From the NCBI RefSeq assembly GCF_000739615.1, contig NZ_BATP01000007.1:62001-126000 (forward strand): 64,000 bases of DNA, written 5' to 3'. The position numbers and the translations under genes were made by a program. Below the pieces are notes generated by a model. It did not search any database and was not told the DNA's origin. It saw only the letters and a program-made list of their open reading frames with translations. Positions 1 to 64,000 of the stretch are shown here, piece after piece; position 1 is the first letter of the stretch; each line of letters opens with the position of its first letter. The DNA is from Haloferula sp. BvORR071. Lineage in GTDB: Bacteria; Verrucomicrobiota; Verrucomicrobiia; Verrucomicrobiales; Akkermansiaceae.

Positions 1-88
1 CCCCCAAGTCCTTGAAGAGACGGACTTTTTCCGTGCAGAGTTGCTGGTTTTGGCGCTAGAAAGGGCGGCAGATTCACGTCTTTCACCC

Positions 89-748
89 ATGCCGCGCGTC
101 ACCATTACTATCGCCGATCGCAGTCCCCAGCCCTACCGCTTCCAGCTTGACCGGATGAAGGTCAACATCGGCCGCGGCAGCGAGAACGACATTGTGATCG
201 ATGACGGCTCGGCTTCGGTGCGCCATGCGGTGATGGAGCGGATCGACGGCGGCTACCAGCTCCGCGATTTGGGCTCCACCAACGGTATCAAGCTGGACGG
301 CGAGCGGCACGAGGTGATCCCGCTGCGGCATGGCCTGACCGTGAAGGTCGGTGATGTGGCCTTCGATTTCACGCTGACCGAAGAGGAGCGCGAGGCGCTC
401 GCCCGCGAAAAACCGCAACAGGAATCGCCGATTGTCCGCGAGGACTTCGGAGGTGCCCCGAAGAAGCCCGCTGTAGCCGGCGGCCCGGCCCGCCCCGCCC
501 CGGCACCGGCGCGCCAGGTGATCTACGAGACCCAGCCGAGCGCCTCGGCGAGCTTCTTCATGACCCTGTTCTTCTTGGCCTTGGCGATCGGTGCCTTTTG
601 GCTGGGCATGGACCTCCGCCACAAGAGCTTGAACCAAGGACGCTCCCTGATGCAAGACATCCAGGGTTCCGCGGCTGGAGTGAAGGTTCCCCCGCCAGCT
701 ACCGGCGGCGAAGAGAAGAAGGAGGAAACGCCTCCGCCCGCCAAGTGA
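89..748 (+). CDS. FHA domain protein with C-terminal membrane anchor
   Basis: The protein has 219 residues. Residues about 20-96 form a forkhead-associated (FHA) domain, with the conserved GRGSEND loop, a following SVRH and a GSTNG motif; these are the phosphothreonine-binding signatures of the family. A Pro/Ala-rich linker leads to one hydrophobic segment (about 155-176), followed by a short charged Pro/Glu/Lys tail. It is therefore probably a cytoplasmic phosphopeptide reader tethered to the inner membrane. An in-frame ATG exists at 41, but homology begins just after the ATG at 89, so I prefer 89. It converges on the prenyltransferase-repeat gene with a gap of about 10 bases. No kinase or partner gene is visible next to it, so its ligand is unknown. 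Confidence 0.85.
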   Translation: MPRVTITIADRSPQPYRFQLDRMKVNIGRGSENDIVIDDGSASVRHAVMERIDGGYQLRDLGSTNGIKLDGERHEVIPLRHGLTVKVGDVAFDFTLTEEEREALAREKPQQESPIVREDFGGAPKKPAVAGGPARPAPAPARQVIYETQPSASASFFMTLFFLALAIGAFWLGMDLRHKSLNQGRSLMQDIQGSAAGVKVPPPATGGEEKKEETPPPAK

Positions 749-758
749 GAGCCTGAGC

Positions 759-1811
759 TTATTCCTCCTCGCCCACCGTCTCGTCCCGCTGGTAAATCGG
801 GAGCTGGCGGTAGGGCACGGTGAAGGCGAGCACCATCATGGCGGTGCCGTAGATGCTGCCGGCCTCGCGGCTATTCCATGAGCCGTCTTCCTGCTGCTTC
901 TTGACGTAGGTATCGTACATCCAGTTCGCGTAGTCGTTCCAGTAGCGGCCACCGATCTGGAAGGTGCCTTGGGCATTGTAGTAGTTGCCGTAGAACTCGA
1001 ACTGGTCTCCGGGCAGGTCCCGGAAGGTCTTCATCACATAGTCGGCGGCAGCGATGGTCTCCGGCGAGCCGTGCTTGCCGCAGAGTTCCAGGCAGAGCAG
1101 GCCCATACCCGTAAGCGAGCGCTGGTGGTTGTCCTGATCCATGTAGCCGAAGTGGCCCTCCTTCTTGTTCTGGTGCCGGGCGAGGTAGGCCACGGCATCG
1201 GCTATCGCCTTGTCCGGCACCGCCGCGCCATTGAGCTTCGCCGAGCGTAGCGCCATGAGGGCCCAGCCGCTGCAGGAGGTATCGCTATCGCGGGACCCGG
1301 GGTGGTAGCGCCAACCGCCTTGATGGCGCTCCTCTTTGTCCATGGCTTGGGCGCGGAGGATCAACTGGAGTGCGCGCGGAAGGGCCTTCGCGATCTTCTC
1401 TTGACGCGTGGGATCGACCATGCCGCTGACTTCGGAAAGGAAGAGCGTCGAGATGTTGTGGGCATACATCGGCCCGCTGCCGGCGTTGCCCTTCTCGAAG
1501 AGGCCGTTCTCAAGCTGGTTATCGAGGACGAAGTCGATGCACTTGTTCAGAGTGACGACATAGGGTCCTTCGGTGGGAAGATGGCCCTTCGAAAGGATCG
1601 CCATTCCTGCGAGCGCTGGGACACCGGTGGAATCGCCGTAACCTTCCGGAAAGGAGCCGTCTTCGCGCTGGACCCGCGAAAGATATTCCAAGGCGCGCTC
1701 AACCGCGGGATCGACGCGGTCCTTCCACTCTGCGAAGACCGGATCGGCGGTCTCCGCAGCAAAGGCGGAAGCACCTGTTAGAAGGAGAATAGCAGCGGCG
1801 AGTGATCTCAT
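759..1811 (-). CDS. Secreted prenyltransferase/squalene-oxidase repeat protein
   Basis: 350 residues with an N-terminal signal peptide (about 1-19, ending SAFAA). The body has the alpha/alpha-barrel repeat pattern of the prenyltransferase/squalene cyclase superfamily: recurrent motifs of the type QxxDGSF/W followed by a small-residue helix (near residues 48, 165-190 and 315-335, including QEDGSW and GGWRYHPG). The length is that of the short bacterial proteins of this fold; full squalene-hopene cyclases are about twice as long, and I see no DXDD cyclase motif. It is the last gene of the MoxR/DUF58/VWA operon: its ATG overlaps the stop of the upstream 1151-residue gene (ATGA at 1808-1811). Such proteins are commonly found at the end of these operons in Planctomycetes/Verrucomicrobia; the role is unknown. 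Confidence 0.85.
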   Translation of the reverse strand: MRSLAAAILLLTGASAFAAETADPVFAEWKDRVDPAVERALEYLSRVQREDGSFPEGYGDSTGVPALAGMAILSKGHLPTEGPYVVTLNKCIDFVLDNQLENGLFEKGNAGSGPMYAHNISTLFLSEVSGMVDPTRQEKIAKALPRALQLILRAQAMDKEERHQGGWRYHPGSRDSDTSCSGWALMALRSAKLNGAAVPDKAIADAVAYLARHQNKKEGHFGYMDQDNHQRSLTGMGLLCLELCGKHGSPETIAAADYVMKTFRDLPGDQFEFYGNYYNAQGTFQIGGRYWNDYANWMYDTYVKKQQEDGSWNSREAGSIYGTAMMVLAFTVPYRQLPIYQRDETVGEEE

Positions 1812-4800
1812 TTCGCGCTCATCGTTTCGAAGTATTTCTTCACCAGCCCGCGGTATTCCTCGGGCACCCCGGCACCGCCGCCGCCGACATCAGACTTCAG
1901 GGTGGCTTGGATCTTTTCCCAATCGGAGGCGCTGATGCCGAGCTTGGCCAGCTCCGGCGGCACGCCCGGATCGGCTTCCGGAGTGCGCTGGTTCTCATCC
2001 GGCTTCTCGCCCGGCTGGCCTTGCGGGTCGCCGGGCATGCCGGGTTGCCCCGGTTTCGGCTGGCCACCTTGCATGCTCTGGCGAGCGGACTGGGCTGCAC
2101 GGGAAAGGGCTTGGGCTGCTTGCGCCGCCTCACTGGCGGACTGGGTGCCCTGTTGCTTCTCGCCGGTCGCCTTCGACGCGGACTGGAAGGCTTGGGAAAG
2201 ATCCTTCGGCGGGATGTTCGCGCGATGTTGTTCGGGCTGCTGGCCTTGGGCTTGCGCAGCATTCTGGGCGAATTCTTCCGCGGCGCGGCCCAGTGCTTCG
2301 GCGCTGCGTTGCAGATTGGCAGCCGATTGCTGGTGTTGACCGGCGGCATCCTGTGGCTTGCCTTGGCCGGCTTGCTCGGCGGCGGACTTGGCCTGTTCCC
2401 CACCCTGCCGTGCGGTTTCCTTGGCCTCGTTCATATGACCCGAGCCTTCGGCCTGAGGCATCTCGGCGATGTCATGAGCCAAGTCGGCAGCGGCATCAGC
2501 CTGCATCTCGCGGAGATCCTGCATCGCTTCGGCGGTCTTGCCTTCGGCAAGTGCTTGCAAGGCTTCGGTGACCTGTTGCTGACGCTCGGCGAGTTCGCCC
2601 AGTTCGGCGGCGCGCTGAGATTCCTGAGCGGGATTGGCTTCGGCTTTCCCTTGCTCGTTCTTTCCCTGCTCGTTCTTTCCCTGCTCGTTCTTTCCCTGCT
2701 CGTTCTTTCCCTGCTCGGAGGGAGCCTGAGCCTCGCCCGCTTGCTGGGCGGCTTCCTTCTGCGATTCCTTGAGCGCTTCGACTGCTTCCTTGGCAGCTTC
2801 GGCGGCGGCCTTGTCTTCTTTCTTGGCCATCGCCTCGGCGGCTTCACGGGTCGCGGCCTCAGCCTTGGGAAGGACGTCGGCGGTCTCGCTCAAGTCCTGC
2901 CGGGCCTCGGCCGTTTCCTTGGCGGTATCCTGGGCAATCTTCGCCTGCTCTTGGGCCAGCTCCTCACGGAGCTTCTGCACCGCCTGCTCCGGCAGGGGCG
3001 CATTCGCCGGAGTTTGCCGTGACTGCTCTTCCATTGCCTTCTGCGCTTCGCTCAGTGCCTTGGCCTGCTCGGCAAGTTCGCGGGCTTCGGTCGCTTGATC
3101 CTTCAGTGCCTCCGCACGCGCTTGCGGCTGCTCCCGGAGTTGCTGGCGGAGCTGCTCCTCCATCTGATGCTGGCGGTCCTGCCAATCCTGCGGCAGCGGC
3201 TTCTCACCGGTATTCGCAGCCACTTGGTTCTCCGCCTGACGGGCGAGTTCTTTCTGCTGTTGGGCCAACTCCTGGAGCCGGGTGACCTCCTCGATCTTCT
3301 GGCGGTCGCGGTCCATCTGCTCGCGGGCCTTCTCCAGTTCCTTCATCGCCGCCTCGGCCGCCTCGCGGGCACTGTCGAGCTTCTCCTCACGACGCTGCTG
3401 GCCGTCTTGCAAAGGCGCGCTCTCCAACTCCTGGCGGGCGGCGGCCGCGCGCTCGGCGGCCTTGCGGACTTCGTCGGCCTTGCTGGCATGCACGCTGTCC
3501 TGCATCTGATCCGCCAGCTTCTCCAAATTCTCCTTGGCCTCGGCCAGACGATCGCGCGCTTCCTCGAAGTGCTTCTTGGCATCCTTGCTGAGCTCTTCGT
3601 TCTTCATCTCGCCGCGATGCCAGTCCATGCGATCCTTCGCCTCGCGGGTCGCCTGCAGAGCTTTCTCGATCGACTCACGGGCGCCGTCGTGCTCGGCGCG
3701 CATTTCCTGGCGCGCCAGCGACTCGGCATTGCGGTCGATGCGCAAGAGCAGCCACTCCGAAGCACCCACACCCGGGCCATCGAGATCCTTGGGGCGGGCA
3801 TCCTCGGCACGGACCCGCACGCGGATCTCACCCGCACCCGGCCAACGTTCGGCCAAAGAACCAATCGACAACTCCTCCGCGCCACGGAAGCGGAAGGGGC
3901 GGCTGCTGCCGGGAAGCTTTTCGGGCAGATCGCTGTTAGTGCTCACCGCCTCTTTGTCGGAGGCCTTCGACTCCACCTTGAGCGAGGCCAGACCGAAGTC
4001 CTCGGTCACTTCATAGCGCAAGCCCAAGACTTCATCCGGCCGCACGCGCAGCTCCTTCGCCAGCGGGCTCAACCAACGGACGACCGGCGCCTGATCCTCT
4101 AACACCCGCACCGGAAAACGCAGTGATTCCACTTCGCGCCCGAGGCGATGCTTCAACCTGACGACGGCTTCACCGCTGCTGTCCTTATCAAGAGCCCATG
4201 CGAAAGTCACCCGGCCGCCACTAGCCGCAGCGTCGATCTTGCCATCCGCGATCTTCTTGCCCTCAAGCTCGACCCATGCGGATTCGACCGCGGTGTTGAG
4301 CTTGCCTTCCAGCTTCACGGTGGTGCCGCGCACCGCCTCGATCCCGCGGCCCAAAGGTTCATCTTGCGGCAGAAGTCCCGAGTATTCCGGGAAGCCTAGG
4401 CGCACCCGCGGCTCCAGCATCATCGGTGAAGGCCAGACCGTGACCGAGAAGGAATCGCTTTCCCCGCGACCGGCTCGCGCGTGATAGCGGAAGGTCTCCC
4501 TAACAGGATTCATGCGGTAGCGCCAGAGCTCGCCCTCATGCTGCATCGGCTGGATGATTTCCTTGCCGTCGGCCATTACCATCACGAGGTCGAGCTGGTC
4601 CGCGGATCCGCTGTAGCTGACCTCGATCTGCAAGGCATCGCCCTCGAGCATTTCAACATCGCCAGGGCGGACAGTGAACTTCACCGCTTCGGCATTGCCC
4701 AGATTGCTGAAGGGGGTGACCGCGCGTGCCACCAGGCGGAAGGCTTCCTTCGGCCAGAGCACGAAAAGCATGAGCAGCATGATGGCCAGCACCGCAGCGG

Positions 4801-5263
4801 GACGAGCCCAGCGTTTGCCCGCTCCCACCGCCTTCATCTCGGCGCGGGCATCCACCTTGTCCACATCCTCACCGGCGGCCTTGGCGAGTTCCTCCATCAA
4901 CCCCGCGGAAGCCCCGGCATCACCACCGGAAATTTCCAGCACCGTGCTCATGCGCTCCTCGATCTCCGGATGGCGGCCTTCGAGCCAACGCGCGATCTGA
5001 ACCAAGCTGATCTTGCGCAGCAAGGGACGAAGGCCGGTCAGCAAAGCCCCCACGATGGCAAACAGCCAGAGGCCGAAGAGCACCCAGCGTGCGGCCATCG
5101 GCAGCGGCGAGAAGAGGTGGTCCGCCGCCATGATTACCAGCAGTCCGCCGAGGGCCACGGTGGCGAGCAGCAAGCCGCCACGCAGCAACTGGGCCCGGCG
5201 AATGCTCGCGCGAACCGTCGCGAGGCGGCGGGTGATGTCCTGTCTAGCTTGTTCCGTGCTCAT
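1808..5263 (-). CDS. DUF4175-like large membrane protein with Gln/Ala/Glu-rich coiled coil
   Basis: 1151 residues. There are two hydrophobic segments near the N-terminus (about 28-46 and 57-76) and a third at about 153-172. A beta-rich region (about 190-500) with Ig-like character precedes a very long Gln/Glu/Ala/Lys-rich coiled coil (about 510-1000) and a Gln/Pro/Gly-rich C-terminal part. The layout matches the DUF4175-type proteins that accompany BatA/VWA genes. A perfect fourfold QGKNE repeat (bases 2652-2711) interrupts the coiled coil. The gene sits 25 bases downstream of the VWA gene and overlaps the next start, so it is translated as part of the operon. It probably spans the cell envelope as a scaffold; no enzymatic motif is visible. 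Confidence 0.8.
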   Translation of the reverse strand: MSTEQARQDITRRLATVRASIRRAQLLRGGLLLATVALGGLLVIMAADHLFSPLPMAARWVLFGLWLFAIVGALLTGLRPLLRKISLVQIARWLEGRHPEIEERMSTVLEISGGDAGASAGLMEELAKAAGEDVDKVDARAEMKAVGAGKRWARPAAVLAIMLLMLFVLWPKEAFRLVARAVTPFSNLGNAEAVKFTVRPGDVEMLEGDALQIEVSYSGSADQLDLVMVMADGKEIIQPMQHEGELWRYRMNPVRETFRYHARAGRGESDSFSVTVWPSPMMLEPRVRLGFPEYSGLLPQDEPLGRGIEAVRGTTVKLEGKLNTAVESAWVELEGKKIADGKIDAAASGGRVTFAWALDKDSSGEAVVRLKHRLGREVESLRFPVRVLEDQAPVVRWLSPLAKELRVRPDEVLGLRYEVTEDFGLASLKVESKASDKEAVSTNSDLPEKLPGSSRPFRFRGAEELSIGSLAERWPGAGEIRVRVRAEDARPKDLDGPGVGASEWLLLRIDRNAESLARQEMRAEHDGARESIEKALQATREAKDRMDWHRGEMKNEELSKDAKKHFEEARDRLAEAKENLEKLADQMQDSVHASKADEVRKAAERAAAARQELESAPLQDGQQRREEKLDSAREAAEAAMKELEKAREQMDRDRQKIEEVTRLQELAQQQKELARQAENQVAANTGEKPLPQDWQDRQHQMEEQLRQQLREQPQARAEALKDQATEARELAEQAKALSEAQKAMEEQSRQTPANAPLPEQAVQKLREELAQEQAKIAQDTAKETAEARQDLSETADVLPKAEAATREAAEAMAKKEDKAAAEAAKEAVEALKESQKEAAQQAGEAQAPSEQGKNEQGKNEQGKNEQGKNEQGKAEANPAQESQRAAELGELAERQQQVTEALQALAEGKTAEAMQDLREMQADAAADLAHDIAEMPQAEGSGHMNEAKETARQGGEQAKSAAEQAGQGKPQDAAGQHQQSAANLQRSAEALGRAAEEFAQNAAQAQGQQPEQHRANIPPKDLSQAFQSASKATGEKQQGTQSASEAAQAAQALSRAAQSARQSMQGGQPKPGQPGMPGDPQGQPGEKPDENQRTPEADPGVPPELAKLGISASDWEKIQATLKSDVGGGGAGVPEEYRGLVKKYFETMSAK
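2652..2711 (-). repeat. Coding minisatellite, 4 x 15 bp (QGKNE)
   Basis: Four perfect tandem copies of a 15-base unit (plus-strand unit tgctcgttctttccc) with a partial fifth. On the minus strand they encode QGKNE repeated inside the coiled coil of the DUF4175-like protein. Because the unit is a multiple of three, copy-number change keeps the frame. Confidence 0.95.
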
Positions 5264-5288
5264 GCGATCGAGTTCCCGGTTGGTTGTT

Positions 5289-7700
5289 TTACGGCAATCC
5301 CCCGCCCCTTCTGATCACCCATTCCGCTGCCACGAGAAAGGCGAAAAGCGCGAGCACCAGCCCGCTATCCCACAGGGAGGTCTCGCGAATCTCCTTTTTC
5401 GCGTTGCTTTCCTTCAAAAAGAGTCCGGTCAGCTCGGCGGTGTTTTCCGGTTTCACCACCTTGCCGCCGGAAAGCTCGGCCACGGTGGAGAGCAGCGGCA
5501 GATTGAGCGTGGTCTCCGCCAACTCTACGGGACCGCGCGAGCCGACGACACGGAAGCCGGCGCTAACAGCGGTGCCGCCGTCTTCATTGATCAGGCGGTC
5601 CGCCTCCTTACCACGCAAGCGTACCTCGTAGCGGCCGGAATGCGGCAGCGCGGGCAGCTCGACTTCGTGCAGGCCATTCGAGCCCTCGACGGCGGTCATC
5701 GCCGTGCTGGAGACCAATTGTCCATCGCGGTAGAGTTCAGCCTTCAGGTCCTCGTCCTTCACCGGATTGAGACCGGTATCGCGGAGACGGGCGGTGACCT
5801 TGATCCGGTCGTCCGCGGTGTAGGTGAGCTGGTCTGTGCCAAGGCGCACGCGGGAACCACCGGCCCGCAAGATCGGACCAGCACCCCAGCGGACGAGATT
5901 GCCCCAGAAGCGGTGGTGATAGAGATCGCCCGCGCCCTCGCGCAGGCGCCAAGTGCGGTCCGTAAGCAGGAGCGCGACCTTGCCCTTGCCAGTCTGGCGG
6001 GTCACGAGCAGGGCTGCGGCAGCCTCTTTCTCGCGGTGCTTGGCGAGCGCATCAAGCGCGGCGTTGAGATCAGCACCGCCGGAGATGGAGGAGTCAGCCT
6101 CCTTGCTGGCGGCGGTGAGCAGCACTTCCGCGCCCTCTTTCAAAGAGCGCACAGGTTGGCGCCACGGCACCTCCGGGAAGCTGGCCCAGACCGCATCATT
6201 CGCAGTCTCACCGGTCGCCTGCTGGGTTACCGGGTGGTTGCGGCCTTCCGCAGTCAGCGAGAAGCGGAAGGGCTCCTCATGCTCGCTGTAGAAATTACGG
6301 TTCCTCTCATAGGTCTCCACCGGCACCAAGTCCTGCCCCGAAGGCGCGGTGATGCCATGCGGCATGAAGCGCGGTCCGGCGATCATCACCAGCATTGCCG
6401 CACGTTCCTTCACGCAATTCGAAATGGTCTGCCAAGTCGCCTCGCTGATCGCCTTGGGATCGACATCACCGATGATAATCACGTCGAACTTGCGCCACTC
6501 CTCCTCATTGGCTGGAAGCTGGGTCGCCTGGGCATCGCCGAAGGGGCGGGTGGCCGAAGCCGGAATCTGCGCGTCTTCCTGTTCCTCGATCCGGTCCGGG
6601 TGCAGCAGCACGTATTGCATGTGCACCGACTTGTCGCGGCCGTAGAAGAGATTCCGCAGGTAGCGGAACTCCCAGCGCGGTTCGTTCTCGACGATCAGGA
6701 CGTTAGTACGGGCATCGGTGATCGAGGTCTCGAACTCCCAGGCATTATTCTCCGCGAAGCGCTCGCCCGCGAGACCGGCGATCTCAATGCGGTAACCGCC
6801 GACGCCGCCTTCCTCCGGCACGGTGGTAAAGCGCACTTCCTCGCGATGATGGTCCTGCGGAATCGGTATGGGGCGTTCCTCGATGACCTTGTCACCGCGC
6901 ATCAGGCGAACCTTCGCTTCCTCGCCCTTGTAGCCATCGAACTTGAGGGAGGCATTCACCCGCATGCGGTCGCCGAGGTGAATCGCCTCCGGGGCTTTCA
7001 CATCGAGAATCGAGGCATCACGCGGCGGCTCCGCACTACCGGTGGCGACGATGCCGACCGGGGCGTCGAGGATGCCGAAGCGGCGCGCGACGTCTTCCAC
7101 ACGGCCGGGACGATTGTGGCGGCCATCGCTGACCATCACCACCCCGGCCAGATCGTCGGGCGGGACTTGCTCGAGCACCGTGTTCATCGCGGCGACGAGG
7201 TCAGTGGCATCGCTCCAGCCTTCTGCTCCCTCTTCGCCTTCACCGCGCACACTACGGGCCGCGCGCACGGTGCGGACCTTCATGGAGTCGCCGAGTTTCT
7301 TGAGGATGCCAGAGTCGGCCAATGCCTTCTCACCGATCTCCAGGCGAGTGGCGGAGGCACCGTCGTCCTTGAGATGCATCGAAGCCGAATCATCGAGTAC
7401 GACCACGACCTCGCGGTTGCGTTGGCGCTCGACCTCACGAACCCAGGTAGGCTCGATCATGATCCAGACAAGGACCGCAAGCGCGACGAGGCGCAGGGCG
7501 ATCATCCAGCGGGCGCGCTTGGGAGTGACGGCGCCGGATTCGTAACGATAGAGGAAGAGGATCAGCTCGGCAGCAAGGGCCGCGATCAGGGCAACCGACC
7601 AGATCGGCCAGTCCGGCGATAGGCGCACGAGCTTACCGAGGCCTTGGAGAAGGCCCCAGAGGGCCAGGAAGATGAGGGGGAAGCGGACGAGGTATTTCAT
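5289..7700 (-). CDS. VWA and glutamine-amidotransferase-like membrane protein
   Basis: 803 residues from the preferred start. Three hydrophobic segments lie near the N-terminus (within residues 1-85). A von Willebrand factor A domain begins with a MIDAS motif DDSAS (about 103-107), followed by Thr and Asp in the expected spacing (TDLVAAMNT; VMVSDGRH). A class I glutamine-amidotransferase-like fold follows (about 330-520, LIVENEPRWEFRYL...VIIIGD), without an obvious catalytic Cys. A final transmembrane helix lies at the C-terminus. The start at 7700 is chosen because its ATG overlaps the stop of the upstream BatA-like gene (ATGA), the usual arrangement in this operon. The family is believed to act with MoxR ATPases in envelope stress or complex maturation; no direct function is known. 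Confidence 0.85.
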   Translation of the reverse strand: MKYLVRFPLIFLALWGLLQGLGKLVRLSPDWPIWSVALIAALAAELILFLYRYESGAVTPKRARWMIALRLVALAVLVWIMIEPTWVREVERQRNREVVVVLDDSASMHLKDDGASATRLEIGEKALADSGILKKLGDSMKVRTVRAARSVRGEGEEGAEGWSDATDLVAAMNTVLEQVPPDDLAGVVMVSDGRHNRPGRVEDVARRFGILDAPVGIVATGSAEPPRDASILDVKAPEAIHLGDRMRVNASLKFDGYKGEEAKVRLMRGDKVIEERPIPIPQDHHREEVRFTTVPEEGGVGGYRIEIAGLAGERFAENNAWEFETSITDARTNVLIVENEPRWEFRYLRNLFYGRDKSVHMQYVLLHPDRIEEQEDAQIPASATRPFGDAQATQLPANEEEWRKFDVIIIGDVDPKAISEATWQTISNCVKERAAMLVMIAGPRFMPHGITAPSGQDLVPVETYERNRNFYSEHEEPFRFSLTAEGRNHPVTQQATGETANDAVWASFPEVPWRQPVRSLKEGAEVLLTAASKEADSSISGGADLNAALDALAKHREKEAAAALLVTRQTGKGKVALLLTDRTWRLREGAGDLYHHRFWGNLVRWGAGPILRAGGSRVRLGTDQLTYTADDRIKVTARLRDTGLNPVKDEDLKAELYRDGQLVSSTAMTAVEGSNGLHEVELPALPHSGRYEVRLRGKEADRLINEDGGTAVSAGFRVVGSRGPVELAETTLNLPLLSTVAELSGGKVVKPENTAELTGLFLKESNAKKEIRETSLWDSGLVLALFAFLVAAEWVIRRGGGLP

Positions 7701-10528
7701 CGGCCGGCACCTCCTCCCCAAACCGCGCTGTCACCAAAGCTCACGCGCACATCTTCCGCCATGCGGCGGGAGCGCGAGACCCACCGGGCCAAGACACTTT
7801 CCAACAGGAAGAGAATGAATGCGGACACGGCGAGCAGCTTCCAGATCTCGCGGCCGAAGCCCTTGCCCTGCAGCACGCCGAGGATGTCCTCGACCGAGCG
7901 AGGTTGGAGCAGGTCGGCATGCTTGCGAACCAATGAGAGATCTTCTTCATTACGGGGCTCGAAGTGGCTCTCCGCGGGATCACGAACCACCGCCACCGGC
8001 AGCTTCGCGCCCTCCGGCAAGCTCATGTTCGCGCGCAAGTCCTCATCGGCCTCCACCTGATAGACGCCGGGCACCGAGGGTCCGCCGATCGCCAATTCGC
8101 GGCCGCGGCGGGCGGGGCGCAAACGAGCCTCGCGCGGGAGCCCCAGAGGATCCAGCACCCGCATCGCCTCGCCTGCCTCCTCGCGTTCGGGAATGAAGGC
8201 GTAGCCGGGAATGATCTGCTTGTCGCCGCCTGGGAGATTCCAGAAGAGCCGGGCCTTGGCCTCACCGCCATCCTCATGGTACTTCGCCACGAAGGGGACC
8301 GGCTTGTTCGCCTCCAGGTTCATGCGGCCCATCTCGTCGTTGCCATATTGGGCCTTCATGACCTTCCCATCCCCGATCTGGACCTCGATGACATCATCGA
8401 CATCCGCGGAAAAGACATACTCTCCGCTGAAGGGCGGCACCAATTGGCCACGCCATTCGATCGAGAAACGGTCCGCGGGGAGCCGCGGGGCGGGCTTGTC
8501 ATTGCCCCATTTGAAATCGATTCCGGCGTCCACCCGCACCATCGCCGACTTGCCGCGCCATTCCTGGTTCGGATAGTAGGTGCCGGTCAGGCCGCCGCTT
8601 TTCCCGAGCAAGGCCACCGAGGGACTCCATGCCGGATCGAGGTTCAGCTCGACGCCATTGCCTGCGGTCCAAGCGACCAGCTCGTGGAGAAGAGGTACGA
8701 AGGAGCGCAGCGCCGGCAGATTTCCGGAGCGGGCGTCGAAGGCACAGGTCGCCAGCAAAGTACGACCGCTGCCGTAGTTCTTCGCGGCGAGGAAGGTATC
8801 GCCATTCAGGTAGGCTGCGGCCTGCACGCCACCGGTCGGATCACCGGTCTTGCGCCACTGGCGGATCCGGGCGGAGGCGAGATCGGAATTTTTCTCGTCC
8901 TTGAAGAGGGCGACGCTCTCGTGAAGGAAGGTCGCCGGCGCCGGGGCAACACCATCAGACTCGACGGCCATCTCGCCCAGAGGCATCGGCAGCAGTGGAC
9001 CTTCCGAAGCCTTCCAGTTGTTGAAGAAAGCAGGTTCGGTCCGCGGCCCGGCGATGACCAGCAGGCCGGTCCCATCCGCCACCCGACCCGCGAGCTTGGC
9101 GGCGAGGCGCTCGGGCAGGCGCGGGACATCGGCCAGCACCACCACGGAGCGGCCTTCGAGATCCTTGTCCGTGAGTTCCGGAGCCGCGACGACTTCGGGG
9201 TCCATCAGGTAGGCATCCCCCACCTTCTTGCCGCGACGAAGATCGGGAGAGGGCGCGAGCGCGAGGGCCGAGTAACCGGCGGCACGCTCGAAGAAGGATC
9301 CCGCGGGGTTACCGTCGACGAGCAGGACCGGCAAAGTGCCACGCACGTCAATCACACGCTCCGCCTTGTCATCGGCGGCCAGGTCGTCGTTCGCATCCAT
9401 GCGCGCGGCGATCACCCGCGGCCCCGGTTTCGCAAAGCGGTGGTGGAATTCCACGGTCTCCTTCTGCCCTGCGACCAAGAGTCCCACCGGCTTCTCGCCC
9501 ACCTTGCTGCCGTCAATCTCAAGAATGACCGGCCCCGGAGTCACCGGTTGAGTGCCGGTATTCTCCACCGTCACCTTGAGTGTGACCTCGCGGTCAGTGC
9601 CGACGACCCGGCGGGAGGTATCGAGTGTTGCGAGCGAAACATTGCGCAGGCCCTCGGGCACGCCGAAATCACGGAGAATAAGCTTCGGCTTCGCTGGCAG
9701 CGACTTCCATGCCTGCTCCAAGCCGTCCCAAGCATTCGGATTATCAAAGCGCCAGCCGGCACGCTGGGCATCCGTGAAGACGATGATCTCTTTGGTGGCG
9801 TTCGTTCCTTCCGAAAGTCCGAGAGTCGCGACGCCCAAGGCTTCATGCGCGCGGAAGCTACCGCCAACCGGCTTCAATCCATCGAGCACACCCAAGACAT
9901 CGGCGCGATGAGTCAAGGGAGCCGCGGTCTTGGCCTCGGGCGCGGGGCCGCCGAGGATGACCAGGAAGGCGGTCCCACGCGGAGCCTCCTTCACGAGTTG
10001 CTTGGCCTCATCCACCGCGTGGGCGAAGACGGTGCGGCCATCCTTGGAAAGCTCCATCGAGGCTGAGGCATCGATCACCAGCGCGACGTCACGCCTGCCA
10101 CTGGCCTCGAAGCGCTTGAGGTTGAGCATACGCTCCATGAGCACCAGCCCGGCGCCGACAATGAGCAAGACCAATGCCGAGAGGCGTAGGATCCAGCGCG
10201 CCTTCCCCGCCAACACGAATGAGCCACCTAACAGCGCAATCCCGATCAGGCCCGCCGGCAGCACAAAGAGCCAAGGCACGGTGGAATCCGGCGGGATGAA
10301 GGGCCGCGCCAAGGCCAAGGCCAGCAAACCTAACAGCAGGCAGCGCGCTGCCATCAGCAGCAGGTCCTCCCACTCCATCTTACGGCGGCGCATCGCCACC
10401 GTATCGAAAAGGAAGCGCATCGCGCCCCAATCGATGGGCTTCGCGGCCTGACGCCGGACGAGATGGATGAGGATCGGAATCGCCACCCCGGCCAATCCCG
10501 CCAGCAACCATGGATTCAGGAAAAGCAT
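7697..10528 (-). CDS. BatA/VWA membrane protein with inserted PA14 domain
   Basis: 943 residues. The N-terminus (FLNPWLLAGLAGVAIPILIHL) is the classic BatA/DUF1550 membrane segment, followed by further hydrophobic helices up to about 130. A VWA domain begins at about 147 with MIDAS DASAS (153-157). Residues about 645-780 form a PA14 domain (GLTGTYYPNQEW ... FSADVDDVIEVQIG ... ARLFWNLPGG), a beta-barrel glycan-binding module. A last membrane helix lies near 905-925. The PA14 insertion suggests that the extracytoplasmic part binds carbohydrate; that is inference. It is separated from DUF58 by only 4 bases and overlaps the next gene. Confidence 0.85.
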   Translation of the reverse strand: MLFLNPWLLAGLAGVAIPILIHLVRRQAAKPIDWGAMRFLFDTVAMRRRKMEWEDLLLMAARCLLLGLLALALARPFIPPDSTVPWLFVLPAGLIGIALLGGSFVLAGKARWILRLSALVLLIVGAGLVLMERMLNLKRFEASGRRDVALVIDASASMELSKDGRTVFAHAVDEAKQLVKEAPRGTAFLVILGGPAPEAKTAAPLTHRADVLGVLDGLKPVGGSFRAHEALGVATLGLSEGTNATKEIIVFTDAQRAGWRFDNPNAWDGLEQAWKSLPAKPKLILRDFGVPEGLRNVSLATLDTSRRVVGTDREVTLKVTVENTGTQPVTPGPVILEIDGSKVGEKPVGLLVAGQKETVEFHHRFAKPGPRVIAARMDANDDLAADDKAERVIDVRGTLPVLLVDGNPAGSFFERAAGYSALALAPSPDLRRGKKVGDAYLMDPEVVAAPELTDKDLEGRSVVVLADVPRLPERLAAKLAGRVADGTGLLVIAGPRTEPAFFNNWKASEGPLLPMPLGEMAVESDGVAPAPATFLHESVALFKDEKNSDLASARIRQWRKTGDPTGGVQAAAYLNGDTFLAAKNYGSGRTLLATCAFDARSGNLPALRSFVPLLHELVAWTAGNGVELNLDPAWSPSVALLGKSGGLTGTYYPNQEWRGKSAMVRVDAGIDFKWGNDKPAPRLPADRFSIEWRGQLVPPFSGEYVFSADVDDVIEVQIGDGKVMKAQYGNDEMGRMNLEANKPVPFVAKYHEDGGEAKARLFWNLPGGDKQIIPGYAFIPEREEAGEAMRVLDPLGLPREARLRPARRGRELAIGGPSVPGVYQVEADEDLRANMSLPEGAKLPVAVVRDPAESHFEPRNEEDLSLVRKHADLLQPRSVEDILGVLQGKGFGREIWKLLAVSAFILFLLESVLARWVSRSRRMAEDVRVSFGDSAVWGGGAGR

Positions 10529-10532
10529 CGAT

Positions 10533-11465
10533 CTATTTCCGGCCTCCGAGGTAGCGCAGCAGGGTATCCCGCAGCGGGGTTTTCGTATTCACGGCCACGT
10601 AGTCGGCGCGCAGCTTGCCGCAAGCGGCATCGATCCGCTTCACAAAGTCGCGGACCTTTTCCAGATAGGCGGCGCGCACGGCCTGCGGGTCGATCCGCAG
10701 CATCTTCTCAATGCCCTCAAGGTCCTTGAAGCGCTGGAAGCTCTTGAAGGGAAAGGTCAGCTCCTCCTCCGCCATGAGATGGAAAATCACCAGCTCGTGC
10801 TGGCGGAAATCGAAGTGGTGGAAGGCCTCGATGATCTTCGCGGGATCATCGAAGAGGTCGCTGATAAGGATCACCAGGCCGCGCTTCGGGATGCGCTCAG
10901 CGACGCCATGCAGGACTCCGCCGACATCGGTATCGGCGCCGGCTTGGGTGATGTGGAGTTCTTCGAGGATACGCCGGACTTGGCTGGGACGACTGCCCGC
11001 CCGGATGAAGCTGCGCAGCTCCTTGTCGAAAGTGACGAGGCCGGCGGCATCGCCCTGCTTGACGAATAGGTAGGCGAGCGCGGCGGCGAGGTGCTTGGCG
11101 TATTCCAGCTTCGAGAGTCCGGTCTCCCCCACTTTCGCGGCCGAGTCGCCGGTGTAGTTCATCGAGCCGGAGACATCGATGGCCAAGGTCGCTCGGAGAT
11201 TGGTTTCCTCGATATACTGGCGGATCACGTTGCGGTCGCTCTTTGCGATCACGCGCCAGTCGAGGTCCTTCGGGTCATCGCCCGGGACATATTCGCGGTG
11301 CTCGGCGAACTCCACCGAGAAGCCCTTGTCCGGCGAGCTGTGGCGGCCGGTCAAGGTGCCCTGCATGCGGCGGCGCGCATACCATTCGAGCCGCTTCATC
11401 ACGCCCATGGTCTCCGCTGGGAGCAGGCGCATGCAGGCGGGAAGTTTGAGGGAGTCCTCGGACAT
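10533..11465 (-). CDS. DUF58 domain protein
   Basis: 310 residues. The DUF58 signature is clear: RRMQGTLTGRHSSPDKG (about 32-48), then REYVPGDDPKDLDWRVIAKSD (about 57-77). A VWA-like half follows, with DVSGSM (97-102) and LISDLFDD later. It is a cytoplasmic protein without membrane segments. DUF58 proteins occur nearly always directly after moxR, as here, and are thought to be the adaptor between the AAA+ ATPase and the membrane VWA proteins. Second gene of the operon. Confidence 0.92.
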   Translation of the reverse strand: MSEDSLKLPACMRLLPAETMGVMKRLEWYARRRMQGTLTGRHSSPDKGFSVEFAEHREYVPGDDPKDLDWRVIAKSDRNVIRQYIEETNLRATLAIDVSGSMNYTGDSAAKVGETGLSKLEYAKHLAAALAYLFVKQGDAAGLVTFDKELRSFIRAGSRPSQVRRILEELHITQAGADTDVGGVLHGVAERIPKRGLVILISDLFDDPAKIIEAFHHFDFRQHELVIFHLMAEEELTFPFKSFQRFKDLEGIEKMLRIDPQAVRAAYLEKVRDFVKRIDAACGKLRADYVAVNTKTPLRDTLLRYLGGRK

Positions 11466-11474
11466 CAGGCGAAA

Positions 11475-11519
11475 TAGAACAGATAAGACAGATCGGACAG
11501 ATTCGACGGATCGAACCTA
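11475..11519. repeat. 9-bp tandem repeat, about 5 copies
   Basis: Between moxR and the DUF58 gene lie five consecutive nonamers beginning at T11475, T11484, T11493, T11502 and T11511, with consensus T(A/C)(A/G)GACAGA; the last two are degenerate. The array occupies most of the 63-base gap. Confidence 0.8.
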
Positions 11520-11528
11520 TGGCGTTTG

Positions 11529-12536
<1,008 letters not shown>

Positions 12537-12737
12537 GGTCCCGGCTCTACGCGAGGCATGTACGGCAAATTGCAGTTTGTTGAAACCGGTTTTGGTTTTT
12601 TCTCAGGGCTTTTTTGCGGGCGGCTCTTGTGGGCAGGGAAAAGGCCCTCAAGAGCGGCCTCTAACACCCTCCCGCGACTCCCGAATCCCCTTCCCTAGCG
12701 CTAGCCAAGCGCGGGCTGAGGCCCTAGCGTCCGCCGC

Positions 12738-13535
12738 GTGGGATTTTTCCGCTTCATCGGCAGCCTGGTCACCTCCTTTCTCGAGTATCTCGGGGAGGTC
12801 TCGCTGCTGATACGCGACATCGCGGTCTCGCTGGTGAAGGGGAAAATCCGCTGGTGGCTCGTGATGCAGCAGATCGTGGAGATCGGCTACCGATCCCAAC
12901 CGGTGGTCATGATCACGGGCGCTTTCACCGGCGCGGTGCTGGCGGCCCAGTCGCTGTTTCAATTCAGCATGCTGGGCATGGAGACCGGAGCTGGGGCGCT
13001 GGTGAGCGTGGCGATGCTGCGTGAGCTGGGGCCGACGATCACCGCCCTGATGCTGGCCGGACGGGTCGGCGCAGCGATGGCCGCCGAGATCGGCACCATG
13101 CGGGTGACCGAGCAGGTCGATGCCCTGCGCTCGATGGGCGTGCATCCGGTCGATTATCTGGTGAGCCCGCGGTTGCTGGCGATGCTGTTTGCGGTGCCGC
13201 TGCTGATCGGCGAATCCGCGGCGCTGGGCATTGGCGCCTCGGTGATAGTCGGCACTGGTCCCTTCAACGTGAACGCAGCCTACTGGATGGACCAGATGGG
13301 CAAGTACACCGATCTCACCGACGTGCTGATCTCGCTAATCAAGGGCGTGGTCTTCGGGGTGCTGATCGTATGCATCTCCTGCCACCAGGGGATGAGCGCG
13401 AAGGATGGCGCGGTGGGCGTGGGCCGCAGCACGACGCGGGCGATGGTTTACTCCGCGCTGGCGATCCTGATCTTCAATTTCTTCCTGACCCTGGTGCTGA
13501 ACGTGATCTTCCCGGCGGGACTGAGCCGGCACTAG
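12738..13535 (+). CDS. mlaE: MlaE-family ABC transporter permease
   Basis: 265 residues starting with GTG. The protein shows the MlaE/YrbE permease signature: about five hydrophobic segments, the RELGPTITALMLAGRVGAAMAAEIGTM block (about 95-117) and EQVDALRSMGVHPVDYLVSPR. It moves phospholipids between the membranes together with an ATPase (MlaF) and an MCE-domain protein (MlaD). Neither partner follows here; the next gene is a small putative lipoprotein. The MlaF/MlaD partners must be encoded elsewhere, or the protein works alone. Confidence 0.92.
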   Translation: MGFFRFIGSLVTSFLEYLGEVSLLIRDIAVSLVKGKIRWWLVMQQIVEIGYRSQPVVMITGAFTGAVLAAQSLFQFSMLGMETGAGALVSVAMLRELGPTITALMLAGRVGAAMAAEIGTMRVTEQVDALRSMGVHPVDYLVSPRLLAMLFAVPLLIGESAALGIGASVIVGTGPFNVNAAYWMDQMGKYTDLTDVLISLIKGVVFGVLIVCISCHQGMSAKDGAVGVGRSTTRAMVYSALAILIFNFFLTLVLNVIFPAGLSRH

Positions 13536-13638
13536 GGCGGCATGCCAAGGCATCATCGATTTGGTCGATGATGGAATTGAGGATCGGGATGAGGGCGCGA
13601 GCGGAAGGCGTGCGATAAGCGGGCCAAACCGGAAGTCC

Positions 13639-13953
13639 GTGAAATCGAAACATTACCTTTTGCAGCAGTTCGCGCGAATCCCCGCTTTTCTGGCGGCGCT
13701 TGCCTCCTTCACTTCCTGCACCGCGGCGATTTTCTCCCTGCCTGAGCCGAAGACCAAGGCGGAGAAGATCCGCAATGATCTGTCGCCCTTGGCTATTCCC
13801 GTCGCGGTCGCCGCCGACGTGGCGGTGATCGTGCCGCTGATGGTGGTTACGGGAGTGGCGAAGACGGCCGTTTGCGGGACGCGCGAATCACCGGACAGCA
13901 AGAAAAATCAGGCCGACAAACGGACCGAAGAAGGATCCGGGTCGATGAAGTGA
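13639..13953 (+). CDS. Small putative lipoprotein, unknown
   Basis: About 104 residues from a GTG start at 13639; the open frame extends back to 13561. The N-terminus has Lys residues, a hydrophobic run (FARIPAFLAALAS) and FTSC, a plausible though imperfect lipobox. A second hydrophobic stretch (VAVAADVAVIVPLMVVTGVAKTAV) lies in the middle, and the tail is charged. It lies about 100 bases after mlaE and its 3' end overlaps the convergent HNH gene by 46 bases. The domain resembles short YceK-like lipoproteins in its layout (proline/valine-rich segment before a small-residue helix), but I cannot assign a family. Confidence 0.5.
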   Translation: MKSKHYLLQQFARIPAFLAALASFTSCTAAIFSLPEPKTKAEKIRNDLSPLAIPVAVAADVAVIVPLMVVTGVAKTAVCGTRESPDSKKNQADKRTEEGSGSMK

Positions 13954-14534
13954 GTCCAGCTCTCGTCGGAGTGCGAGTTCTCACGCAGGCCAAACATCGG
14001 CCGCCAACGCGGGGCGGCAGGCTTGCGCAGCGGGTGCATGTTCGCCTCATGCGGGAGCTTGTTCGCCTTGCGGGTATTGCAGCGGATGCAGGAGGTCACG
14101 ATATTCTCCCAAGTGGTCCGGCCGCCTTTGTCGCGGGGCATCACGTGGTCGAGGTTCAGCTCGGCCTCGGCGAAAATCTTGGCGCAGTACTGGCAGGTGT
14201 GTTTGTCGCGCAGGAAGACATTCCGGCGGGTGAAGCGCACCTCCATACGAGGCAGCTTCTCGTAGATCGCCAGCACGATGATCTTCGGCACCTGCAGCGC
14301 GAGGCGCACGGTATGGATCATTTCCTCGACGATATCACGCGACGAGTGCTCTACCCACGAGCCCAAGTCGTGAGTCCGGAATCTGTCCTCGCCTTCGGTC
14401 TGCACCACCTGCGCATGGCCCAAGAACAAGAGCTTGAGCGCACGTCTGACGGTGCAGGTTTGCACCGGCTGCCAAAACCGGTTGAGAACGAGGACGGGAT
14501 GGTCAAGATGCCCTACCATGCCTTTTCCCAGCAA
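13908..14534 (-). CDS. HNH endonuclease family protein
   Basis: 208 residues. The C-terminal half is a zinc-type HNH domain: CQYC (114-117), LNLDH (126-130), N144 and CIRC (149-152). The N-terminal half (VLNRFWQPVQTCTVRRALKLLFLGHAQVV) is the region typical of the widespread single-copy bacterial HNH family that is not linked to mobile elements. An alternative start is the Met at residue 6. The 3' end overlaps the small lipoprotein gene by 46 bases. Substrate and role are unknown. Confidence 0.9.
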   Translation of the reverse strand: MLGKGMVGHLDHPVLVLNRFWQPVQTCTVRRALKLLFLGHAQVVQTEGEDRFRTHDLGSWVEHSSRDIVEEMIHTVRLALQVPKIIVLAIYEKLPRMEVRFTRRNVFLRDKHTCQYCAKIFAEAELNLDHVMPRDKGGRTTWENIVTSCIRCNTRKANKLPHEANMHPLRKPAAPRWRPMFGLRENSHSDESWTHFIDPDPSSVRLSA

Positions 14535-14852
14535 TTGCCGCGGAAGCTAGCAGGAAAGCGGAGTGCCGCAAGGAAAAGGTAGGCGGGAAAAGAAGTTACG
14601 GAGATTTTTGAAATCCACTGGATAAGACCTCAAGGAACCACAAAGGCTCCGCCGGATTTTCGCAAATCATCACGGCCTGAATTCGGAGAAATTAAAATAG
14701 TCCCGAGGGTCGCTTCCCACAAATGAGTAGGCTGCCGGGCGACGACTTTTCGGAAACACTGGGGTTGGTGAAAGGCGGGAGAGCCTTGCAATCGTCTCCA
14801 AAATCCAAGCTTGCACTCCCGCCGCTACACGCAAAAGTTGTCTGACAAATCC
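14535..14852. other. Intergenic region without a recognisable gene
   Basis: 318 bases between the divergent HNH and DUF1080 genes. It is more AT-rich than the flanking genes and must contain both promoters. I see no convincing coding frame, hairpin terminator or RNA gene; the open frames crossing it are extensions of antisense frames. Confidence 0.6.
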
Positions 14853-15533
14853 ATGAACATCCGCATCCTGTTTGCCTCCCTGCTCCTCGCCTCCCCGCTC
14901 GCCCGCGCCGAGGAAGGATTCACCGATCTCTTCAACGGCAAGGACCTGACCGGCTGGACCCGCGTCAACGGACTTGGCGAATACAAAGTCGAGGGCAAGG
15001 ACATCGTCGGCTTCGGCGAAAACGTGAAGTCGAACACCTTCCTGCGCACTGACAAGACCTACAAGGACTTCGATTTCCGCTTCGAGATGAAGTTTGACGA
15101 TCTCAGCGGGAATTCCGGAATGATGTTCCGAGGCCTGCAGAAGGAAGGCAAGGATGGCCGGGTCAATGGCTACCAATGCGAGCATGACAACGGCAAGAGC
15201 CGCGCCTGGACCGCCGGCCTCTACGACGAAGCCCGCCGCGGCTGGCTCCAGCCCCTGAAGCATGGCGATGCCAAGCAAGATACCGAAGCGGACAAGAAGG
15301 CACAGGCCGACTTCACCAAGCAAGGCGGGGAGATCATCAAGTGGGAGGACTGGAACGACATCCGCATCCTCTGCAAGGGCAAGCACATCCAAATCTGGCT
15401 CAACGGCAAGGAGCGCGTGGACTACACCGACGAAGCCAAGGAGTTCACCCCAGAGGGCTTCTTCGCCCTGCAGGTGCACGCCGGCAAGTCCTGCAAGGTC
15501 CGCTGGCGGAACATCCGCATCAAGGAACTCTGA
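14853..15533 (+). CDS. Secreted DUF1080 (3-keto-disaccharide hydrolase-like) protein
   Basis: 226 residues with a signal peptide (about 1-18, ending LARA). The DUF1080 / concanavalin-like signature is clear: GFTDLFNGKDLTGWTRVNG just after cleavage, SGMMFRG in the middle, a WEDWNDIRILCKGKHIQIWLNG block, and the C-terminal FALQVHAGKSCKVRWRNIRIKEL. The single domain is a little under the usual family length with no obvious gap. The ATG at 14853 is chosen because the signal peptide starts there. It precedes the divergent regulator-phosphatase gene, with which it overlaps by 14 bases tail to tail, suggesting a role in sugar use. Confidence 0.92.
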   Translation: MNIRILFASLLLASPLARAEEGFTDLFNGKDLTGWTRVNGLGEYKVEGKDIVGFGENVKSNTFLRTDKTYKDFDFRFEMKFDDLSGNSGMMFRGLQKEGKDGRVNGYQCEHDNGKSRAWTAGLYDEARRGWLQPLKHGDAKQDTEADKKAQADFTKQGGEIIKWEDWNDIRILCKGKHIQIWLNGKERVDYTDEAKEFTPEGFFALQVHAGKSCKVRWRNIRIKEL

Positions 15534-17418
15534 TTTCCGCCTCTTCGCCCAATAGCGACTTCCATTCACCCTCGCCGATCTCGGCGAGGGTTTTTGTTTT
15601 GCGGACCTTGTCGGCCGGAGCATCGGGCAGATCCGTGGCCCAGACCACTTGCATGCCCGCGGCCAAGGCAGCCGCCACGCCGCGGCGGCTATCTTCGATT
15701 GCCACGCAGTCAGTCGCCTCCACCCCCAAGCGACGACAGGCGAGGAGATAGACATCCGGGGCCGGCTTGCCCTCCGCCACTTCATCCCCTGCCGCGCGCA
15801 CCAGGAAGTAGCCAGCCAGCCCGGCGGCTTCCAGGCAGAGCGCGATGTCTTCCATGTCGCTGGAGCTCGCCAAGGCCAGCGGCACCCCCCATTCGCACAG
15901 GCGCTCCAGCAATTCCTTCACTCCCGGCAAGGACTTCAGGCGCTTGCCCGCGATGATCGACTTCCACGCAGCACGCCAATCCTTGCTGAAGCGCGCGGCG
16001 TCGAATCCGGGCGGTGCTTTGGCGGTGAGGTAGCTTTCGATAGTGGCGTTCGTGGCGCCCATGAGCTCACGGAAGTATTCCTCCTTTTCCAGCTTCCCGC
16101 CCTGAAGGGCGTAGGCCTTGCGGAAGGCATCGCAGTAGAGCGGCTCGGTGTCGAAAAGCGTGCCGTCCATATCGAAGACGACGGCACGCCGATTCCCACG
16201 AGAGACCGCCGGAGCATGCTTCTTGCGGAAATCGCTCGGCCGTTCGCCGGTCTCCGCCAGAAAGAAACGGCTCAACTCATGGGCGGAAGCGAACTGCATC
16301 CGCCGCGCGATCTCCGCGAGGCTCTGTGCGGGATCGGCAAGGAGTTGCTGCAGGTGGCGCAGCCGCACGCGCTGGATCTCCTGCTTCGGCCCGTGGCCAA
16401 GCAGCGCGGCGAAGCGGGCCTTGATGGTGGTCATCGAAAGCGGCGTGAGATCTTCCAGCTCGGAAACCAGTAGGGCTTCGCGCGGCGCACGCAAACGGAT
16501 GAGGCGGACCAGTTCGCGAATCTGCGGATCGGCGATGGCAAGGGTGTCGCTCGATTCCCGCACCACCAGATTCTGCACCGCGATTTCAGTGCGGCCCGGT
16601 GGCAGGGCCTCGCCGTTCATCTGCCTCCACAGCAGTGCCGCTGCTTCCCGGCCAATCTCGCGCCCGGGATAAGCGATGCTGCTGAGGGCTGGAAAGGTGG
16701 AGAAGCAGTACTCCGAATCGTCGCCAAAACCGATGACCGCCAGCTCGCCCGGCACCTGGATGCCGAGACGGTCCGCCGCGCGCAACGCGACCGCTCCGAG
16801 CGAATCGTCCACCACGAAGAGCCCACAGGGCTTCGGCAACAGATCCAGGAAGGCCATCACCTCGGTCTCCACCTCCCGCCAGGACTGCGCCTTCCAAAGA
16901 GGACGTCCCTTCAAGTAGTGCACCGCTGGCTCCAGCGCGTATTCCGCCAGCTTGGAGCGGAAGGCCGCGAGCCGTTCGCGGGCATAGCGACGCAAGCCGG
17001 GCGCAAACTGCGCCTCGCGATAGAAAGTCTCACCCCGCGCCAGGAATGCATAGTTAGGAACCGAGCACTCAATCAGATGCTCCGCCGCCATGGCTCCGAT
17101 CCGGGCATTGTCCGGCACCACCCGCGGGAAGCCCAAGTCCGGACCTTCGGTGCTCAAGAGAACCACCGCTTGCCCACGCCGCTTGAATTCGGCGAGTTCT
17201 TCTTCGGAAGCTCGGAATAGAATCAGTCCATCGCCATGCCAGTCCTTATCGATCAGGACTGACTCCATTTCACCATACGAACGGTTCTCAGTGACCAAAC
17301 GCCACGCCTGATGGGCGCGCATGAAATCCACCACACCCTCCATGACCTGCGGGCCATAGGAGGACCAGACCGGGTGGCGGATCGCGACGCTGCGGCGGAT
17401 GCTTGGTGTGTCCGGCAT
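15520..17418 (-). CDS. XylR-type AraC transcriptional regulator fused to HAD phosphatase
   Basis: 632 residues. Residues about 1-285 resemble the periplasmic-binding-protein-like sensor of XylR (HGDGLILFRASEE; RVVPDNARIGAMAAEHLIE; AVIGFGDDSEYC). Residues about 300-400 are an AraC-type double helix-turn-helix (MTTIKARFAALLGHGPKQE; SLAEIARRMQFASAHELSRFF). Residues about 409-632 are a HAD-IA phosphatase of the beta-phosphoglucomutase type: DMDGTLFDTEPL, LASSSD, GKPAPDVYLLA and EDSRRGVAAALAAGM. All HAD motifs are intact. Regulator and enzyme sit in a single uninterrupted frame. Earlier in-frame Met codons at 17442 and 17457 are possible starts. The divergent LamG gene and the convergent DUF1080 gene are likely targets. 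Confidence 0.88.
   Translation of the reverse strand: MPDTPSIRRSVAIRHPVWSSYGPQVMEGVVDFMRAHQAWRLVTENRSYGEMESVLIDKDWHGDGLILFRASEEELAEFKRRGQAVVLLSTEGPDLGFPRVVPDNARIGAMAAEHLIECSVPNYAFLARGETFYREAQFAPGLRRYARERLAAFRSKLAEYALEPAVHYLKGRPLWKAQSWREVETEVMAFLDLLPKPCGLFVVDDSLGAVALRAADRLGIQVPGELAVIGFGDDSEYCFSTFPALSSIAYPGREIGREAAALLWRQMNGEALPPGRTEIAVQNLVVRESSDTLAIADPQIRELVRLIRLRAPREALLVSELEDLTPLSMTTIKARFAALLGHGPKQEIQRVRLRHLQQLLADPAQSLAEIARRMQFASAHELSRFFLAETGERPSDFRKKHAPAVSRGNRRAVVFDMDGTLFDTEPLYCDAFRKAYALQGGKLEKEEYFRELMGATNATIESYLTAKAPPGFDAARFSKDWRAAWKSIIAGKRLKSLPGVKELLERLCEWGVPLALASSSDMEDIALCLEAAGLAGYFLVRAAGDEVAEGKPAPDVYLLACRRLGVEATDCVAIEDSRRGVAAALAAGMQVVWATDLPDAPADKVRKTKTLAEIGEGEWKSLLGEEAEIRVP
15571..15600 (+). 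terminator. Rho-independent terminator of the DUF1080 gene
   Basis: Perfect 8-bp stem CTCGCCGA / TCGGCGAG with a 2-base loop (extended loop in practice), followed by GG and TTTTTGTTTT. It lies 38 bases after the DUF1080 stop and wholly inside the antisense HAD coding region, where it encodes the TKTLAEIGEGE segment. Confidence 0.85.
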
Positions 17419-17596
17419 TCCGTGCCGATGGAAACGAAACATTCGCCCGGCTGGCAAGCGGGACCGCCGACTAACACAAAGTGACGATATTTTCTCCCAC
17501 TCTGATGAGTAGTCGGCTAAACGCGCCCATAGGCTGCATCGTAATGATTGCAGGCTCCCCCCAGCCCGTTACCCGACCCGACCCAGTGATTACACT

Positions 17597-20083
17597 ATGA
17601 ACCCACCTAGCCTCCAGATACCAGCCGGCCTCCTGTTAGGCGCGGCCGCCCTCGCAGCCCAAGCCGCTGCCCAGTCCTATCCCCCGAACGTGCTAGCCGA
17701 TGGCCCGCTCGCTTACTACTCCCTTGGCGATCCGCTGCCCGCGGATGTCGCCATCAACCAAGGCACCTTGGGTGCTGTGCTGAACGGCACCCACAACAGC
17801 GTGCAACACCGCGTGCCCGGCGCTCTGCTTTCCGGTGGCAATACCGCCTCTTTCTTTTCCGGCGGTCCCTTGATCCGCACTCTGGTGCCCAACAACGTGG
17901 CACTCAACCCTCCGGCGAACCAACCCTTCACCGTCGAAGCGTGGATCCGTCCTACAGTTGAGGAGAACATCGCCGTCGGCCAGGCTCCGCTGTCCAACCG
18001 CAAGTCCGATGGCAATCGCCAGGGCTGGGTCTTCTTCCAGCGCGCATCGACCAATGATACCAGCCGGACCCAAGGCTGGAACTTCCGCATGTACAGCGGC
18101 TCCGGCAGCACCGTTTCGGTGGACATCACCGGTGGCACCTACACGACCGGCCTCTGGTCCCATGTGGCGCTTACCTGGAACGGTAGTACCGCCACTCTCT
18201 ACGTGGATGGAAATCAGGTGGCCACCGGCAACGGCACCTTCGCACAAAACATCACCACCCCATTCTCGGTGGGTGCCTATGCCGATCCCGCAGGCGGCAA
18301 TCCATTCACCGGCGACATCGACGAGGTGGCCTTCTACCCCACCGCCCTCAGCGGGACCAAGATCCAGGAGCATTTCAACAATGCCTTTGATCCCGCTCCC
18401 GCGCAGTCTTATGCCGAACTGGTCAAGGCCGACGGCGCAGTCCTCCAACAGCGGATGGACGAGTATGACGCTTGCCGCGCGGTGGCCTTCAACCAAGGGA
18501 CCATCGCCCCGCAGGGCAATGGCATCCACTTCCCCGGCGTGACCCACTCGGTGCCCGGCGCTCTGGTCGCCAGCAGCGACACGGCCATGCGCTTTGACGG
18601 CGTGGACAAGAGCAGCAATGACGTGGACTACGCCACGGCCATTCCTTACGACGCGCGGATGCACACTCCCAACTTCAGTTGGGAAGGCTGGGTCCGCCCG
18701 ACAGCGGAAGGCAAAGGCAACGCGCAGTGCGTGTTCATGAACTACGATCCCACCAACAGTGGCCCGCGCACCGGCTGGGTGCTGTGGCAGCGCGGATCGA
18801 AGGCCGCAGCCAGCGGCGACAAGGGCTGGAACCTGCGCATGTACAATGCGAATGGCAGCACCCGCCTGATCGACATCATCACCGGCAGTGGCACCGGCGG
18901 CTATGACTTGAACCAGTGGCAGCACCTCGCCTTCACTTACAACCAGGCCAGCCTGACCGCCATCTTCTACGTGAATGGCGTTCAGGTCGCGACCCAGACC
19001 GGCGTGGGCGCTCCCTACGCACCGAACCCAGGGAACATCACTCCGGGCATTGGTGGTTTCGCGAATGGCCGCGAGAATCCCTTCTACGGCGATATCGATG
19101 AAGTGGCGCTCTACGACAAGGTGCTGACCCCTTCCTTGATTGCCGCCCACTATGCGAATGGCACGAGCGGATCTCCCGCCCAGCCTTATCAGCAACTCAT
19201 CGCCTCGGACGGGCCTGTCGCCTACTATCGCATGGACGAGACGAACAAGGCCCCGGCTGCCAACCTCGGCACCTTGGGCAGCGCAGCGCTCGGCACCTAT
19301 GTGAACTCCCCTGCCCCGACTGCTGGGCCGCAGCCAGCAGCCTACAAGGGCTTCGAGGCCAGCAATTTGGCCAGCCAGTTCCGTGGGAGCAACAGCTACG
19401 TCGAACTCGGCAATCCTGACGGTCTGAATGTCTCCGGGCCGATCACCTTGGAAGCATGGGTGCAGCCGGCCGCAGTGCAGGCGAACTTCTCCAATGTCAT
19501 CATCGGCCACGGCGACAATGACACCTTCGGGGCCGCGATCTACCTGCGCATCGAAGATGGCAAATACCAGATCGGCAGCACCGCCGGACAAGCCAGCGCC
19601 CCAGTGCCTGCAGAAGACCTCGGCACCACCAAGTGGGTCCACCTCGCTGGCACTTGGAGCGCCGGCCTCTGGACGCTCTATAGGAACGGCAGCGTCTTCG
19701 CCACCGGCGTGGATGCCACCGGCCCGGGCCAAGTGCCGAATGCCTCTTGGGCGATCGCTGCGCGCGGGCGCTGGAAGCAGGGAGCGCCCTACACCTTCCC
19801 GACTCCGGATCCGGCCGAGCACCGCGTCTTCTCCGGTGGCATCGCCGAGGCGGCAATCTACGACAAGGCCCTCAGTGCCAGCCGCGTGCGGGCGCACTTT
19901 GTCGCCGGAGTGGGTTACCAAGCCCTCAACCTGACCCGTCCCGGCGGCGTGGTCACGCTGGAATGGGACAACGGTGCTCTCCAGCACTCCGACGACATGC
20001 TTAACTGGTTCGACGTGAATGGCGCGACTTCGCCGTATTTGCCGAATGACGGCCCACGCGAGTTCTACCGCCTGCGCTTCTAA
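17597..20083 (+). CDS. Secreted protein with three LamG-like domains
   Basis: 828 residues with a signal peptide (about 1-26, ending AAAQ). Three concanavalin A/LamG-like units follow (about 27-265, 270-525 and 530-790). Each begins with a short hydrophobic-ADGPL/YY-type segment and contains FTVEAWIRP / FSWEGWVRP / ITLEAWVQP, W.H.A.TW and a closing GDIDEVAFYPTALS-like motif. The C-terminal 45 residues (LEWDNGALQHSDDMLNWFDVNG...REFYRLRF) match a short module that recurs at the end of secreted Verrucomicrobia proteins. The protein is probably exported and binds polysaccharide. It is divergent from the XylR-HAD regulator and precedes three more secreted-protein genes. Confidence 0.88.
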   Translation: MNPPSLQIPAGLLLGAAALAAQAAAQSYPPNVLADGPLAYYSLGDPLPADVAINQGTLGAVLNGTHNSVQHRVPGALLSGGNTASFFSGGPLIRTLVPNNVALNPPANQPFTVEAWIRPTVEENIAVGQAPLSNRKSDGNRQGWVFFQRASTNDTSRTQGWNFRMYSGSGSTVSVDITGGTYTTGLWSHVALTWNGSTATLYVDGNQVATGNGTFAQNITTPFSVGAYADPAGGNPFTGDIDEVAFYPTALSGTKIQEHFNNAFDPAPAQSYAELVKADGAVLQQRMDEYDACRAVAFNQGTIAPQGNGIHFPGVTHSVPGALVASSDTAMRFDGVDKSSNDVDYATAIPYDARMHTPNFSWEGWVRPTAEGKGNAQCVFMNYDPTNSGPRTGWVLWQRGSKAAASGDKGWNLRMYNANGSTRLIDIITGSGTGGYDLNQWQHLAFTYNQASLTAIFYVNGVQVATQTGVGAPYAPNPGNITPGIGGFANGRENPFYGDIDEVALYDKVLTPSLIAAHYANGTSGSPAQPYQQLIASDGPVAYYRMDETNKAPAANLGTLGSAALGTYVNSPAPTAGPQPAAYKGFEASNLASQFRGSNSYVELGNPDGLNVSGPITLEAWVQPAAVQANFSNVIIGHGDNDTFGAAIYLRIEDGKYQIGSTAGQASAPVPAEDLGTTKWVHLAGTWSAGLWTLYRNGSVFATGVDATGPGQVPNASWAIAARGRWKQGAPYTFPTPDPAEHRVFSGGIAEAAIYDKALSASRVRAHFVAGVGYQALNLTRPGGVVTLEWDNGALQHSDDMLNWFDVNGATSPYLPNDGPREFYRLRF

Positions 20084-20112
20084 GCCTCCCGATCCACACC
20101 TTGTTTCACGAA

Positions 20113-20139
20113 GGGTCCGCCGCAAGGCGGGCCCTTTTT
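20113..20139 (+). terminator. Rho-independent terminator
   Basis: Stem GGGTCCGCC / GGCGGGCCC (one G-U pair) with loop GCAA, followed by TTTTTG. It lies 30 bases after the LamG gene, so that gene is likely monocistronic. Confidence 0.92.
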
Positions 20140-20226
20140 GTTTCCAGCTCCGGCGATACTTGCCCTGCTTCCGTCGAAATTGCCCATACCTTCCAACCCG
20201 CGCTTGCGGACACGGTGGAAGGTGAA

Positions 20227-21057
20227 ATGACCTCGACCCTCCGCACCCTCCCGCTACTCCTCGCCGCCGCCACTTCCGCGCAGGCAGCCACCGTCTACGA
20301 GTGGACCTTCGATTCCGGCGACCTCTCGACCGCCACTGGCAATGGCGTGATGAGCACTGCCGGTGCCGGCACTCCCGGCTCGCTCGCCTATGCCACCACG
20401 GATGGCGGCACAGTCCCCCACATCGGTGGCACCGCGGCCAGCTATCTCAGCGTGCCGGCCCTGCCGACCGGCGCCAACGGCCTCCTGCTGACTTTCAACG
20501 ACAGTGGCCCGAATGGCGGGGGCAACTACATCAACCAGTACACCCTGCTAATGGATGTCTTCAGCCCCGGAGCCGCCGGCTGGCAGGCGCTGATGAATAC
20601 TGACACTTCCAACGGCAACGACGCCGACTGGTACATTTCCTCTACCGGCCAATCGGGCATCGGAGCTTTCGGCTACTCCGCCGCCAACAGCTTCACCCAA
20701 AACTCCTGGCATCGCATCGCGGTCTCCGCCGACCTGACCGTCGGCACGGTGAAGTACTATATCGACGGTAATTTGGCGTTCACCCGCACCGGCTCCAGCC
20801 AAACCGACGGCCGCTTCGCCGTCTTCTCGAACGCCAATGCCGGCGCCGATCTCCTGCTTTTCAACGAGGGTGACACCTCGGGCACCTACACCCACGCGCT
20901 GTATGTGAACTCGGTGGCCTTCACCGACCAAGCGCTGAGCCAGAGCGCCATCCAGTCGCTCGGCGGGCCATCGGCTGCGGGCATCCTCGTACCCGAACCA
21001 TCCACCTCCCTGCTCGGCCTGCTGGGTGCCCTGGGTCTGCTGCGCCGCCGTCGCTGA
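20227..21057 (+). CDS. LamG-like PEP-CTERM protein
   Basis: 276 residues. A signal peptide (about 1-20, ending AQAA) is followed by one LamG-like domain (YEWTFDSGDL ... SWHRIAVSADLTVGTVKYYIDGN). The C-terminus is a PEP-CTERM sorting signal: VPEPSTSLLGLLGALGLL followed by four Arg residues. Such proteins are processed by exosortase and delivered to the surface or extracellular matrix. The ATG at 20227 is preceded by GGAAGGTG at a good distance and starts the signal peptide. No exosortase gene is in the window. Confidence 0.92.
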   Translation: MTSTLRTLPLLLAAATSAQAATVYEWTFDSGDLSTATGNGVMSTAGAGTPGSLAYATTDGGTVPHIGGTAASYLSVPALPTGANGLLLTFNDSGPNGGGNYINQYTLLMDVFSPGAAGWQALMNTDTSNGNDADWYISSTGQSGIGAFGYSAANSFTQNSWHRIAVSADLTVGTVKYYIDGNLAFTRTGSSQTDGRFAVFSNANAGADLLLFNEGDTSGTYTHALYVNSVAFTDQALSQSAIQSLGGPSAAGILVPEPSTSLLGLLGALGLLRRRR

Positions 21058-21103
21058 ACTTCACCAAGCTTCTTGCCCCTCTCATCTCCCAATCCTTCCG
21101 CTC

Positions 21104-22870
21104 ATGAAAAATCCGATTCAGACATCGCTCTTCGCCATCGCGCTGGGAGCCGCCTGCCTCACTCCAGCCGCGTCCGCGAGCACGGTCAATCTGCCCGTGC
21201 AGAACGCGGGCTTCGATACCGCCACTGGCAACCTCGCCGACTCTTGGAACTCCAACGGCGGCTCAGTCCGCGGCGGAAATGAAGGCGGCTTCGGTTGGAC
21301 CGCTTCCTACTTCGGAGGAACCTTCCCCACCAACAACACATTCGCCACCACCTTCGGTGGACCGATCCGGCAGGACCTCACTGGCCCGGGCAGCACCTTC
21401 GTGGCGGGTGCGACTTACACCCTCAAGGCCGATCTGTTCGGATCGACAAATTACAAAGCCGGTGACAGCCGCATGTGGACGCTGGCCCTGACGGGAGACG
21501 GCGTCGTAGTCGCCCAAGACCAGTGGTTCTCCGATGAGTTCGCGAGCCAAAAGGTCTCAAATGGCGGTGCTATTCCCGATAATCACATCATCACCGTGAA
21601 TGCCAGCAGCACCGGTCTCACCACCGCCACCCTGACCTTCACGGTTCCGGCCGAACTCGCCGGACAGGTAATCGGGATCCGGCTCGGCGGCGATGCTTCG
21701 GCAGTCTACACCTTGGCCTCCGGCTCTCCCGCGACCGACGACTACTTCGGCTTCATGGACAATATCTCGCTCGTGGTCAGCGAGGAGCTGATTGCTGCGG
21801 TCGACAGCTTCTACGCCGACGACACCTTCATTGGCGACCCGATCACCTTGTCATGGCGTGTGGTCAACCCGTCGGTGATGAATTCACTGACACTCGATAG
21901 CGGCAGCGGAGAAGTCAGCGTACTGGCCGCTACCAATCCGACTACCGGCGAAGGCTCGATTGCCGTCAATCCCAGCGCTACCACCACTTACACGCTGAAG
22001 GCAAATGGCAGCAGCAGCAAGCAAGTGACCATCTCGGGAGGCGAGATCTCCAGCTTCAGCACCACCAGCAAACTTGGCACTGCAGCCAACAACCATCAGG
22101 TCACGCTCAACTGGCAGGTCTATCCGCCGGGACTTCCGATCAAGATCTCGGACGGCACCACCGACTACAACGTGGCCGCGGATACCGATGAATCCGGATC
22201 CGGCACCCACACCTTCAGCCTCACCAACACGGACACGACCTTCACCCTCAACCAAAACAACGGAAGCGACACCGCAACCGTGCGGGTCCTCCGCGAAGCG
22301 GGCAATAGCGCTGCATTCTCCCTGAATAAGGCGCAGCTCACCGTGGGTGAAGCTGTCACCGCGAGTTGGGCGGGAACCGGTGGCGATCCCAACTCCTGGA
22401 TCGGCATCTACAACACCGCGCAAGTTCCCAACACCAACCAGTCCCTGCAGTGGAACTACCTGAGCGGAAGCCACACTGTGAGCGGCTCGCATCCCTCCGG
22501 TTCGATGAACTTCACCCTTCCGGTGGGGAACTACTACGCGGTCCTGTTCCTGGACGAGGAGTACACGATCGAGCAGGGGCCGATTGCATTCTCGGTGGTG
22601 GAAGTTCCACCGGTGGAGCCCACAATTAAGGTCGGGTCGATCACGCGGACGGGAAACTCCGTGACTGTGGTTTGGGAATCCAAGGCCGGACAGCAATACG
22701 ACATCTATGCCTCCGAGACGATGGCAGGAGCTCCCAAGACTACGTGGGAGCATGTCGGAACCGGTCTTCCCTCCAATGGCGATGGCACAACCTCCTTCAC
22801 CGAGACGCTTCCTGCACCCGCGCCGATGCGCCGCTTCTACAAGATCTACGAGTCCGCGACGGGGCAGTGA
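21104..22870 (+). CDS. Secreted multidomain protein with one WIGIY domain
   Basis: 588 residues with a signal peptide (about 1-25, ending ASAS). An N-terminal jelly-roll-like domain (about 26-220; VQNAGFDTATGN...DNISLVVSEE) is followed by two Ig-like regions (about 225-405). A domain with the motif NSWIGIYN (about 430) and NYYAVLFLDEEYTI closes at about 505. The last 70 residues (VVWESKAGQQYDIYASE...RRFYKIYE) form the short C-terminal module seen also in the two neighbouring secreted proteins. I do not recognise a catalytic site. The 29-base gap to the phosphatase gene and the shared WIGIY domain suggest an operon. Confidence 0.8.
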   Translation: MKNPIQTSLFAIALGAACLTPAASASTVNLPVQNAGFDTATGNLADSWNSNGGSVRGGNEGGFGWTASYFGGTFPTNNTFATTFGGPIRQDLTGPGSTFVAGATYTLKADLFGSTNYKAGDSRMWTLALTGDGVVVAQDQWFSDEFASQKVSNGGAIPDNHIITVNASSTGLTTATLTFTVPAELAGQVIGIRLGGDASAVYTLASGSPATDDYFGFMDNISLVVSEELIAAVDSFYADDTFIGDPITLSWRVVNPSVMNSLTLDSGSGEVSVLAATNPTTGEGSIAVNPSATTTYTLKANGSSSKQVTISGGEISSFSTTSKLGTAANNHQVTLNWQVYPPGLPIKISDGTTDYNVAADTDESGSGTHTFSLTNTDTTFTLNQNNGSDTATVRVLREAGNSAAFSLNKAQLTVGEAVTASWAGTGGDPNSWIGIYNTAQVPNTNQSLQWNYLSGSHTVSGSHPSGSMNFTLPVGNYYAVLFLDEEYTIEQGPIAFSVVEVPPVEPTIKVGSITRTGNSVTVVWESKAGQQYDIYASETMAGAPKTTWEHVGTGLPSNGDGTTSFTETLPAPAPMRRFYKIYESATGQ

Positions 22871-22899
22871 ATCCATCTGCTTTCCGCTCCGACCACTGA

Positions 22900-25614
22900 A
22901 TGATGAAACGCTCGTCCTTCCTCCGCTTGTCAGCCCTGGGAACCATAGGCCTCGCCTCGCGTAGCGTGGCCTTGCCGCCGGGCTACACCGGGATCCCCGC
23001 CGGGATCCGGCCCTATCTCCAGACGCCACGTCCCGACTCGATGTGGGTCTCGTGGTTCTCCGACAATCAGCCAAGCGGCCAGATTGAATGGGGCAGCTCT
23101 CCCGGCGACCTGACAAACACCGTGACTGCCGCGCTCGACGTGCTCGGCGCGGGCTACAACTACCACTCCGGACGGATCACCGGACTCTCCCCCGCCAGCT
23201 ACTATTACTATCGGGTTCGCAACGGCAACACGGTCTCCGACACCTTCCGTTTCCGAACCCCAGTGCCTGCGGGGACGAAGACCGGAAAGCTGCGCGTACT
23301 GGTAATGGGCGACAATCAGATCATCGGCGAGAACCGCTACGAGAAGCTGATCGCCTGTTGTAAGGCCAAGATCGAGACAAGCTACGGCAAGCCGATTGAA
23401 GAAGTCATCGACTTCATCCTGATGCCGGGCGACCAGGTCGATGTCGGCACGCTCGACCACTACCGCAACCTGCACTTCAAGCAGTGCGGCCTAGTCTCGC
23501 CAAATTTGCCGATCATGACCACGATCGGCAACCACGAGACCTACTACGACACGGGGATGGATCTGTACAAGCGTATCTTCCGCTACGACGACATCAGCTA
23601 CGCGAACATTCCCGGCCCGGAGGGTGAACTCTACTACGCCTATCAGCTCGCGAACGTGGCATTCATCCACACCAGCAGCGAGCACACAGGCACGGTTCAG
23701 AAGGGCTGGGTCCGCTCACTAGTCGACGCCCTGAAGACCGACACCACCACCGACCTCTGCGTCAGCGTGGTCCACCGCCCCTACCAGGCGGAGCAATACG
23801 TGGGTGACATCTCGGGGTGGTTCCGCAGCGACATCATGCCGATGCTCGCGGAGACTGACAAACACGTCCTGAACATCGGCGCGCACCACCACCTCTACGC
23901 CCGCGGGCAGACGCGCGAATGGCCGATCTACCACATCATCTCCGGCGGCACCGCTTGGGATCAGTATTGGGGCCAATCCACGGAGATCGACATGGACGAT
24001 GTGCAGAAGACCGTCGCCCACTGGGCGTGGCAGCTTCTCGACTTCGACCTAGCGGCGCGGACCATGGAGGTGAGCTGCTATGCTGAAGCGAACGTGAAAC
24101 TCCCGGCGGCCACCCGCTGGGACTACAACAGCCGCCTGATCGACAGCTTCCACCGCAAGCTCGGCTTGGCAGCACCGGACAAGCCCGCCCTGACCAATAC
24201 CTTCAGTGCACCGGTCAACCTACCGCTGGAACTGATCAGCAGCCCCTACCAGACGGCTTCAGGTGAAGTGCAGAACAGCACGTGGTTCCAGATCGCCGCG
24301 GATGCCGGCTTTACCAACCTGAAGATCGACCGCATCCGCGATGTGGAGAACCTCTATGGTGACACCGGTTCCCCGCTCTACGAACCGGTAAACATCCACG
24401 CCAGCGTGGACATCATGCGCTACACCGTGTCCTCCGGTCTGGCGAATGGCACCTACTACTGTCGCGTGCGCCACCGCGATGCGAACGCGGCGTGGTCCGC
24501 GTGGTCGGAGGCACTGAGCTTCCAGCTCCAAGGCAGCACTACGGGAGACCCGAAGCTGAAGCTGGCCAAGAATGTTTACGCGCCGAACGAAGACTTCGTG
24601 GTCACCTACGAAAATGGCCCCGGCGTCACACAGGATTGGATCGGCATTTACAAGAAAGGCCAGTCGCCCGGCCCCACCGCCTCCACCACCTGGCAGTACA
24701 TCAGTGGCACGGGTGGAACGATGAATGTCAGCTACGACCTGCCGGTCGGCGAGTGGTTCGTCGGTTACTTCACCGCCAACGGCTATACCGAAGTCGCGCC
24801 ACGGGTGCCCTTCTACGTCGGCAACAAAGTGACACTCACCCCCACCAAGCTGGCCTACGACGAAGGTGAGCCAGTTGCTGTCGGCTTTGCCAACGCCCCG
24901 GCAGGAACCAAGGATTGGATCGGCATCTACAAGGTGGACAAGAATCCAGGCTCCAGTTCGCCATCCGTGCAGTGGAGCTACGCGACCACGGCAGCGGGAA
25001 GCAAGTCCTTCACCAATCTGCCGAAGGGCTACTACTACGCCACCTTCATGGTGAACGACGGCTTTCAGGAGATCGCCGAGCGAGTCCGCTTCTCGGTCGG
25101 CAACCTGATCTCGTCCGTCAGCATGGCCTCTAACAGCATCGAGGCAGGCGAGGACTTCTCCGTCAGCTTCGCGAATGGCCCGGGCATCCCGAAGGACTGG
25201 ATGGGCATCTTCAAGCAGGGCCAGACTCCCGGAGTGGACGTGCTCACCGCCTATCTCTACTTCGCGGGCGCCACCAGCGGCAGCGTGAATTTCCACCTGC
25301 CGGAGCTTCCCCCTGGCGACTACTTCGTGGCGATGTTCACCAATGACTCCTACACGGAAGTCTCGAACCGCTTCCTCTTCAGCGTGGTGGGAAAGCCTAA
25401 GCTCGGATTCCAGAGCGTCGAAAGGGAGGGCAACAACATGCGCTTCCGCTGGAACTCCGAGAACGGCAAGACCTATAAGATCCAAAAGAGCACGGGCCTG
25501 AACTCATGGACCGACCTGCGCAGCGTAACCGCCAGCGGTAGCAGCCATGAGGAACTCGTGCCGATCGATGCCATCGGGGAGAAGAATTGCTTCTTCCGCG
25601 TGACCGATCAGTAG
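22900..25614 (+). CDS. Secreted purple-acid-phosphatase-like metallophosphoesterase with three WIGIY domains
   Basis: 904 residues. The N-terminus is a signal (possibly starting at the second Met, 22903). A fibronectin-like domain (about 35-120) precedes a metallophosphoesterase domain with MGDN (D138), GDQ (D178), GNHE (N211, H212) and AHHHLY (329-331); these are the usual metal ligands of purple acid phosphatases, with AHHH in place of GHxH. Another fibronectin-like region follows (about 430-545). Three tandem domains with DWIGIYKKGQ (about 578), DWIGIYKVDK (about 672) and DWMGIFKQGQ (about 766) come next. The last 70 residues are the C-terminal module seen in the neighbours. Probably an extracellular phosphatase or nucleotidase anchored to surface material. 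Confidence 0.87.
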   Translation: MMKRSSFLRLSALGTIGLASRSVALPPGYTGIPAGIRPYLQTPRPDSMWVSWFSDNQPSGQIEWGSSPGDLTNTVTAALDVLGAGYNYHSGRITGLSPASYYYYRVRNGNTVSDTFRFRTPVPAGTKTGKLRVLVMGDNQIIGENRYEKLIACCKAKIETSYGKPIEEVIDFILMPGDQVDVGTLDHYRNLHFKQCGLVSPNLPIMTTIGNHETYYDTGMDLYKRIFRYDDISYANIPGPEGELYYAYQLANVAFIHTSSEHTGTVQKGWVRSLVDALKTDTTTDLCVSVVHRPYQAEQYVGDISGWFRSDIMPMLAETDKHVLNIGAHHHLYARGQTREWPIYHIISGGTAWDQYWGQSTEIDMDDVQKTVAHWAWQLLDFDLAARTMEVSCYAEANVKLPAATRWDYNSRLIDSFHRKLGLAAPDKPALTNTFSAPVNLPLELISSPYQTASGEVQNSTWFQIAADAGFTNLKIDRIRDVENLYGDTGSPLYEPVNIHASVDIMRYTVSSGLANGTYYCRVRHRDANAAWSAWSEALSFQLQGSTTGDPKLKLAKNVYAPNEDFVVTYENGPGVTQDWIGIYKKGQSPGPTASTTWQYISGTGGTMNVSYDLPVGEWFVGYFTANGYTEVAPRVPFYVGNKVTLTPTKLAYDEGEPVAVGFANAPAGTKDWIGIYKVDKNPGSSSPSVQWSYATTAAGSKSFTNLPKGYYYATFMVNDGFQEIAERVRFSVGNLISSVSMASNSIEAGEDFSVSFANGPGIPKDWMGIFKQGQTPGVDVLTAYLYFAGATSGSVNFHLPELPPGDYFVAMFTNDSYTEVSNRFLFSVVGKPKLGFQSVEREGNNMRFRWNSENGKTYKIQKSTGLNSWTDLRSVTASGSSHEELVPIDAIGEKNCFFRVTDQ

Positions 25615-25626
25615 CATTCCCGATAC

Positions 25627-25655
25627 GCCGCCGGCTTGATTTCCAAGTCGGCGGC
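25627..25655. terminator. Hairpin between convergent genes
   Basis: Stem GCCGCCGGCTTG / CAAGTCGGCGGC (12 bp, one G-U) with loop ATTTC between the stops at 25614 and 25680. There is no strong T-run (GAAAT follows on the plus strand), so it is a probable bidirectional terminator. Confidence 0.7.
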
Positions 25656-25679
25656 GAAATCAACCCATTCGGCCGCAGC

Positions 25680-27236
25680 TTACTTCTCCTCCGGAGTGGT
25701 GAGCTCCCGGAAGGTCTCTTCCAAGGACTCGGGATTGCTCTTGCCCGGACTCGTCGCTCGGGCGGAGCCAGGCGCTGCCAAGCGGGCTTCCAAGTCGTCC
25801 GTCGGATTGCGGGCGGTGCCCGAAACCTTGACACTGGCCCAAAGCAGATCGCCCGCCTGGCGGGTGAATAGACTACGCATGGCAAGTTGCTTGGACGCCA
25901 CGACCGCGGCGGCTGGCAGCCCCAACTCCAGAGTTCCCTCCAAGCGCCCGTCCGGTTTGGCAATCACCGTTCCTTGGATCGCCATGCGGCCGCGCGCTTC
26001 AAGTGAAAGGTTCTCCACCCCGGCATGCTCGCGGTCCTTGACCACATCTGCGCGCATCACATCGAAGTGAGGCTTCTCATACCACTCGTCGTTCAATTGG
26101 GAGGAAAGGATCCTGAACAGCGGCAGACCGCTGGTGGTCGATTCGGCTCCTGCGGCGGAACGGACCGATGCACGTGCGGCGAGACCTCCCTTTCCTTCGG
26201 AGCGAACCAACAGTTTGCCCAAGGCCGGAGTGCTTGGCGTACTTTCCGGCGTCTCCACGGTCGTGGACAGCCAAGTGCCGAAGCTCGGCCCTAACAGCTC
26301 GGCCAGCGGCACCCGGTCCAGATGCAAGTCCAGCTCGGTCCCCTCGCCGCTCATGTCCAGCGGGAGGTCGGAAGGATTGGCGATACGGATTTCTGCTTTC
26401 CCGCCACTGGGTGGCACCAAGCGCACACCGCCCACCCGCATGGCCCCGCCCTCGAACTGGAGGGAAGCGAACTCGAGTTGGAAATTCCCCCAGTCAGCGG
26501 TATCCAGATAGCCGCCGACGAACTGCAGGTTGGCGGCGCTGCCTTTTTCGAGAGGCACCAGCGAGGCCCCACTCTCCCGCACGCGGAACACCGGCTTCTC
26601 CGGATTCCCCATCACCACGTTGAACTTGTTGCTGCGGTAGCGGAATTGGAAGGGACATTCCTCACGCGAAGCATCGGCCTTACCCGGCACCATGGGCTGC
26701 GGACGTAGCGAGAGCGTGCCACTGGCGGCAAGCAATTCGCTGCCTTTCCAGACGCCCTTGGGCAAGTGACTCGCTTCAAGATTGCCGTTGATGGCACCGA
26801 GCTTGAGCTCGTCCATCAGCGAGCCCGCCGGCCACTTGAGTTCCAGCCCACTCGCCGCAGCGCTCGCGGGCGTCAACCGCAGCTCGGTGAGTTTCGGCTC
26901 GGCACCGGTCCAAATGCGGATTTTGTCGGTGATTTGCCCCCGATAGGCTCCGCTGTTCATGTAGATCAGCGAGGCACCAAAAGCGAGCCCGAGCAGGATC
27001 ACCAGCCCCACCGAAGTAACCACCAGCCCGACGTGCATGCGGCGCTGGCGCTTCTCCTTGTCCTTCTTCGGCTGCTGGCTGCGCCGCTTGCGCTTGCGCA
27101 TCTTGTAGACCTGCGTCCCGTCTTCACGGGTCACCAGCTTGGCCTCACCATCCTGAGAGCCCTCGCCACGGGACCGCAGGCGGTCCATGATATCATCGAT
27201 CGAATATTTCTCAGGTTCCGGGTCCGTGGCAGGCAT
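25680..27236 (-). CDS. Single-pass membrane protein downstream of secretin, unknown
   Basis: 518 residues. A cytoplasmic N-terminal part (1-67) ends in a very basic stretch (MRKRKRRSQQPKKDKEKRQRR) before one membrane helix (about 68-92). A large extracytoplasmic region follows, with repeated beta-rich segments, a Pro/Thr-rich linker (STTVETPESTPSTP, about 320) and a low-complexity C-terminus. It follows the secretin gene by 53 bases on the same strand and may belong to the same envelope complex. I see no PilN/PilO or AsmA signature that I would trust. Confidence 0.7.
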   Translation of the reverse strand: MPATDPEPEKYSIDDIMDRLRSRGEGSQDGEAKLVTREDGTQVYKMRKRKRRSQQPKKDKEKRQRRMHVGLVVTSVGLVILLGLAFGASLIYMNSGAYRGQITDKIRIWTGAEPKLTELRLTPASAAASGLELKWPAGSLMDELKLGAINGNLEASHLPKGVWKGSELLAASGTLSLRPQPMVPGKADASREECPFQFRYRSNKFNVVMGNPEKPVFRVRESGASLVPLEKGSAANLQFVGGYLDTADWGNFQLEFASLQFEGGAMRVGGVRLVPPSGGKAEIRIANPSDLPLDMSGEGTELDLHLDRVPLAELLGPSFGTWLSTTVETPESTPSTPALGKLLVRSEGKGGLAARASVRSAAGAESTTSGLPLFRILSSQLNDEWYEKPHFDVMRADVVKDREHAGVENLSLEARGRMAIQGTVIAKPDGRLEGTLELGLPAAAVVASKQLAMRSLFTRQAGDLLWASVKVSGTARNPTDDLEARLAAPGSARATSPGKSNPESLEETFRELTTPEEK

Positions 27237-27289
27237 CGCTGGGTGTCAGGAAAAGTGGGGCGCCAAGCTCCGCAGCCGGAGGGCGAACG

Positions 27290-29767
27290 TCAATGTCCGC
27301 TTGGCGGTTGTCCCGTCGGATCAAGCACCTGAACGGTGACCAGGAAGACAATCGCGGTGCGCACCGGGGCATAGGCCTCGTTCCGGAACATGCGTCCGAC
27401 CAGAGGCAGATCGCCGAAGAACTGGGTCTTGTCTTGCACCTTCTGCACCCGCTCATCCATCAGACCGCCAATCACCAGAGTGGCACCGTTGCGAATGGTC
27501 AGGGCGGTTTCCGCCTTCATCACCGAAAAGACCGGCATCAGGATCTCATTCGGGGTGAGTACGACTTGTGAATCACCAAATGCCCCGCCAATCGCCCCGA
27601 TCACGCTAGGAGCCGGGCTGGTGATCGGTGTCCCGTAGTTCACAAAGCCGTCGAAGTCCGTCACTGTGGGCTTGAGGGTCACGTCCACGTATTGGCCGTC
27701 CTCGCTCACCGTCGGCAAGACATCCAGAACGACGCCTACTTCACGGGTCTCGAAGGAGGTCGGTGTCGCCGGAGTGATCGGAGTCACCCCCGTTCCACCG
27801 TTGGTGATCAGCCCGGTGACGGGATCGATGAAGTCCGTGCTGCCGACCGTATTCGGCAGCTCGGGGGGCTCGTATTCGGTGGGATAAATAAATTGCTTGG
27901 TCGACGCCAGCGTCGATTGCTGGCCGCTCCGGGTGACGGTCGTCGGGCTGACCATGAGGTCCACGCCCTTCTTCTGCTGGAAGCCACGCATCAACATCGT
28001 CAGGTTGGCGTTGTTCAGGAAGCCATTGGCCCAGAGTACGCCGGGAGCTCTGGCGGAGCCAGGTGCAAAGCCCTGCTGGGCCATCAGGATCCGGTCGTCG
28101 ATCGAGTTGCCAACGATCGCCTCGTTGCCGCTGCGGTTGCCGGAGGTCAGGCCATTGCGGAAGACCGCTCCGTCCGGCAGCGCCACATCACTGAGATTGT
28201 CAGGATTCGGACTACCACCGGAAAGGTGCGTGGCCGAAATACCAGGCGCGAAGCTCTTCCCGCCCAGCGAGAAGTCGTCCAGCAGCCAATCGAAATCGAG
28301 TTCCTCAAGTGTGCGTTGCTGGGTTTTGATCACCCGCACCGTCACCGCCACCATCGTCGGTTTGGCTGACTGCGCGGCAGCAACCACCTGCTGCACCATT
28401 TCTTGATTTTCCACCGTGTTGACCACACGCAGCGTGCTGGTCGAGGCGATGAAATCGGCGTTGGCACCTTCCGGGAATGGGATCCCCATTTCCTTCAGGC
28501 GGGTCAAAGCATTCATCCGCTTCGCCAGCAGGCCTTCCGCCGGCTTGTCCCCGGCAAACGGATCGCTGGCCCCCTCCCCGGCCCCCACGGAACCGCCCGA
28601 GCTCAGGAAGTCCGGCGGGACACGATAGCTCCGCGTGATGAGTTCCGCGGAAGCCCCGCCCACGGGCCGGATGGCTACCGCATACTCCTGCGAAGCGTAG
28701 GTGGTCTTGGTTTGCTCGCCGATGTATTTCAGAACCTGCGAGATGGGGACATTCTTTAACTGAAGATTGATCTTGGTCGAAAGGATCTCCTTCGCGGCGG
28801 GAGAATCGGCCGGACCAAGATCCAGGACAAAGTTCACGCCCTTGTCCTTCGTATCCAATTCAAAGGTATCCAGCGTGATTGACTGGCCGCGGAGATAGTC
28901 CAGAGCTTCCTGAATGGTGGTCCCCTCAAAGTCGACCCGCGGGATAATCAACCGGTCGAGCTTGGCGGAAATCAGCATTCTTGTCGGAGCCGCCCCCTCG
29001 TCAACCGGCCCCAAGGCATTGGTAGCTTCGATCAACGGGCGCGGCTTCAGCTCCCAGCCGGCATCCACCTCAGCCAAGTGCCGGGCACGGGTTTCGTCAT
29101 ACGCAGCGCGATAATAGTCGGCGCGAAGCTGGACCGCATCCTCCATGCCGCGGCGGGCCGCCTTGTTGGTGGGGTCTACGCGCAGGACTTCCTGATACAT
29201 CGCCTCAGCGGCGTCGTATTTGCCAAGATTCTTGAAGCCTTCCGCCTCGTAGAGCTGGCGGCGGACCTTATCGACATTTTCAGCGTGCTCCCGGTTGGCA
29301 GCGGGATTGGTACGGATCGGATCATCGAGTTCTTCCCGGAGCTGACGAGCGGCGGCATCAGCCGGAGCCACATCGGGCGCGAGGATCTTGTCGAGGGTTG
29401 CAGCCGCCCCTTCATTGTCGCCCATCCGGCGTTGCTTGCGGGCCAGTTCCACTGAGGCTTGAGCCAAGCGCTCGGTCGCAGCGGCACGGGCATCGGCGGT
29501 TGCCGGGGCATCGGGCAGGAGGCTACGCGCACCAGCGTAGGCGTCCACCGCCTCCGACCATTTGCCTGCCTTGTAAGACTCGTCGCCCTTCTTGAGTAGC
29601 TCTTGGGCCTCCTGTGCCTTGCCAGCGCGGCGCTGCAATTCAGCCTCCGCCAGCCGGGTACGGCCCTGCGCCGCTAAGGGCTGGGTGATGAGAAGGCAGG
29701 TCAGGGGCGCGATCGCCAGCAGACGGGCACGGGAGCTGGCGGATTGGAAACAATCGGAGATCGGCAT
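27290..29767 (-). CDS. Amuc_1098-like type IV pilus outer-membrane secretin
   Basis: 825 residues with a signal peptide (about 1-34, ending AQG region). Residues about 37-225 form TPR-like helical repeats, followed by an STN/secretin-N-like region (about 320-370; ILSTKINLQLKNVPISQVLKYIGE) and a GspD/PilQ secretin core at the C-terminus. The secretin signature lies near the end: ATLVIGGLMDERVQKVQDK, then FGDLPLVGRMFR. TPR-plus-secretin architecture is that of Amuc_1098, the secretin of the Akkermansia pilus-like system. The other Amuc_1099-1102-type genes are not next to it; two PilT-family ATPases lie at 53-55 kb. Confidence 0.88.
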   Translation of the reverse strand: MPISDCFQSASSRARLLAIAPLTCLLITQPLAAQGRTRLAEAELQRRAGKAQEAQELLKKGDESYKAGKWSEAVDAYAGARSLLPDAPATADARAAATERLAQASVELARKQRRMGDNEGAAATLDKILAPDVAPADAAARQLREELDDPIRTNPAANREHAENVDKVRRQLYEAEGFKNLGKYDAAEAMYQEVLRVDPTNKAARRGMEDAVQLRADYYRAAYDETRARHLAEVDAGWELKPRPLIEATNALGPVDEGAAPTRMLISAKLDRLIIPRVDFEGTTIQEALDYLRGQSITLDTFELDTKDKGVNFVLDLGPADSPAAKEILSTKINLQLKNVPISQVLKYIGEQTKTTYASQEYAVAIRPVGGASAELITRSYRVPPDFLSSGGSVGAGEGASDPFAGDKPAEGLLAKRMNALTRLKEMGIPFPEGANADFIASTSTLRVVNTVENQEMVQQVVAAAQSAKPTMVAVTVRVIKTQQRTLEELDFDWLLDDFSLGGKSFAPGISATHLSGGSPNPDNLSDVALPDGAVFRNGLTSGNRSGNEAIVGNSIDDRILMAQQGFAPGSARAPGVLWANGFLNNANLTMLMRGFQQKKGVDLMVSPTTVTRSGQQSTLASTKQFIYPTEYEPPELPNTVGSTDFIDPVTGLITNGGTGVTPITPATPTSFETREVGVVLDVLPTVSEDGQYVDVTLKPTVTDFDGFVNYGTPITSPAPSVIGAIGGAFGDSQVVLTPNEILMPVFSVMKAETALTIRNGATLVIGGLMDERVQKVQDKTQFFGDLPLVGRMFRNEAYAPVRTAIVFLVTVQVLDPTGQPPSGH

Positions 29768-29842
29768 CGGGGTTTCGGCGATCTATAAAGGGCAGTTTTT
29801 CACAGGGTAAGCGGAAAATCCGGGAAAAGCCGGGAAATTTCA

Positions 29843-30820
29843 TCAGGAGCCCTTGCCTGCGGCACGGAGTATATACATTGCCTGTTCAACATCGCGGCCG
29901 ATTTGCGACTTCAGCGCCTCGATCGACTCGAACTTCCGCTCCCCCCGCAGCTGCTGGAGAAACTCGACCTCCAGCACTTGGCCGTAGAGATCCCCGGAAA
30001 ATCCGAAAAGGTGGACTTCCAAGAGCCGGTTGCTCCCATCGACCGTCGGCCGCACGCCGAGATTGGCCACGCCTTCGAGCAGCCGCTCCCCGGCCCGGGC
30101 CCGCACTGCCCAGACGCCGTCCGGGGGGAATTGCTCTTCGCCGCGTGCGACATTGGCGGTCGGAAAGCCGATTTGGCGGCCGAGCTTGCGGCCTTCCACC
30201 ACCCTGCCCTCCACCGTGTAGGGACGGCCGAGCATGCCGGCCGCAGCCTTCATGCTGCCATCGCGGATCGCTTGGCGGATGCGCGTGCTGCTAATCCGCT
30301 CACCGTCCATCATCACCGGAGGCATCGCAGCCAGTTGGAAACCGTGCTGCTGGGATAGCCTTTCCAGCATCGCCACGTCTCCCCGGCGGGACTTGCCAAA
30401 GCGCCAGTCCTCCCCCACCGCGATGGTGGCGACGCCCGCCGCAATAATCTCGCGTACGAAGTCCTCCGCATCCTGACCGGCGCGCGCCATGTCGAAATGC
30501 AGGGCCAGCAGGAAATCCACCCCCATCCGGCCGAGGATCTCGGCCTTGTGGTCGAGGGAGGCCAGCAAGCGCCGCGGGGCCTTTTCCGGGGCCAGCACCC
30601 GGATGGGATAAGGATCGAAAGTCAGCACCCCGCAGGTGCCACCCGCGGCATCCCGGGCTGCCAAGGCCTTGCCGATCACCGCCTGATGGCCAAGGTGGAC
30701 ACCGTCGAAGACCCCCAGCGCAAGGTGGTGGGGACCCGAAGTCCGGGCAAGTTCCTCAATAGTGGTGAAGCGGAGCACGCCGCGATAGAAATCACCAATC
30801 CCCGATCTTCCAATCTTCAT
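29843..30820 (-). CDS. ribF: Bifunctional riboflavin kinase / FAD synthetase
   Basis: 325 residues, normal for RibF. The N-terminal FMN adenylyltransferase domain has GVFDGVHLGHQ (about 36-46), GEDWRFGKSRRGDV and SSTRIRQAIRDG. The C-terminal riboflavin kinase domain has GRPYTVEGRVVEGRKLGRQIGFPTANV and NLGVRPTVDG. It makes FMN and FAD from riboflavin. The start codon at 30820 sits in the loop of a perfect 11-bp inverted repeat (30795-30831). It is divergent from the TPR gene, with 77 bases between the starts. Confidence 0.97.
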   Translation of the reverse strand: MKIGRSGIGDFYRGVLRFTTIEELARTSGPHHLALGVFDGVHLGHQAVIGKALAARDAAGGTCGVLTFDPYPIRVLAPEKAPRRLLASLDHKAEILGRMGVDFLLALHFDMARAGQDAEDFVREIIAAGVATIAVGEDWRFGKSRRGDVAMLERLSQQHGFQLAAMPPVMMDGERISSTRIRQAIRDGSMKAAAGMLGRPYTVEGRVVEGRKLGRQIGFPTANVARGEEQFPPDGVWAVRARAGERLLEGVANLGVRPTVDGSNRLLEVHLFGFSGDLYGQVLEVEFLQQLRGERKFESIEALKSQIGRDVEQAMYILRAAGKGS

Positions 30821-30831
30821 CTGATCGGGGA
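30795..30831. promoter_or_regulatory. Inverted repeat enclosing the ribF start codon
   Basis: Perfect 11-bp inverted repeat AATCCCCGATC (30795-30805) / GATCGGGGATT (30821-30831) with a 15-base loop containing the ribF ATG (complement 30818-30820). As RNA it could occlude initiation; as DNA it could be an operator for the divergent pair. Confidence 0.65.
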
Positions 30832-30897
30832 TTTCTCCTTTCCCCCCAATTCCCGCTGGACCTCCGGGTCCTCGCCACGAAGCTTGCCGTTCCGCAC

Positions 30898-32232
30898 ATG
30901 GCCGAAGTCTACCGCTCCACCGCCCAAACCGCCGGATTGCCCGAAAACCTCGCCACGGTTCTCAAGTGGCGCGATGCCAATGTCCCCTTGAGCGAGGAGG
31001 ACTTTGGCCAGGCGATGCAAGAATTGAGCACGGTGGTCGAGAGCCTGACCAACCAGGAGGACGCCTCCAGCCGCTCGATCCGGGTGCTGGCGCTGATGGT
31101 GCTCGGTAACCTCCACCGCGACCATGGCCTGCTCGACCACGCCCTGCCCTTTTACGACAAGGCACTGGAGCAGCCCGGCGACATCAATGACGGTACGCCG
31201 CGCGGCAAGAACGAGCTCGCCAATCTCCACACCAACCGCGGCATCTGCCTGCTCGCCATCGGCAACCCGGAGAAATTCCCGGAGGCGCTGATCAACTTCG
31301 ACGCCGCAGTCGAGCTGCGCAAGGACCTGCCCTTGGAAGAAGACCCTTCCTTCCGCTGGGGTCTCAGCGCCGGCTACATGAACCGTGGTGACGTCTTGCA
31401 CCGCCTGGAGCGCGACGATGAAGCTGTGGCCGCCTACGACGAGGCAATCGCTCATCTACGCCAACTCCCTTACGAAGAGAATCCCGGCACCCGCCAGCGC
31501 TACGCTCTCGCTTGGGCCAACCGCGGCCTGGCAGTCGGAGACCCGGACGAAGCCCGCCGCTGCTTCGACGAGTGCATCAGCCTGCTCGAAAATCCCCAGA
31601 ATCCGCAGCAGCTGCTGACGCTCTGCAATGCCATCCTCAACCGCGGCCGCCATTCCCTACAAGTGGCGGGAGACGCGGAGGCCACCGCCGCCGACGCGCG
31701 CCAGGTGCTCGAACTGATCGGCGAGCACGAGCGCGCCCACCCCGCCCCGGCGGAGATGGCGCTGCAAGCGCGCCACCTGCTGGCGCACGCGCTCTGCGTC
31801 TGGCTCGACGAGAGCAAGAAAGGCCCCGGCATCGCGGAAGATTGGATCGGCGATTGCACCGACACGGTGGAAGACGCCTTGTCCGTTGAGCGCTTCTGGG
31901 AACAACAGGGAGTGACCGCCTTGCGCCCCCTCGCCTGCGATCTTTTCGCGCTCGGCCTGCACGTCTACCGCGTGTGCCAGCCACATTTCTTCGCCGACTT
32001 CCTGGTGGAATCCATGGACCCCGAGATGTCACCGGGAGCCCCCTTCGCGGACCAGAACTTCCAAGCGGTCGCCGCCCGTGCCTTGCAGCAAGCGGTGAAC
32101 GAAGTCGCCCAGCGCGCCGCCTCTTCCACCCTTGAGCCGGAGGCCATGGCCAAGCAGCAGTCGATCCTCAAGACCCTGAAGCTTGCCGATCACCGTCTGG
32201 CAGAGCTGCAGCGCAGCATGCAGACGGCTTGA
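30898..32232 (+). CDS. TPR-repeat protein, unknown
   Basis: 444 residues without signal peptide or membrane segment. Several TPR-like helical pairs are visible: ALMVLGNLHRDHGLLDHALPFYDKALE (about 62-88), AGYMNRGDVLHRLERDDEAVAAYDEAI (about 158-184), and ALAWANRGLAVGDPDEARRCFDECI. The C-terminal third is also helical but less regular. It is presumably a cytoplasmic interaction protein; no partner can be named. The start is the first ATG after the divergent ribF promoter region. Confidence 0.8.
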   Translation: MAEVYRSTAQTAGLPENLATVLKWRDANVPLSEEDFGQAMQELSTVVESLTNQEDASSRSIRVLALMVLGNLHRDHGLLDHALPFYDKALEQPGDINDGTPRGKNELANLHTNRGICLLAIGNPEKFPEALINFDAAVELRKDLPLEEDPSFRWGLSAGYMNRGDVLHRLERDDEAVAAYDEAIAHLRQLPYEENPGTRQRYALAWANRGLAVGDPDEARRCFDECISLLENPQNPQQLLTLCNAILNRGRHSLQVAGDAEATAADARQVLELIGEHERAHPAPAEMALQARHLLAHALCVWLDESKKGPGIAEDWIGDCTDTVEDALSVERFWEQQGVTALRPLACDLFALGLHVYRVCQPHFFADFLVESMDPEMSPGAPFADQNFQAVAARALQQAVNEVAQRAASSTLEPEAMAKQQSILKTLKLADHRLAELQRSMQTA

Positions 32233-32330
32233 AGGCTGAAGACCGGCAGACGCAAGACTTGAAGCTTTTGGCAGGGCCGACTCTCGCAGTCGCAGCCCCT
32301 TCCGGCCTTGAGGTCTTGCGTCCCTTCAAG
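32228..32330. repeat. Interrupted inverted repeat between convergent genes
   Basis: Right arm GTCTTGCGTC (32313-32322) directly followed by CCTTCAAG (32323-32330) is matched on the left by CTTGAAGG (32228-32235) and GACGCAAGAC (32249-32258), which are separated by 13 bases. It fills the gap between the TPR stop and the PepSY stop. There is no T-run. Confidence 0.75.
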
Positions 32331-33477
32331 CTCCGGTTTCTGCAGCTGGGCCTTCTACCACAGCGCGGGCCTTCTTCCCGAAGAAGCGGCGCCACCTGAG
32401 GGCCAAGCCGGTCCAAACCAATACGGTGGCGGCGATCGCGGAGAAGGCTGCGAGCAACTGGCCCAGCCACCCTCCAGCCTCGCCGGTGTGAATCCAGCGC
32501 GTCCACAAGCGCCATTGGCGACCCTTGCTCATGGCCTCAAAGCTCTCGACCTTGCGCAGCTCGCCTGCAGGTAATGCCACGGTGACCGTCTGCTTCAGAT
32601 CGGGCCGACCGCGATGGCTCGCCGCGACGTTGAGGACAAGATCCTTGCCTTGGGGAAATTGAAACTGAATCGAATCCCATGTCGGATTGGAGGCGGCGGC
32701 GGCAGCAAGACCCGTATTCCAACCGCTGGTGTCGATCACCGGCGCGGGACCGGCTCCCGGCTTACCGCCCTGTGGCCCCCTGGGCGGGGGCGGTGCTTCA
32801 CCCGCGGCGCGGAAGAGCAGCGCATTCGCCCATGGATAGGCGATGATCAAACCGGTGCCGGAGAGCACCAACAGTGGCAGGGCAAACCAGATGCCAAGCA
32901 CGTTGTGCCAATTCCAGTCCCGCGCACGGCCCTTGAGCTGGCGCTGGAACAGCGTGATCACCTTCACGCCGCGCCGGGTCCAGCGCTTGGGTATCCAGAT
33001 GAGCAGGCCGCTGAGGATTAAGAAAAAGAACACACAGGCGGCGGCGGAGGTAATGCTCTGGCCGGTCTTCTGTGCGTCCCCCTTCATCGCCAGCCAGCGG
33101 TGCACGCCTGTGACGAACTGGAAGAACTGCCGCGTCTTTTTCGCGCCCTCGCCGAGCACCTCTCCGGTGTAAGGATTGACGAAGACGGTCTTGTCCTTGC
33201 CAAACTGAAAAGCCGCTGGCTGGGCCGGATCCGCAAATACGGTCAGACCTGTCGGATTACCTGCCTCCTTGGCCTGAAGGGCCGCAAGCATCTCCGCTGG
33301 CCCTAGCTTCTTGGCATCCGCCGGAACGGCTAGCGAGAAGCCGTTGGCAGCTTCTGCAATCTGACGCTCGAAGGAGATCAGCGTACCGCTGACCGCCATC
33401 ACCAGGATGATCAAACCAGCCCCGACCCCGCCTGCAAGGTGGGCCCAGAAGAAGAGACTACGAAGACGGCGGAACAT
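32326..33477 (-). CDS. PepSY-associated transmembrane protein
   Basis: 383 residues from the ATG at 33477, where the first membrane helix begins (LFFWAHLAGGVGAGLIILVMAVSGTLISFE). The PepSY_TM family layout is visible: helix 1 with H, an extracytoplasmic PepSY region (FVNPYTGEVLG, about 120), VHRWLAM (about 145) then a second helix, NWHNVLGIWFALPLLVLSGTGL, and a final helix near the C-terminus. Conserved His residues in the helices suggest haem binding as in siderophore-iron reductases. It follows the TonB receptor by 139 bases on the same strand, so it probably reduces or releases iron from the imported chelate. Confidence 0.9.
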   Translation of the reverse strand: MFRRLRSLFFWAHLAGGVGAGLIILVMAVSGTLISFERQIAEAANGFSLAVPADAKKLGPAEMLAALQAKEAGNPTGLTVFADPAQPAAFQFGKDKTVFVNPYTGEVLGEGAKKTRQFFQFVTGVHRWLAMKGDAQKTGQSITSAAACVFFFLILSGLLIWIPKRWTRRGVKVITLFQRQLKGRARDWNWHNVLGIWFALPLLVLSGTGLIIAYPWANALLFRAAGEAPPPPRGPQGGKPGAGPAPVIDTSGWNTGLAAAAASNPTWDSIQFQFPQGKDLVLNVAASHRGRPDLKQTVTVALPAGELRKVESFEAMSKGRQWRLWTRWIHTGEAGGWLGQLLAAFSAIAATVLVWTGLALRWRRFFGKKARAVVEGPAAETGA

Positions 33478-33547
33478 TCGCAAAGCGGGAAAAGGAAAAG
33501 CCAGAGGCCGGGGGGCAGGAATACCTGCTTGGACCCGAGGAAAATTG

Positions 33548-33584
33548 GGGACGGGAAGCGCGCCCTGGCGCAACCTCCCGTCCC
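33548..33584. terminator. Strong hairpin between TonB receptor and PepSY gene
   Basis: Perfect 9-bp stem GGGACGGGA (33548-33556) / TCCCGTCCC (33576-33584), with a GCGC/GCGC inner helix in the loop. There is no T-run on the minus strand, so it could be an attenuator or an mRNA-stabilising element rather than a full terminator. Confidence 0.55.
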
Positions 33585-33616
33585 ACTGCAACCGATGTTT
33601 CGGGGGCTAGGAAGAC

Positions 33617-35956
33617 TTAGAAGCTGATGTCCGCGCTCAGGAACATCGAGCGGCCCTGGCCGGGGACGAAGTGTCCACCGCCGACGCGATCGATGTATTC
33701 CTCGTCGAGGATGTTATCCACGTTGAGGCGGAAGGAGAGGTTGTCGTTCACGCGGTAGCCGGCCATCGCGTTCACGAGGAAGAAGTCCGGGGCTTCCTGG
33801 CGGGTGGCGCGGTTGTTATTGTTGTAGCGGCTGTCCACATACTGCGTGCCGAGACCCACCTGCACGTTCTTCGGCAGGTCATAGACCGCCCAAAGGCTGA
33901 AGGAGTTTTCCGGGGTATTGCTGACCTCGCTGCCGACTTCCCCATAGGCGAGCGACTTCTTCACTTCGCTCGACAGATAGGTGTAGCCGCCAAGCAGGCG
34001 GAAGTTGTCCGTGATGCTGCCGGTGAAGCCGATTTCGACGCCTTCCACCACTTGCTCGCCGGTCAGGCTCACCGAGGTAGGATCGACCACATCGGTGGTG
34101 CGGGCGTTGGTCTTCTCAGTACGGAAGATCGCGCCGCTGACCAGCAAGCGCTGATCGAAGAACTCCCACTTCGAGCCCAGCTCGATCGTCTCGTTCTCTT
34201 CCGGGTCGGTATTGAAGAGCGCCAGAGTGTTGTTGTTCGCGGCAGGTGCGGCGATGTAGGTCAGGTTCTCCGTGGCCGGGTTGAAGGAGGTGCCGTAGGC
34301 GAGATAAATGCTACCTTCCTCCACCGGCTTGTAGGTAAGCGCCACTCGGTAGCTGAACTCCGAATTGTCGCTCTGCAGCGGAGTGACCACGCCATTGGTG
34401 CGTGGTGGTGTGCCAACGTGAACGTCAGCCGTCCGCGCCGTGTAGTCCACATCATAGGAATCCCAGCGACCGCCACCGGCGAGTTCCCAGTGCTCGTTGA
34501 ACTTGATCGTGTCGAAGAGGTAGAGCGCCGCCGTGTCGGAGACGGTCTCCGTAATCGCACCGTTGCGGCGGATGACGCCTGCGTAAGGCAGGTAGTTGTT
34601 AGGTCCGAACAGTTGGGTGATCGGGTTCGCCGCGGCACCGCCGGTAGCCGGGTTGAAGGCACCACGACCGTAGTTGGTGGACTTCTCGCGGCCCACTTCA
34701 AAGCCACCTACCAGCTTGTGCTCAAGCTTGCCGGTCTCGAAGTCGTAGCGGATATCCGTCTGGCTGAAGATCGCGGTGTCGATCTGGTCGCGGGACTGCA
34801 ACTGCTGGGTCAGGCGAGTATCGTTGTAGTTGACGACGCCACCCGGTGCGCTGGTGGAGATGAAACGCGGCGCGGTGGTGATCGAGTCGCGGTCGTTGCG
34901 GCCGAAGCGCAGGGTGCTGCGCAGCTTCAGGCAATCGCTGAAGTCGTGCTCGAAGATCGCGGTGATGATGTCCGTGTTGATGTCTTCGTAGTCACGGTTG
35001 AGGTTGCCGTAGTAGTTCCGCCACAGGTATTCCGGCGGTGCTCCGGAAGGCAGGCCGGTGTTGTTGTTCGTCGTGGTCGTGCCGCCGGTCGCGGTCGGCA
35101 CTACGGAGTCGCGCGGGATCCAGGGAATGCCGTAGTCCGGCACGTTGTCCTGCTCCTGGTGCAGGTAGTTCACCGTCAGGCGGGTGTCCGTGCCCAAGCC
35201 GAAGGCGATCGAGGGAGCGATGCCCCAGCGCTCGTTGTTGACATGGTCGCGGCCCGGGATGTCCTGGTTGTGATACATGCCGTTCAGGCGCACCGCCGCG
35301 CCGTTCAGGCCCGGGATGGTCTGGTTCACGTCAAAGGTGCTGCGGAAGAAATTGTCCGAACCGCCGCCCAGCATCAGGCCATACGAGTTCTCGTTGGTCG
35401 GCAGCTTGGTCACGATGTTGATCGAGCCGCCGGTGGACCCGCGGCCGGTGCTGGCCGAGGCCGGGCCCTTGGTCACTTCCACCTGCTCGATGTTGAAGGA
35501 GTCGCGGGTGTAGCCGCCGCTCGCGGCGTCGCGCATGCCATCGACAAAGATGTCCGAGCGAGCCGCGAAGCCGCGGATCGAAAGGTTGTCGCCCGCCGGA
35601 CCGCCGCCGCCTTCACCGGCTTGCATCGAGATGCCGGGCACGTTGCGCAGGATGTCGCGCAGGCTGGAGGCGTTCTGCTCCTTGATCACTTCCTTCGGCA
35701 CCACGGTCACGGTCTGGGCGATGTCGCGCAGCGGTTGGGTCTGCTTCGGCGATTGCAGGCGCTCGGGCTTGTAGAGGGCCTGATCCTTGTTGGCGCTGAC
35801 CACCACTTCGGAGAGATCTTCCTTCTTCTGAGGACCCTCTTCCTTCTTTTCGGCGGGAGCCGGAGTTTGGGCGGCGAGCTGGCCAACGGCGAGGAGAGCG
35901 CCGGTCACGGCGAGGCCTTCGGGGCGCAGGCGGAGGGAGTCGGAGTCGTTTTTCAT
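33617..35956 (-). CDS. TonB-dependent siderophore receptor
   Basis: 779 residues from the ATG at 35956 with a signal-like segment ending VGQLAAQ. A possible TonB box (DLSEVVVSA) lies at about 46, followed by the plug: [40 protein letters not shown] and [20 protein letters not shown] long 22-strand-type beta barrel ends in an aromatic C-terminus (LSADISF). It matches the siderophore-receptor subfamily in length and plug motifs. It lies divergent from PiuC, with PepSY downstream, so it is likely iron-repressed. No siderophore synthesis genes are near, which points to use of foreign siderophores. Confidence 0.95.
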
Positions 35957-36001
35957 AGGGTCAGTCGGAAGCAGAGGAGCGCGGTGGCCGCGCCAGAACT
36001 G

Positions 36002-36018
36002 TTGCGACTGCGTCTCAA
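36002..36018. promoter_or_regulatory. Possible Fur-like operator
   Basis: 17-base imperfect dyad TTGCGACT-G-CGTCTCAA (6 of 8 arm positions pair). It lies 46 bases upstream of the TonB-receptor start and in the gap to the divergent PiuC gene. Its 7-1-7 symmetry is that of Fur sites, but the bases match the enterobacterial consensus only loosely. Confidence 0.4.
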
Positions 36019-36152
36019 TAGCCAATCCTAGTCAAAACAAAAAAACTCGAACGCTGCGATATGGCAATCTGGCGCTAGCCGGGGGGCGAGATTCGTTCCC
36101 CGGCGGCGGAATCGGCTTGGCCCCCGCGTCCGAAAATGGGCAGAGAAAGCGC

Positions 36153-36845
36153 GTGATCGTTTGCATCCCCGACGTCCTGAGCCCTGAGAAGACCAAGGAG
36201 TTCCGCCGTGAGCTCGATGCCGCGGACTGGGAGGACGGCAAGTCCACCGCCGGCCACATGGCGGCCAAGGCCAAGGACAACGTGCAGATCCCGGCGACCC
36301 ATCCGGCAGCCCGGCTGGTGGGCGAAGGAATCATGCGGGCGCTGACGATCAACCCGACCTTCATGTCGGCCGCGATCCCACTGCATTTCCTTCCGCCGAT
36401 GTTCAACCGCTACTCGGGCGGCCAGACCTACGGCACCCACATTGACTCCGCGATCCGGCAGATTCCCGGCACCGGCCACCGGATCCGCACCGACCTTTCC
36501 TGCACCTTGTTCTTCTCCGAGCCGGACGAGTACGACGGCGGCGAGCTGGTGATTGAGGACACCTACGGCAGCAAGTCGGTGAAGCTCCCGGCGGGCCACA
36601 TGGTCCTCTACCCTGCCACCAGCCTGCACCGGGTCACGCCAGTAACCCGCGGCAGCCGGCTCTGCTCCTTCTTCTGGGTGCAGAGCATGATCCGCTCCGA
36701 CGAGCAGCGCTCAGTCCTCTTCGACCTCGATCTGGCGATCCAGCGACTCACCGCCAACCTCCCGGACAATAACCACGCGAACCAATCCGCGGTGCAGTTG
36801 ACCGGTGTTTACCACAACCTGCTGCGGCAGTGGGCGGACCTGTGA
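36153..36845 (+). CDS. piuC: PiuC/YbiX-type Fe(II)/2-oxoglutarate hydroxylase
   Basis: 230 residues from the GTG at 36153, where homology begins ([11 protein letters not shown]). The PKHD-type hydroxylase motifs are present: [18 protein letters not shown] with the HxD iron pair, [46 protein letters not shown] with the distal His and the oxoglutarate-binding Arg, and [13 protein letters not shown] at the end. The length equals that of Pseudomonas PiuC. An upstream in-frame TTG at 36117 adds unconserved residues. PiuC genes usually lie beside TonB siderophore receptors, as here. Confidence 0.95.
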
Positions 36846-36859
36846 AGGGTTGAGCCCCT

Positions 36860-37255
36860 TCAGGCCTGAGCCATGGCCAGCAGATAAAGGGTAAGCGCGG
36901 TCAAGGCCCCGACAAAGGCGAGGGCTGGGAATGCCAAGGCGCGCGCGGCACTGATCAAGCGCGCGAGCGCCAGCAAGATCGCTACCAAGGCAAGCAGCAC
37001 CACAGCAACGAGCGCGCGGTCGAGGTCCATGTCGAGGATCGCGGAGCGCAGGGAAGCAGGCAGCTTGGTCTCCGGGATCTTGGACAGGAGATCCCAGTAG
37101 CTGCCGCACCTAGCCAACAACCAGATCAAGCCGACGGAGAGGAGGATCGTGGCGTAGGCCGCGAAGCGTGCCGCCGGGGCTCCGTCCAATACCTTCGGGC
37201 CTTGGGCAGGCGGCTCCAGGGGCTCTGCGGCAGGAGGCTGATAGGGTTGCTCCAT
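36860..37255 (-). CDS. Small membrane protein with PYQPP N-terminus
   Basis: 131 residues. The N-terminal tail (MEQPYQPPAAEPLEPP) is Pro-rich and cytoplasmic-looking. Three hydrophobic segments follow (about 32-48, 79-97 and 105-127). It resembles the neighbouring 139-residue protein in plan (PYxPP tail then helices) and in context, so the two are probably distant paralogues. Last gene of the minus-strand run that starts at DoxX. Function unknown. Confidence 0.65.
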   Translation of the reverse strand: MEQPYQPPAAEPLEPPAQGPKVLDGAPAARFAAYATILLSVGLIWLLARCGSYWDLLSKIPETKLPASLRSAILDMDLDRALVAVVLLALVAILLALARLISAARALAFPALAFVGALTALTLYLLAMAQA

Positions 37256-37308
37256 CTGTAGTCAGCTTAGGGATTGAGGTGGTCCGTGGCAATACCGGTA
37301 GCGTCGGC

Positions 37309-37728
37309 TCAAACACCGGTCGCGCGGATGACGGCCAAGACCAAGAAACCCCAGCCGACATAGGTGCACGCATCCAAGGCCAGGGCCGACAGCACCAGTC
37401 CCAGCATCGCCAGGGTGCGGCCGGAACTCCTGAAGGACAACACGACTCCTGCGGCGGCCAAGGCCAGCGCCGCAAGGAAGGACAGCCATCCCTCGTTGCG
37501 GAGAAGCAGCCAGTCCAAACCCGGCGAGGATGGCAAGCTGTGGACTCCCAGCTCCTCCGCCATGGACGAAATCCTGCGAATGAAGTGGAGTAAGACACCC
37601 GCCCCCACCGTGGCCAGCAGGCCGAGGATCCGCGTCGTCAGGCGCGCGACCTTGCCGGCAGCGCGCCTTTTGATCACGGGATCGGCCGCCTGCGGCGGAG
37701 CGTAGGGAGATTCCATGTCCTCGCTCAT
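37309..37728 (-). CDS. Small membrane protein with PYAPP N-terminus
   Basis: 139 residues (or 135 from Met5). The tail MESPYAPPQAADP precedes three hydrophobic segments (about 31-50, 79-97 and 103-135). The first ATG overlaps the stop of the alpha-hydroxy-acid oxidase gene (ATGA at 37725-37728), so the two are translationally coupled. Function unknown. Confidence 0.7.
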   Translation of the reverse strand: MSEDMESPYAPPQAADPVIKRRAAGKVARLTTRILGLLATVGAGVLLHFIRRISSMAEELGVHSLPSSPGLDWLLLRNEGWLSFLAALALAAAGVVLSFRSSGRTLAMLGLVLSALALDACTYVGWGFLVLAVIRATGV

Positions 37729-38813
37729 GAAGCAGGCCAGATCACCGAGGGGTCGAGTTCCGCGAGGGTGGCACGCCCTGTTAGAGCCATGGCGATCTCG
37801 AGTTCGGTGCGCAGGATCTTGAGGACATGGGCGACGCCGGTAGCTCCGGCGGCGGCAAGGCCATGGAGGATGGGACGGCCAACCATGACGGCGGAGGCGC
37901 CGAGGGCGAGGGACTTCAGCACATCGGTGCCCCGGCGGATGCCGCCGTCCATAAGGATGGGTAGCTTGCCCTGGAGGGCTGCGGCGATGGAGGGCAGGAC
38001 TTCGATAGCGGCGGGGACGGTATCGAGGGTGCGGCCGCCATGATTGGAAACGATGATGGCATCGACGCCATAACTGGCTGCTTGGAGGGCATCGTGGGGA
38101 TCAAGCACGCCCTTGAGGATAATGGGCAGCTTCGTGTGCGAGCGCAGCCAAGCGAGGTCCTGCCAGGTGGGTGCTTTTGCCAAGAGGTGGCTGCCGAAGA
38201 CGCGGTCGGCGGGAGGCACCGTCTCCATGCCGCGCAGGTTCACAGGCTCGAAGCCCGGGGGCATGCGAAAGGCAGCGCGCTGCTCGCGGTTGCGCAGACC
38301 GTGGAGAGGGGCATCGGCGGTGAGGACGATGGCGCTGCAGCCGGCGGCTTCGACGCGCTTCACGAGTTCCGCGGTGAAGGCGCGGTCCGGCTGGATGTAG
38401 AGCTGGAACCATGGCGGCACGGTGGCCGCTTGGGTGATCTCTTCGATGGCCGTGCCAGCCTGGGTGCTCACGGTCATGCAGGTTTCCAGCGCGGAAGCAC
38501 CTAGAAGCGTGGCCAGTTCGCCGCTTGGGTGGAAGAGGCGGTGGAAGGCGGTGGGCGCGATGAAGATCGGGTGCGCATATTCCCGGCCGAAGAGGCTCAG
38601 TCGGGTATTCGCTTGGGAGAGGTCCCGGAAGATCCGCGGGCAGAGGCGCAGGCGCTCGAAGGCCGCACGGTTTTCACGGAGGGTGATTTCATCCGCGGCC
38701 GCGCCGGAGAGGTAGGCCCAAGCTCCGGGCTCGATCCGCTCGCGGGCGAGCGCTTCGTAGTCGTCGAGGGAGGCGACATCGGGCGGGATGGTATCGAGCG
38801 GCGGTAAGGGCAT
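37725..38813 (-). CDS. FMN-dependent alpha-hydroxy-acid oxidase/dehydrogenase
   Basis: 362 residues, the family length. Motifs in order: WAYLSGAAADE (near 33), IFIAPTAFHRL, WFQLYIQPD, LKGVLDPHDA (catalytic-site Lys), VSNHGGRTLDTVPA (active-site His, Arg) and LPILMDGGIRRGTDVLKSLALGASAVMVGRP, the phosphate-binding end. It oxidises a 2-hydroxy acid such as lactate or glycolate; the exact substrate cannot be told. The gene starts 12 bases after the DUF2063 (HvfC/BufC) gene and is followed by an overlapping membrane-protein gene. It therefore looks co-transcribed with the bufferin operon, which is unusual. Confidence 0.93.
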   Translation of the reverse strand: MPLPPLDTIPPDVASLDDYEALARERIEPGAWAYLSGAAADEITLRENRAAFERLRLCPRIFRDLSQANTRLSLFGREYAHPIFIAPTAFHRLFHPSGELATLLGASALETCMTVSTQAGTAIEEITQAATVPPWFQLYIQPDRAFTAELVKRVEAAGCSAIVLTADAPLHGLRNREQRAAFRMPPGFEPVNLRGMETVPPADRVFGSHLLAKAPTWQDLAWLRSHTKLPIILKGVLDPHDALQAASYGVDAIIVSNHGGRTLDTVPAAIEVLPSIAAALQGKLPILMDGGIRRGTDVLKSLALGASAVMVGRPILHGLAAAGATGVAHVLKILRTELEIAMALTGRATLAELDPSVIWPAS

Positions 38814-38825
38814 CGCGCTGCGACG

Positions 38826-39737
38826 CTAGCAGAGGGGGCAAGCGAGGGGCGCGGGCTTCTTCGTCATGATAGCGGGCTTCTCGCAAAGCCAGCCGAAGGC
38901 GGTCCAGGCGCTGAACCATTGTTGGACCTTCGCCGCAATTTGATCGGCTGCGACTGCCTCGTCCCCGAAGGCCATACCACAGGCGTTTTCGAGGGTCTCC
39001 CCTGCCCTCAGAGCCGAGAGCAAATGATAGGCCGCCGGCTGGAGGCGCTTGTAGTAAACCACCAGCTCGGAACGATGAATCGCCAGATGAACCGGGCTGG
39101 CCGCGGGCTTGGCGTGCAAGCGGAGCTTGCGGGAGCCCGCGCCCGAGGAACGGGCATTACTGGCGGCGGCGTTCTCGGATTGCTTCAGTTTTTGCAGCAG
39201 CCGGTCCACGGGGTATTGGAGTTCCAGTAGCGTGAGATAGGGCTGGAGCCCCAGCTTCATCCGCGAGGGGCGGCGGCTGGCAAACTCCACGGGGTCGATG
39301 CGCGGCCACTCGGCAGCATCGAAGGCAATCACCCGGGCCCATTCCAGCGCCGCCATGTCACGCGCAAGCGGGCCATGGGAACCCAGCAGCTCCGGATGGG
39401 CGACGATGAAGGCGGACAAGCCCTGCCCCAAATCGCGGAGATTCCAAGAAGCCGAGCCGCAGGCATCAAGGTAGGCAATGGCCAAGCGCTCAAACCTGCG
39501 TTCACCGAGCACGGCCGCAAGACCGCCGAAGTCATCCCCAAAGGAGCCTAACAGACGCCACCAGTACTGCTGGTTGTAGATCTGCAGGCGATCCTTTGCA
39601 GCGAGCCGCGCATTCGGCTTCACGAACTCGGCGGCCACGGCATGGCCTTCGCGGCGCATGGTTTCACCGGGGCCGAGTGGGCGCATGATCGCGCCGGCCA
39701 AGGCGGCTTGAAAGCGGGCGAGCGTGCTCATATCCAT
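38826..39737 (-). CDS. HvfC/BufC-type DUF2063 RiPP partner protein
   Basis: 303 residues (301 from Met3). The N-terminal DUF2063 domain has LQIYNQQYWWRLLGSFGDDFGGLAAVLG (about 49-76) and DLGQGLSAFIVAHPEL (about 97-112). The C-terminal half (PVHLAIHRSELVVYYKRLQPAAYHLLSALRAGETL) is the winged-helix-like region of the same family. This protein binds the precursor and presents it to the MNIO enzyme. It begins immediately after the stop of the MNIO gene (39738), so the two are coupled. Confidence 0.92.
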   Translation of the reverse strand: MDMSTLARFQAALAGAIMRPLGPGETMRREGHAVAAEFVKPNARLAAKDRLQIYNQQYWWRLLGSFGDDFGGLAAVLGERRFERLAIAYLDACGSASWNLRDLGQGLSAFIVAHPELLGSHGPLARDMAALEWARVIAFDAAEWPRIDPVEFASRRPSRMKLGLQPYLTLLELQYPVDRLLQKLKQSENAAASNARSSGAGSRKLRLHAKPAASPVHLAIHRSELVVYYKRLQPAAYHLLSALRAGETLENACGMAFGDEAVAADQIAAKVQQWFSAWTAFGWLCEKPAIMTKKPAPLACPLC

Positions 39738-40583
39738 TTAAGCGGCCGCCGCGGAGGCAGGCAGGAAGCGATTGGCCTTGAGGGCCTCGGTGTGGACCTC
39801 CTCGAAACTGGGGATCTTGTCGTCCCACTCCAGCAAGGTGGCCACCCGGCCACAGCGCTGCATGGCGAGCTCGTAGAGAGCCCAAACCGGATCGATCACG
39901 GGGTGATCGTGGGTATCGAGGATGTACTTCTTGAATTCGGTATGCCCGGCGAGGTGGGTTTGCGCGACCCGCCCGGGAGGCACGGCATTGACGTAGTCCC
40001 GCGGGTCAAAGCCGTGGTTGCGGGAGGAGACGTAGATGTTGTTCACGTCGAGCAGGATTCCACAGTCCGCTGCCTCCACCACTTCATTCAGGAATTCCCA
40101 CTCCGTCATCTCCGAGAGATGGAACTCCGCGTAGCTGCTGACATTCTCAACCGCCACCGGCAATTCCAGGAAATCCTGGACTTCGCGTACGTTGCGGGCG
40201 GTGGTCTTCACCGCTTCCCAGGTGTACGGCATTGGCAGTAGATCGTGGGTGAAGCGTCCATCGACGCTGCCCCAACAAAGATGATCGCTTACCCATGGCG
40301 TCTTGGTGCGCTTGGTCAGAGCCTTGAGCTTCTTGAGGTGATCACGATTCGGCCGGGCAGTGTTGCCGAAATACATCGAGACCCCGTGCTGGACCACGCG
40401 ATACTGCTCGAGGATCTGATCGAGAACCGCGAGAGGCCGGCCAGCTTCCCCCATGTAGTTTTCCGAGATGATCTCGAACCAATCCACCACCGGCTTCTTC
40501 TCGAGGATGTGCTGGTAGTGCGGGATGCGCAGGCCGATGCCCACGCCGTAGTCCTGGAAATTCGTGAAGCGGGATGCAGTCAT
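39738..40583 (-). CDS. MNIO (DUF692) enzyme, HvfB/BufB type
   Basis: 281 residues. It is a TIM-barrel multinuclear non-haem iron oxidase (DUF692). The motifs are GVGIGLRIPHYQHIL (start), WFEIISENYMG, VQHGVSMYFG, VSDHLCWG, VAVENVSSYA, GILLDVNNIYVSS and HLAGHTEFKKYILDTHDHPV; the His/Asp/Glu residues in these supply the iron cluster. Related enzymes convert precursor cysteines into oxazolone/thioamide-type copper ligands. The neighbouring Cys-rich precursor (40660-40980) and DUF2063 gene support that reaction here. Confidence 0.95.
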   Translation of the reverse strand: MTASRFTNFQDYGVGIGLRIPHYQHILEKKPVVDWFEIISENYMGEAGRPLAVLDQILEQYRVVQHGVSMYFGNTARPNRDHLKKLKALTKRTKTPWVSDHLCWGSVDGRFTHDLLPMPYTWEAVKTTARNVREVQDFLELPVAVENVSSYAEFHLSEMTEWEFLNEVVEAADCGILLDVNNIYVSSRNHGFDPRDYVNAVPPGRVAQTHLAGHTEFKKYILDTHDHPVIDPVWALYELAMQRCGRVATLLEWDDKIPSFEEVHTEALKANRFLPASAAAA

Positions 40584-40614
40584 GGCGATGCTTTGTTAGA
40601 GAGAGAGAAGGACC

Positions 40615-40648
40615 GCAAGGCTCCGGTGGGGAGGATCCGGAGCCTTGC
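40615..40648 (-). promoter_or_regulatory. Perfect hairpin between precursor and MNIO genes
   Basis: 12-bp perfect stem GCAAGGCTCCGG (40615-40626) / CCGGAGCCTTGC (40637-40648) with a 10-base loop, 12 bases after the precursor stop. On the minus strand it is followed by a pyrimidine tract (CCTTCTCTCTCTCT) rather than T-only. It fits an attenuator or stabiliser that would let the precursor be made in excess over the enzymes. Confidence 0.7.
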
Positions 40649-40659
40649 AGGGAAAAGGA

Positions 40660-40980
40660 TTACTTCTTCTCGGTTTCCTTTTCCTTGTCCTTGTGAACCG
40701 GCTTGCCGTCCTTCATGGCGCAGCCGCCCTTACCCTTGCAGGAGTTTTTGCCAGCGCAGCCGTTGTCGCCACCCTTGCAGCCGCCCTTGCCCTTGCAGCC
40801 ATTCTTGCCCTTGCAATCGTGGGTCTCGCCCTTGTCTTCCTCGGCCTGGATGCCGGCGCTGAAGGCGCTGCCGCTCTTCTGCTGCGCGCCGGCGGTATTA
40901 CCCACCTTGGCGAGGGCGAATCCGCCGCCCATGATTCCTGCGATGGCGGCACTGGCGATGATGGTCTTGTTGGTCTTCAT
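40660..40980 (-). CDS. Cys/Lys/Gly-rich bufferin-type RiPP precursor
   Basis: 106 residues from the ATG at 40980. The N-terminal 30 or so residues are a Sec-type leader (MKTNKTIIASAAIAGIMGGGFALA). The core contains six Cys in a repetitive context: HDCKGKNGC, KGKGGCKGG, DNGCAGKNSC and KGKGGCAMK. The Lys/Asp/Glu-rich tail is KPVHKDKEKETEKK. This is the plan of HvfA/BufA precursors, except that the usual EGKCG repeats are replaced by CKGKxxC-type units. It lies between DoxX and MNIO genes. The product is expected in the periplasm or outside as a metal (probably copper) binder. Confidence 0.88.
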   Translation of the reverse strand: MKTNKTIIASAAIAGIMGGGFALAKVGNTAGAQQKSGSAFSAGIQAEEDKGETHDCKGKNGCKGKGGCKGGDNGCAGKNSCKGKGGCAMKDGKPVHKDKEKETEKK

Positions 40981-41082
40981 GTCGTTTGTCTTTCTGGTTT
41001 CGGTTGGTTGGACCCGGCTGATGCCGGGATGGTTCTCCCGCAAGGACACGCCACCGTGGCGGCCCGTTACGGGTGAAGGGAT

Positions 41083-41592
41083 TCAGGCCACGGCGGGACG
41101 TGCCGCGGGCTCCGCCCGGAACTTGCGGGCGAGAAGATGATCGAGGGAGAAGGCGCCGGGTCCGAACACGAGGACCAGCAGCGAGGCGAAGAGGAACTGG
41201 AAGGGCGCAGCGCTCACGAAAGCGTCGGAATCACCGAAGATGCCTTTTACCGCATCGAGGTCCGCCGTGACGTAGGCGACGATCATGGTGACGATCAGCG
41301 GGATCGCCGTAAGGCGGGAGGCCAAGCCAAAGAGGAGCAGGAGGCCGCCGAAGCACTCGGTGCTGGCGGCTGCCAGCGCATTCACTTGGGGCAGCGGGAT
41401 CCCGAGATCCTTGAAGTAGTCCGCGACCTCCGGCAGCTTGTGGAGCTTGCCCCAACCGGTATGGCAGAATTGCCAGCCCCAGTAGAGACGAACGGCCAAC
41501 AGCAATGCGGATTGGGTGAGCGAATGCCCCGCGGCGGCGGTGAGGAGATTATAGCCGCGGCGGCCGGGTTCGAGGATGGGAGTTGCCTTCAT
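41083..41592 (-). CDS. DoxX family membrane protein (HvfX-like)
   Basis: 169 residues with four hydrophobic segments. The DoxX motifs are LLLAVRLYWGWQFCHTGWGKL (about 30-50), the GL-rich helix 2 (AASTECFGGLLLLFGLASRL) and the last helix FLFASLLVLVFGPGAFSLD. DoxX proteins accompany bufferin and Hvf loci. First gene of the minus-strand run; its start faces the sigma factor gene with 122 bases between. Confidence 0.9.
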   Translation of the reverse strand: MKATPILEPGRRGYNLLTAAAGHSLTQSALLLAVRLYWGWQFCHTGWGKLHKLPEVADYFKDLGIPLPQVNALAAASTECFGGLLLLFGLASRLTAIPLIVTMIVAYVTADLDAVKGIFGDSDAFVSAAPFQFLFASLLVLVFGPGAFSLDHLLARKFRAEPAARPAVA

Positions 41593-41714
41593 CTATCCGG
41601 GGCGACGAAGCAGCCCGGATTTTGATTGCGCGCTTTTCGGAAAAATTTTGCGCATGCTCCGATGGGGACTCGGGCGGATTTCCGGTTTGCCTCATTCTAG
41701 CGCGGCGGCTACCC

Positions 41715-42305
41715 ATGCAGGCATCGCGGGCCGAGTGCCCGCCGCTTCTCTTGGAAAGCGCCCTCCCAGATCCCGCACCGACCGAAGCCGAGCTACTGCA
41801 ATCCGGCTTCCGTTACGCGCTTGCACTGACCCACCATCATGAGGAGGCGGAGGATCTGGTGCAGGAGACCTGGCTGAACCTCTGCCGCCGCTACGGCCGC
41901 GTGGAGAACCGCGCGGTGCTCTTCACCGCACTGCGGAATCTCTACATCGACCAATGCCGGCGGCGGAAGCTGGTCCACTTCGATTCGCTGGATGATGCGG
42001 AGATCAACGAAGTCCCGGAAGTCCTCGTGGACGAGCCCTGCGTGAAGGGCGAAATTGCCGCACTGCTTGGCCAACTGAAACCCGGCGAGCGCGAGGTGAT
42101 CTTCCTGCACTACTACCAAGGCCACACTGCCGAGGAGATCTCCCAACTCAAGGGCCAGAGCCGAGGTACGGTTTTGAGCCTGATCCACCGCACGATCGCC
42201 AAACTTCGCCAGCTGGGCGAGAACGCAGCCGGAGCGGTCGCCCGCAATCAACTGCTGCTGTTCTTCGTTGTGCTGATCAGCATGGCGTTTTTCCTGATCC
42301 CCTAG
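41715..42305 (+). CDS. ECF RNA polymerase sigma factor with C-terminal membrane helix
   Basis: 196 residues from the ATG at 41715 (an upstream ATG at 41583 would add unconserved residues over the promoter region). Region 2 is HHEEAEDLVQETWLNLCRRY (about 42-61) with ALRNLYIDQCRRRK; region 4 is LLGQLKPGEREVIFLHYYQGHTAEEISQLKG then SRGTVLSLIHRTIAKLR. After region 4 comes a hydrophobic segment (LLLFFVVLISMAFFLIP, about 178-194), which is not part of a usual ECF factor. It is divergent from DoxX/precursor/MNIO and followed by a probable anti-sigma gene, so it likely controls the bufferin operon. Confidence 0.9.
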   Translation: MQASRAECPPLLLESALPDPAPTEAELLQSGFRYALALTHHHEEAEDLVQETWLNLCRRYGRVENRAVLFTALRNLYIDQCRRRKLVHFDSLDDAEINEVPEVLVDEPCVKGEIAALLGQLKPGEREVIFLHYYQGHTAEEISQLKGQSRGTVLSLIHRTIAKLRQLGENAAGAVARNQLLLFFVVLISMAFFLIP

Positions 42306-42322
42306 AAAAGAGCCACCACCCC

Positions 42323-43057
42323 ATGTCCGACTTCCGCAAACAAGTCCGCGATCACTACGACGCGCAATCGCTCCCAGCCGAGAAGCTGGAAGCGATCCTC
42401 GCGCGCGGTCGCGAGGCGGCAGTGGAAGGCGAGAAAACCGTCGAGTTCCCGGCGACGAAGAAGCGCTCTTGGGCGCGCTATGCGGCAGCCATCGCCGCGG
42501 CGATCGTGCTCGCCCTGGGCGGCACCTGGTGGATGAAGCGGGATGTCGGCGAGGTCTCCCTGGCCGCCCTGCCACCGCGGGTGATCGAGTTCTTCGCGAA
42601 GGCGCCGAATTTACACGAGGCGATCCAGGACAAGACCGAGTTGCGAAATTGGCTGATTTCCCAAGGCGCTCCCGCGGACATCAAGATCCCGACCAGCCTT
42701 CAGACGCTGCAGAGCGCCGCCTGCAGCGTGGTGGATGTCCAAGGCCGCAAGGCCTACCTCTCCTGCTACGTCCGCGAGAAAAATTCGGCAGGGGGCGTGG
42801 AGCTGATCCACCTGCTGGTGGCGCGCAGCGAGGACTTCTACGACCAGCCGCGGGGCAGAGAGGTGGTGGTCAAGGAAGAGGATGGCTGGAGCTTCGCCTC
42901 ATGGACCGAGGGTGACACCATCTACACCCTGGCCACCGCAGCGCCGAAGGAGAAGCTGGAGCCTTTCCGGCCACAGGCGGGCCTGCCGGTGGAGAAGCAG
43001 CGTCATCTCTCTGGCCTTGAGGCGGCCGTTTCGGGAATGGCGGCTTTGGCGCGCTGA
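42323..43057 (+). CDS. Probable membrane anti-sigma factor
   Basis: 244 residues. The N-terminal cytoplasmic part (1-48) precedes a single membrane helix (about 50-66; AAAIAAAIVLALGGTWWM) and an extracytoplasmic domain of about 175 residues. Two Cys in that domain (SAACSVV and YLSCYV, about 15 residues apart) could form a disulfide or bind metal. It starts 17 bases after the sigma gene. Position and topology fit an anti-sigma factor; I see no ZAS zinc motif. Confidence 0.7.
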   Translation: MSDFRKQVRDHYDAQSLPAEKLEAILARGREAAVEGEKTVEFPATKKRSWARYAAAIAAAIVLALGGTWWMKRDVGEVSLAALPPRVIEFFAKAPNLHEAIQDKTELRNWLISQGAPADIKIPTSLQTLQSAACSVVDVQGRKAYLSCYVREKNSAGGVELIHLLVARSEDFYDQPRGREVVVKEEDGWSFASWTEGDTIYTLATAAPKEKLEPFRPQAGLPVEKQRHLSGLEAAVSGMAALAR

Positions 43058-43329
43058 GAGGCTGTCTGAAATGGTGCTCACTTGGCGCGAAATTTAAACA
43101 GTCGAAGAGGCATTTGAAAATCGGGATGGCAGGGACTCGTCTTCGCAAGGTCGGATGAGGAGAAAGCGGGGATCTCACGATGCGATTGTGGCCGCGGAAG
43201 TGCGACGGTCATAGACGCGCCGCTACAGGTGAGGGTCTTTGGAGGCCTTGGGCCGAGGCCTAGAAAACCTACGCAAAGCTTCAGTTTTGTGTCAGTTTGG
43301 CGCGGAAACCGCCGTAAAAACCGCTGCCC
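43058..43329. other. Intergenic region, no gene seen
   Basis: 272 bases between the anti-sigma gene and the DUF1592 gene. It starts with GAGGCTGTCTGAAAT and contains an AGGCCT/AGGCCT hairpin near 43243-43261. The composition is unlike neighbouring coding sequence. It may be an insertion-sequence remnant or a dispersed repeat copy, but I find no second copy in the window. Confidence 0.5.
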
Positions 43330-45630
43330 ATGGGGAAATCCGCCGCTGCCCTCCTTTTCGCCTCGCTTGCCGCCGGGACCACCGCGTCCGGCCAGGCCGA
43401 CCCGAAAGCGCTTGCCGGCCGGTGGGACAAGGAGATCCAGCCGCTGGTGGAGACCTACTGCTTCGACTGCCATGGCGACGGCCTCCACAAGGGCGACCTG
43501 GCGATCGACAAGTATCCGACCATCGCGGAGATGCAGCAGCATCGCGATGTATGGAAGGAGGTACGCGATCATTTGAAGCAGCAGCTCATGCCGCCGCTCG
43601 ATGAGGACCAGCCGAGCGCGGACGAGCGGAAAAAGATCCTGGCATGGATCGAGGCCGCGGTATTCCCGGTGGATCCCGCCCACCCGGACCCGGGCCGGGT
43701 CACGCTGCGGCGCCTGAACCGGGTGGAGTATCAGAACACCCTGAGCGACCTGCTGGGCGTGCGGGTGAATGTGATGGACCTGATCCCGCCGGATGACTCT
43801 GGCTACGGCTTCGACAACATCGGCGACGTCCTGACGATCTCGCCCGCGCACCTGGAGCGTTATCTGGAAGCGGCGCGGGTCGCCTTGGACAAGACGGTGA
43901 AGCCCGGCAAGATGCCGCCACCGGAGGAGAAGTTCCCGGGCCGCGAATTGGAAGGCGACGGGCACCGCTCGGAGGAAGGCCACTATCTTTTCAAGGAGGG
44001 CGTGGCGAAGACCCAGTTCAAGCCGCTGCGGGCAGGCACCTATCGCGCCACCGTGCTGGCTGGCGGCACCCCGGGGGGCGACGGGCCGCCGCTGATGGAG
44101 CTGCGCGAGAACGGCAGCAAGATCTGCGAATGGAAGGTGGATGCCCGGATGGAGCGGCCGCAGGAATACACCCGCGAATTCAAGATCGAAGGCGACAAGC
44201 CGGTCGAGATCGCGGTCGCCTTCACCAACGATTTCTACGACGAGAAGAATCCGGACCCGAAGAAGCGCGACCGCAATCTGATGGTAAACGCGCTCACGAT
44301 CACCGGCCCTCTCGATGGCCCGCCGCCGGCAAAGCCGGAGAGCCACAACCGAATCTACCTGAAGCGTGAGCCCGGCGAGAAGGACGATGTCTATGCGCTG
44401 CGGGTGCTGAACAACTTCGCGCGCCGCGCCTTCCGCCGCCCCAGCCAAGAGGGTGAGGTGCAGCGTTACCTGCAGCTCGTCGGCCTGGCCCTCAAGCAGG
44501 GCGAGGGAGTCGAGGAAGGCATCCGCCTGGCCCTGGAAGCGATGCTGGTGTCGCCGGCCTTCCTCTATCGCGAGGAGCCGCAGCCGGAGCCAGACAATGC
44601 GAGCAAGATCCATCAGATCGACGAACACGCGCTGGCCACCCGCCTGTCGTATTTCTTCTGGAGCACGATGCCGGACCAGCGGCTGATGGAGTTGGCAAGC
44701 CGCGGCGAGTTGCGCAAGAACCTGGATGCGGAGATCGAGCGGATGATCCGCGATGAGCGCTCGGAGGAGTTTGTCTCAAACTTCGCCGGCCAATGGCTGC
44801 GGCTGCGCGATGTGCAGGCGTCGATGCCGGGCAAGCAGGCCTTTCCGAATTTCGATCCCAAGCTGCGCAATGCGATGCGGCGTGAAACGGAGATGTTCTT
44901 CGAGGAGATCATCCGCGAGAACCTGCCGATCGCCACCTTGCTCGATGCGGACTTCACCTTCCTCAATGGCCCGCTGGCCCGTCACTACGGGATCCAGGGA
45001 GTGGAGGGTGAGAAGTTCCGCAAGGTCACTCTAAGCGACAGCCACCGCCGTGGCATTCTCGGCCAGGGATCCTTCCAGTTGCTGACTTCCTATCCACTGC
45101 GGACCTCGCCGGTGCTGCGCGGGAAATATGTGCTAGAGAACCTGCTCGATATGGCCCCTCCCCCGCCGCCGCCGAATGTGCCGGAGCTGCAGCCGCCGAG
45201 CCACCGTGGCGACCAGCGCAGCCTGCGCGAGCAGATGGAGAAGCACCGAGCGGATCCCGGCTGCGCGTCCTGCCACAAGCTGATGGACCCGATCGGATTC
45301 GGCCTGGATAACTTCGACGCGTCCGGAGTCTGGCGAGACGATGACCGGGGCAAGCCGATCGATACCTCCGGCGAGCTGACCGAGGGCCGGAAGTTCGTCG
45401 GCGTGGACGAACTCCGGAAATACCTGGTGCAGGACCATCGCTCGGACTTCCACCGCGCTGTCGCCACCAAGCTGCTGACCTACGCCCTCGGGCGTGGTCT
45501 GGATTGGTATGACAAGCCGGCCATCGACAAGATCGTATCTGAAACCGAAGCCGCAAACGGCAGCTCACGCGCAATGCTCAAGGCGGTGATCAAGTCCGTG
45601 CCGTTCCAATATCGCCGAGGGGAAGGATGA
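43330..45630 (+). CDS. Secreted DUF1592/DUF1588 c-type cytochrome-like protein
   Basis: 766 residues with a signal peptide (about 1-21). Domain order: haem-binding motif CFDCH (about 45-49), DUF1587 (VTLRRLNRVEYQNTLSDLLGV, about 121-141), a carbohydrate-binding-like insertion (about 220-325), DUF1595 (RVLNNFARRAFRRPSQ), DUF1592 (LATRLSYFFWSTMPD...), DUF1588 (HRRGILGQGSFQLLTSYPLRTSPVLRGKYVLENLLD, with CASCHKLMDPIGF) and DUF1585 at the C-terminus. The two CxxCH motifs indicate haem. Such proteins occur in pairs with DUF1552 proteins in Planctomycetes and Verrucomicrobia, as here. Probably polysaccharide oxidation or periplasmic electron transfer; not proven. Confidence 0.93.
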   Translation: MGKSAAALLFASLAAGTTASGQADPKALAGRWDKEIQPLVETYCFDCHGDGLHKGDLAIDKYPTIAEMQQHRDVWKEVRDHLKQQLMPPLDEDQPSADERKKILAWIEAAVFPVDPAHPDPGRVTLRRLNRVEYQNTLSDLLGVRVNVMDLIPPDDSGYGFDNIGDVLTISPAHLERYLEAARVALDKTVKPGKMPPPEEKFPGRELEGDGHRSEEGHYLFKEGVAKTQFKPLRAGTYRATVLAGGTPGGDGPPLMELRENGSKICEWKVDARMERPQEYTREFKIEGDKPVEIAVAFTNDFYDEKNPDPKKRDRNLMVNALTITGPLDGPPPAKPESHNRIYLKREPGEKDDVYALRVLNNFARRAFRRPSQEGEVQRYLQLVGLALKQGEGVEEGIRLALEAMLVSPAFLYREEPQPEPDNASKIHQIDEHALATRLSYFFWSTMPDQRLMELASRGELRKNLDAEIERMIRDERSEEFVSNFAGQWLRLRDVQASMPGKQAFPNFDPKLRNAMRRETEMFFEEIIRENLPIATLLDADFTFLNGPLARHYGIQGVEGEKFRKVTLSDSHRRGILGQGSFQLLTSYPLRTSPVLRGKYVLENLLDMAPPPPPPNVPELQPPSHRGDQRSLREQMEKHRADPGCASCHKLMDPIGFGLDNFDASGVWRDDDRGKPIDTSGELTEGRKFVGVDELRKYLVQDHRSDFHRAVATKLLTYALGRGLDWYDKPAIDKIVSETEAANGSSRAMLKAVIKSVPFQYRRGEG

Positions 45631-45649
45631 GCCCAGCGGCGAGCCAAGA

Positions 45650-45690
45650 AATCTGAAATCTGAAATTTGAGATCTCAAATTTGAAATCCA
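45650..45690. repeat. Heptamer repeat with 20-bp perfect palindrome
   Basis: Consecutive 7-base units AATCTGA, AATCTGA, AATTTGA, GATCTCA, AATTTGA and AATCCA fill the gap between the DUF1592 and DUF1552 genes. Bases 45663-45682 form a perfect 20-base palindrome centred on GAGATCTC. The same heptamer family occurs at 60920-60947. Confidence 0.85.
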
Positions 45691-45698
45691 AAGCAGCC

Positions 45699-47009
45699 AT
45701 GACCCCGAGACGCACTTTCCTCAAAAGCATCGCGGCTACCTTGGTGGTGCCGTCCTTTCCTTCGCTGCTGACAGCGCAGGAAGCGAAGCTCGCGGCGCCG
45801 ACGCGCATGGGCTTCATCTACATCCCGAACGGGGTGAACCTGGATCTGTGGCGGCCGAAGGGTGGCAGCGGCAAGGATTACGCGATGTCCCCCACCCTCG
45901 AACCGCTGGCCGGGCTGCGCGACCACTTCTCGGTGATGCGCGGGCTCGATTGCGAAAAGGCCGAGGCGAATGGCGATGGCGCGGGTGATCATGCCCGCGC
46001 GAATGCGACCTTCCTGACCGGCTGCCAGGCGAAGAAGACGGCGGGAGCTGATGTGCGCCTCGGCGAATCGGTCGACCAAATCGCCGCGCGCGAAGTGGGC
46101 AGCAATACCCGACTCGCCTCGCTGGAGCTTTCCACCGATCCGGCACGCAGCTCGGGAAATTGCGACTCGGGCTACTCCTGTGCCTATCAATTCAATCTGG
46201 CCTGGATCAACGAGACCACTCCCGCCCCGGCGGAACGCGACCCGCGCCTGGTCTTCGAGAAGATGTTCGGCTCGGGCAATGAGAAGGAGGACGCGCGCCG
46301 CCGCGCCTACCGCAAGAGCATCCTCGACTTCGTGATGAACGATGCGAAGCGCATGCAGCAGCGCATGGGTTCCACGGATCGCGGCAAGATGGAGGAGTAT
46401 CTCACCGCGGTGCGCGATGTGGAGCAGCGCATTGAGCGCGCGGAGAAGTTCCGCAAGGAAGTGCCGGAGGACAGGCGACCGGATGGCATCCCCGATGGCT
46501 ACGGTGAGCATATCCGCATGATGTTCGACCTGATGCACCTCGCCTTCCACACCGACACCACGCGGGTCTCGACCTTCCTGCTGGCGCATGACGGCTCGAA
46601 CCGGACCTTCCCGGAGATCGGCGTCCAAGCGGCGCACCACGAGCTTTCCCACCACCGCAGCAATCCGCAGACCCTGGAGACCATCGGCAAGATCGACCGC
46701 TTCTATGTCGAGCAGCTCGCCTACTTCCTGAAGAAGATGAAGGACACGCCGGACGGTGAAGGCGGCGGTTCCTTGCTCGATCACTCGATGATCGTCTATG
46801 GGGGCGGCATCGCGGACGGGAACCGGCACAACCACGACGACGTGCCGATCCTCTTGGCGGGGAAAGGCAATGGCACCCTTGCGCCGGGGCGTTTGATCGA
46901 GGCTCCGAAGGGGACCCCGCTGACCAACCTTTACCTGTCCTTGCTGGATCGGATGGGGGTGAAGGCGAGAAGGATCGGGGACTCGACGGGGGTGTTTGAT
47001 AAGGTCTGA
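45699..47009 (+). CDS. DUF1552 protein with Tat-like signal
   Basis: 436 residues from the ATG at 45699; an upstream in-frame ATG at 45681 lies in the repeat. The N-terminus TPRRTFLKSIAATLVVPSF is a twin-arginine signal. DUF1552 motifs: RMGFIYIPNGVN, the FSVMRGLDC segment, HARANATFLTG, SCAYQFNLAWINETTP, and SHHRSNPQTLETIGKIDRF. Conserved His/Asp residues suggest a metal site as in alkaline-phosphatase-like folds. It follows its usual DUF1592 partner by 68 bases. Confidence 0.93.
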   Translation: MTPRRTFLKSIAATLVVPSFPSLLTAQEAKLAAPTRMGFIYIPNGVNLDLWRPKGGSGKDYAMSPTLEPLAGLRDHFSVMRGLDCEKAEANGDGAGDHARANATFLTGCQAKKTAGADVRLGESVDQIAAREVGSNTRLASLELSTDPARSSGNCDSGYSCAYQFNLAWINETTPAPAERDPRLVFEKMFGSGNEKEDARRRAYRKSILDFVMNDAKRMQQRMGSTDRGKMEEYLTAVRDVEQRIERAEKFRKEVPEDRRPDGIPDGYGEHIRMMFDLMHLAFHTDTTRVSTFLLAHDGSNRTFPEIGVQAAHHELSHHRSNPQTLETIGKIDRFYVEQLAYFLKKMKDTPDGEGGGSLLDHSMIVYGGGIADGNRHNHDDVPILLAGKGNGTLAPGRLIEAPKGTPLTNLYLSLLDRMGVKARRIGDSTGVFDKV

Positions 47010-47074
47010 GGGGAGATGACGAATTCCTCTCCCAGGTTGCCAAGACGGCGAATCTGGCTAGGCTCGGGCAGTTC

Positions 47075-48655
47075 ATGGTTTCCGCCGACAACACTTCTCC
47101 TTCTGCCACAGCGGCTTATTACGATGTCGTGATCTTCGGCGGGGCCTTTTCCGGCTCTGCGCTGGGGCTTTTGCTCAAGCGAGCGCGGCCGGAAACGCGG
47201 GTGCTGATCGTGGAGAAGTCGGAGGCCTTTGACTTCAAGGTCGGGGAATCGACCTCGGAGGTGGCTGGCTGCTTCATCACCCGGGTGCTGGGACTGGGGC
47301 ACTACCTCGCCTGCGAGCACTTCCAGAAGCACGGGCTGCGGATGTGGTTCAACACTCCGGAGAATGACTGCCCGAATTGCTGCTCGGAGATCGGGCCGAA
47401 TGCGCAGGCACGCTATCCGACCTATCAGCTCGACCGTTCGAAGCTGGACACGCACATGCTGGAAATGGCGGTGGCCGAGGGTTGCGAACTCTTGCGCCCG
47501 GCGACGATCAAGTCCTTCGAGCTGGGCGGAGCCGGCAAGAATATCGTGGTGCTCAAGCACGCTGGCGAAACCCGCACGATCACCGCAGGATGGGTGGCCG
47601 ATTGCTCGGGCAAGGCGGCGCTGGTCGCCCGCCAGCGCGAGACCTGGCGCAAGCTGGAGGATCACCCGGTCCACTCGATGTGGGTGCGCTACAGCAATGT
47701 GATGACCCTCGACTCCCATGAGGCGCGGGTGAAGGCACCTTGCCTGAAGGACGGCCCCAGCGTGCCGCGCTCCAGCGCGACGAATCACCTGATGGGGCGT
47801 GGCTGGTGGTCATGGATCATTCCGCTGTCGAATGGCGACTTCTCCGCGGGTGTGACTTGGGACGAGCGGCTCTTCACCCCTCCCACGGAAGGTCACATCG
47901 CCGAGCGCCTGAAGCAGCACTTGGTCAGCCACCCGATCGGCAAACTGATGTTCGAGAACGCGGTGGCGATCGAAAACGATGCACGGATCTACAAGCATCT
48001 CCCCTACTACTCCACGGAGGTTTGCGGTGAGGGCTGGATCATGGCGGGTGATGCGGCAGGCTTCATGGATCCGCTCTATTCGCAGGGTCTCGACTACTGC
48101 GGGCATAGTAGCTATTGCGCCCACAAGATTATCCTCAAGGCGCTGCGGGGCGAATGTGTGAAGATGGCGCTGGACCATCACAATGAGATCTACCCGCAGT
48201 CCTACCAGCGCTGGTTCCACGGGCTGTATAAAAACAAGTATCAGTATCTCGGCGACGTGGATCTGATGCACGCGGCCTTCCTGATGGACATCGCGGCGTA
48301 TTTCATCGGGCCGGTGCGGGCGGTGTATGCGGATGCCGACAAGGAGTATTCGACGATGCCTTACAATGGGGTCGGCGGCGCGATCTTCGCGAGGTTCATG
48401 CGTTTCTACAACCGGAGGCTGGAGCTCATCGCGCGCAAGCGTTTGATGCTTGGCACCTATGGGAAGAACAACCTGAAGCACCGCCATTTGATCCGCGTGC
48501 CTTTTGAGCCGAACATGAAGGCGGTGAGGCACCTCTTCAGCGGGATGAAGGTGTGGTTCAAGATGGAGGCGGAGACGATGTTTACGCGACCGATCGAAGA
48601 GTTGCCGGAGCCGGGGAAGGCGACTGCCGCGACGCGGGTGGCGGAGGTTTCTTGA
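47075..48655 (+). CDS. Flavin-dependent halogenase-like oxidoreductase
   Basis: 526 residues. The N-terminal FAD-binding fold has VVIFGGAFSGSALG (about 16-29) and EKSEAFDFKVGEST (about 48-61). The sequence GRGWWSWIIP (242-251) includes W245-S-W247-I-I249-P250, the WxWxIP signature of flavin-dependent halogenases; this class excludes simple monooxygenases. The C-terminal part has GWIMAGDAAGFMDPLYSQGLDY (the second FAD motif). The catalytic Lys of tryptophan halogenases cannot be placed with certainty. There is no adjacent flavin reductase or secondary-metabolite cluster. Substrate unknown. Confidence 0.85.
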   Translation: MVSADNTSPSATAAYYDVVIFGGAFSGSALGLLLKRARPETRVLIVEKSEAFDFKVGESTSEVAGCFITRVLGLGHYLACEHFQKHGLRMWFNTPENDCPNCCSEIGPNAQARYPTYQLDRSKLDTHMLEMAVAEGCELLRPATIKSFELGGAGKNIVVLKHAGETRTITAGWVADCSGKAALVARQRETWRKLEDHPVHSMWVRYSNVMTLDSHEARVKAPCLKDGPSVPRSSATNHLMGRGWWSWIIPLSNGDFSAGVTWDERLFTPPTEGHIAERLKQHLVSHPIGKLMFENAVAIENDARIYKHLPYYSTEVCGEGWIMAGDAAGFMDPLYSQGLDYCGHSSYCAHKIILKALRGECVKMALDHHNEIYPQSYQRWFHGLYKNKYQYLGDVDLMHAAFLMDIAAYFIGPVRAVYADADKEYSTMPYNGVGGAIFARFMRFYNRRLELIARKRLMLGTYGKNNLKHRHLIRVPFEPNMKAVRHLFSGMKVWFKMEAETMFTRPIEELPEPGKATAATRVAEVS

Positions 48656-48665
48656 TCCCGAAGAG

Positions 48666-49367
48666 ATGCGGAGCGAGGACCACAAGAGCCCGCGGGAGAT
48701 CTATCTGGAATGCTGTGAACAGATTTCCTTGGCATTCCAGTCCGACGGCTACCGCTATTCCAGCTCGGCCCGGCGGCTTTCGAAGCCTGAAGGGCCATTC
48801 CGCTTTGAGATCTCATTCCAATCCAGCAAGAGAAATGCCGTTGGCGAATTTGTCGGCATTTGGATTCAAGGAAACGTCCATTCTCCGAGGCTGAAAAAAT
48901 GGCGGCAGTCCAACGTCTCATTGCGGGGACCCTCCGATATCGTGGGAGAAGGACTGATTGGAATTCTGGCTTCGAATCCGGAGTTGGGCTTGTGGAACGT
49001 GGCAGACCCGGTTCACCGCGACGCGGAGATCTCAAATATGATCCAGACGATCCGGAGCGTAATCCTTCCCTACTTCTCGACCTTTGAAGATATTCCGACC
49101 GCTTGCGAGCTCATGACCCGCTTGAACATTCCGGGGATCTACGTGGTCGACCTGCTGGACTTCTTGATGTGTTTCTCCGATCAACTCTCAACCCGCATGG
49201 CTGCGGTGAACTATCTTGATCGACGTCCCGAGCTGAAACCTTTCTACGCGCAGATGTTCGAGCGTTTCGCACGGAACGGAATCCCGGATTACCCGCTCTA
49301 CCCACCTCCGGAGGCGTTGGCAGCAGCCTCCATTGTTTATCAATTCGGGGATCTACTTGATGGCTGA
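48666..49367 (+). CDS. Hypothetical protein
   Basis: 233 residues, cytoplasmic, with no signal or membrane segment. The N-terminus (CCEQISLAFQSDGYRYSSSARRLSKPEG) has the plan of DUF4304-type proteins (full-length substrate unclear), but the similarity is only suggestive. The C-terminus ends in AAASIVYQFGDLLDG. Base composition is lower in GC than the flanking genes. It follows the halogenase-like gene by 10 bases, and the repeat-rich gap downstream suggests a locally unstable region. Confidence 0.6.
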   Translation: MRSEDHKSPREIYLECCEQISLAFQSDGYRYSSSARRLSKPEGPFRFEISFQSSKRNAVGEFVGIWIQGNVHSPRLKKWRQSNVSLRGPSDIVGEGLIGILASNPELGLWNVADPVHRDAEISNMIQTIRSVILPYFSTFEDIPTACELMTRLNIPGIYVVDLLDFLMCFSDQLSTRMAAVNYLDRRPELKPFYAQMFERFARNGIPDYPLYPPPEALAAASIVYQFGDLLDG

Positions 49368-49903
49368 GGATTCTCCATCCGGGAAGAATGCGGTTTCACT
49401 CGCTGCATTTTGTTTGCGTCGGGCACTACGTTGAATCGCTACGAGCGCGCGAAGCCGTCCCACCCGCCCGAAAGGGCCGCGTATTCCCTCCTCACACCAT
49501 TTAGCAACGGAAGCCGAGGCAACCTCTTCGAGGTTGAATGATCTTTTGGGCCATACCCAGGGTAGCCGACCGCGTTCATCTTAGCCCTCCGGGCTGCGAC
49601 GGACGCGGCCGGCAACCCTTGGGCTATATGAGGGAACGGCGTTGCCGTTCTCCGATAAGGCGGCCACGACTCAGCTTAAACTGCTCCAAACAGCGGTTCC
49701 GAAGTTTCCAAGCGATGGTCGTTGGGCGAACGATGATCCGGGCTATTCAGAATCATCGGGACCGCCTCCGCTCCGTTCCGCGGAGTCATCGATGCTCCAG
49801 CCCTGCTGCGATCCCTTCGGGATCGAGTCTTCCTCTCATGGCGGTTCCGGGGGTGCCGGCTTCGCCTCAACCCCCGGCTACTGTCGCAGTGATCCCTTCG
49901 GGA
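49368..49903. repeat. Cluster of short REP-like hairpins, no gene
   Basis: 536 bases without a credible gene. Several hairpins with 3-base loops are seen: AGCCC-TCC-GGGCT (49583-49595), AACGGC-GTT-GCCGTT (49635-49649) and GATCCC-TTC-GGGATC twice (49810-49824 and 49891-49905). A larger hairpin CCGGGGGT / ACCCCCGG spans 49847-49877. The last GATCCC hairpin touches the stop of the MMPL gene and may serve as its terminator. Confidence 0.8.
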
Positions 49904-52288
49904 TCAGTCAAGTGACTCTCCCTTGGGGGTGCGGGCATGCCAGCCGGGGAGGAGGAAGATGGAGACGGCCATGCTGAGGACGATCCCGATCACGGCGACT
50001 TGGCCCAGGCTCACGAGGGCTTCGCTGGCCGAGAAGATGAGGGAGCCGAAGCCGATGACGTTCGAGACGCCACAGAAGAGCAGGGCCTTGCCGGTGCCGT
50101 TCCAGAGTTCCTTGAAGCACATGCCGGTGCGCCTGAGGGTGAGGGTCACGTGGATCGCGTAGTCGATGCCGGTACCTAACAGCAGCGGCGTGGCCATCAG
50201 GTTCACGAAGTTCCACTGCAGGCCGCAGACGCGCATGATCGCGAGCATGGGCACGATGCTGACCACCATGGCGAAGATCGCGAAGCCAACATCGCGGGCG
50301 CGGCGGAAGATGAAGGCCATCATGCCGACCAGCAGCACGCCCATCGGCAGGAGCATGCGGCCGACGTCGTCCTTCACGAGGCCGGAAATCGCGGGCTTGA
50401 AGAGGCTCCAGCCGCTGAGCCAGATGCCATCGCCATTCAAGGCGCGCAGGCGTGGGTAGCCGGCGGTGTCCGGCCCCACCTCGTCCGCGGGGATCAGGGA
50501 ACCGATCACCAATCCCCCGCCCTTGTCATCGCGCTGCATGAAGAGCCGCATGATCTCGCGGGCGGTGGGCGACTCGGGGAAAAATGTCTCTGCCTGTGCC
50601 GCCTTTTCCAGCGCCGCGAAGATCTTGCTACCCAGTGCCGTACCTTCTTCCGAGAAGCCGACCTCATCCGCCTCCGCCAGCAAGCGCGGCCCGTCCTTCG
50701 CCAGCGCGGCAAAGGTCGCGCGATTCTCATGCTGCTTGGCGGCATCCGGCCACCAACCGCGCGGCAATTCGCCTTCCAGCAGGACGCCATCCGCCTTGCC
50801 CTTGGCCAAGCGACCCTCCGCCTCGCGCATCCGCTCGAGCATCTGGCCGTCGTTCTCCGCTTCGATCACCACCCGCAGCAGGCGTGGGTCGCGGTCCGGG
50901 AATTTCTCGCGCATCCGCTCGAAGGCCGCCATCGCCTGGCTGTTCCGCGGCCGCATGATATTCGAATCGTAAACCAGCGCCGGTAGTCCCATCACCACCA
51001 GCAGCAGGATCGAGACGGCGAGCATGCTTCCCGTGATGATCCAGGACTTCCGGCGGCGCGGCACCCACTTCGCCTCGTCATCGGGAACCATCCGATCCAC
51101 ACCGTACTTCGCCACCCATGGCAGGTAGAGCACGATCATCAGGACGCCGGCGGCCAGCAGCCCCCAGGCCACGATGCTGCCGAGCTGCGCCATGCCCGGC
51201 AGCCCGCCGAGATTGAGCGCCAGGAAAACCACGCCTGTCGTCAGTGCACCGCAAAGTACCGGCTTGCCGCTGGCGTGCCGCAGCTCCTTCTTGTCGTGCC
51301 CGGCGACCTTCGCCTCCTGGCAGATCACCAAGCCATAGTCCGTCGCCAGGCCGATCAAGATTTCCGCCGAGCTCAGCGCCATGATACTAAGCTCACCGTA
51401 GATCCACCCAGCGAGACCCAGTGCCACGGCGAAGACCAGACAGAGGGTCACGATCAAGCCGCCCAGCAGCATCAGCCGCCGCTGCATCCACCAGAAGAGC
51501 AGGCCGATCAAAGTCAGGGTCAGGCCGATCGAGCCGCTCATATCCTTCTCCATGGCCATCCCGATTTCTGAGGAGAAGACCGGCTCACCGGTGAGTCCCA
51601 CGTGGTAGCCCTTGCCCTCCCCCGCTTCCCACTGGGCGGCTACCGCGCGCACCCGGTCCATCCACACCGCGGACTCGCGGTAACCGTGGACGGCTCCGGT
51701 CGCATCAATGAAGACCAGATGCGAGGTTCCGTCCGCACTGGCGAAACCCGAGCTGCCCTCCCCGGAATTGGCGAAGAGCTGCGTGACCGCCGGGTGGGCG
51801 AGAAAGCCGAAGGGATCGTGCGCCAGCATCGCCAGGTCTTGCCCCTCCATCGAGGTGGCAAGCTTCTCGACCACCTCTTCCATCGCCGCCTTCGATTTCC
51901 CCGGGGCGAGGCGCTCGGCCATCGCCTTCGCAGCCTCCGGCTCGCCGTTGAGCCAGAGGTAGGCGAGCAACTCGGCAATGCCATCGGCATCCTCTTTGAA
52001 ACGCGGCTGCCAGCGGGCACGCTTCACCACGCCATCTTTCTCCAGCGCCTTGGACAGCGACTCGGCGGCCTTTTCCGGAGCCAGCTCCCCCGAGCCCAGA
52101 TTCTCCACCAGCAGGATTGCCTCGTCTTCCCGGGCAAAGGCGTGGTGGTGGGCCTTCAGCCCGCGGACCTCGGGCAGCTCCCCAGGGAGCATCGAAAGGA
52201 TGTCGGTATCGAACCGCAGCCGCGAAAGCCCGGAAGCCGCCACGGCCACCGCCGCGAGCAGCATCAGGGGAAGCCACCATTTGCGCAT
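49904..52288 (-). CDS. MMPL/RND family exporter
   Basis: 794 residues from the ATG at 52288, where the first membrane helix begins (MRKWWLPLMLLAAVAVAASGL). Two halves, each with one helix, an extracytoplasmic loop and five helices, as in MMPL transporters. Loop 1 begins RFDTDILSMLPG; the second half begins IITGSMLAVSILLLVVMGLPALVYDSNIM. GTGIDYAIHV and ATDYGLVI are the conserved Asp motifs of the proton path (the latter as LIGLATDYGLVI). It is divergent from the lolA-like gene with 101 bases between starts. The pairing suggests lipid or lipoprotein-type export. Confidence 0.92.
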   Translation of the reverse strand: MRKWWLPLMLLAAVAVAASGLSRLRFDTDILSMLPGELPEVRGLKAHHHAFAREDEAILLVENLGSGELAPEKAAESLSKALEKDGVVKRARWQPRFKEDADGIAELLAYLWLNGEPEAAKAMAERLAPGKSKAAMEEVVEKLATSMEGQDLAMLAHDPFGFLAHPAVTQLFANSGEGSSGFASADGTSHLVFIDATGAVHGYRESAVWMDRVRAVAAQWEAGEGKGYHVGLTGEPVFSSEIGMAMEKDMSGSIGLTLTLIGLLFWWMQRRLMLLGGLIVTLCLVFAVALGLAGWIYGELSIMALSSAEILIGLATDYGLVICQEAKVAGHDKKELRHASGKPVLCGALTTGVVFLALNLGGLPGMAQLGSIVAWGLLAAGVLMIVLYLPWVAKYGVDRMVPDDEAKWVPRRRKSWIITGSMLAVSILLLVVMGLPALVYDSNIMRPRNSQAMAAFERMREKFPDRDPRLLRVVIEAENDGQMLERMREAEGRLAKGKADGVLLEGELPRGWWPDAAKQHENRATFAALAKDGPRLLAEADEVGFSEEGTALGSKIFAALEKAAQAETFFPESPTAREIMRLFMQRDDKGGGLVIGSLIPADEVGPDTAGYPRLRALNGDGIWLSGWSLFKPAISGLVKDDVGRMLLPMGVLLVGMMAFIFRRARDVGFAIFAMVVSIVPMLAIMRVCGLQWNFVNLMATPLLLGTGIDYAIHVTLTLRRTGMCFKELWNGTGKALLFCGVSNVIGFGSLIFSASEALVSLGQVAVIGIVLSMAVSIFLLPGWHARTPKGESLD

Positions 52289-52389
52289 GCGCGGAGGGAA
52301 GAGGGTCGGCCGGAGCTTGGAAAGCGGAACTCTGAACTTTAGTGGAAATGACACTGGCAAGCGGGCCGCTCCGGCGGTCCTATACCGCC

Positions 52390-53022
52390 ATGAAAGCACT
52401 GCTGATCCTTGCTTCCTTGGTGGCCATCGCCCGCGCCGACCTCGACGTGAAGCCGCTGGAGACCTGGATCGCCAAGCAGAAGGACCTCCAGAGCCTGGAG
52501 GCGGACTTCGTCCAGGAGCGCAAGCTGCCCTCGCTCAAGAAGCCGGTCTCCACACCCGGGAAATTGCGTATGGTCCGCCCCGGCAAGCTACTCTGGGAGC
52601 TGGGCAACCCGGTGAAGACCCTGGCCGTTTCCGACGGCTCGTCCATGACCCTGATCGATGTCGAGAACAAGCGCGGCAAGGTCATCGATCAGGACACCGC
52701 CGAGGCCAAGCAATTCACCCTGCTCTCCGACCAGGCCTTCCGCGACCTCGCGGGCTTCCAGGCGACCTTCGAGCTGGTCGAGTCGCGCGTCACGGACGGG
52801 ATCTACCAGCTCACCGTGAAGCCGAAGGACAAGGCGCTCAAGAAGCACGTGAGCTGGATGTTCCTGGACATCGACCAGAAGACCCAAGAGCTGCGGGCGC
52901 TCGATCTGGAGCTGGATGACAAGACCCGGATCCGCACGGTCTTCACCCAGTCGAAGATCAACGCCAAGATCGACCCGGCGGTCTTCCAGCCGAATACCGA
53001 AGGCTACCGGATGCTGCGCTGA
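52390..53022 (+). CDS. LolA-like outer-membrane lipoprotein carrier
   Basis: 210 residues with a signal peptide (about 1-16, ending ARA). LolA-family motifs: LQSLEADFVQERKLPSLKKPVSTPGKLRMVRPGKLLWEL (about 32-70) and the strand pattern of the half-barrel. It has a shorter C-terminus than Escherichia LolA. The ATG at 52390 is chosen for the signal peptide; an upstream ATG at 52342 would overlap the divergent promoter. Paired with an MMPL exporter, it probably carries a lipid or lipoprotein exported by it. Confidence 0.9.
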   Translation: MKALLILASLVAIARADLDVKPLETWIAKQKDLQSLEADFVQERKLPSLKKPVSTPGKLRMVRPGKLLWELGNPVKTLAVSDGSSMTLIDVENKRGKVIDQDTAEAKQFTLLSDQAFRDLAGFQATFELVESRVTDGIYQLTVKPKDKALKKHVSWMFLDIDQKTQELRALDLELDDKTRIRTVFTQSKINAKIDPAVFQPNTEGYRMLR

Positions 53023-53133
53023 GCCCTCTTCTTGTGGAACTCGTGAAGCCGGGATGAAAAAGGCGTAATTCCCGGCACCAATCTGAATTTCCACCTTCCC
53101 CCCGAGCGGGGCGCGCCTGTTAGTGTCGGGACC

Positions 53134-54195
53134 GTGAATCCTGCGATCCGTGACCTGCTTGAAAATGCCTTCACCGGCGGTGCCAGCGACGTCTTCATGA
53201 TCGAGGGCGAGCGCCCCCGGGTCCGGAAGGACGGCGAGGTGATCATCGCGCACGGCGGCCCCGTTTCGAAGGAAGACGTGGCGGCCATCTGGCGGGAGTG
53301 CGGCTGCGATCCGGACAGCACCAACGACGGAGATTCAAGCCTCGCCGTCGAGGGTGCCGGCCGCCTGCGGGCGAACGTGTATCGCTCGCTCGGCCGCTTG
53401 GGCGTGGTCCTGCGGCCGATCAAGAAAGAGATCCCGGGCTTCGACGAACTCGGCGTCCCCGGCGAGCTGCTGGCCTCGTGGATGCAGCGCCGCTCGGGGC
53501 TGGTGATTGTCTGCGGCCCCACCGGCTCGGGCAAATCCACCACGATCGCGGCCTGCCTGCAGTGGATCAACCAGAACCAGATGCGGCATATCGTCACGAT
53601 CGAGGACCCGATCGAGTATCTCTTCGAAAACGAGCACTCCTGGTTTTCCCAGCGCGAGGTCCGGCGGGACACGGAGAACTTCAACGTCGCCCTGCGCGCC
53701 GCCCTGCGGCAGAACCCGGACGTCATCCTCTTCGGCGAAATCCGTGATGCGGAATCCGCCTTCACCGCCCTGCGCGCGGCGGAGACCGGTCATTTGGTGA
53801 TCTCCACCCTCCACGGCTCCGGCGTGGCGGGGGTGGCGACCGCGCTGGATCGCCTGAACCGGATCCTGAGCGATTCCGGCAGCGCCGGTGCCGCCAGCCT
53901 GCTGTCCCACCAACTGATCGGGGTGATCGCCCAGCAACTGCTACCGCGGATCAACGGCGGGGTGGTGGCGGTCCTGGAATATTTCGAGAACAGCGGCGCG
54001 GCGCGCAAATGGATCGAGGAGGGACGGTACGACGACATAAAAGACTTCCTGAACAAGTCGGACGAGGCGACCGCCTGCTCTTTCCTGCGTTATTTGATCG
54101 CGGCGACGCAGCAAGGAATCATCGATCCGGCGGTGGCGAGGACAGCAACTGACCGGCCGCAGGATTTTGATCGCGCCATGCGCGGCATTTCGTAG
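53134..54195 (+). CDS. pilT: PilT-type twitching ATPase
   Basis: 353 residues starting with GTG. Walker A is GPTGSGKST (128-136), the Asp box lies around VTIEDPIEYLFENEHS, Walker B is VILFGEIRD, and the His box is GHLVISTLHGSG. The N-terminal part is divergent from canonical PilT. It is probably the retraction ATPase of a type IV pilus or the related Verrucomicrobia pilus-like system whose secretin is at 27.3 kb. The next gene is a second ATPase 17 bases on. Confidence 0.92.
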   Translation: MNPAIRDLLENAFTGGASDVFMIEGERPRVRKDGEVIIAHGGPVSKEDVAAIWRECGCDPDSTNDGDSSLAVEGAGRLRANVYRSLGRLGVVLRPIKKEIPGFDELGVPGELLASWMQRRSGLVIVCGPTGSGKSTTIAACLQWINQNQMRHIVTIEDPIEYLFENEHSWFSQREVRRDTENFNVALRAALRQNPDVILFGEIRDAESAFTALRAAETGHLVISTLHGSGVAGVATALDRLNRILSDSGSAGAASLLSHQLIGVIAQQLLPRINGGVVAVLEYFENSGAARKWIEEGRYDDIKDFLNKSDEATACSFLRYLIAATQQGIIDPAVARTATDRPQDFDRAMRGIS

Positions 54196-54212
54196 TTTCA
54201 CCTTCAATCATC

Positions 54213-55316
54213 GTGAGCCAAGTACGCGAAATCACCGACTATCTCCGCCAGACCGTCGAGCTGGGCGGATCGGACCTGCACCTTTCGGCTTGGGCGCCGC
54301 CGGCGGCCCGGGTTGGGGGGAACCTCAATCCGCTGGAGGACTTCCTGCTCGATCCAGATACGGTCAGGCGTCTTATCCTGGATACCTTGTCCGAGGCCCA
54401 GCGTGCGGCGCTGGAGCAGAACTGGGAGCTGGATTATGCCCTGCAGTTGGAGGGTGTCGGGCGCTTCCGCGGCAATGTTCACATCGCCCGTGGCTGTCAT
54501 GAGGCGGCTTTCCGCCACATCCCGCAGCACATCCCGGATCTGGGCGAGCTAGGGCATCACGCGGTGGTCCACGATCTTTGCCAGCTTCGTCGGGGTCTGG
54601 TGCTGGTCACCGGCATCACCGGCTCCGGCAAGTCCACGACCTTGGCGTCGATGGTGAAGCGGATCTCGGAAAACCGCTCGGGCGTCATCGTGACGATTGA
54701 GGACCCGATCGAGTTTACTTTCACCCACGCCAGTTGCCTGATCAAACAGCGCGAGGTCGGATCGGATACCAAGGGCTTCGCGATCGCGCTGCGCCAGGCC
54801 CTGCGCCAGGACCCGGATGTTGTGGTTGTCTCGGAATTGCGCGACTTGGAGACGATCCGGATCGCTCTGACTGCCGCGGAAACCGGCCACTTGGTGCTGG
54901 CCACCCTGCACACGGTGGATGCGCCGCAATCGATCGACCGCCTGGTGGACGTCTTCCCGCCCGATCAGCAGCCGCAGATCGTGACCCAACTTTCCGGCGT
55001 TCTGGAGGCGATCGTCTCGCAGCGCCTGATCCAGCGCGCGGACGGCCGCGGCCGGGTCCTCGCCTCGGAGGTGCTGCGCGCCAACCACGGCATCCGCGCC
55101 TGCATCCGCGAGCGCAAGCTGGAGCAAATCGTCGGCCTGATGGAAATCGGCTTCAAGGACGGCTCGCGCACGATCGACCAGACCATTCAAATGTTGCTGG
55201 ATAGTGGCTTCATCACCCGCGAGGAAGCACTCTTCAACTGCCGCGAGAAACGCAACTTCATGGAGCAGCCGCAGCAGCAAGCTGAAGCAAAGAAACCGAA
55301 ATCGATTTGGACCTGA
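54213..55316 (+). CDS. PilT/PilU-type ATPase, second paralogue
   Basis: 367 residues starting with GTG. The N-terminus (REITDYLRQTVELGGSDLHLSAWAPP) is the canonical PilT start, with Walker A GITGSGKST (134-142), VTIEDPIEFTFTHA, Walker B VVVVSELRD and GHLVLATLHT. Its C-terminal tail (MEQPQQQAEAKKPK) is Gln/Lys-rich. It shares the operon with the first ATPase and overlaps the next gene by one base (TGATG). PilU-like function (accessory retraction) is likely but not certain. Confidence 0.92.
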   Translation: MSQVREITDYLRQTVELGGSDLHLSAWAPPAARVGGNLNPLEDFLLDPDTVRRLILDTLSEAQRAALEQNWELDYALQLEGVGRFRGNVHIARGCHEAAFRHIPQHIPDLGELGHHAVVHDLCQLRRGLVLVTGITGSGKSTTLASMVKRISENRSGVIVTIEDPIEFTFTHASCLIKQREVGSDTKGFAIALRQALRQDPDVVVVSELRDLETIRIALTAAETGHLVLATLHTVDAPQSIDRLVDVFPPDQQPQIVTQLSGVLEAIVSQRLIQRADGRGRVLASEVLRANHGIRACIRERKLEQIVGLMEIGFKDGSRTIDQTIQMLLDSGFITREEALFNCREKRNFMEQPQQQAEAKKPKSIWT

Positions 55317-56116
55317 TGGACCCGCGTGTTGCAACGATTCTTAAAATGGCGGCCTTCGGGCTGGTGGCCTTGGTGCTTGGTAGCTTCGCAATGAAGCACT
55401 TCAAGCGGGAGAAGAAGACCGAGCGGCTGGCGAGCGAGATGCGCACGCTGGCGTCGGACACCGGCTTCTACAGCGCCCCGACGGTCGAAGCGGCTCACGC
55501 CACGCTCTTCAAAGGTATCGCCCTGATTCAGGACGCGAAGGCGCTGGAGCTTGATCCCTCCGCCTACTTCGACGTGGTCTACCGCCACGACAAGAAGGAC
55601 AAGAGCAGTCTGGATGAGGAAATCGAGCAACCGGCGCGGGAGAAGCTGGTGCGCGATACCTACCTGCGCGCCTACCAGCAGGCCGAGGCGCTCGGCTTCC
55701 TAGATTCCCCTGAGCATATCGACGAACTCAGGAAGGGCGAGATGCCCGATGTGAGGCCCAAGCCGGTTATCGCCACGATCATTGATCCGGCGCTGTCCCC
55801 CGGGATGGAGAAGATCGTTCCGAACCTAGTGTTCCGGGCCGCGGCGAAGACCGGCGGCACGCCGACCGACCTGGAAGTGGCGGCAGCCAAGAACCTGTCC
55901 GCCGATCTCTATGCCGCGCGGGTGATCGACAACGATGCCGACAACCGCATCGGCAAACATTACTCGAAGCGCGCGGAGATTCCGGCAGCCCCAACGCCGC
56001 CGCCGGTGGCTCCGGCACCGAAGCCTGCGACTGAGGCTGCTCCCGAGCCGGCACCGGCACCGGCACCGGCACCGGCAGAGCCGGAGCCTGCGGCCCCCGC
56101 CAAGACTGAGCCCTGA
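55316..56116 (+). CDS. Membrane protein with Pro/Ala-rich C-terminus, pilus operon
   Basis: 266 residues from the ATG that overlaps the upstream stop (TGATG). One membrane helix lies at about 10-28 (KMAAFGLVALVLGSFAM). The middle is helical, and the C-terminal 50 residues are Ala/Pro/Glu repeats (PEPAPAPAPAPAEPE). The translational coupling to the PilT paralogues suggests a pilus-related role; I recognise no family. Confidence 0.7.
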   Translation: MDPRVATILKMAAFGLVALVLGSFAMKHFKREKKTERLASEMRTLASDTGFYSAPTVEAAHATLFKGIALIQDAKALELDPSAYFDVVYRHDKKDKSSLDEEIEQPAREKLVRDTYLRAYQQAEALGFLDSPEHIDELRKGEMPDVRPKPVIATIIDPALSPGMEKIVPNLVFRAAAKTGGTPTDLEVAAAKNLSADLYAARVIDNDADNRIGKHYSKRAEIPAAPTPPPVAPAPKPATEAAPEPAPAPAPAPAEPEPAAPAKTEP

Positions 56117-56154
56117 GGGGCCAGAGCACTGCCAAGTGCAGGATTATTCAGAAA

Positions 56155-56192
56155 CACGTCAGACGTGCCCCCGCGCGCGTCTGGCGTGATTT
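56155..56192 (+). terminator. Rho-independent terminator of the PilT operon
   Basis: Stem CACGTCAGACG / CGTCTGGCGTG (11 bp, one T-G wobble) with a 12-base loop, followed by ATTTGTTTG, 38 bases after the stop of the last gene. Confidence 0.8.
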
Positions 56193-56266
56193 GTTTGCTG
56201 GAACTAAGATATTGACCGGCAAGGAATATCGACCACCTTGGAATTGCGTTTAAAACCATAACTCCC

Positions 56267-57148
56267 ATGACCAAGACATCACTCCTCAGGAAACTGATTC
56301 CGGGCAGTTTTGCTGCCGCCGTAATCGCCATCATCGCCGCGGCCCCCGCCCAGGCCGCCGGAGGCCCCAAGGCCCTGAAGCTGACGACCTCAGGTGCCAA
56401 CACCAGCGGCAGCATCTTCACTCTCGACCACCCGGCACTCAACGGGAAGTCGAAGCTCAACCTAATCGCGATCCACAACTTCCAAGGGAACTACAACAAT
56501 CACGCGTTCGGGTTTCAGTACAATTCCACTTTGGGACGTTGGCAGATCCAGAACGAGGACAACGCCAGCATCGCCCTCAACGAGACCTTCAACATTCTGC
56601 TGGCTCCGGGAGCCAAGCGCATGCCGGTCAACCCCCTTACGGTCGGAGAAGGCAACATCGCCTATTTCCCGACCATCGCCAAAAACAAGCCCCACAACCT
56701 GCTACTGGCCAACCATCTGATCAGTATCGGAAACGGCTTTGAAGGTGTCCGGCTGACGGACCCTTTCAGCACCTTCTACTGGGCTGGCAACGGCAACTGG
56801 TCCATCTACACGGACAACAACGCAGACATGAAGGCGGTGGCCTTCAACATCGCCGATGTCACCACTCTGAAGGTCGCTGGAACGCCGGTATCCTTCCTGG
56901 TCACGAGCAACGCCGGTAATGTCGCTAGCAATCAGGTGGCCATCAACAATCCCCTCACCACCGGGAAGCCGAATGCCGTGGTCTTCGCCCGGCACCTGTA
57001 TAGCAATGAAGCCAGCCCGACCTACATGACCAAGGAAGTCGGCGTCTGGTACAACGGTGTCACTTGGAAGATCTACACCGAGGACCAGAGCGCCATGCCG
57101 ATCAATGAGGCATTTGTCGTCACGGTGATCCCGACCGCAGCTCCCTGA
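56267..57148 (+). CDS. Secreted threefold-repeat protein (DUF7452-like)
   Basis: 293 residues with a signal peptide (about 1-30, ending AQAA). Three repeats follow, each with an N-terminal VxNH-like start and a closing W-x-I-Y/Q-x-D/N...M...AF pattern: GRWQIQNEDNASIALNETFN (about 87-106), NWSIYTDNNADMKAVAFN (about 178-195) and TWKIYTEDQSAMPINEAF (about 266-283). The repeat is that of DUF7452-type extracellular domains, of unknown function. The gene is monocistronic, with its own downstream terminator. Confidence 0.75.
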   Translation: MTKTSLLRKLIPGSFAAAVIAIIAAAPAQAAGGPKALKLTTSGANTSGSIFTLDHPALNGKSKLNLIAIHNFQGNYNNHAFGFQYNSTLGRWQIQNEDNASIALNETFNILLAPGAKRMPVNPLTVGEGNIAYFPTIAKNKPHNLLLANHLISIGNGFEGVRLTDPFSTFYWAGNGNWSIYTDNNADMKAVAFNIADVTTLKVAGTPVSFLVTSNAGNVASNQVAINNPLTTGKPNAVVFARHLYSNEASPTYMTKEVGVWYNGVTWKIYTEDQSAMPINEAFVVTVIPTAAP

Positions 57149-57173
57149 GACTGTCGTGGTTTTGTTTGATGCG

Positions 57174-57205
57174 AGCCGTGGGGAGATCGCTCCCCGCGGC
57201 TTTTT
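57174..57205 (+). terminator. Rho-independent terminator
   Basis: Stem AGCCG-T-GGGGA / TCCCC-G-CGGCT with a six-base loop, followed by TTTTTG, 26 bases after the secreted repeat protein. Confidence 0.92.
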
Positions 57206-57267
57206 GTTGGGTCTGAGTGAGGAGGCAGATTCTCCACAAGGCGATTGGCGCAGGTAGATTTTCGGCC

Positions 57268-57314
57268 GCGGCTGTTAGGGTGGGTTTGCAGGACTGTCCA
57301 AGCGGGGCGGAGCC
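57268..57314. repeat. Degenerate copy of the 49-bp GTTAG repeat
   Basis: A degenerate copy of the unit seen at 58598-58646 and 58793-58841: the CTGTTAG, GTGGGT and GACTGTCCAAGCG blocks are kept. It overlaps the 3' end of the SUKH-like gene, so the last codons of that gene derive from the repeat. Confidence 0.7.
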
Positions 57315-57814
57315 GCCGCGCTGCCGGGAAGAAGGGGCTGCGTTGCCGTGGCGAGCTGCGCGAGAAAGGCGGCGAATGTCGGAGCCACCTCGCGCCAAAG
57401 GCAGCAGCCGCCGTCAGTGTCGACCCATTCGGACGCGATCACGCGAGGATCCTCTACCGATGAGCGGTAATCGAGAGCGATCGCAAGGTCGTCGCCGGGG
57501 ATTCTGTTGATCGCGATCAGGAGGCTTTGCTCGACGTCGAGCCAAGGTAGGTCCCGGGGGCCGACCTGTGAGCCACGGTATTCGTGGAAGGTTGCGTTCT
57601 CCGCTTCGTCAGGGCCCATGAGACAATCCTGAGGGGTGGTGATTTGCTCGACCGAGCTGCGGAACTGGAGTGGTTCGCGGATGAAGGGGATCAACCGTGA
57701 GATCACTTCGTCACCGGGGTGCTTCCATGATCCATCGGCGAGCATTTCCCCGAGGAGGGCGGGCAGTTGAAGATGTCGCTTCACGAAGGGTGCCAGGATT
57801 CTCCTGAAGATCAT
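57275..57814 (-). CDS. SUKH (SMI1/KNR4)-like protein
   Basis: 179 residues, cytoplasmic. The region from about 105 to 155 (LLIAINRIPGDDLAIALDYRSS...ASEWVDTDGGCCLWREVAPTFAAFLAQL) follows the pattern of SMI1/KNR4 (SUKH) proteins, including the closing W(R/K)xVAxSF-like motif. SUKH proteins often act as immunity proteins in contact-dependent toxin systems. No toxin gene is beside it. The last residues after AFLAQLATA come from an intergenic repeat. Confidence 0.65.
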   Translation of the reverse strand: MIFRRILAPFVKRHLQLPALLGEMLADGSWKHPGDEVISRLIPFIREPLQFRSSVEQITTPQDCLMGPDEAENATFHEYRGSQVGPRDLPWLDVEQSLLIAINRIPGDDLAIALDYRSSVEDPRVIASEWVDTDGGCCLWREVAPTFAAFLAQLATATQPLLPGSAAAPPRLDSPANPP

Positions 57815-57967
57815 GATGGCAGGGATAAGTGCCGGGGCTTAGGACTTCGATGGAGGGGGCAAGCCTAGGATCGCTTGAGGTAAGCGATCCCCATCGTCAT
57901 ACAAATCCGGACGGATCGCCGTTTGTCCTCCGTCGTCTGTTTTTATGCGGCAGTTGTCCCCGGTTCT

Positions 57968-58501
57968 TCAATCATCGAATGGGCAAGGTTCCTTGCGGAC
58001 GTTCTCGAACTGATGAGGCCGGCAGAAGGCACTGAATGCAACGGTCCCACGCTGGCAGCCTTCACGAAGGCACTGCCTAGCGGCATCCTCCGGCCCAAGC
58101 GAGTCGTAGAACTTGCGATGTATTTCGCGAAGGATCCGATCCGATTCCTCCTTGAGTCGCTGCAACTCCTCATCGGAGATTGGAGGTCCGTATCCATCCT
58201 TCCACGGCTCCTGTTCGATCTCGGCGTAATTCCCGGCCACCAGAAGCTGCCACAAGCGCAGAGAAGCCTCCCGGCTCAGCCCTTCTTGATAGCGAGGTTC
58301 GCCGCCTTCCTCATTCTCCCCATTCTCCCATACCACGAGGCCGCTCTCGTAGATCGAGAGGGTCCACTCGGCATCATCGGAGAGCCAGGTACTGGGGTGC
58401 TCTTGGTCCGGGGTATCAAGCTCCGCCAAGATTGCGCGCATCCGCGCTTCGGATGGATTTTCTTCGGAATCGCCCCAGCGGGTACACACGTAGCAGCTCA
58501 C
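57968..58501 (-). CDS. Small acidic protein with C-terminal Cys/His motif
   Basis: 177 residues. The C-terminus has CLREGCQRGTVAFSAFCRPH (about 144-163), with Cys-x4-Cys-x10-Cys-x2-His spacing, a likely zinc-binding fold. The N-terminus has another Cys pair (CYVC, 3-6). The remainder is acidic with WTLSIYESGLVVWENGE (about 46-62). It is 153 bases from the SUKH-like gene on the same strand; the two form a small accessory islet bordered by repeats. Function unknown. Confidence 0.65.
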   Translation of the reverse strand: MSCYVCTRWGDSEENPSEARMRAILAELDTPDQEHPSTWLSDDAEWTLSIYESGLVVWENGENEEGGEPRYQEGLSREASLRLWQLLVAGNYAEIEQEPWKDGYGPPISDEELQRLKEESDRILREIHRKFYDSLGPEDAARQCLREGCQRGTVAFSAFCRPHQFENVRKEPCPFDD

Positions 58502-58597
58502 GAATTTGATTCTGAGAGGAGAATTGAGGGAGATTCAATGCCTGTGTGGCTGTGCGCTGGAAAGCGATGATGGCGTGGCGGGTGCGCGAGGATTGGT

Positions 58598-58646
58598 GAG
58601 GCGGGCTGTTAGAGTGGGTCGCACGACTGTCCAAGCGAGGCGGAGC
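58598..58646. repeat. 49-bp dispersed repeat, copy 1
   Basis: Matches 58793-58841 at 48 of 49 positions, in the same orientation. It contains CTGTTAG, GTGGGTCGCACGA and GTCCAAGCGAGGCGGAG blocks. Confidence 0.92.
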
Positions 58647-58792
58647 TCATGGGCCGCTTCATTTTGATAGAGCAGGCGCGCCGCGAGATGCACTCGAAAG
58701 CTGGGAATAATCCCAGCAGTCCGAGGGCCTGCGGCTTTCATCGGGGGACACGCGTGGATGGAAGCAAGCCTGTCCTTGATGGCATTGGCTTG

Positions 58793-58841
58793 GAGGCGGG
58801 CTGTTAGAGTGGGTCGCACGACCGTCCAAGCGAGGCGGAGC
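58793..58841. repeat. 49-bp dispersed repeat, copy 2
   Basis: Second copy, differing from 58598-58646 by one T/C substitution. The 146 bases between the copies show no gene. Confidence 0.92.
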
Positions 58842-58997
58842 CACGCGACCCCAAGAAGAGTTGTTCGCAAGCCTTTGCGGTTATTCGCAGGCCACAGGTC
58901 GACTTTGTTGCAAACCTGAGGAGAAGCGCGGCCTGACACCTCGCTCGCGGCAACAGGGTTGCGCGCACTCCAGGGCGGCTGCGCCGCGGAATGGGAG

Positions 58998-59918
58998 CTA
59001 GCGCTGGGCGTGGATGATGCGGGTGATCTCGAGAGCGAGTTCGAGGGCGGCGGCGCCTTGCTGGCCGGTGACGGCGGGGTCGTGGCCGTGGGCGACGCTG
59101 GCGATGAAGGCGGCGAGTTCGAGCTTGAGGGGTTCGTCCTTCTCGACTTCGACTTCGGCGCGCTGGATGGACATGCCTTCCTTCCAATGGATCTGTCCGG
59201 CTTGTTCCTGGTAGTCGAGGGAGAGGTAGCAGTCGGATTGGAAGACGCGGATCTTGCGCATCTTCTCCGGGCTGATGCGGCTGGCGGTGACGTTGGCGAC
59301 GCAGCCATTGGCAAAGCGGATGCGGGCATTCGCGATGTCCTCGGAAGGCATGAGCACGGGCACGCCGACGGCGTCGATGCTTTCGATGGGTGAGCGGACG
59401 AGGTGGAGGATGATCTCGAGGTCGTGGATCATCAGGTCGAGCACGACGCCGATGTCGATGCTGCGGTTCGGGAAGGGCGAGAGGCGATGGGCCTCGATGA
59501 AGGTGGGATGGGTGAGGCGTTGCTCGAGCTGGCGGAGGACGGGATTGAAGCGCTCGATGTGGCCGACTTGCAGGATCTTGGCCTGCTTCTTGGCGGTATC
59601 GACCAGAGCCCGGGCGTCTTCCACCGATGGCGCGATCGGCTTCTCCATGAGGATGTGGCTGCCGAGTTCCATGAGGCGGCAGCCGACGTCGCGGTGGGCG
59701 ATGGTGGGAACGGCGACGCTGACGGCCTCGGCGAGCTGGGCGAGTTCTTCGAGGGAGGCGACGGGGACGGTGCCGAATTCCTCGGCGACGGCCTGGGCGC
59801 GGGCGAAGTCGGCATCGTAGACGCCGCAGAGTTTGGCGCCCGGGATGAGGCTGTAGACGCGGGCGTGGTTGCGCCCCATTGAACCTGCCCCTGCGACTCC
59901 TGCTCGGATTGTCTCCAT
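58998..59918 (-). CDS. Gfo/Idh/MocA-family dehydrogenase, GnnA/WlbA-like
   Basis: 306 residues from the ATG at 59918, where the Rossmann fold starts. GAGSMG (10-15) is the dinucleotide-binding loop, EKPI (about 90) holds the catalytic-site Lys, and VGHIERFNPV (about 117-126) is typical of the UDP-GlcNAc 3-dehydrogenase (GnnA/WlbA) group. DLMIHDLEI supplies the Asp-x3-His catalytic pair. It probably oxidises a nucleotide sugar for lipid A or surface-glycan synthesis; the substrate is inferred only. No lpx gene is adjacent. Confidence 0.9.
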   Translation of the reverse strand: METIRAGVAGAGSMGRNHARVYSLIPGAKLCGVYDADFARAQAVAEEFGTVPVASLEELAQLAEAVSVAVPTIAHRDVGCRLMELGSHILMEKPIAPSVEDARALVDTAKKQAKILQVGHIERFNPVLRQLEQRLTHPTFIEAHRLSPFPNRSIDIGVVLDLMIHDLEIILHLVRSPIESIDAVGVPVLMPSEDIANARIRFANGCVANVTASRISPEKMRKIRVFQSDCYLSLDYQEQAGQIHWKEGMSIQRAEVEVEKDEPLKLELAAFIASVAHGHDPAVTGQQGAAALELALEITRIIHAQR

Positions 59919-60041
59919 GCGGGATAGGTAGGGATTGAGCGGATGGCGGGCAAGCGCGGGGAGTGGCAGGGGTGTTGAGAGCTCGGGCCGCCAGAAACAT
60001 GAGGCGTCCCTACAGGACACGGTGATCCCTCCCCTGCTTTT

Positions 60042-60073
60042 CCCGGCACTTCGTTCCTCGTGCCGGGCTTTTA
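60042..60073 (+). terminator. Hairpin with T-rich tail, no upstream gene
   Basis: Perfect 8-bp stem CCCGGCAC / GTGCCGGG, loop of 10 bases, followed by CTTTTAT on the plus strand. No plus-strand gene ends nearby, so it may be a transcription stop for an unseen transcript or part of a repeat. Confidence 0.55.
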
Positions 60074-60118
60074 TAAGCCGTCCCCTTGGGACGAAGAAGA
60101 TCGGTTCGAGGGAGCGGC

Positions 60119-60210
60119 GGGCTGCCGGTGGTGAATCGGAGATCGTTTGGGTGCTTCACGGCAACAGGGTTGCCTGCCTGAAAGCGGAAGCAGGCTGCAC
60201 GCGGTCCAAG
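60119..60210. repeat. Dispersed intergenic repeat, copy A
   Basis: Shares with 60998-61063 the blocks GGGCTGCCGGTGG, GGTGCTTCACGGCA, CAGGCTGC and GTCCAAGG in the same order and orientation, with an extra segment of about 25 bases in this copy. Confidence 0.75.
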
Positions 60211-60278
60211 GGCTACGCCGCTGGAGGGGAAGATGCGCCCGTGTCGGGATGGCGGGAGGATCGGGTAGGGTCGCGAGC

Positions 60279-60854
60279 ATGAACGATATGGAAAAGACAA
60301 GAAGGCCGCTGAACCGGAAGCAGGAGAAGTTCGCGCAGATGGTGGCGCAGGGGATTACGGCGACGCGGGCCCATGTGGAGGCCGGATACATCGACCGGGG
60401 ACGGAACTCGAAGACGAATTCGAGCACGGTGCTGAAGCATCCGCTGGTGCAGGCGCGGATCGCGGAGATCCGGAAGATGGCGGACGAGCTGGGGGTGACG
60501 CTGATGACGATCGTGGAGAAGCGGAGCTTCCTGGCCGAGGTGGTGCGGACGCCAGCGGGGAGTGTGGGGCTGGAGTCGAGGCTGTGCCAAGGGTTCTATG
60601 AGAAGACGAAGGTGCGGGGGAAGCGAGAGGGAGATGGGACGACGCCGGAGGAGACGGCGGTGATATGGAGGCGGGTGGTGATGGCGGACAAGCTGCGGGC
60701 GATCGAGCTGGACTCGAAGCTGGCGGGGCATTTCCCGAAGACCGGGGCTGGGGTGGAGGACGAGGAGGGAGAGAAGGGCTTGGATCTGGAGGCGATCCGG
60801 GAGATTGCGGAGAGGATCAAGATCGTGTCTCCGCTCCTGCGGGAACGGGTGTAA
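60279..60854 (+). CDS. Orphan terminase-small-subunit-like protein
   Basis: 191 residues from the ATG at 60279. The N-terminal part (about 9-63; LNRKQEKFAQMVAQGITATRAHVEAGY and the VLKHPLVQARIAEIR end) matches the helix-turn-helix of phage terminase small subunits (Terminase_2/P27-like). The C-terminal part is helical and acidic. No large terminase, portal or other phage gene is in the window. Codon use is G-heavy (many GAG, GGG, CGG) compared with neighbours. It may be a domesticated phage remnant or a distinct DNA-binding regulator. Confidence 0.7.
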   Translation: MNDMEKTRRPLNRKQEKFAQMVAQGITATRAHVEAGYIDRGRNSKTNSSTVLKHPLVQARIAEIRKMADELGVTLMTIVEKRSFLAEVVRTPAGSVGLESRLCQGFYEKTKVRGKREGDGTTPEETAVIWRRVVMADKLRAIELDSKLAGHFPKTGAGVEDEEGEKGLDLEAIREIAERIKIVSPLLRERV

Positions 60855-60919
60855 GCTTCAGCTGCGGTGGCGAGTGCCGGGTGGCTTGGGATGAATGATC
60901 GGAGGCCAGGGGAAAGGCC

Positions 60920-60947
60920 GATTTGAGATTTGAGATTTGAGATTTCA
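60920..60947. repeat. Heptamer tandem repeat, 4 copies
   Basis: Three perfect GATTTGA units and one GATTTCA. The same unit family occurs at 45650-45690 in the gap between DUF1592 and DUF1552 genes. Confidence 0.9.
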
Positions 60948-60997
60948 GAGCGAGAAGAGCGGGCTTGGCCTTCGAACGAGAGGGGGTGATTCGCTAC

Positions 60998-61063
60998 GGG
61001 CTGCCGGTGGCGAATCCGGGCGCGGTTTGGTGCTTCACGGCAGCAGGCTGCGCGCAGTCCAAG
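60998..61063. repeat. Dispersed intergenic repeat, copy B
   Basis: Second copy of the element at 60119-60210, shorter by about 25 bases. Confidence 0.75.
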
Positions 61064-61136
61064 GCGGCGGAGGAGCAGACTACCTTGACCCGCTTCCCGC
61101 TTGGCTTTTTGGGAATCTGGCGTGGAGTAGGCGGAT

Positions 61137-61853
61137 ATGCGCCGCATCCTTGCTCTGCTCATGATGATTCCCCTCACCGCATTTGCCACCCCGACCGAGT
61201 CCAGCGAATCCCTGGAGTGGAAACCTGGGGAAAAGATCAACTATCTCCAATTCCTGCCGGAGGGCTACGACAAGGACTCCGCGGAGGCGTATCCGCTGGT
61301 GATCTTCCTGCATGGCTCCGGGGAGCGCGGCGACAATCTGGACCTGATCCGCAAGCACGGGCCGCCGATGATGGCGACGACGGCGATGAAGAACCAGGGC
61401 CACGGGCTGCCATTCATCCTGGCGGCGCCGCAGTGCCCGATGGGCCGCTGGTGGAATACGGACGAGGTGATCGCGCTGACCAAGCATCTGGCGAAGTCGC
61501 TGCATGTGGATGAGAAGCGGATCCACCTGACGGGCATCAGCATGGGCGGCTTTGGCACCTGGGCCTGCCTGACGCAGGAGCCGGATCTGTATGCGAGCGG
61601 GGTGCCAATCTGTGGTGGCGGCGAGCCGGCCCAAGCGGAGAAGATCAAGGACATCCCGATCTGGACCTTCCACGGTCTGAAAGACGATGCGGTACCGGTG
61701 GCCAAGACCCAGGAAATGGAGAAGGCGATCCACGACGCGGGTGGCAAGAAGCTACTGGTCACCTACTACCCGGAGGAGCACCACGAGTCATGGATTCCCG
61801 CCTATGCGGACCCCTCCCTGCTGGCGTGGATGATGTTGCAGCATAAGAAATGA
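61137..61853 (+). CDS. Secreted alpha/beta-hydrolase (esterase)
   Basis: 238 residues with a signal peptide (about 1-18). The alpha/beta-hydrolase fold shows the oxyanion strand LVIFLHGSGERGDNLD (about 54-69), nucleophile motif GISMGG with S135, the acid in LKDDAVPV (about 183) and His in EEHHESW (about 217). It resembles the PHB-depolymerase/prolyl-oligopeptidase-like esterases of DUF1080/LamG-rich genomes. Likely an acyl- or carbohydrate-esterase outside the cytoplasm; the substrate is unknown. Confidence 0.9.
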   Translation: MRRILALLMMIPLTAFATPTESSESLEWKPGEKINYLQFLPEGYDKDSAEAYPLVIFLHGSGERGDNLDLIRKHGPPMMATTAMKNQGHGLPFILAAPQCPMGRWWNTDEVIALTKHLAKSLHVDEKRIHLTGISMGGFGTWACLTQEPDLYASGVPICGGGEPAQAEKIKDIPIWTFHGLKDDAVPVAKTQEMEKAIHDAGGKKLLVTYYPEEHHESWIPAYADPSLLAWMMLQHKK

Positions 61854-61986
61854 TTCATATGAGGCTTTGAGTGGGGCGGAGTGAAGATTTTCCACTCCGG
61901 GAGAAACGATTTGCTGTCCGGTGTGTTATGACACAGGATTTCCACGTTTTCCGGACGTTTGATTCTCCTCCGAATTCCTCCGCACC

Positions 61987-64000
61987 ATGAAGCCTAAGAA
62001 ACCTGTCCCCCGCCCTCAGGCCCCGATTGTTCGCCCGGCCGTTGGGTCCGGGCGCCGTATCGTGCAGCAAGCGCAGGCGCATGCTACCGGCACCGTCGCG
62101 GCACTGCTTTTCACCGCCTTCGTGGTTGGCGGTGTGTGGTACAAGCTGGAGAGCATGAAGACCCGGGTGGTCGTCATCAAGAATGCCGAGACCACGGAAG
62201 CCTCCGGCGGAGCCAGCACCGCGCCGCTGCCGGAAGCGGCGCCGACGAAGATTTTCGATTTCGACAAGGCCAAGGAAGAGCAGGCCAAGACTGAAAGCGC
62301 CGCCAACGGTGCGGTCGCCAGTGCGAAGCCAATGCCCGGAATCACCGTGCCGCAGAAAGAAGCGGTGCCGGAAGATCCTGGTATCGCCGTGCTGAAGAAC
62401 GCGGAGCCGCTGCTTCTCACCGGCATCGATGCCGGTCGCGATGCCGCCTTGCAGCGAGACGCGGCGATGCTGAAGACCGCGATGGATTCGAAGGGCTGGA
62501 ACGCCTATCGCAATCTGCTGGAGCGCTCCCTGGCAGCAGCGGTGCCCAATGTGGCAGGCAAGGAAGGACGCAACCGCTTCGACCCGGTGTGGGCGGAAGC
62601 GCCGCTCTACAAGGCCTTCCTGCGCTGGGAATTCCTGGACCGCTTTTCCCAATCCGACATCGCCGAGATCTCCCACGACAGCTACGCGCTGGAGATGCTG
62701 ACCTGGCTGCTGAACAAGCCGGAAGCGATGGAGGAACTGCTCCTGACGATGAAGGATGCGGATGACTCCGCGAAGGTGCTGGTCTTCCTGAAGGACGCGT
62801 GGAGTGCGCGCTCGGAGAAGTTTGAGAAGTTCTTCAGCCTCGCGGTCGCTTGCTCGGTGGTCTTCGACCATGACATGACGATCGGTGAGCCGCTCGGAGG
62901 AGAGTCCACGGTGAATCCCCTCGCCCGCTATCTCTGGTATGTAGAGAAGGACGAGAAGGGCAAGCTGGCGGTGCCGGTCCATCGCCAGAACGCCCGCGAC
63001 CTAGTGTGGGTGGTCTGCGCGCCGGTGGCGACCAAGGAGCTGGACTGGGCGATCGACAAGATGCACGAGAGCCGGAAGAACTGGGGAAGCACCTATGAGA
63101 TGGTGGAGTACCTGATGGAGCGTGCGGTGAAGGGCATCAATCCTTACAAGGAATACAGCTTCGCGGAGATCCTGAAGGAAGGTGGCATCTGCGGTGACCG
63201 CTCCTACTTCAGCGTGAACACCGCCCGGGCGCAGGGCATCCCGGCGCTGATCCTGGCCGGTGAGACGGATCTGGGCGGCCACGCATGGGCCGCGATCAAG
63301 ACCGATACGCGCGAGTGGGACACCAACATCGGCCGTATCGGTGGGGTCTCGAAGGGTGAAGGTGGCAATCCGCAGCTCAACAATTCGCTCAGCGAGCAGG
63401 AGATCTGGCTGTGGAATGATCGCGCGCACCAGAGCGACATCACGACGATGTCGGTTTACCGCCACTTGTGGCTGTCCGATCTCTTCGCCGCGATGGGACG
63501 CTTGGGTGAGACCATGAAGACCGCGCAGCTGGCCAACGAGCTCGGCAAGTCCTTCCCCGAAACCTGGTCGCGCCTCTACGACGTGATCGAGGAGCAGCAG
63601 CAATTCTTCGCTGACGAAACCCAGCCGTCCGACCCGAAGGTAGTCTCGGTGTGGCGTGAGTTCTCCGCCGATATGCGCCGCGAGTTCCGCGACAATCCGC
63701 GGATGGCCGCGCTGGCCGCCCGTGCGGAGGATGAGCACGTGTATCCCTACGCGACTGAGACCGAGGTGGAGCGTGCAATGAAGCGCGAGCGCCGCCGGGT
63801 GGAGCGCGAATCGAGCGAGCAGAAGGATCTGATTGCGACCACGCTCAAGCGTGAAGGTGACCTGATCATGAAGCGTGGTGGTCCGGACGCGGCCAAGAAC
63901 GTGGGCAATCTCTACGACACGGCGCTGCGCGAATACGGTGGCAGCATCACAGGCTTCAAGATGATGGCGGAGGACTACTACAACTTCGCCAAGTCCGACA
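61987..64000 (+). CDS. Transglutaminase-like membrane protein (partial, runs off window)
   Basis: At least 671 residues; the reading frame is open at the window end. The N-terminal tail (Pro/Lys/Arg-rich, about 1-33) precedes one membrane helix (about 36-58; GTVAALLFTAFVVGGVWY). A linker with many Ala/Lys/Glu residues leads to a helical region (about 140-390). A transglutaminase-like core follows, with GGICGD (C402), GGHAW (H432) and EWDTN (D445) in the order and spacing of the Cys-His-Asp triad. A charged coiled-coil-like region follows. Probably a periplasmic protease/transglutaminase-fold protein anchored in the inner membrane. The 3' end is missing. Confidence 0.85.
   Translation, partial: MKPKKPVPRPQAPIVRPAVGSGRRIVQQAQAHATGTVAALLFTAFVVGGVWYKLESMKTRVVVIKNAETTEASGGASTAPLPEAAPTKIFDFDKAKEEQAKTESAANGAVASAKPMPGITVPQKEAVPEDPGIAVLKNAEPLLLTGIDAGRDAALQRDAAMLKTAMDSKGWNAYRNLLERSLAAAVPNVAGKEGRNRFDPVWAEAPLYKAFLRWEFLDRFSQSDIAEISHDSYALEMLTWLLNKPEAMEELLLTMKDADDSAKVLVFLKDAWSARSEKFEKFFSLAVACSVVFDHDMTIGEPLGGESTVNPLARYLWYVEKDEKGKLAVPVHRQNARDLVWVVCAPVATKELDWAIDKMHESRKNWGSTYEMVEYLMERAVKGINPYKEYSFAEILKEGGICGDRSYFSVNTARAQGIPALILAGETDLGGHAWAAIKTDTREWDTNIGRIGGVSKGEGGNPQLNNSLSEQEIWLWNDRAHQSDITTMSVYRHLWLSDLFAAMGRLGETMKTAQLANELGKSFPETWSRLYDVIEEQQQFFADETQPSDPKVVSVWREFSADMRREFRDNPRMAALAARAEDEHVYPYATETEVERAMKRERRRVERESSEQKDLIATTLKREGDLIMKRGGPDAAKNVGNLYDTALREYGGSITGFKMMAEDYYNFAKSD

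Follow-up and report, generated by a model that had tools for sequence, protein, structure and literature searches.

How is a bufferin operon of the Buf2 branch switched on? Among peptides made by MNIO enzymes, bufferins form the largest families described, and sigma and anti-sigma factor genes are reported for Buf1 but not for Buf2 clusters in the accessible text of PMC12452194; in the parts of the bufferin and captophorin literature available to us, we found no description of the switching-on of the Buf2 branch. A locus of Haloferula sp. BvORR071 raises this question, as a Buf2-like operon lies there back to back with the gene of an ECF sigma factor. Its features, numbered within the window (the whole stretch of 64,000 nucleotides analysed), are as follows.

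41083..41592, minus strand: doxX (HvfX-like), first gene of the operon; PF07681, 75.7 bits
40660..40980, minus strand: bufA, BufA2-like precursor of 106 aa with an ATG start and six Cys; NCBIfam BufA2, 29.8 bits
39738..40583, minus strand: bufB, MNIO enzyme with EWDD at the substrate site; PF05114, 357.4 bits; aligned to 3bww
38826..39737, minus strand: bufC, DUF2063 (PME type 1) partner; PF09836, 50.8 for a cut-off of 27.2
41715..42305, plus strand: ECF sigma factor with a short hydrophobic tail; Sigma70_r4_2 and r2; start uncertain (open reading frame from 41583, likely ATG at 41715)
42323..43057, plus strand: ASF, presumed anti-sigma factor, single-pass; one TM helix and a predicted RseB-like periplasmic domain
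41605..41629, minus strand: promoter-like element GCAATCA-N13-TTCGT before doxX; -35 GCAATC, 16 bp, -10 CGTC; 12 nt before the doxX ATG
42244..42268, plus strand: second copy of the element, within the final sigma codons (translated RNQLLLFFV); the ASF ATG follows after 54 nt

At positions 38826-43057 of this Luteolibacter-like member of the Verrucomicrobiota, the genes doxX-bufA-bufB-bufC form a bufferin operon of BufA2-like (Cys-Lys) type, next to a divergently oriented ECF sigma gene and the gene of its single-pass partner. A sequence-only reading had proposed DoxX, a six-Cys precursor, an MNIO enzyme and a DUF2063 partner on the minus strand, and Pfam and NCBIfam scans bear out all four. 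The A-B-C gene order with a DUF2063 partner and DoxX is that of bufferin clusters. BufB scores 345.3 bits against NCBIfam MNIO_BufB (NF050167), above the cut-off of 310; DoxX is slightly below the HvfX cut-off (77.7 for 80), and the bufC product is below that of HvfC (35.3 for 142). With 3bww as a stand-in for FonB, the Asp of an EWDD motif present in the window's BufB and in 76 of 80 loci aligns with the Phe of 3bww. The window's BufB thus has Asp at the FonB-Phe250 site, the feature of Cys-Lys MNIOs in the accessible text of PMC13097082.

The precursor had been taken as unlike the described EGKCG type. It is indeed devoid of the EGKCG repeats typical of HvfA and oxazolins, but judged by its sequence it is close to the described BufA2 (Cys-Lys) group and not a new type. 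The HMM comparison suggested along with that reading gave a match to NCBIfam BufA2 (NF050166) with an E value of 5.2e-7, although its score remains below the curated cut-off of 60. Seven of eight relatives scanned against the same model score 30-38.5 bits, and one has no match. The Cys contexts are DCKG, NGCKG, GGCKG, NGCAG, NSCKG and GGCAM, four of the six being Cys-Lys, and by eye the N-terminus resembles a signal peptide. BufA is a cysteine-rich, probably metal-binding peptide, and by analogy its Cys residues might be modified. Published bufferins and captophorins are tied mainly to copper, as far as the accessible texts of PMC12452194 and PMC13097082 go.

On the other strand, the sigma factor scores above the Pfam cut-offs for Sigma70 regions 2 and 4 (31.8 for 24 and 43.2 for 25.7), and the presence of an ECF sigma factor and a single-pass protein divergent from doxX, as first read, is confirmed at 41583-42305 and 42323-43057. 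The full divergent layout is also found in Chthoniobacter flavus, Luteolibacter soli, L. arcticus and Luteolibacter sp. LG18, that is, in five of five genomes where the tailed sigma factor was readable together with its DNA. Because it recurs in C. flavus and in three Luteolibacter genomes, this layout goes beyond chance. The proposal of a bufferin-type RiPP operon with an ECF sigma/anti-sigma-like pair in Verrucomicrobiota therefore holds, synteny and a shared promoter-like element backing sigma control.

Gene order and topology lead us to presume that ASF is an anti-sigma factor. It has 48 homologues, and Cys134, Cys148 and His163 are invariant among the 33 that were aligned. No Pfam family matches it, and it scores 17.5 bits against the NCBIfam 'antisigma' model NF052375, whose cut-off is 100. 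In fold comparisons, RseB/MucB took all of the first six rows for two models, and the predicted periplasmic domain may be RseB-like; at the sequence level, hhalign with a single E. coli RseB sequence gave a probability of 0.1, and no PDB sequence matched. The short ASF type occurs in four of 195 genomes of the family, always at this locus.

The sigma factor had also been described as membrane-tailed. It does carry a hydrophobic tail, but as a family mark this description fails: among the best 120 of 464 homologues, the tail counted from a conserved Asn has 11 residues in 81 and 19 in 25, and in most of them is too short for a membrane anchor. What is conserved in 119 of these 120 is the motif [CRGS]-N-[QHR]-x4-[FLI]-V, which is the translation of GCAATCA-N13-(T/C)TCGT. 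The residue before the Asn (C 64, R 40, G 14, S 1) is always one that an NGC codon can encode and the residue before the Val (F 111, L 7, I 1) one that an NTC codon can encode, and five tails read as DNA gave (C/T)GC AAT CA(A/G) ... (T/C)TC GTN. The tail element resembles a promoter from which the sigma factor would transcribe the anti-sigma gene, embedded in the final codons of the sigma reading frame. Third-position identity in the R/N/Q/F/V codons is 0.74 (42 pairs) versus 0.54 elsewhere (1178 pairs), a weak difference as the pairs are not independent.

An untranslated copy of the element precedes doxX in all five genomes read. The core pattern has nine matches in four whole genomes, eight of them at the locus, for none with the reversed control; in ten further genomes, five of 20 matches are at such loci, and the control has one. 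The -10 (CGTC) differs in its last base in four of the five tail copies, and the L. soli copy starts CTCGT. Two Opitutaceae relatives without a tail have the element upstream of the sigma gene, and at seven sigma loci further removed both the tail and the element are missing. In C. flavus, a further copy lies approximately 170 bp before a DsbD-type gene.

Might the tail be kept only as a peptide that touches the membrane, docks ASF or marks the protein for degradation, and resemble the doxX element by chance? Positions within the spacer are indeed conserved and hydrophobic, and the tail accompanies the short ASF type, the sigma factors paired with the longer type in loci L013, L071, L102 and L103 having none. 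Nevertheless, we find this improbable: the same bases with the same spacing occur in noncoding DNA before doxX, the restriction to C, R, G or S before the Asn suits a fixed GC in DNA and follows no obvious peptide rule, and most tails among the best 120 homologues have the 11 residues noted above. A promoter need not be the only constraint, as the spacer of the tail copy, unlike those before doxX, translates into hydrophobic residues (W/L, L, L, L/F). This exceeds what a promoter needs, and hence the tail peptide may be selected too. That 25 bp of the sigma 3' end are doubly selected, both as the anti-sigma gene's sigma-dependent promoter and as a working C-terminal peptide gripped by a shortened anti-sigma factor whose RseB-like domain reads copper or thiol state directly through its Cys pair, is a possible reading, though we lean against it.

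Could the sigma/ASF pair be a chance neighbour that controls other genes? With a wide ASF profile, ASF-type proteins are found in at least 80 of 387 genomes of the phylum, mostly distant from MNIO genes. However, the identical layout in five genomes, the element before doxX and, by coordinates, an ASF gene within about 3 kb of an MNIO gene in eight of 33 MNIO-bearing genomes (four of the eight having supplied profile sequences) make this very unlikely. The locus as first delimited began at 36860; the operon, sigma and ASF part of that range stands, while the genes at 36860-38813, an FMN-dependent dehydrogenase and two small membrane proteins, found no support as parts of it. The dehydrogenase could be envisaged as a further peptide-tailoring enzyme, as MftD is for mycofactocin, since it follows bufC on the same strand after 12 bp and scores 435.6 bits against PF01070 and 236.7 bits against the MftD model (cut-off 470.85). 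Yet no relative was found in the flanks of 80 + 13 + 20 + 1 loci, some of which are short; it is not a conserved part of the locus, and such a role is highly improbable.

The reading that we favour as probable is that an ECF sigma/anti-sigma switch is dedicated to this BufA2-like bufferin operon and acts through a dedicated promoter before doxX and in the sigma 3' end. In the resting state, ASF would tether the sigma factor to the membrane. Stress in the periplasm, with copper or another thiol-reactive agent as the most likely cause, would act on the RseB-like domain via the invariant Cys pair and free the sigma factor, which would then read GCAATC-N16-CGT(C) at the two sites where copies are present, upstream of doxX-bufA-bufB-bufC and, ahead of the ASF gene, in the closing codons of the sigma gene. 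BufA, its enzymes and DoxX would be made alongside more of the ASF brake. No exact copy of the element precedes the sigma gene in the four Luteolibacter-type genomes, and the loop there would therefore be one of pure negative feedback. By analogy with published bufferins and captophorins, BufB and BufC would modify the Cys residues of BufA, which would be exported and buffer metal in the periplasm.

We infer copper sensing and copper induction, for which the sole locus-specific hint is the element near the DsbD-type gene in C. flavus. It is quite conceivable, at a little under an even chance, that the switch responds instead to thiol or envelope stress in general, or to another metal. This would fit the putative RseB-like domain, that same DsbD-type gene, a WCPFC protein in L. 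arcticus and the sensing of chromium and cadmium through Cys residues by Caulobacter sigma-F/NrsF (accessible text of PMC3511200), against which stands copper as the main link of the published peptides.

A related sigma lineage shows a second element, GGAATAA-N13-17-CTC, which 17 of 104 loci carry ahead of a buf or sigma gene, and both promoter-like elements bear on the published association of sigma factors with Buf1 and not Buf2 clusters. The sigma profile was built from the sigma factors of the same loci to which it was applied; a search that used only the sigma factor of the window preserves the contrast, with smaller counts (16 near, 2 far). Many Acidobacteriota loci have a different kind of ECF gene after doxX. 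A small protein is found after the ECF gene in loci L182 and L195.

Two defined promoter-like elements and a putative sensor open the regulation of bufferins to direct tests, and our data suggest that sigma control can extend to clusters that lack a sigma gene close by. If the dual-coding reading is true, the locus would represent a self-limiting metal switch of an undescribed kind, and one of two promoter codes for BufA2-type operons in Verrucomicrobiota, partly acting from a distance. The tail further cautions that conservation of a protein motif can reflect a promoter in the underlying DNA, and that such a motif may be mistaken for a membrane anchor. A thin literature search yielded no description of this arrangement, and the word 'sigma' is absent from the accessible part of PMC8692599, a paper that mentions DUF692 and Verrucomicrobia.

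As in the control of sigma-E by RseA-RseB or MucA-MucB, a periplasmic sensor fold is predicted on the anti-sigma side, but here the TM part and the RseB-like domain are in one protein with an invariant Cys pair, and no sequence likeness was found. ECF sigma factors can be extended past region 4, as is the copper-linked CorE; something follows region 4 here as well, although it is a tail of 11-19 mostly hydrophobic residues rather than a domain, and is not Cys-rich. The operon shares with bufferin-2 (Buf2/BufA2) clusters, as described in the accessible text of PMC12452194, a six-Cys precursor, here presumably exported as theirs is, an MNIO, a DUF2063 partner, DoxX and the order A-B-C, and differs from them by a precursor below the BufA2 cut-off and by its sigma/anti-sigma genes. 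It resembles the Cys-Lys captophorins of PMC13097082 (accessible text) in its Cys-Lys motifs and the Asp at the FonB-Phe250 site; for fontiphorin, that paper reports a loss of 4 Da per Cys and absorbance near 300 nm. Caulobacter sigma-F and NrsF, in the accessible text of PMC3511200, similarly combine an ECF sigma factor with a negative regulator whose two Cys matter for the metal response, and a conserved promoter sequence precedes all sigma-F target genes, as the element precedes the putative targets here. ASF, however, gave no NrsF match in Pfam and has a single TM helix with a predicted RseB-like domain, and here the putative promoter lies inside the sigma gene. In C. glutamicum sigH-rshA, a sigma-dependent promoter likewise drives the anti-sigma gene alone (accessible text of PMC3489674), whereas the element of the window is inside the last sigma codons, where it is seen as a motif in 119 of the best 120 homologues.

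The locus is a bufferin operon of BufA2-like type that has its own dedicated sigma switch; the involvement of copper, the modification of the peptide and the anti-sigma action are putative. Its genes, including that of the presumed anti-sigma factor (ASF), are as follows.

41083-41592, minus strand: doxX, scoring 77.7 on the HvfX model, just below the cut-off of 80
40660-40980, minus strand: six-Cys precursor (bufA), BufA2 E-value 5.2e-7, 29.8 bits versus a cut-off of 60
39738-40583, minus strand: MNIO enzyme (bufB), passing NCBIfam MNIO_BufB with 345.3 versus 310
38826-39737, minus strand: DUF2063 partner (bufC), above the Pfam DUF2063 cut-off, far below that of HvfC (35.3 versus 142)
41583-42305, plus strand, likely start 41715: ECF sigma factor, divergent from doxX
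42323-43057, plus strand: ASF, a single-pass protein, divergent from doxX

Two genomes with the same locus belong to the genus of the window's genome. An FMN-dependent dehydrogenase gene (37725-38813) starts 12 bp past bufC and is followed by genes for two small membrane proteins; the dehydrogenase gene does not adjoin bufC in the other loci examined. An iron-uptake pair (33617-36845) comprises a TonB-dependent siderophore receptor, Fiu-like with a score below the Fiu model cut-off, and a PKHD-type 2OG-Fe hydroxylase.

The sequence-only reading had described the precursor as unlike the EGKCG type. It is indeed not of that type, but the proposed HMM comparison with BufA/HvfA families yielded a BufA2 match, albeit below cut-off, and the precursor does not form a new class. 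Of 570 related loci, the best 80 belong to Acidobacteriota and Verrucomicrobiota; 78 of these 80 have a precursor match, with HxCKG-NxCKG-GGCK-NGCKG-NSCKG-GGCAT as the usual layout. Exactly six Cys residues are present in 46 of the 85 precursor ORFs listed and four in 12, some counts being inflated by over-long ORFs. Of eight relatives scanned for BufA2, seven scored 30-38.5 bits, all below cut-off, and the eighth, of a different kind, gave no match. The MNIO motif is EWDD in 76 of those 80 loci (DA at the last two positions in 3, DQ in 1), and its second D aligns with a Phe of the Histophilus somni MNIO 3bww. According to a published account, Lys-Cys MNIOs have Phe at this site and Cys-Lys MNIOs Asp, with BufA2 named among the latter group (PMC13097082). 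The layout, the sub-cut-off BufA2 scores and the Asp together argue that the window's precursor is BufA2-like, of the Cys-Lys kind. Identity between the window's MNIO and those of Acidobacteriota and Verrucomicrobiota (loci L003-L082) reaches 76-78%, which may reflect transfer between phyla.

The window, loci L100, L101 (L. arcticus) and L201, and Chthoniobacter flavus (L008) all show the divergent layout ASF-ECF<>doxX-A-B-C; other loci have the orders A-B-C-doxX-ECF-ASF or ECF-ASF-doxX-A-B-C. A profile of the short ASF type matched in 4 of 195 family genomes, each time at the buf locus. Across 387 phylum genomes, a wider ASF profile matched in at least 80 and MNIO genes exceeded the family cut-off in 33; by coordinates, an ASF gene lies about 3 kb or less from the MNIO gene in eight of these 33 (G000, G009, G037, G045, G073, G132, G142, G197), four of which had supplied sequences to the wider profile. 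In the best 80 of 570 loci, an ASF is near bufB in 5. Up to 3.5 kb from bufB, ECF genes number 0.62 per 10 kb (32 of 80 loci), versus 0.084 farther away, with a sigma profile built from the same 80 loci; the window's sigma factor as sole query retrieved 16 ECF genes near bufB and 2 far from it. In seven Acidobacteriota loci (L010, L015, L019, L028, L029, L035, L058), an ECF gene of another kind begins where doxX ends, within the buf operon, with no ASF of this family.

When the DNA between the ECF gene and doxX was aligned for four genomes, a conserved GCAATCAAA-N11-TTCGTC emerged immediately 5' of doxX; it is likewise present in a fifth genome, and is predicted to be an ECF promoter, GCAATC-N16-CGTC. 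The doxX ATG lies 10-12 nt 3' of it in Luteolibacter. In the window's genome, the longer form has a single exact match; allowing two mismatches at most gives four, one of which lies in the sigma tail, versus two for controls. The core, GCAATCA-N13-TTCGT, has nine copies in four genomes and none in the reversed control: 5' of doxX in 4/4, inside the end of the sigma gene in 3/4, with one more about 1 kb past the ASF gene in L. arcticus and one elsewhere in L. soli. Ten further genomes yielded 20 matches (control 1), five at sigma/ASF loci (3 of 6 in C. flavus, 1 of 3 in G315, the only one in G145).

Among the best 120 of 464 sigma homologues, 119 carry [CRGS]-N-[QHR]-x4-[FLI]-V close to the C-terminus, and the single exception ends earlier. 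The tail measures 11 residues from the conserved Asn in 81 of the 120 and 19 in 25. The Asn is preceded by C (in 64), R (in 40), G (in 14) or S (in 1), the four residues with an NGC codon, as GC-AAT requires, and the Val by F (111), L (7) or I (1), each of which has an NTC codon. The tail codons of five genomes read (C/T)GC AAT CA(A/G) ... (T/C)TC GTN, while AAT and CAA each have a 30% synonym share in nine window genes. The tail copy has the spacing of the doxX element. The ASF gene of C. flavus begins directly after the stop codon of the sigma gene, with its start codon 13 nt past the element. In two Opitutaceae relatives, with sigma factors 48-51% identical and an ASF partner, the sigma gene is tail-less and the element lies upstream of it instead; seven more distant sigma loci have neither tail nor element. 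In our reading, the sigma factor's own promoter would lie within its last codons and drive the anti-sigma gene, and one of our strongest new points is that this embedded promoter would explain the protein tail, at least in part. This reading is limited by spacer codons that are hydrophobic beyond what a promoter requires, by the CTCGT of the L. soli tail copy, by retention of the last C of the -10 in only one of five tail copies, and by those seven more distant loci.

Another C. flavus element lies about 170 bp 5' of a DsbD-type gene (DsbD_N, DsbD_TM; L008:3109-5157), whose thioredoxin-like end is in a different frame (4940-5236). In L. arcticus, a third copy precedes genes for a small Cys-containing peptide and two further proteins (L101:13784-16169): one without a Pfam match, which may be an outer-membrane protein, and one with a WCPFC motif and a sub-cut-off AhpC-TSA match. 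These targets suggest a role in thiol or metal stress of the periplasm, but each is a single case.

A different element, GGAATAA-N13-17-CTC, is common to loci that have the longer ASF type. Across 104 loci (the best 80 together with L100-L103 and L177-L196) it has 34 copies, 23 of them directly 5' of bufA, doxX or the ECF gene and spread over 17 loci; for four control patterns the corresponding fractions were 0/5, 0/6, 1/23 and 0/9. The pattern was derived from part of the 104 loci, for which the count is no independent test. In nine of the 17 loci (L057, L066, L069, L185, L186, L187, L188, L191, L196) no ECF gene lies within 5 kb, which suggests that their control comes from another part of the genome.

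A second MNIO gene of the window's genome lies on a different contig (C31), in a cluster (L107:8517-9122) also present in relatives (L104, L105, L106, L108, L109). Its MNIO motif is EWDG, and its precursor consists of repeated acidic/lysine-rich units with one Cys-Pro each (DDCPGK/EDCPDK), with no NCBIfam match at E 0.01; no sigma/ASF match adjoins the cluster.

Putative sigma control of the Buf2-type branch, with two promoter codes, is the other strongest new point. Sigma/anti-sigma genes are reported for Buf1 but not Buf2 clusters (PMC12452194), a statement from which the present loci would depart if the Buf2 profile of that work takes in their precursors. A sigma-dependent promoter for the anti-sigma gene only, as proposed at the buf locus, has a precedent in sigH-rshA of Corynebacterium glutamicum (PMC3489674), and Caulobacter sigma-F/NrsF offers one for metal stress and a negative regulator that depends on Cys residues (PMC3511200). 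Relative to both systems as described in these two sources, the buf locus is set apart by a proposed promoter fixed as a protein motif and by the predicted RseB-like domain of its ASF, a candidate sensor.
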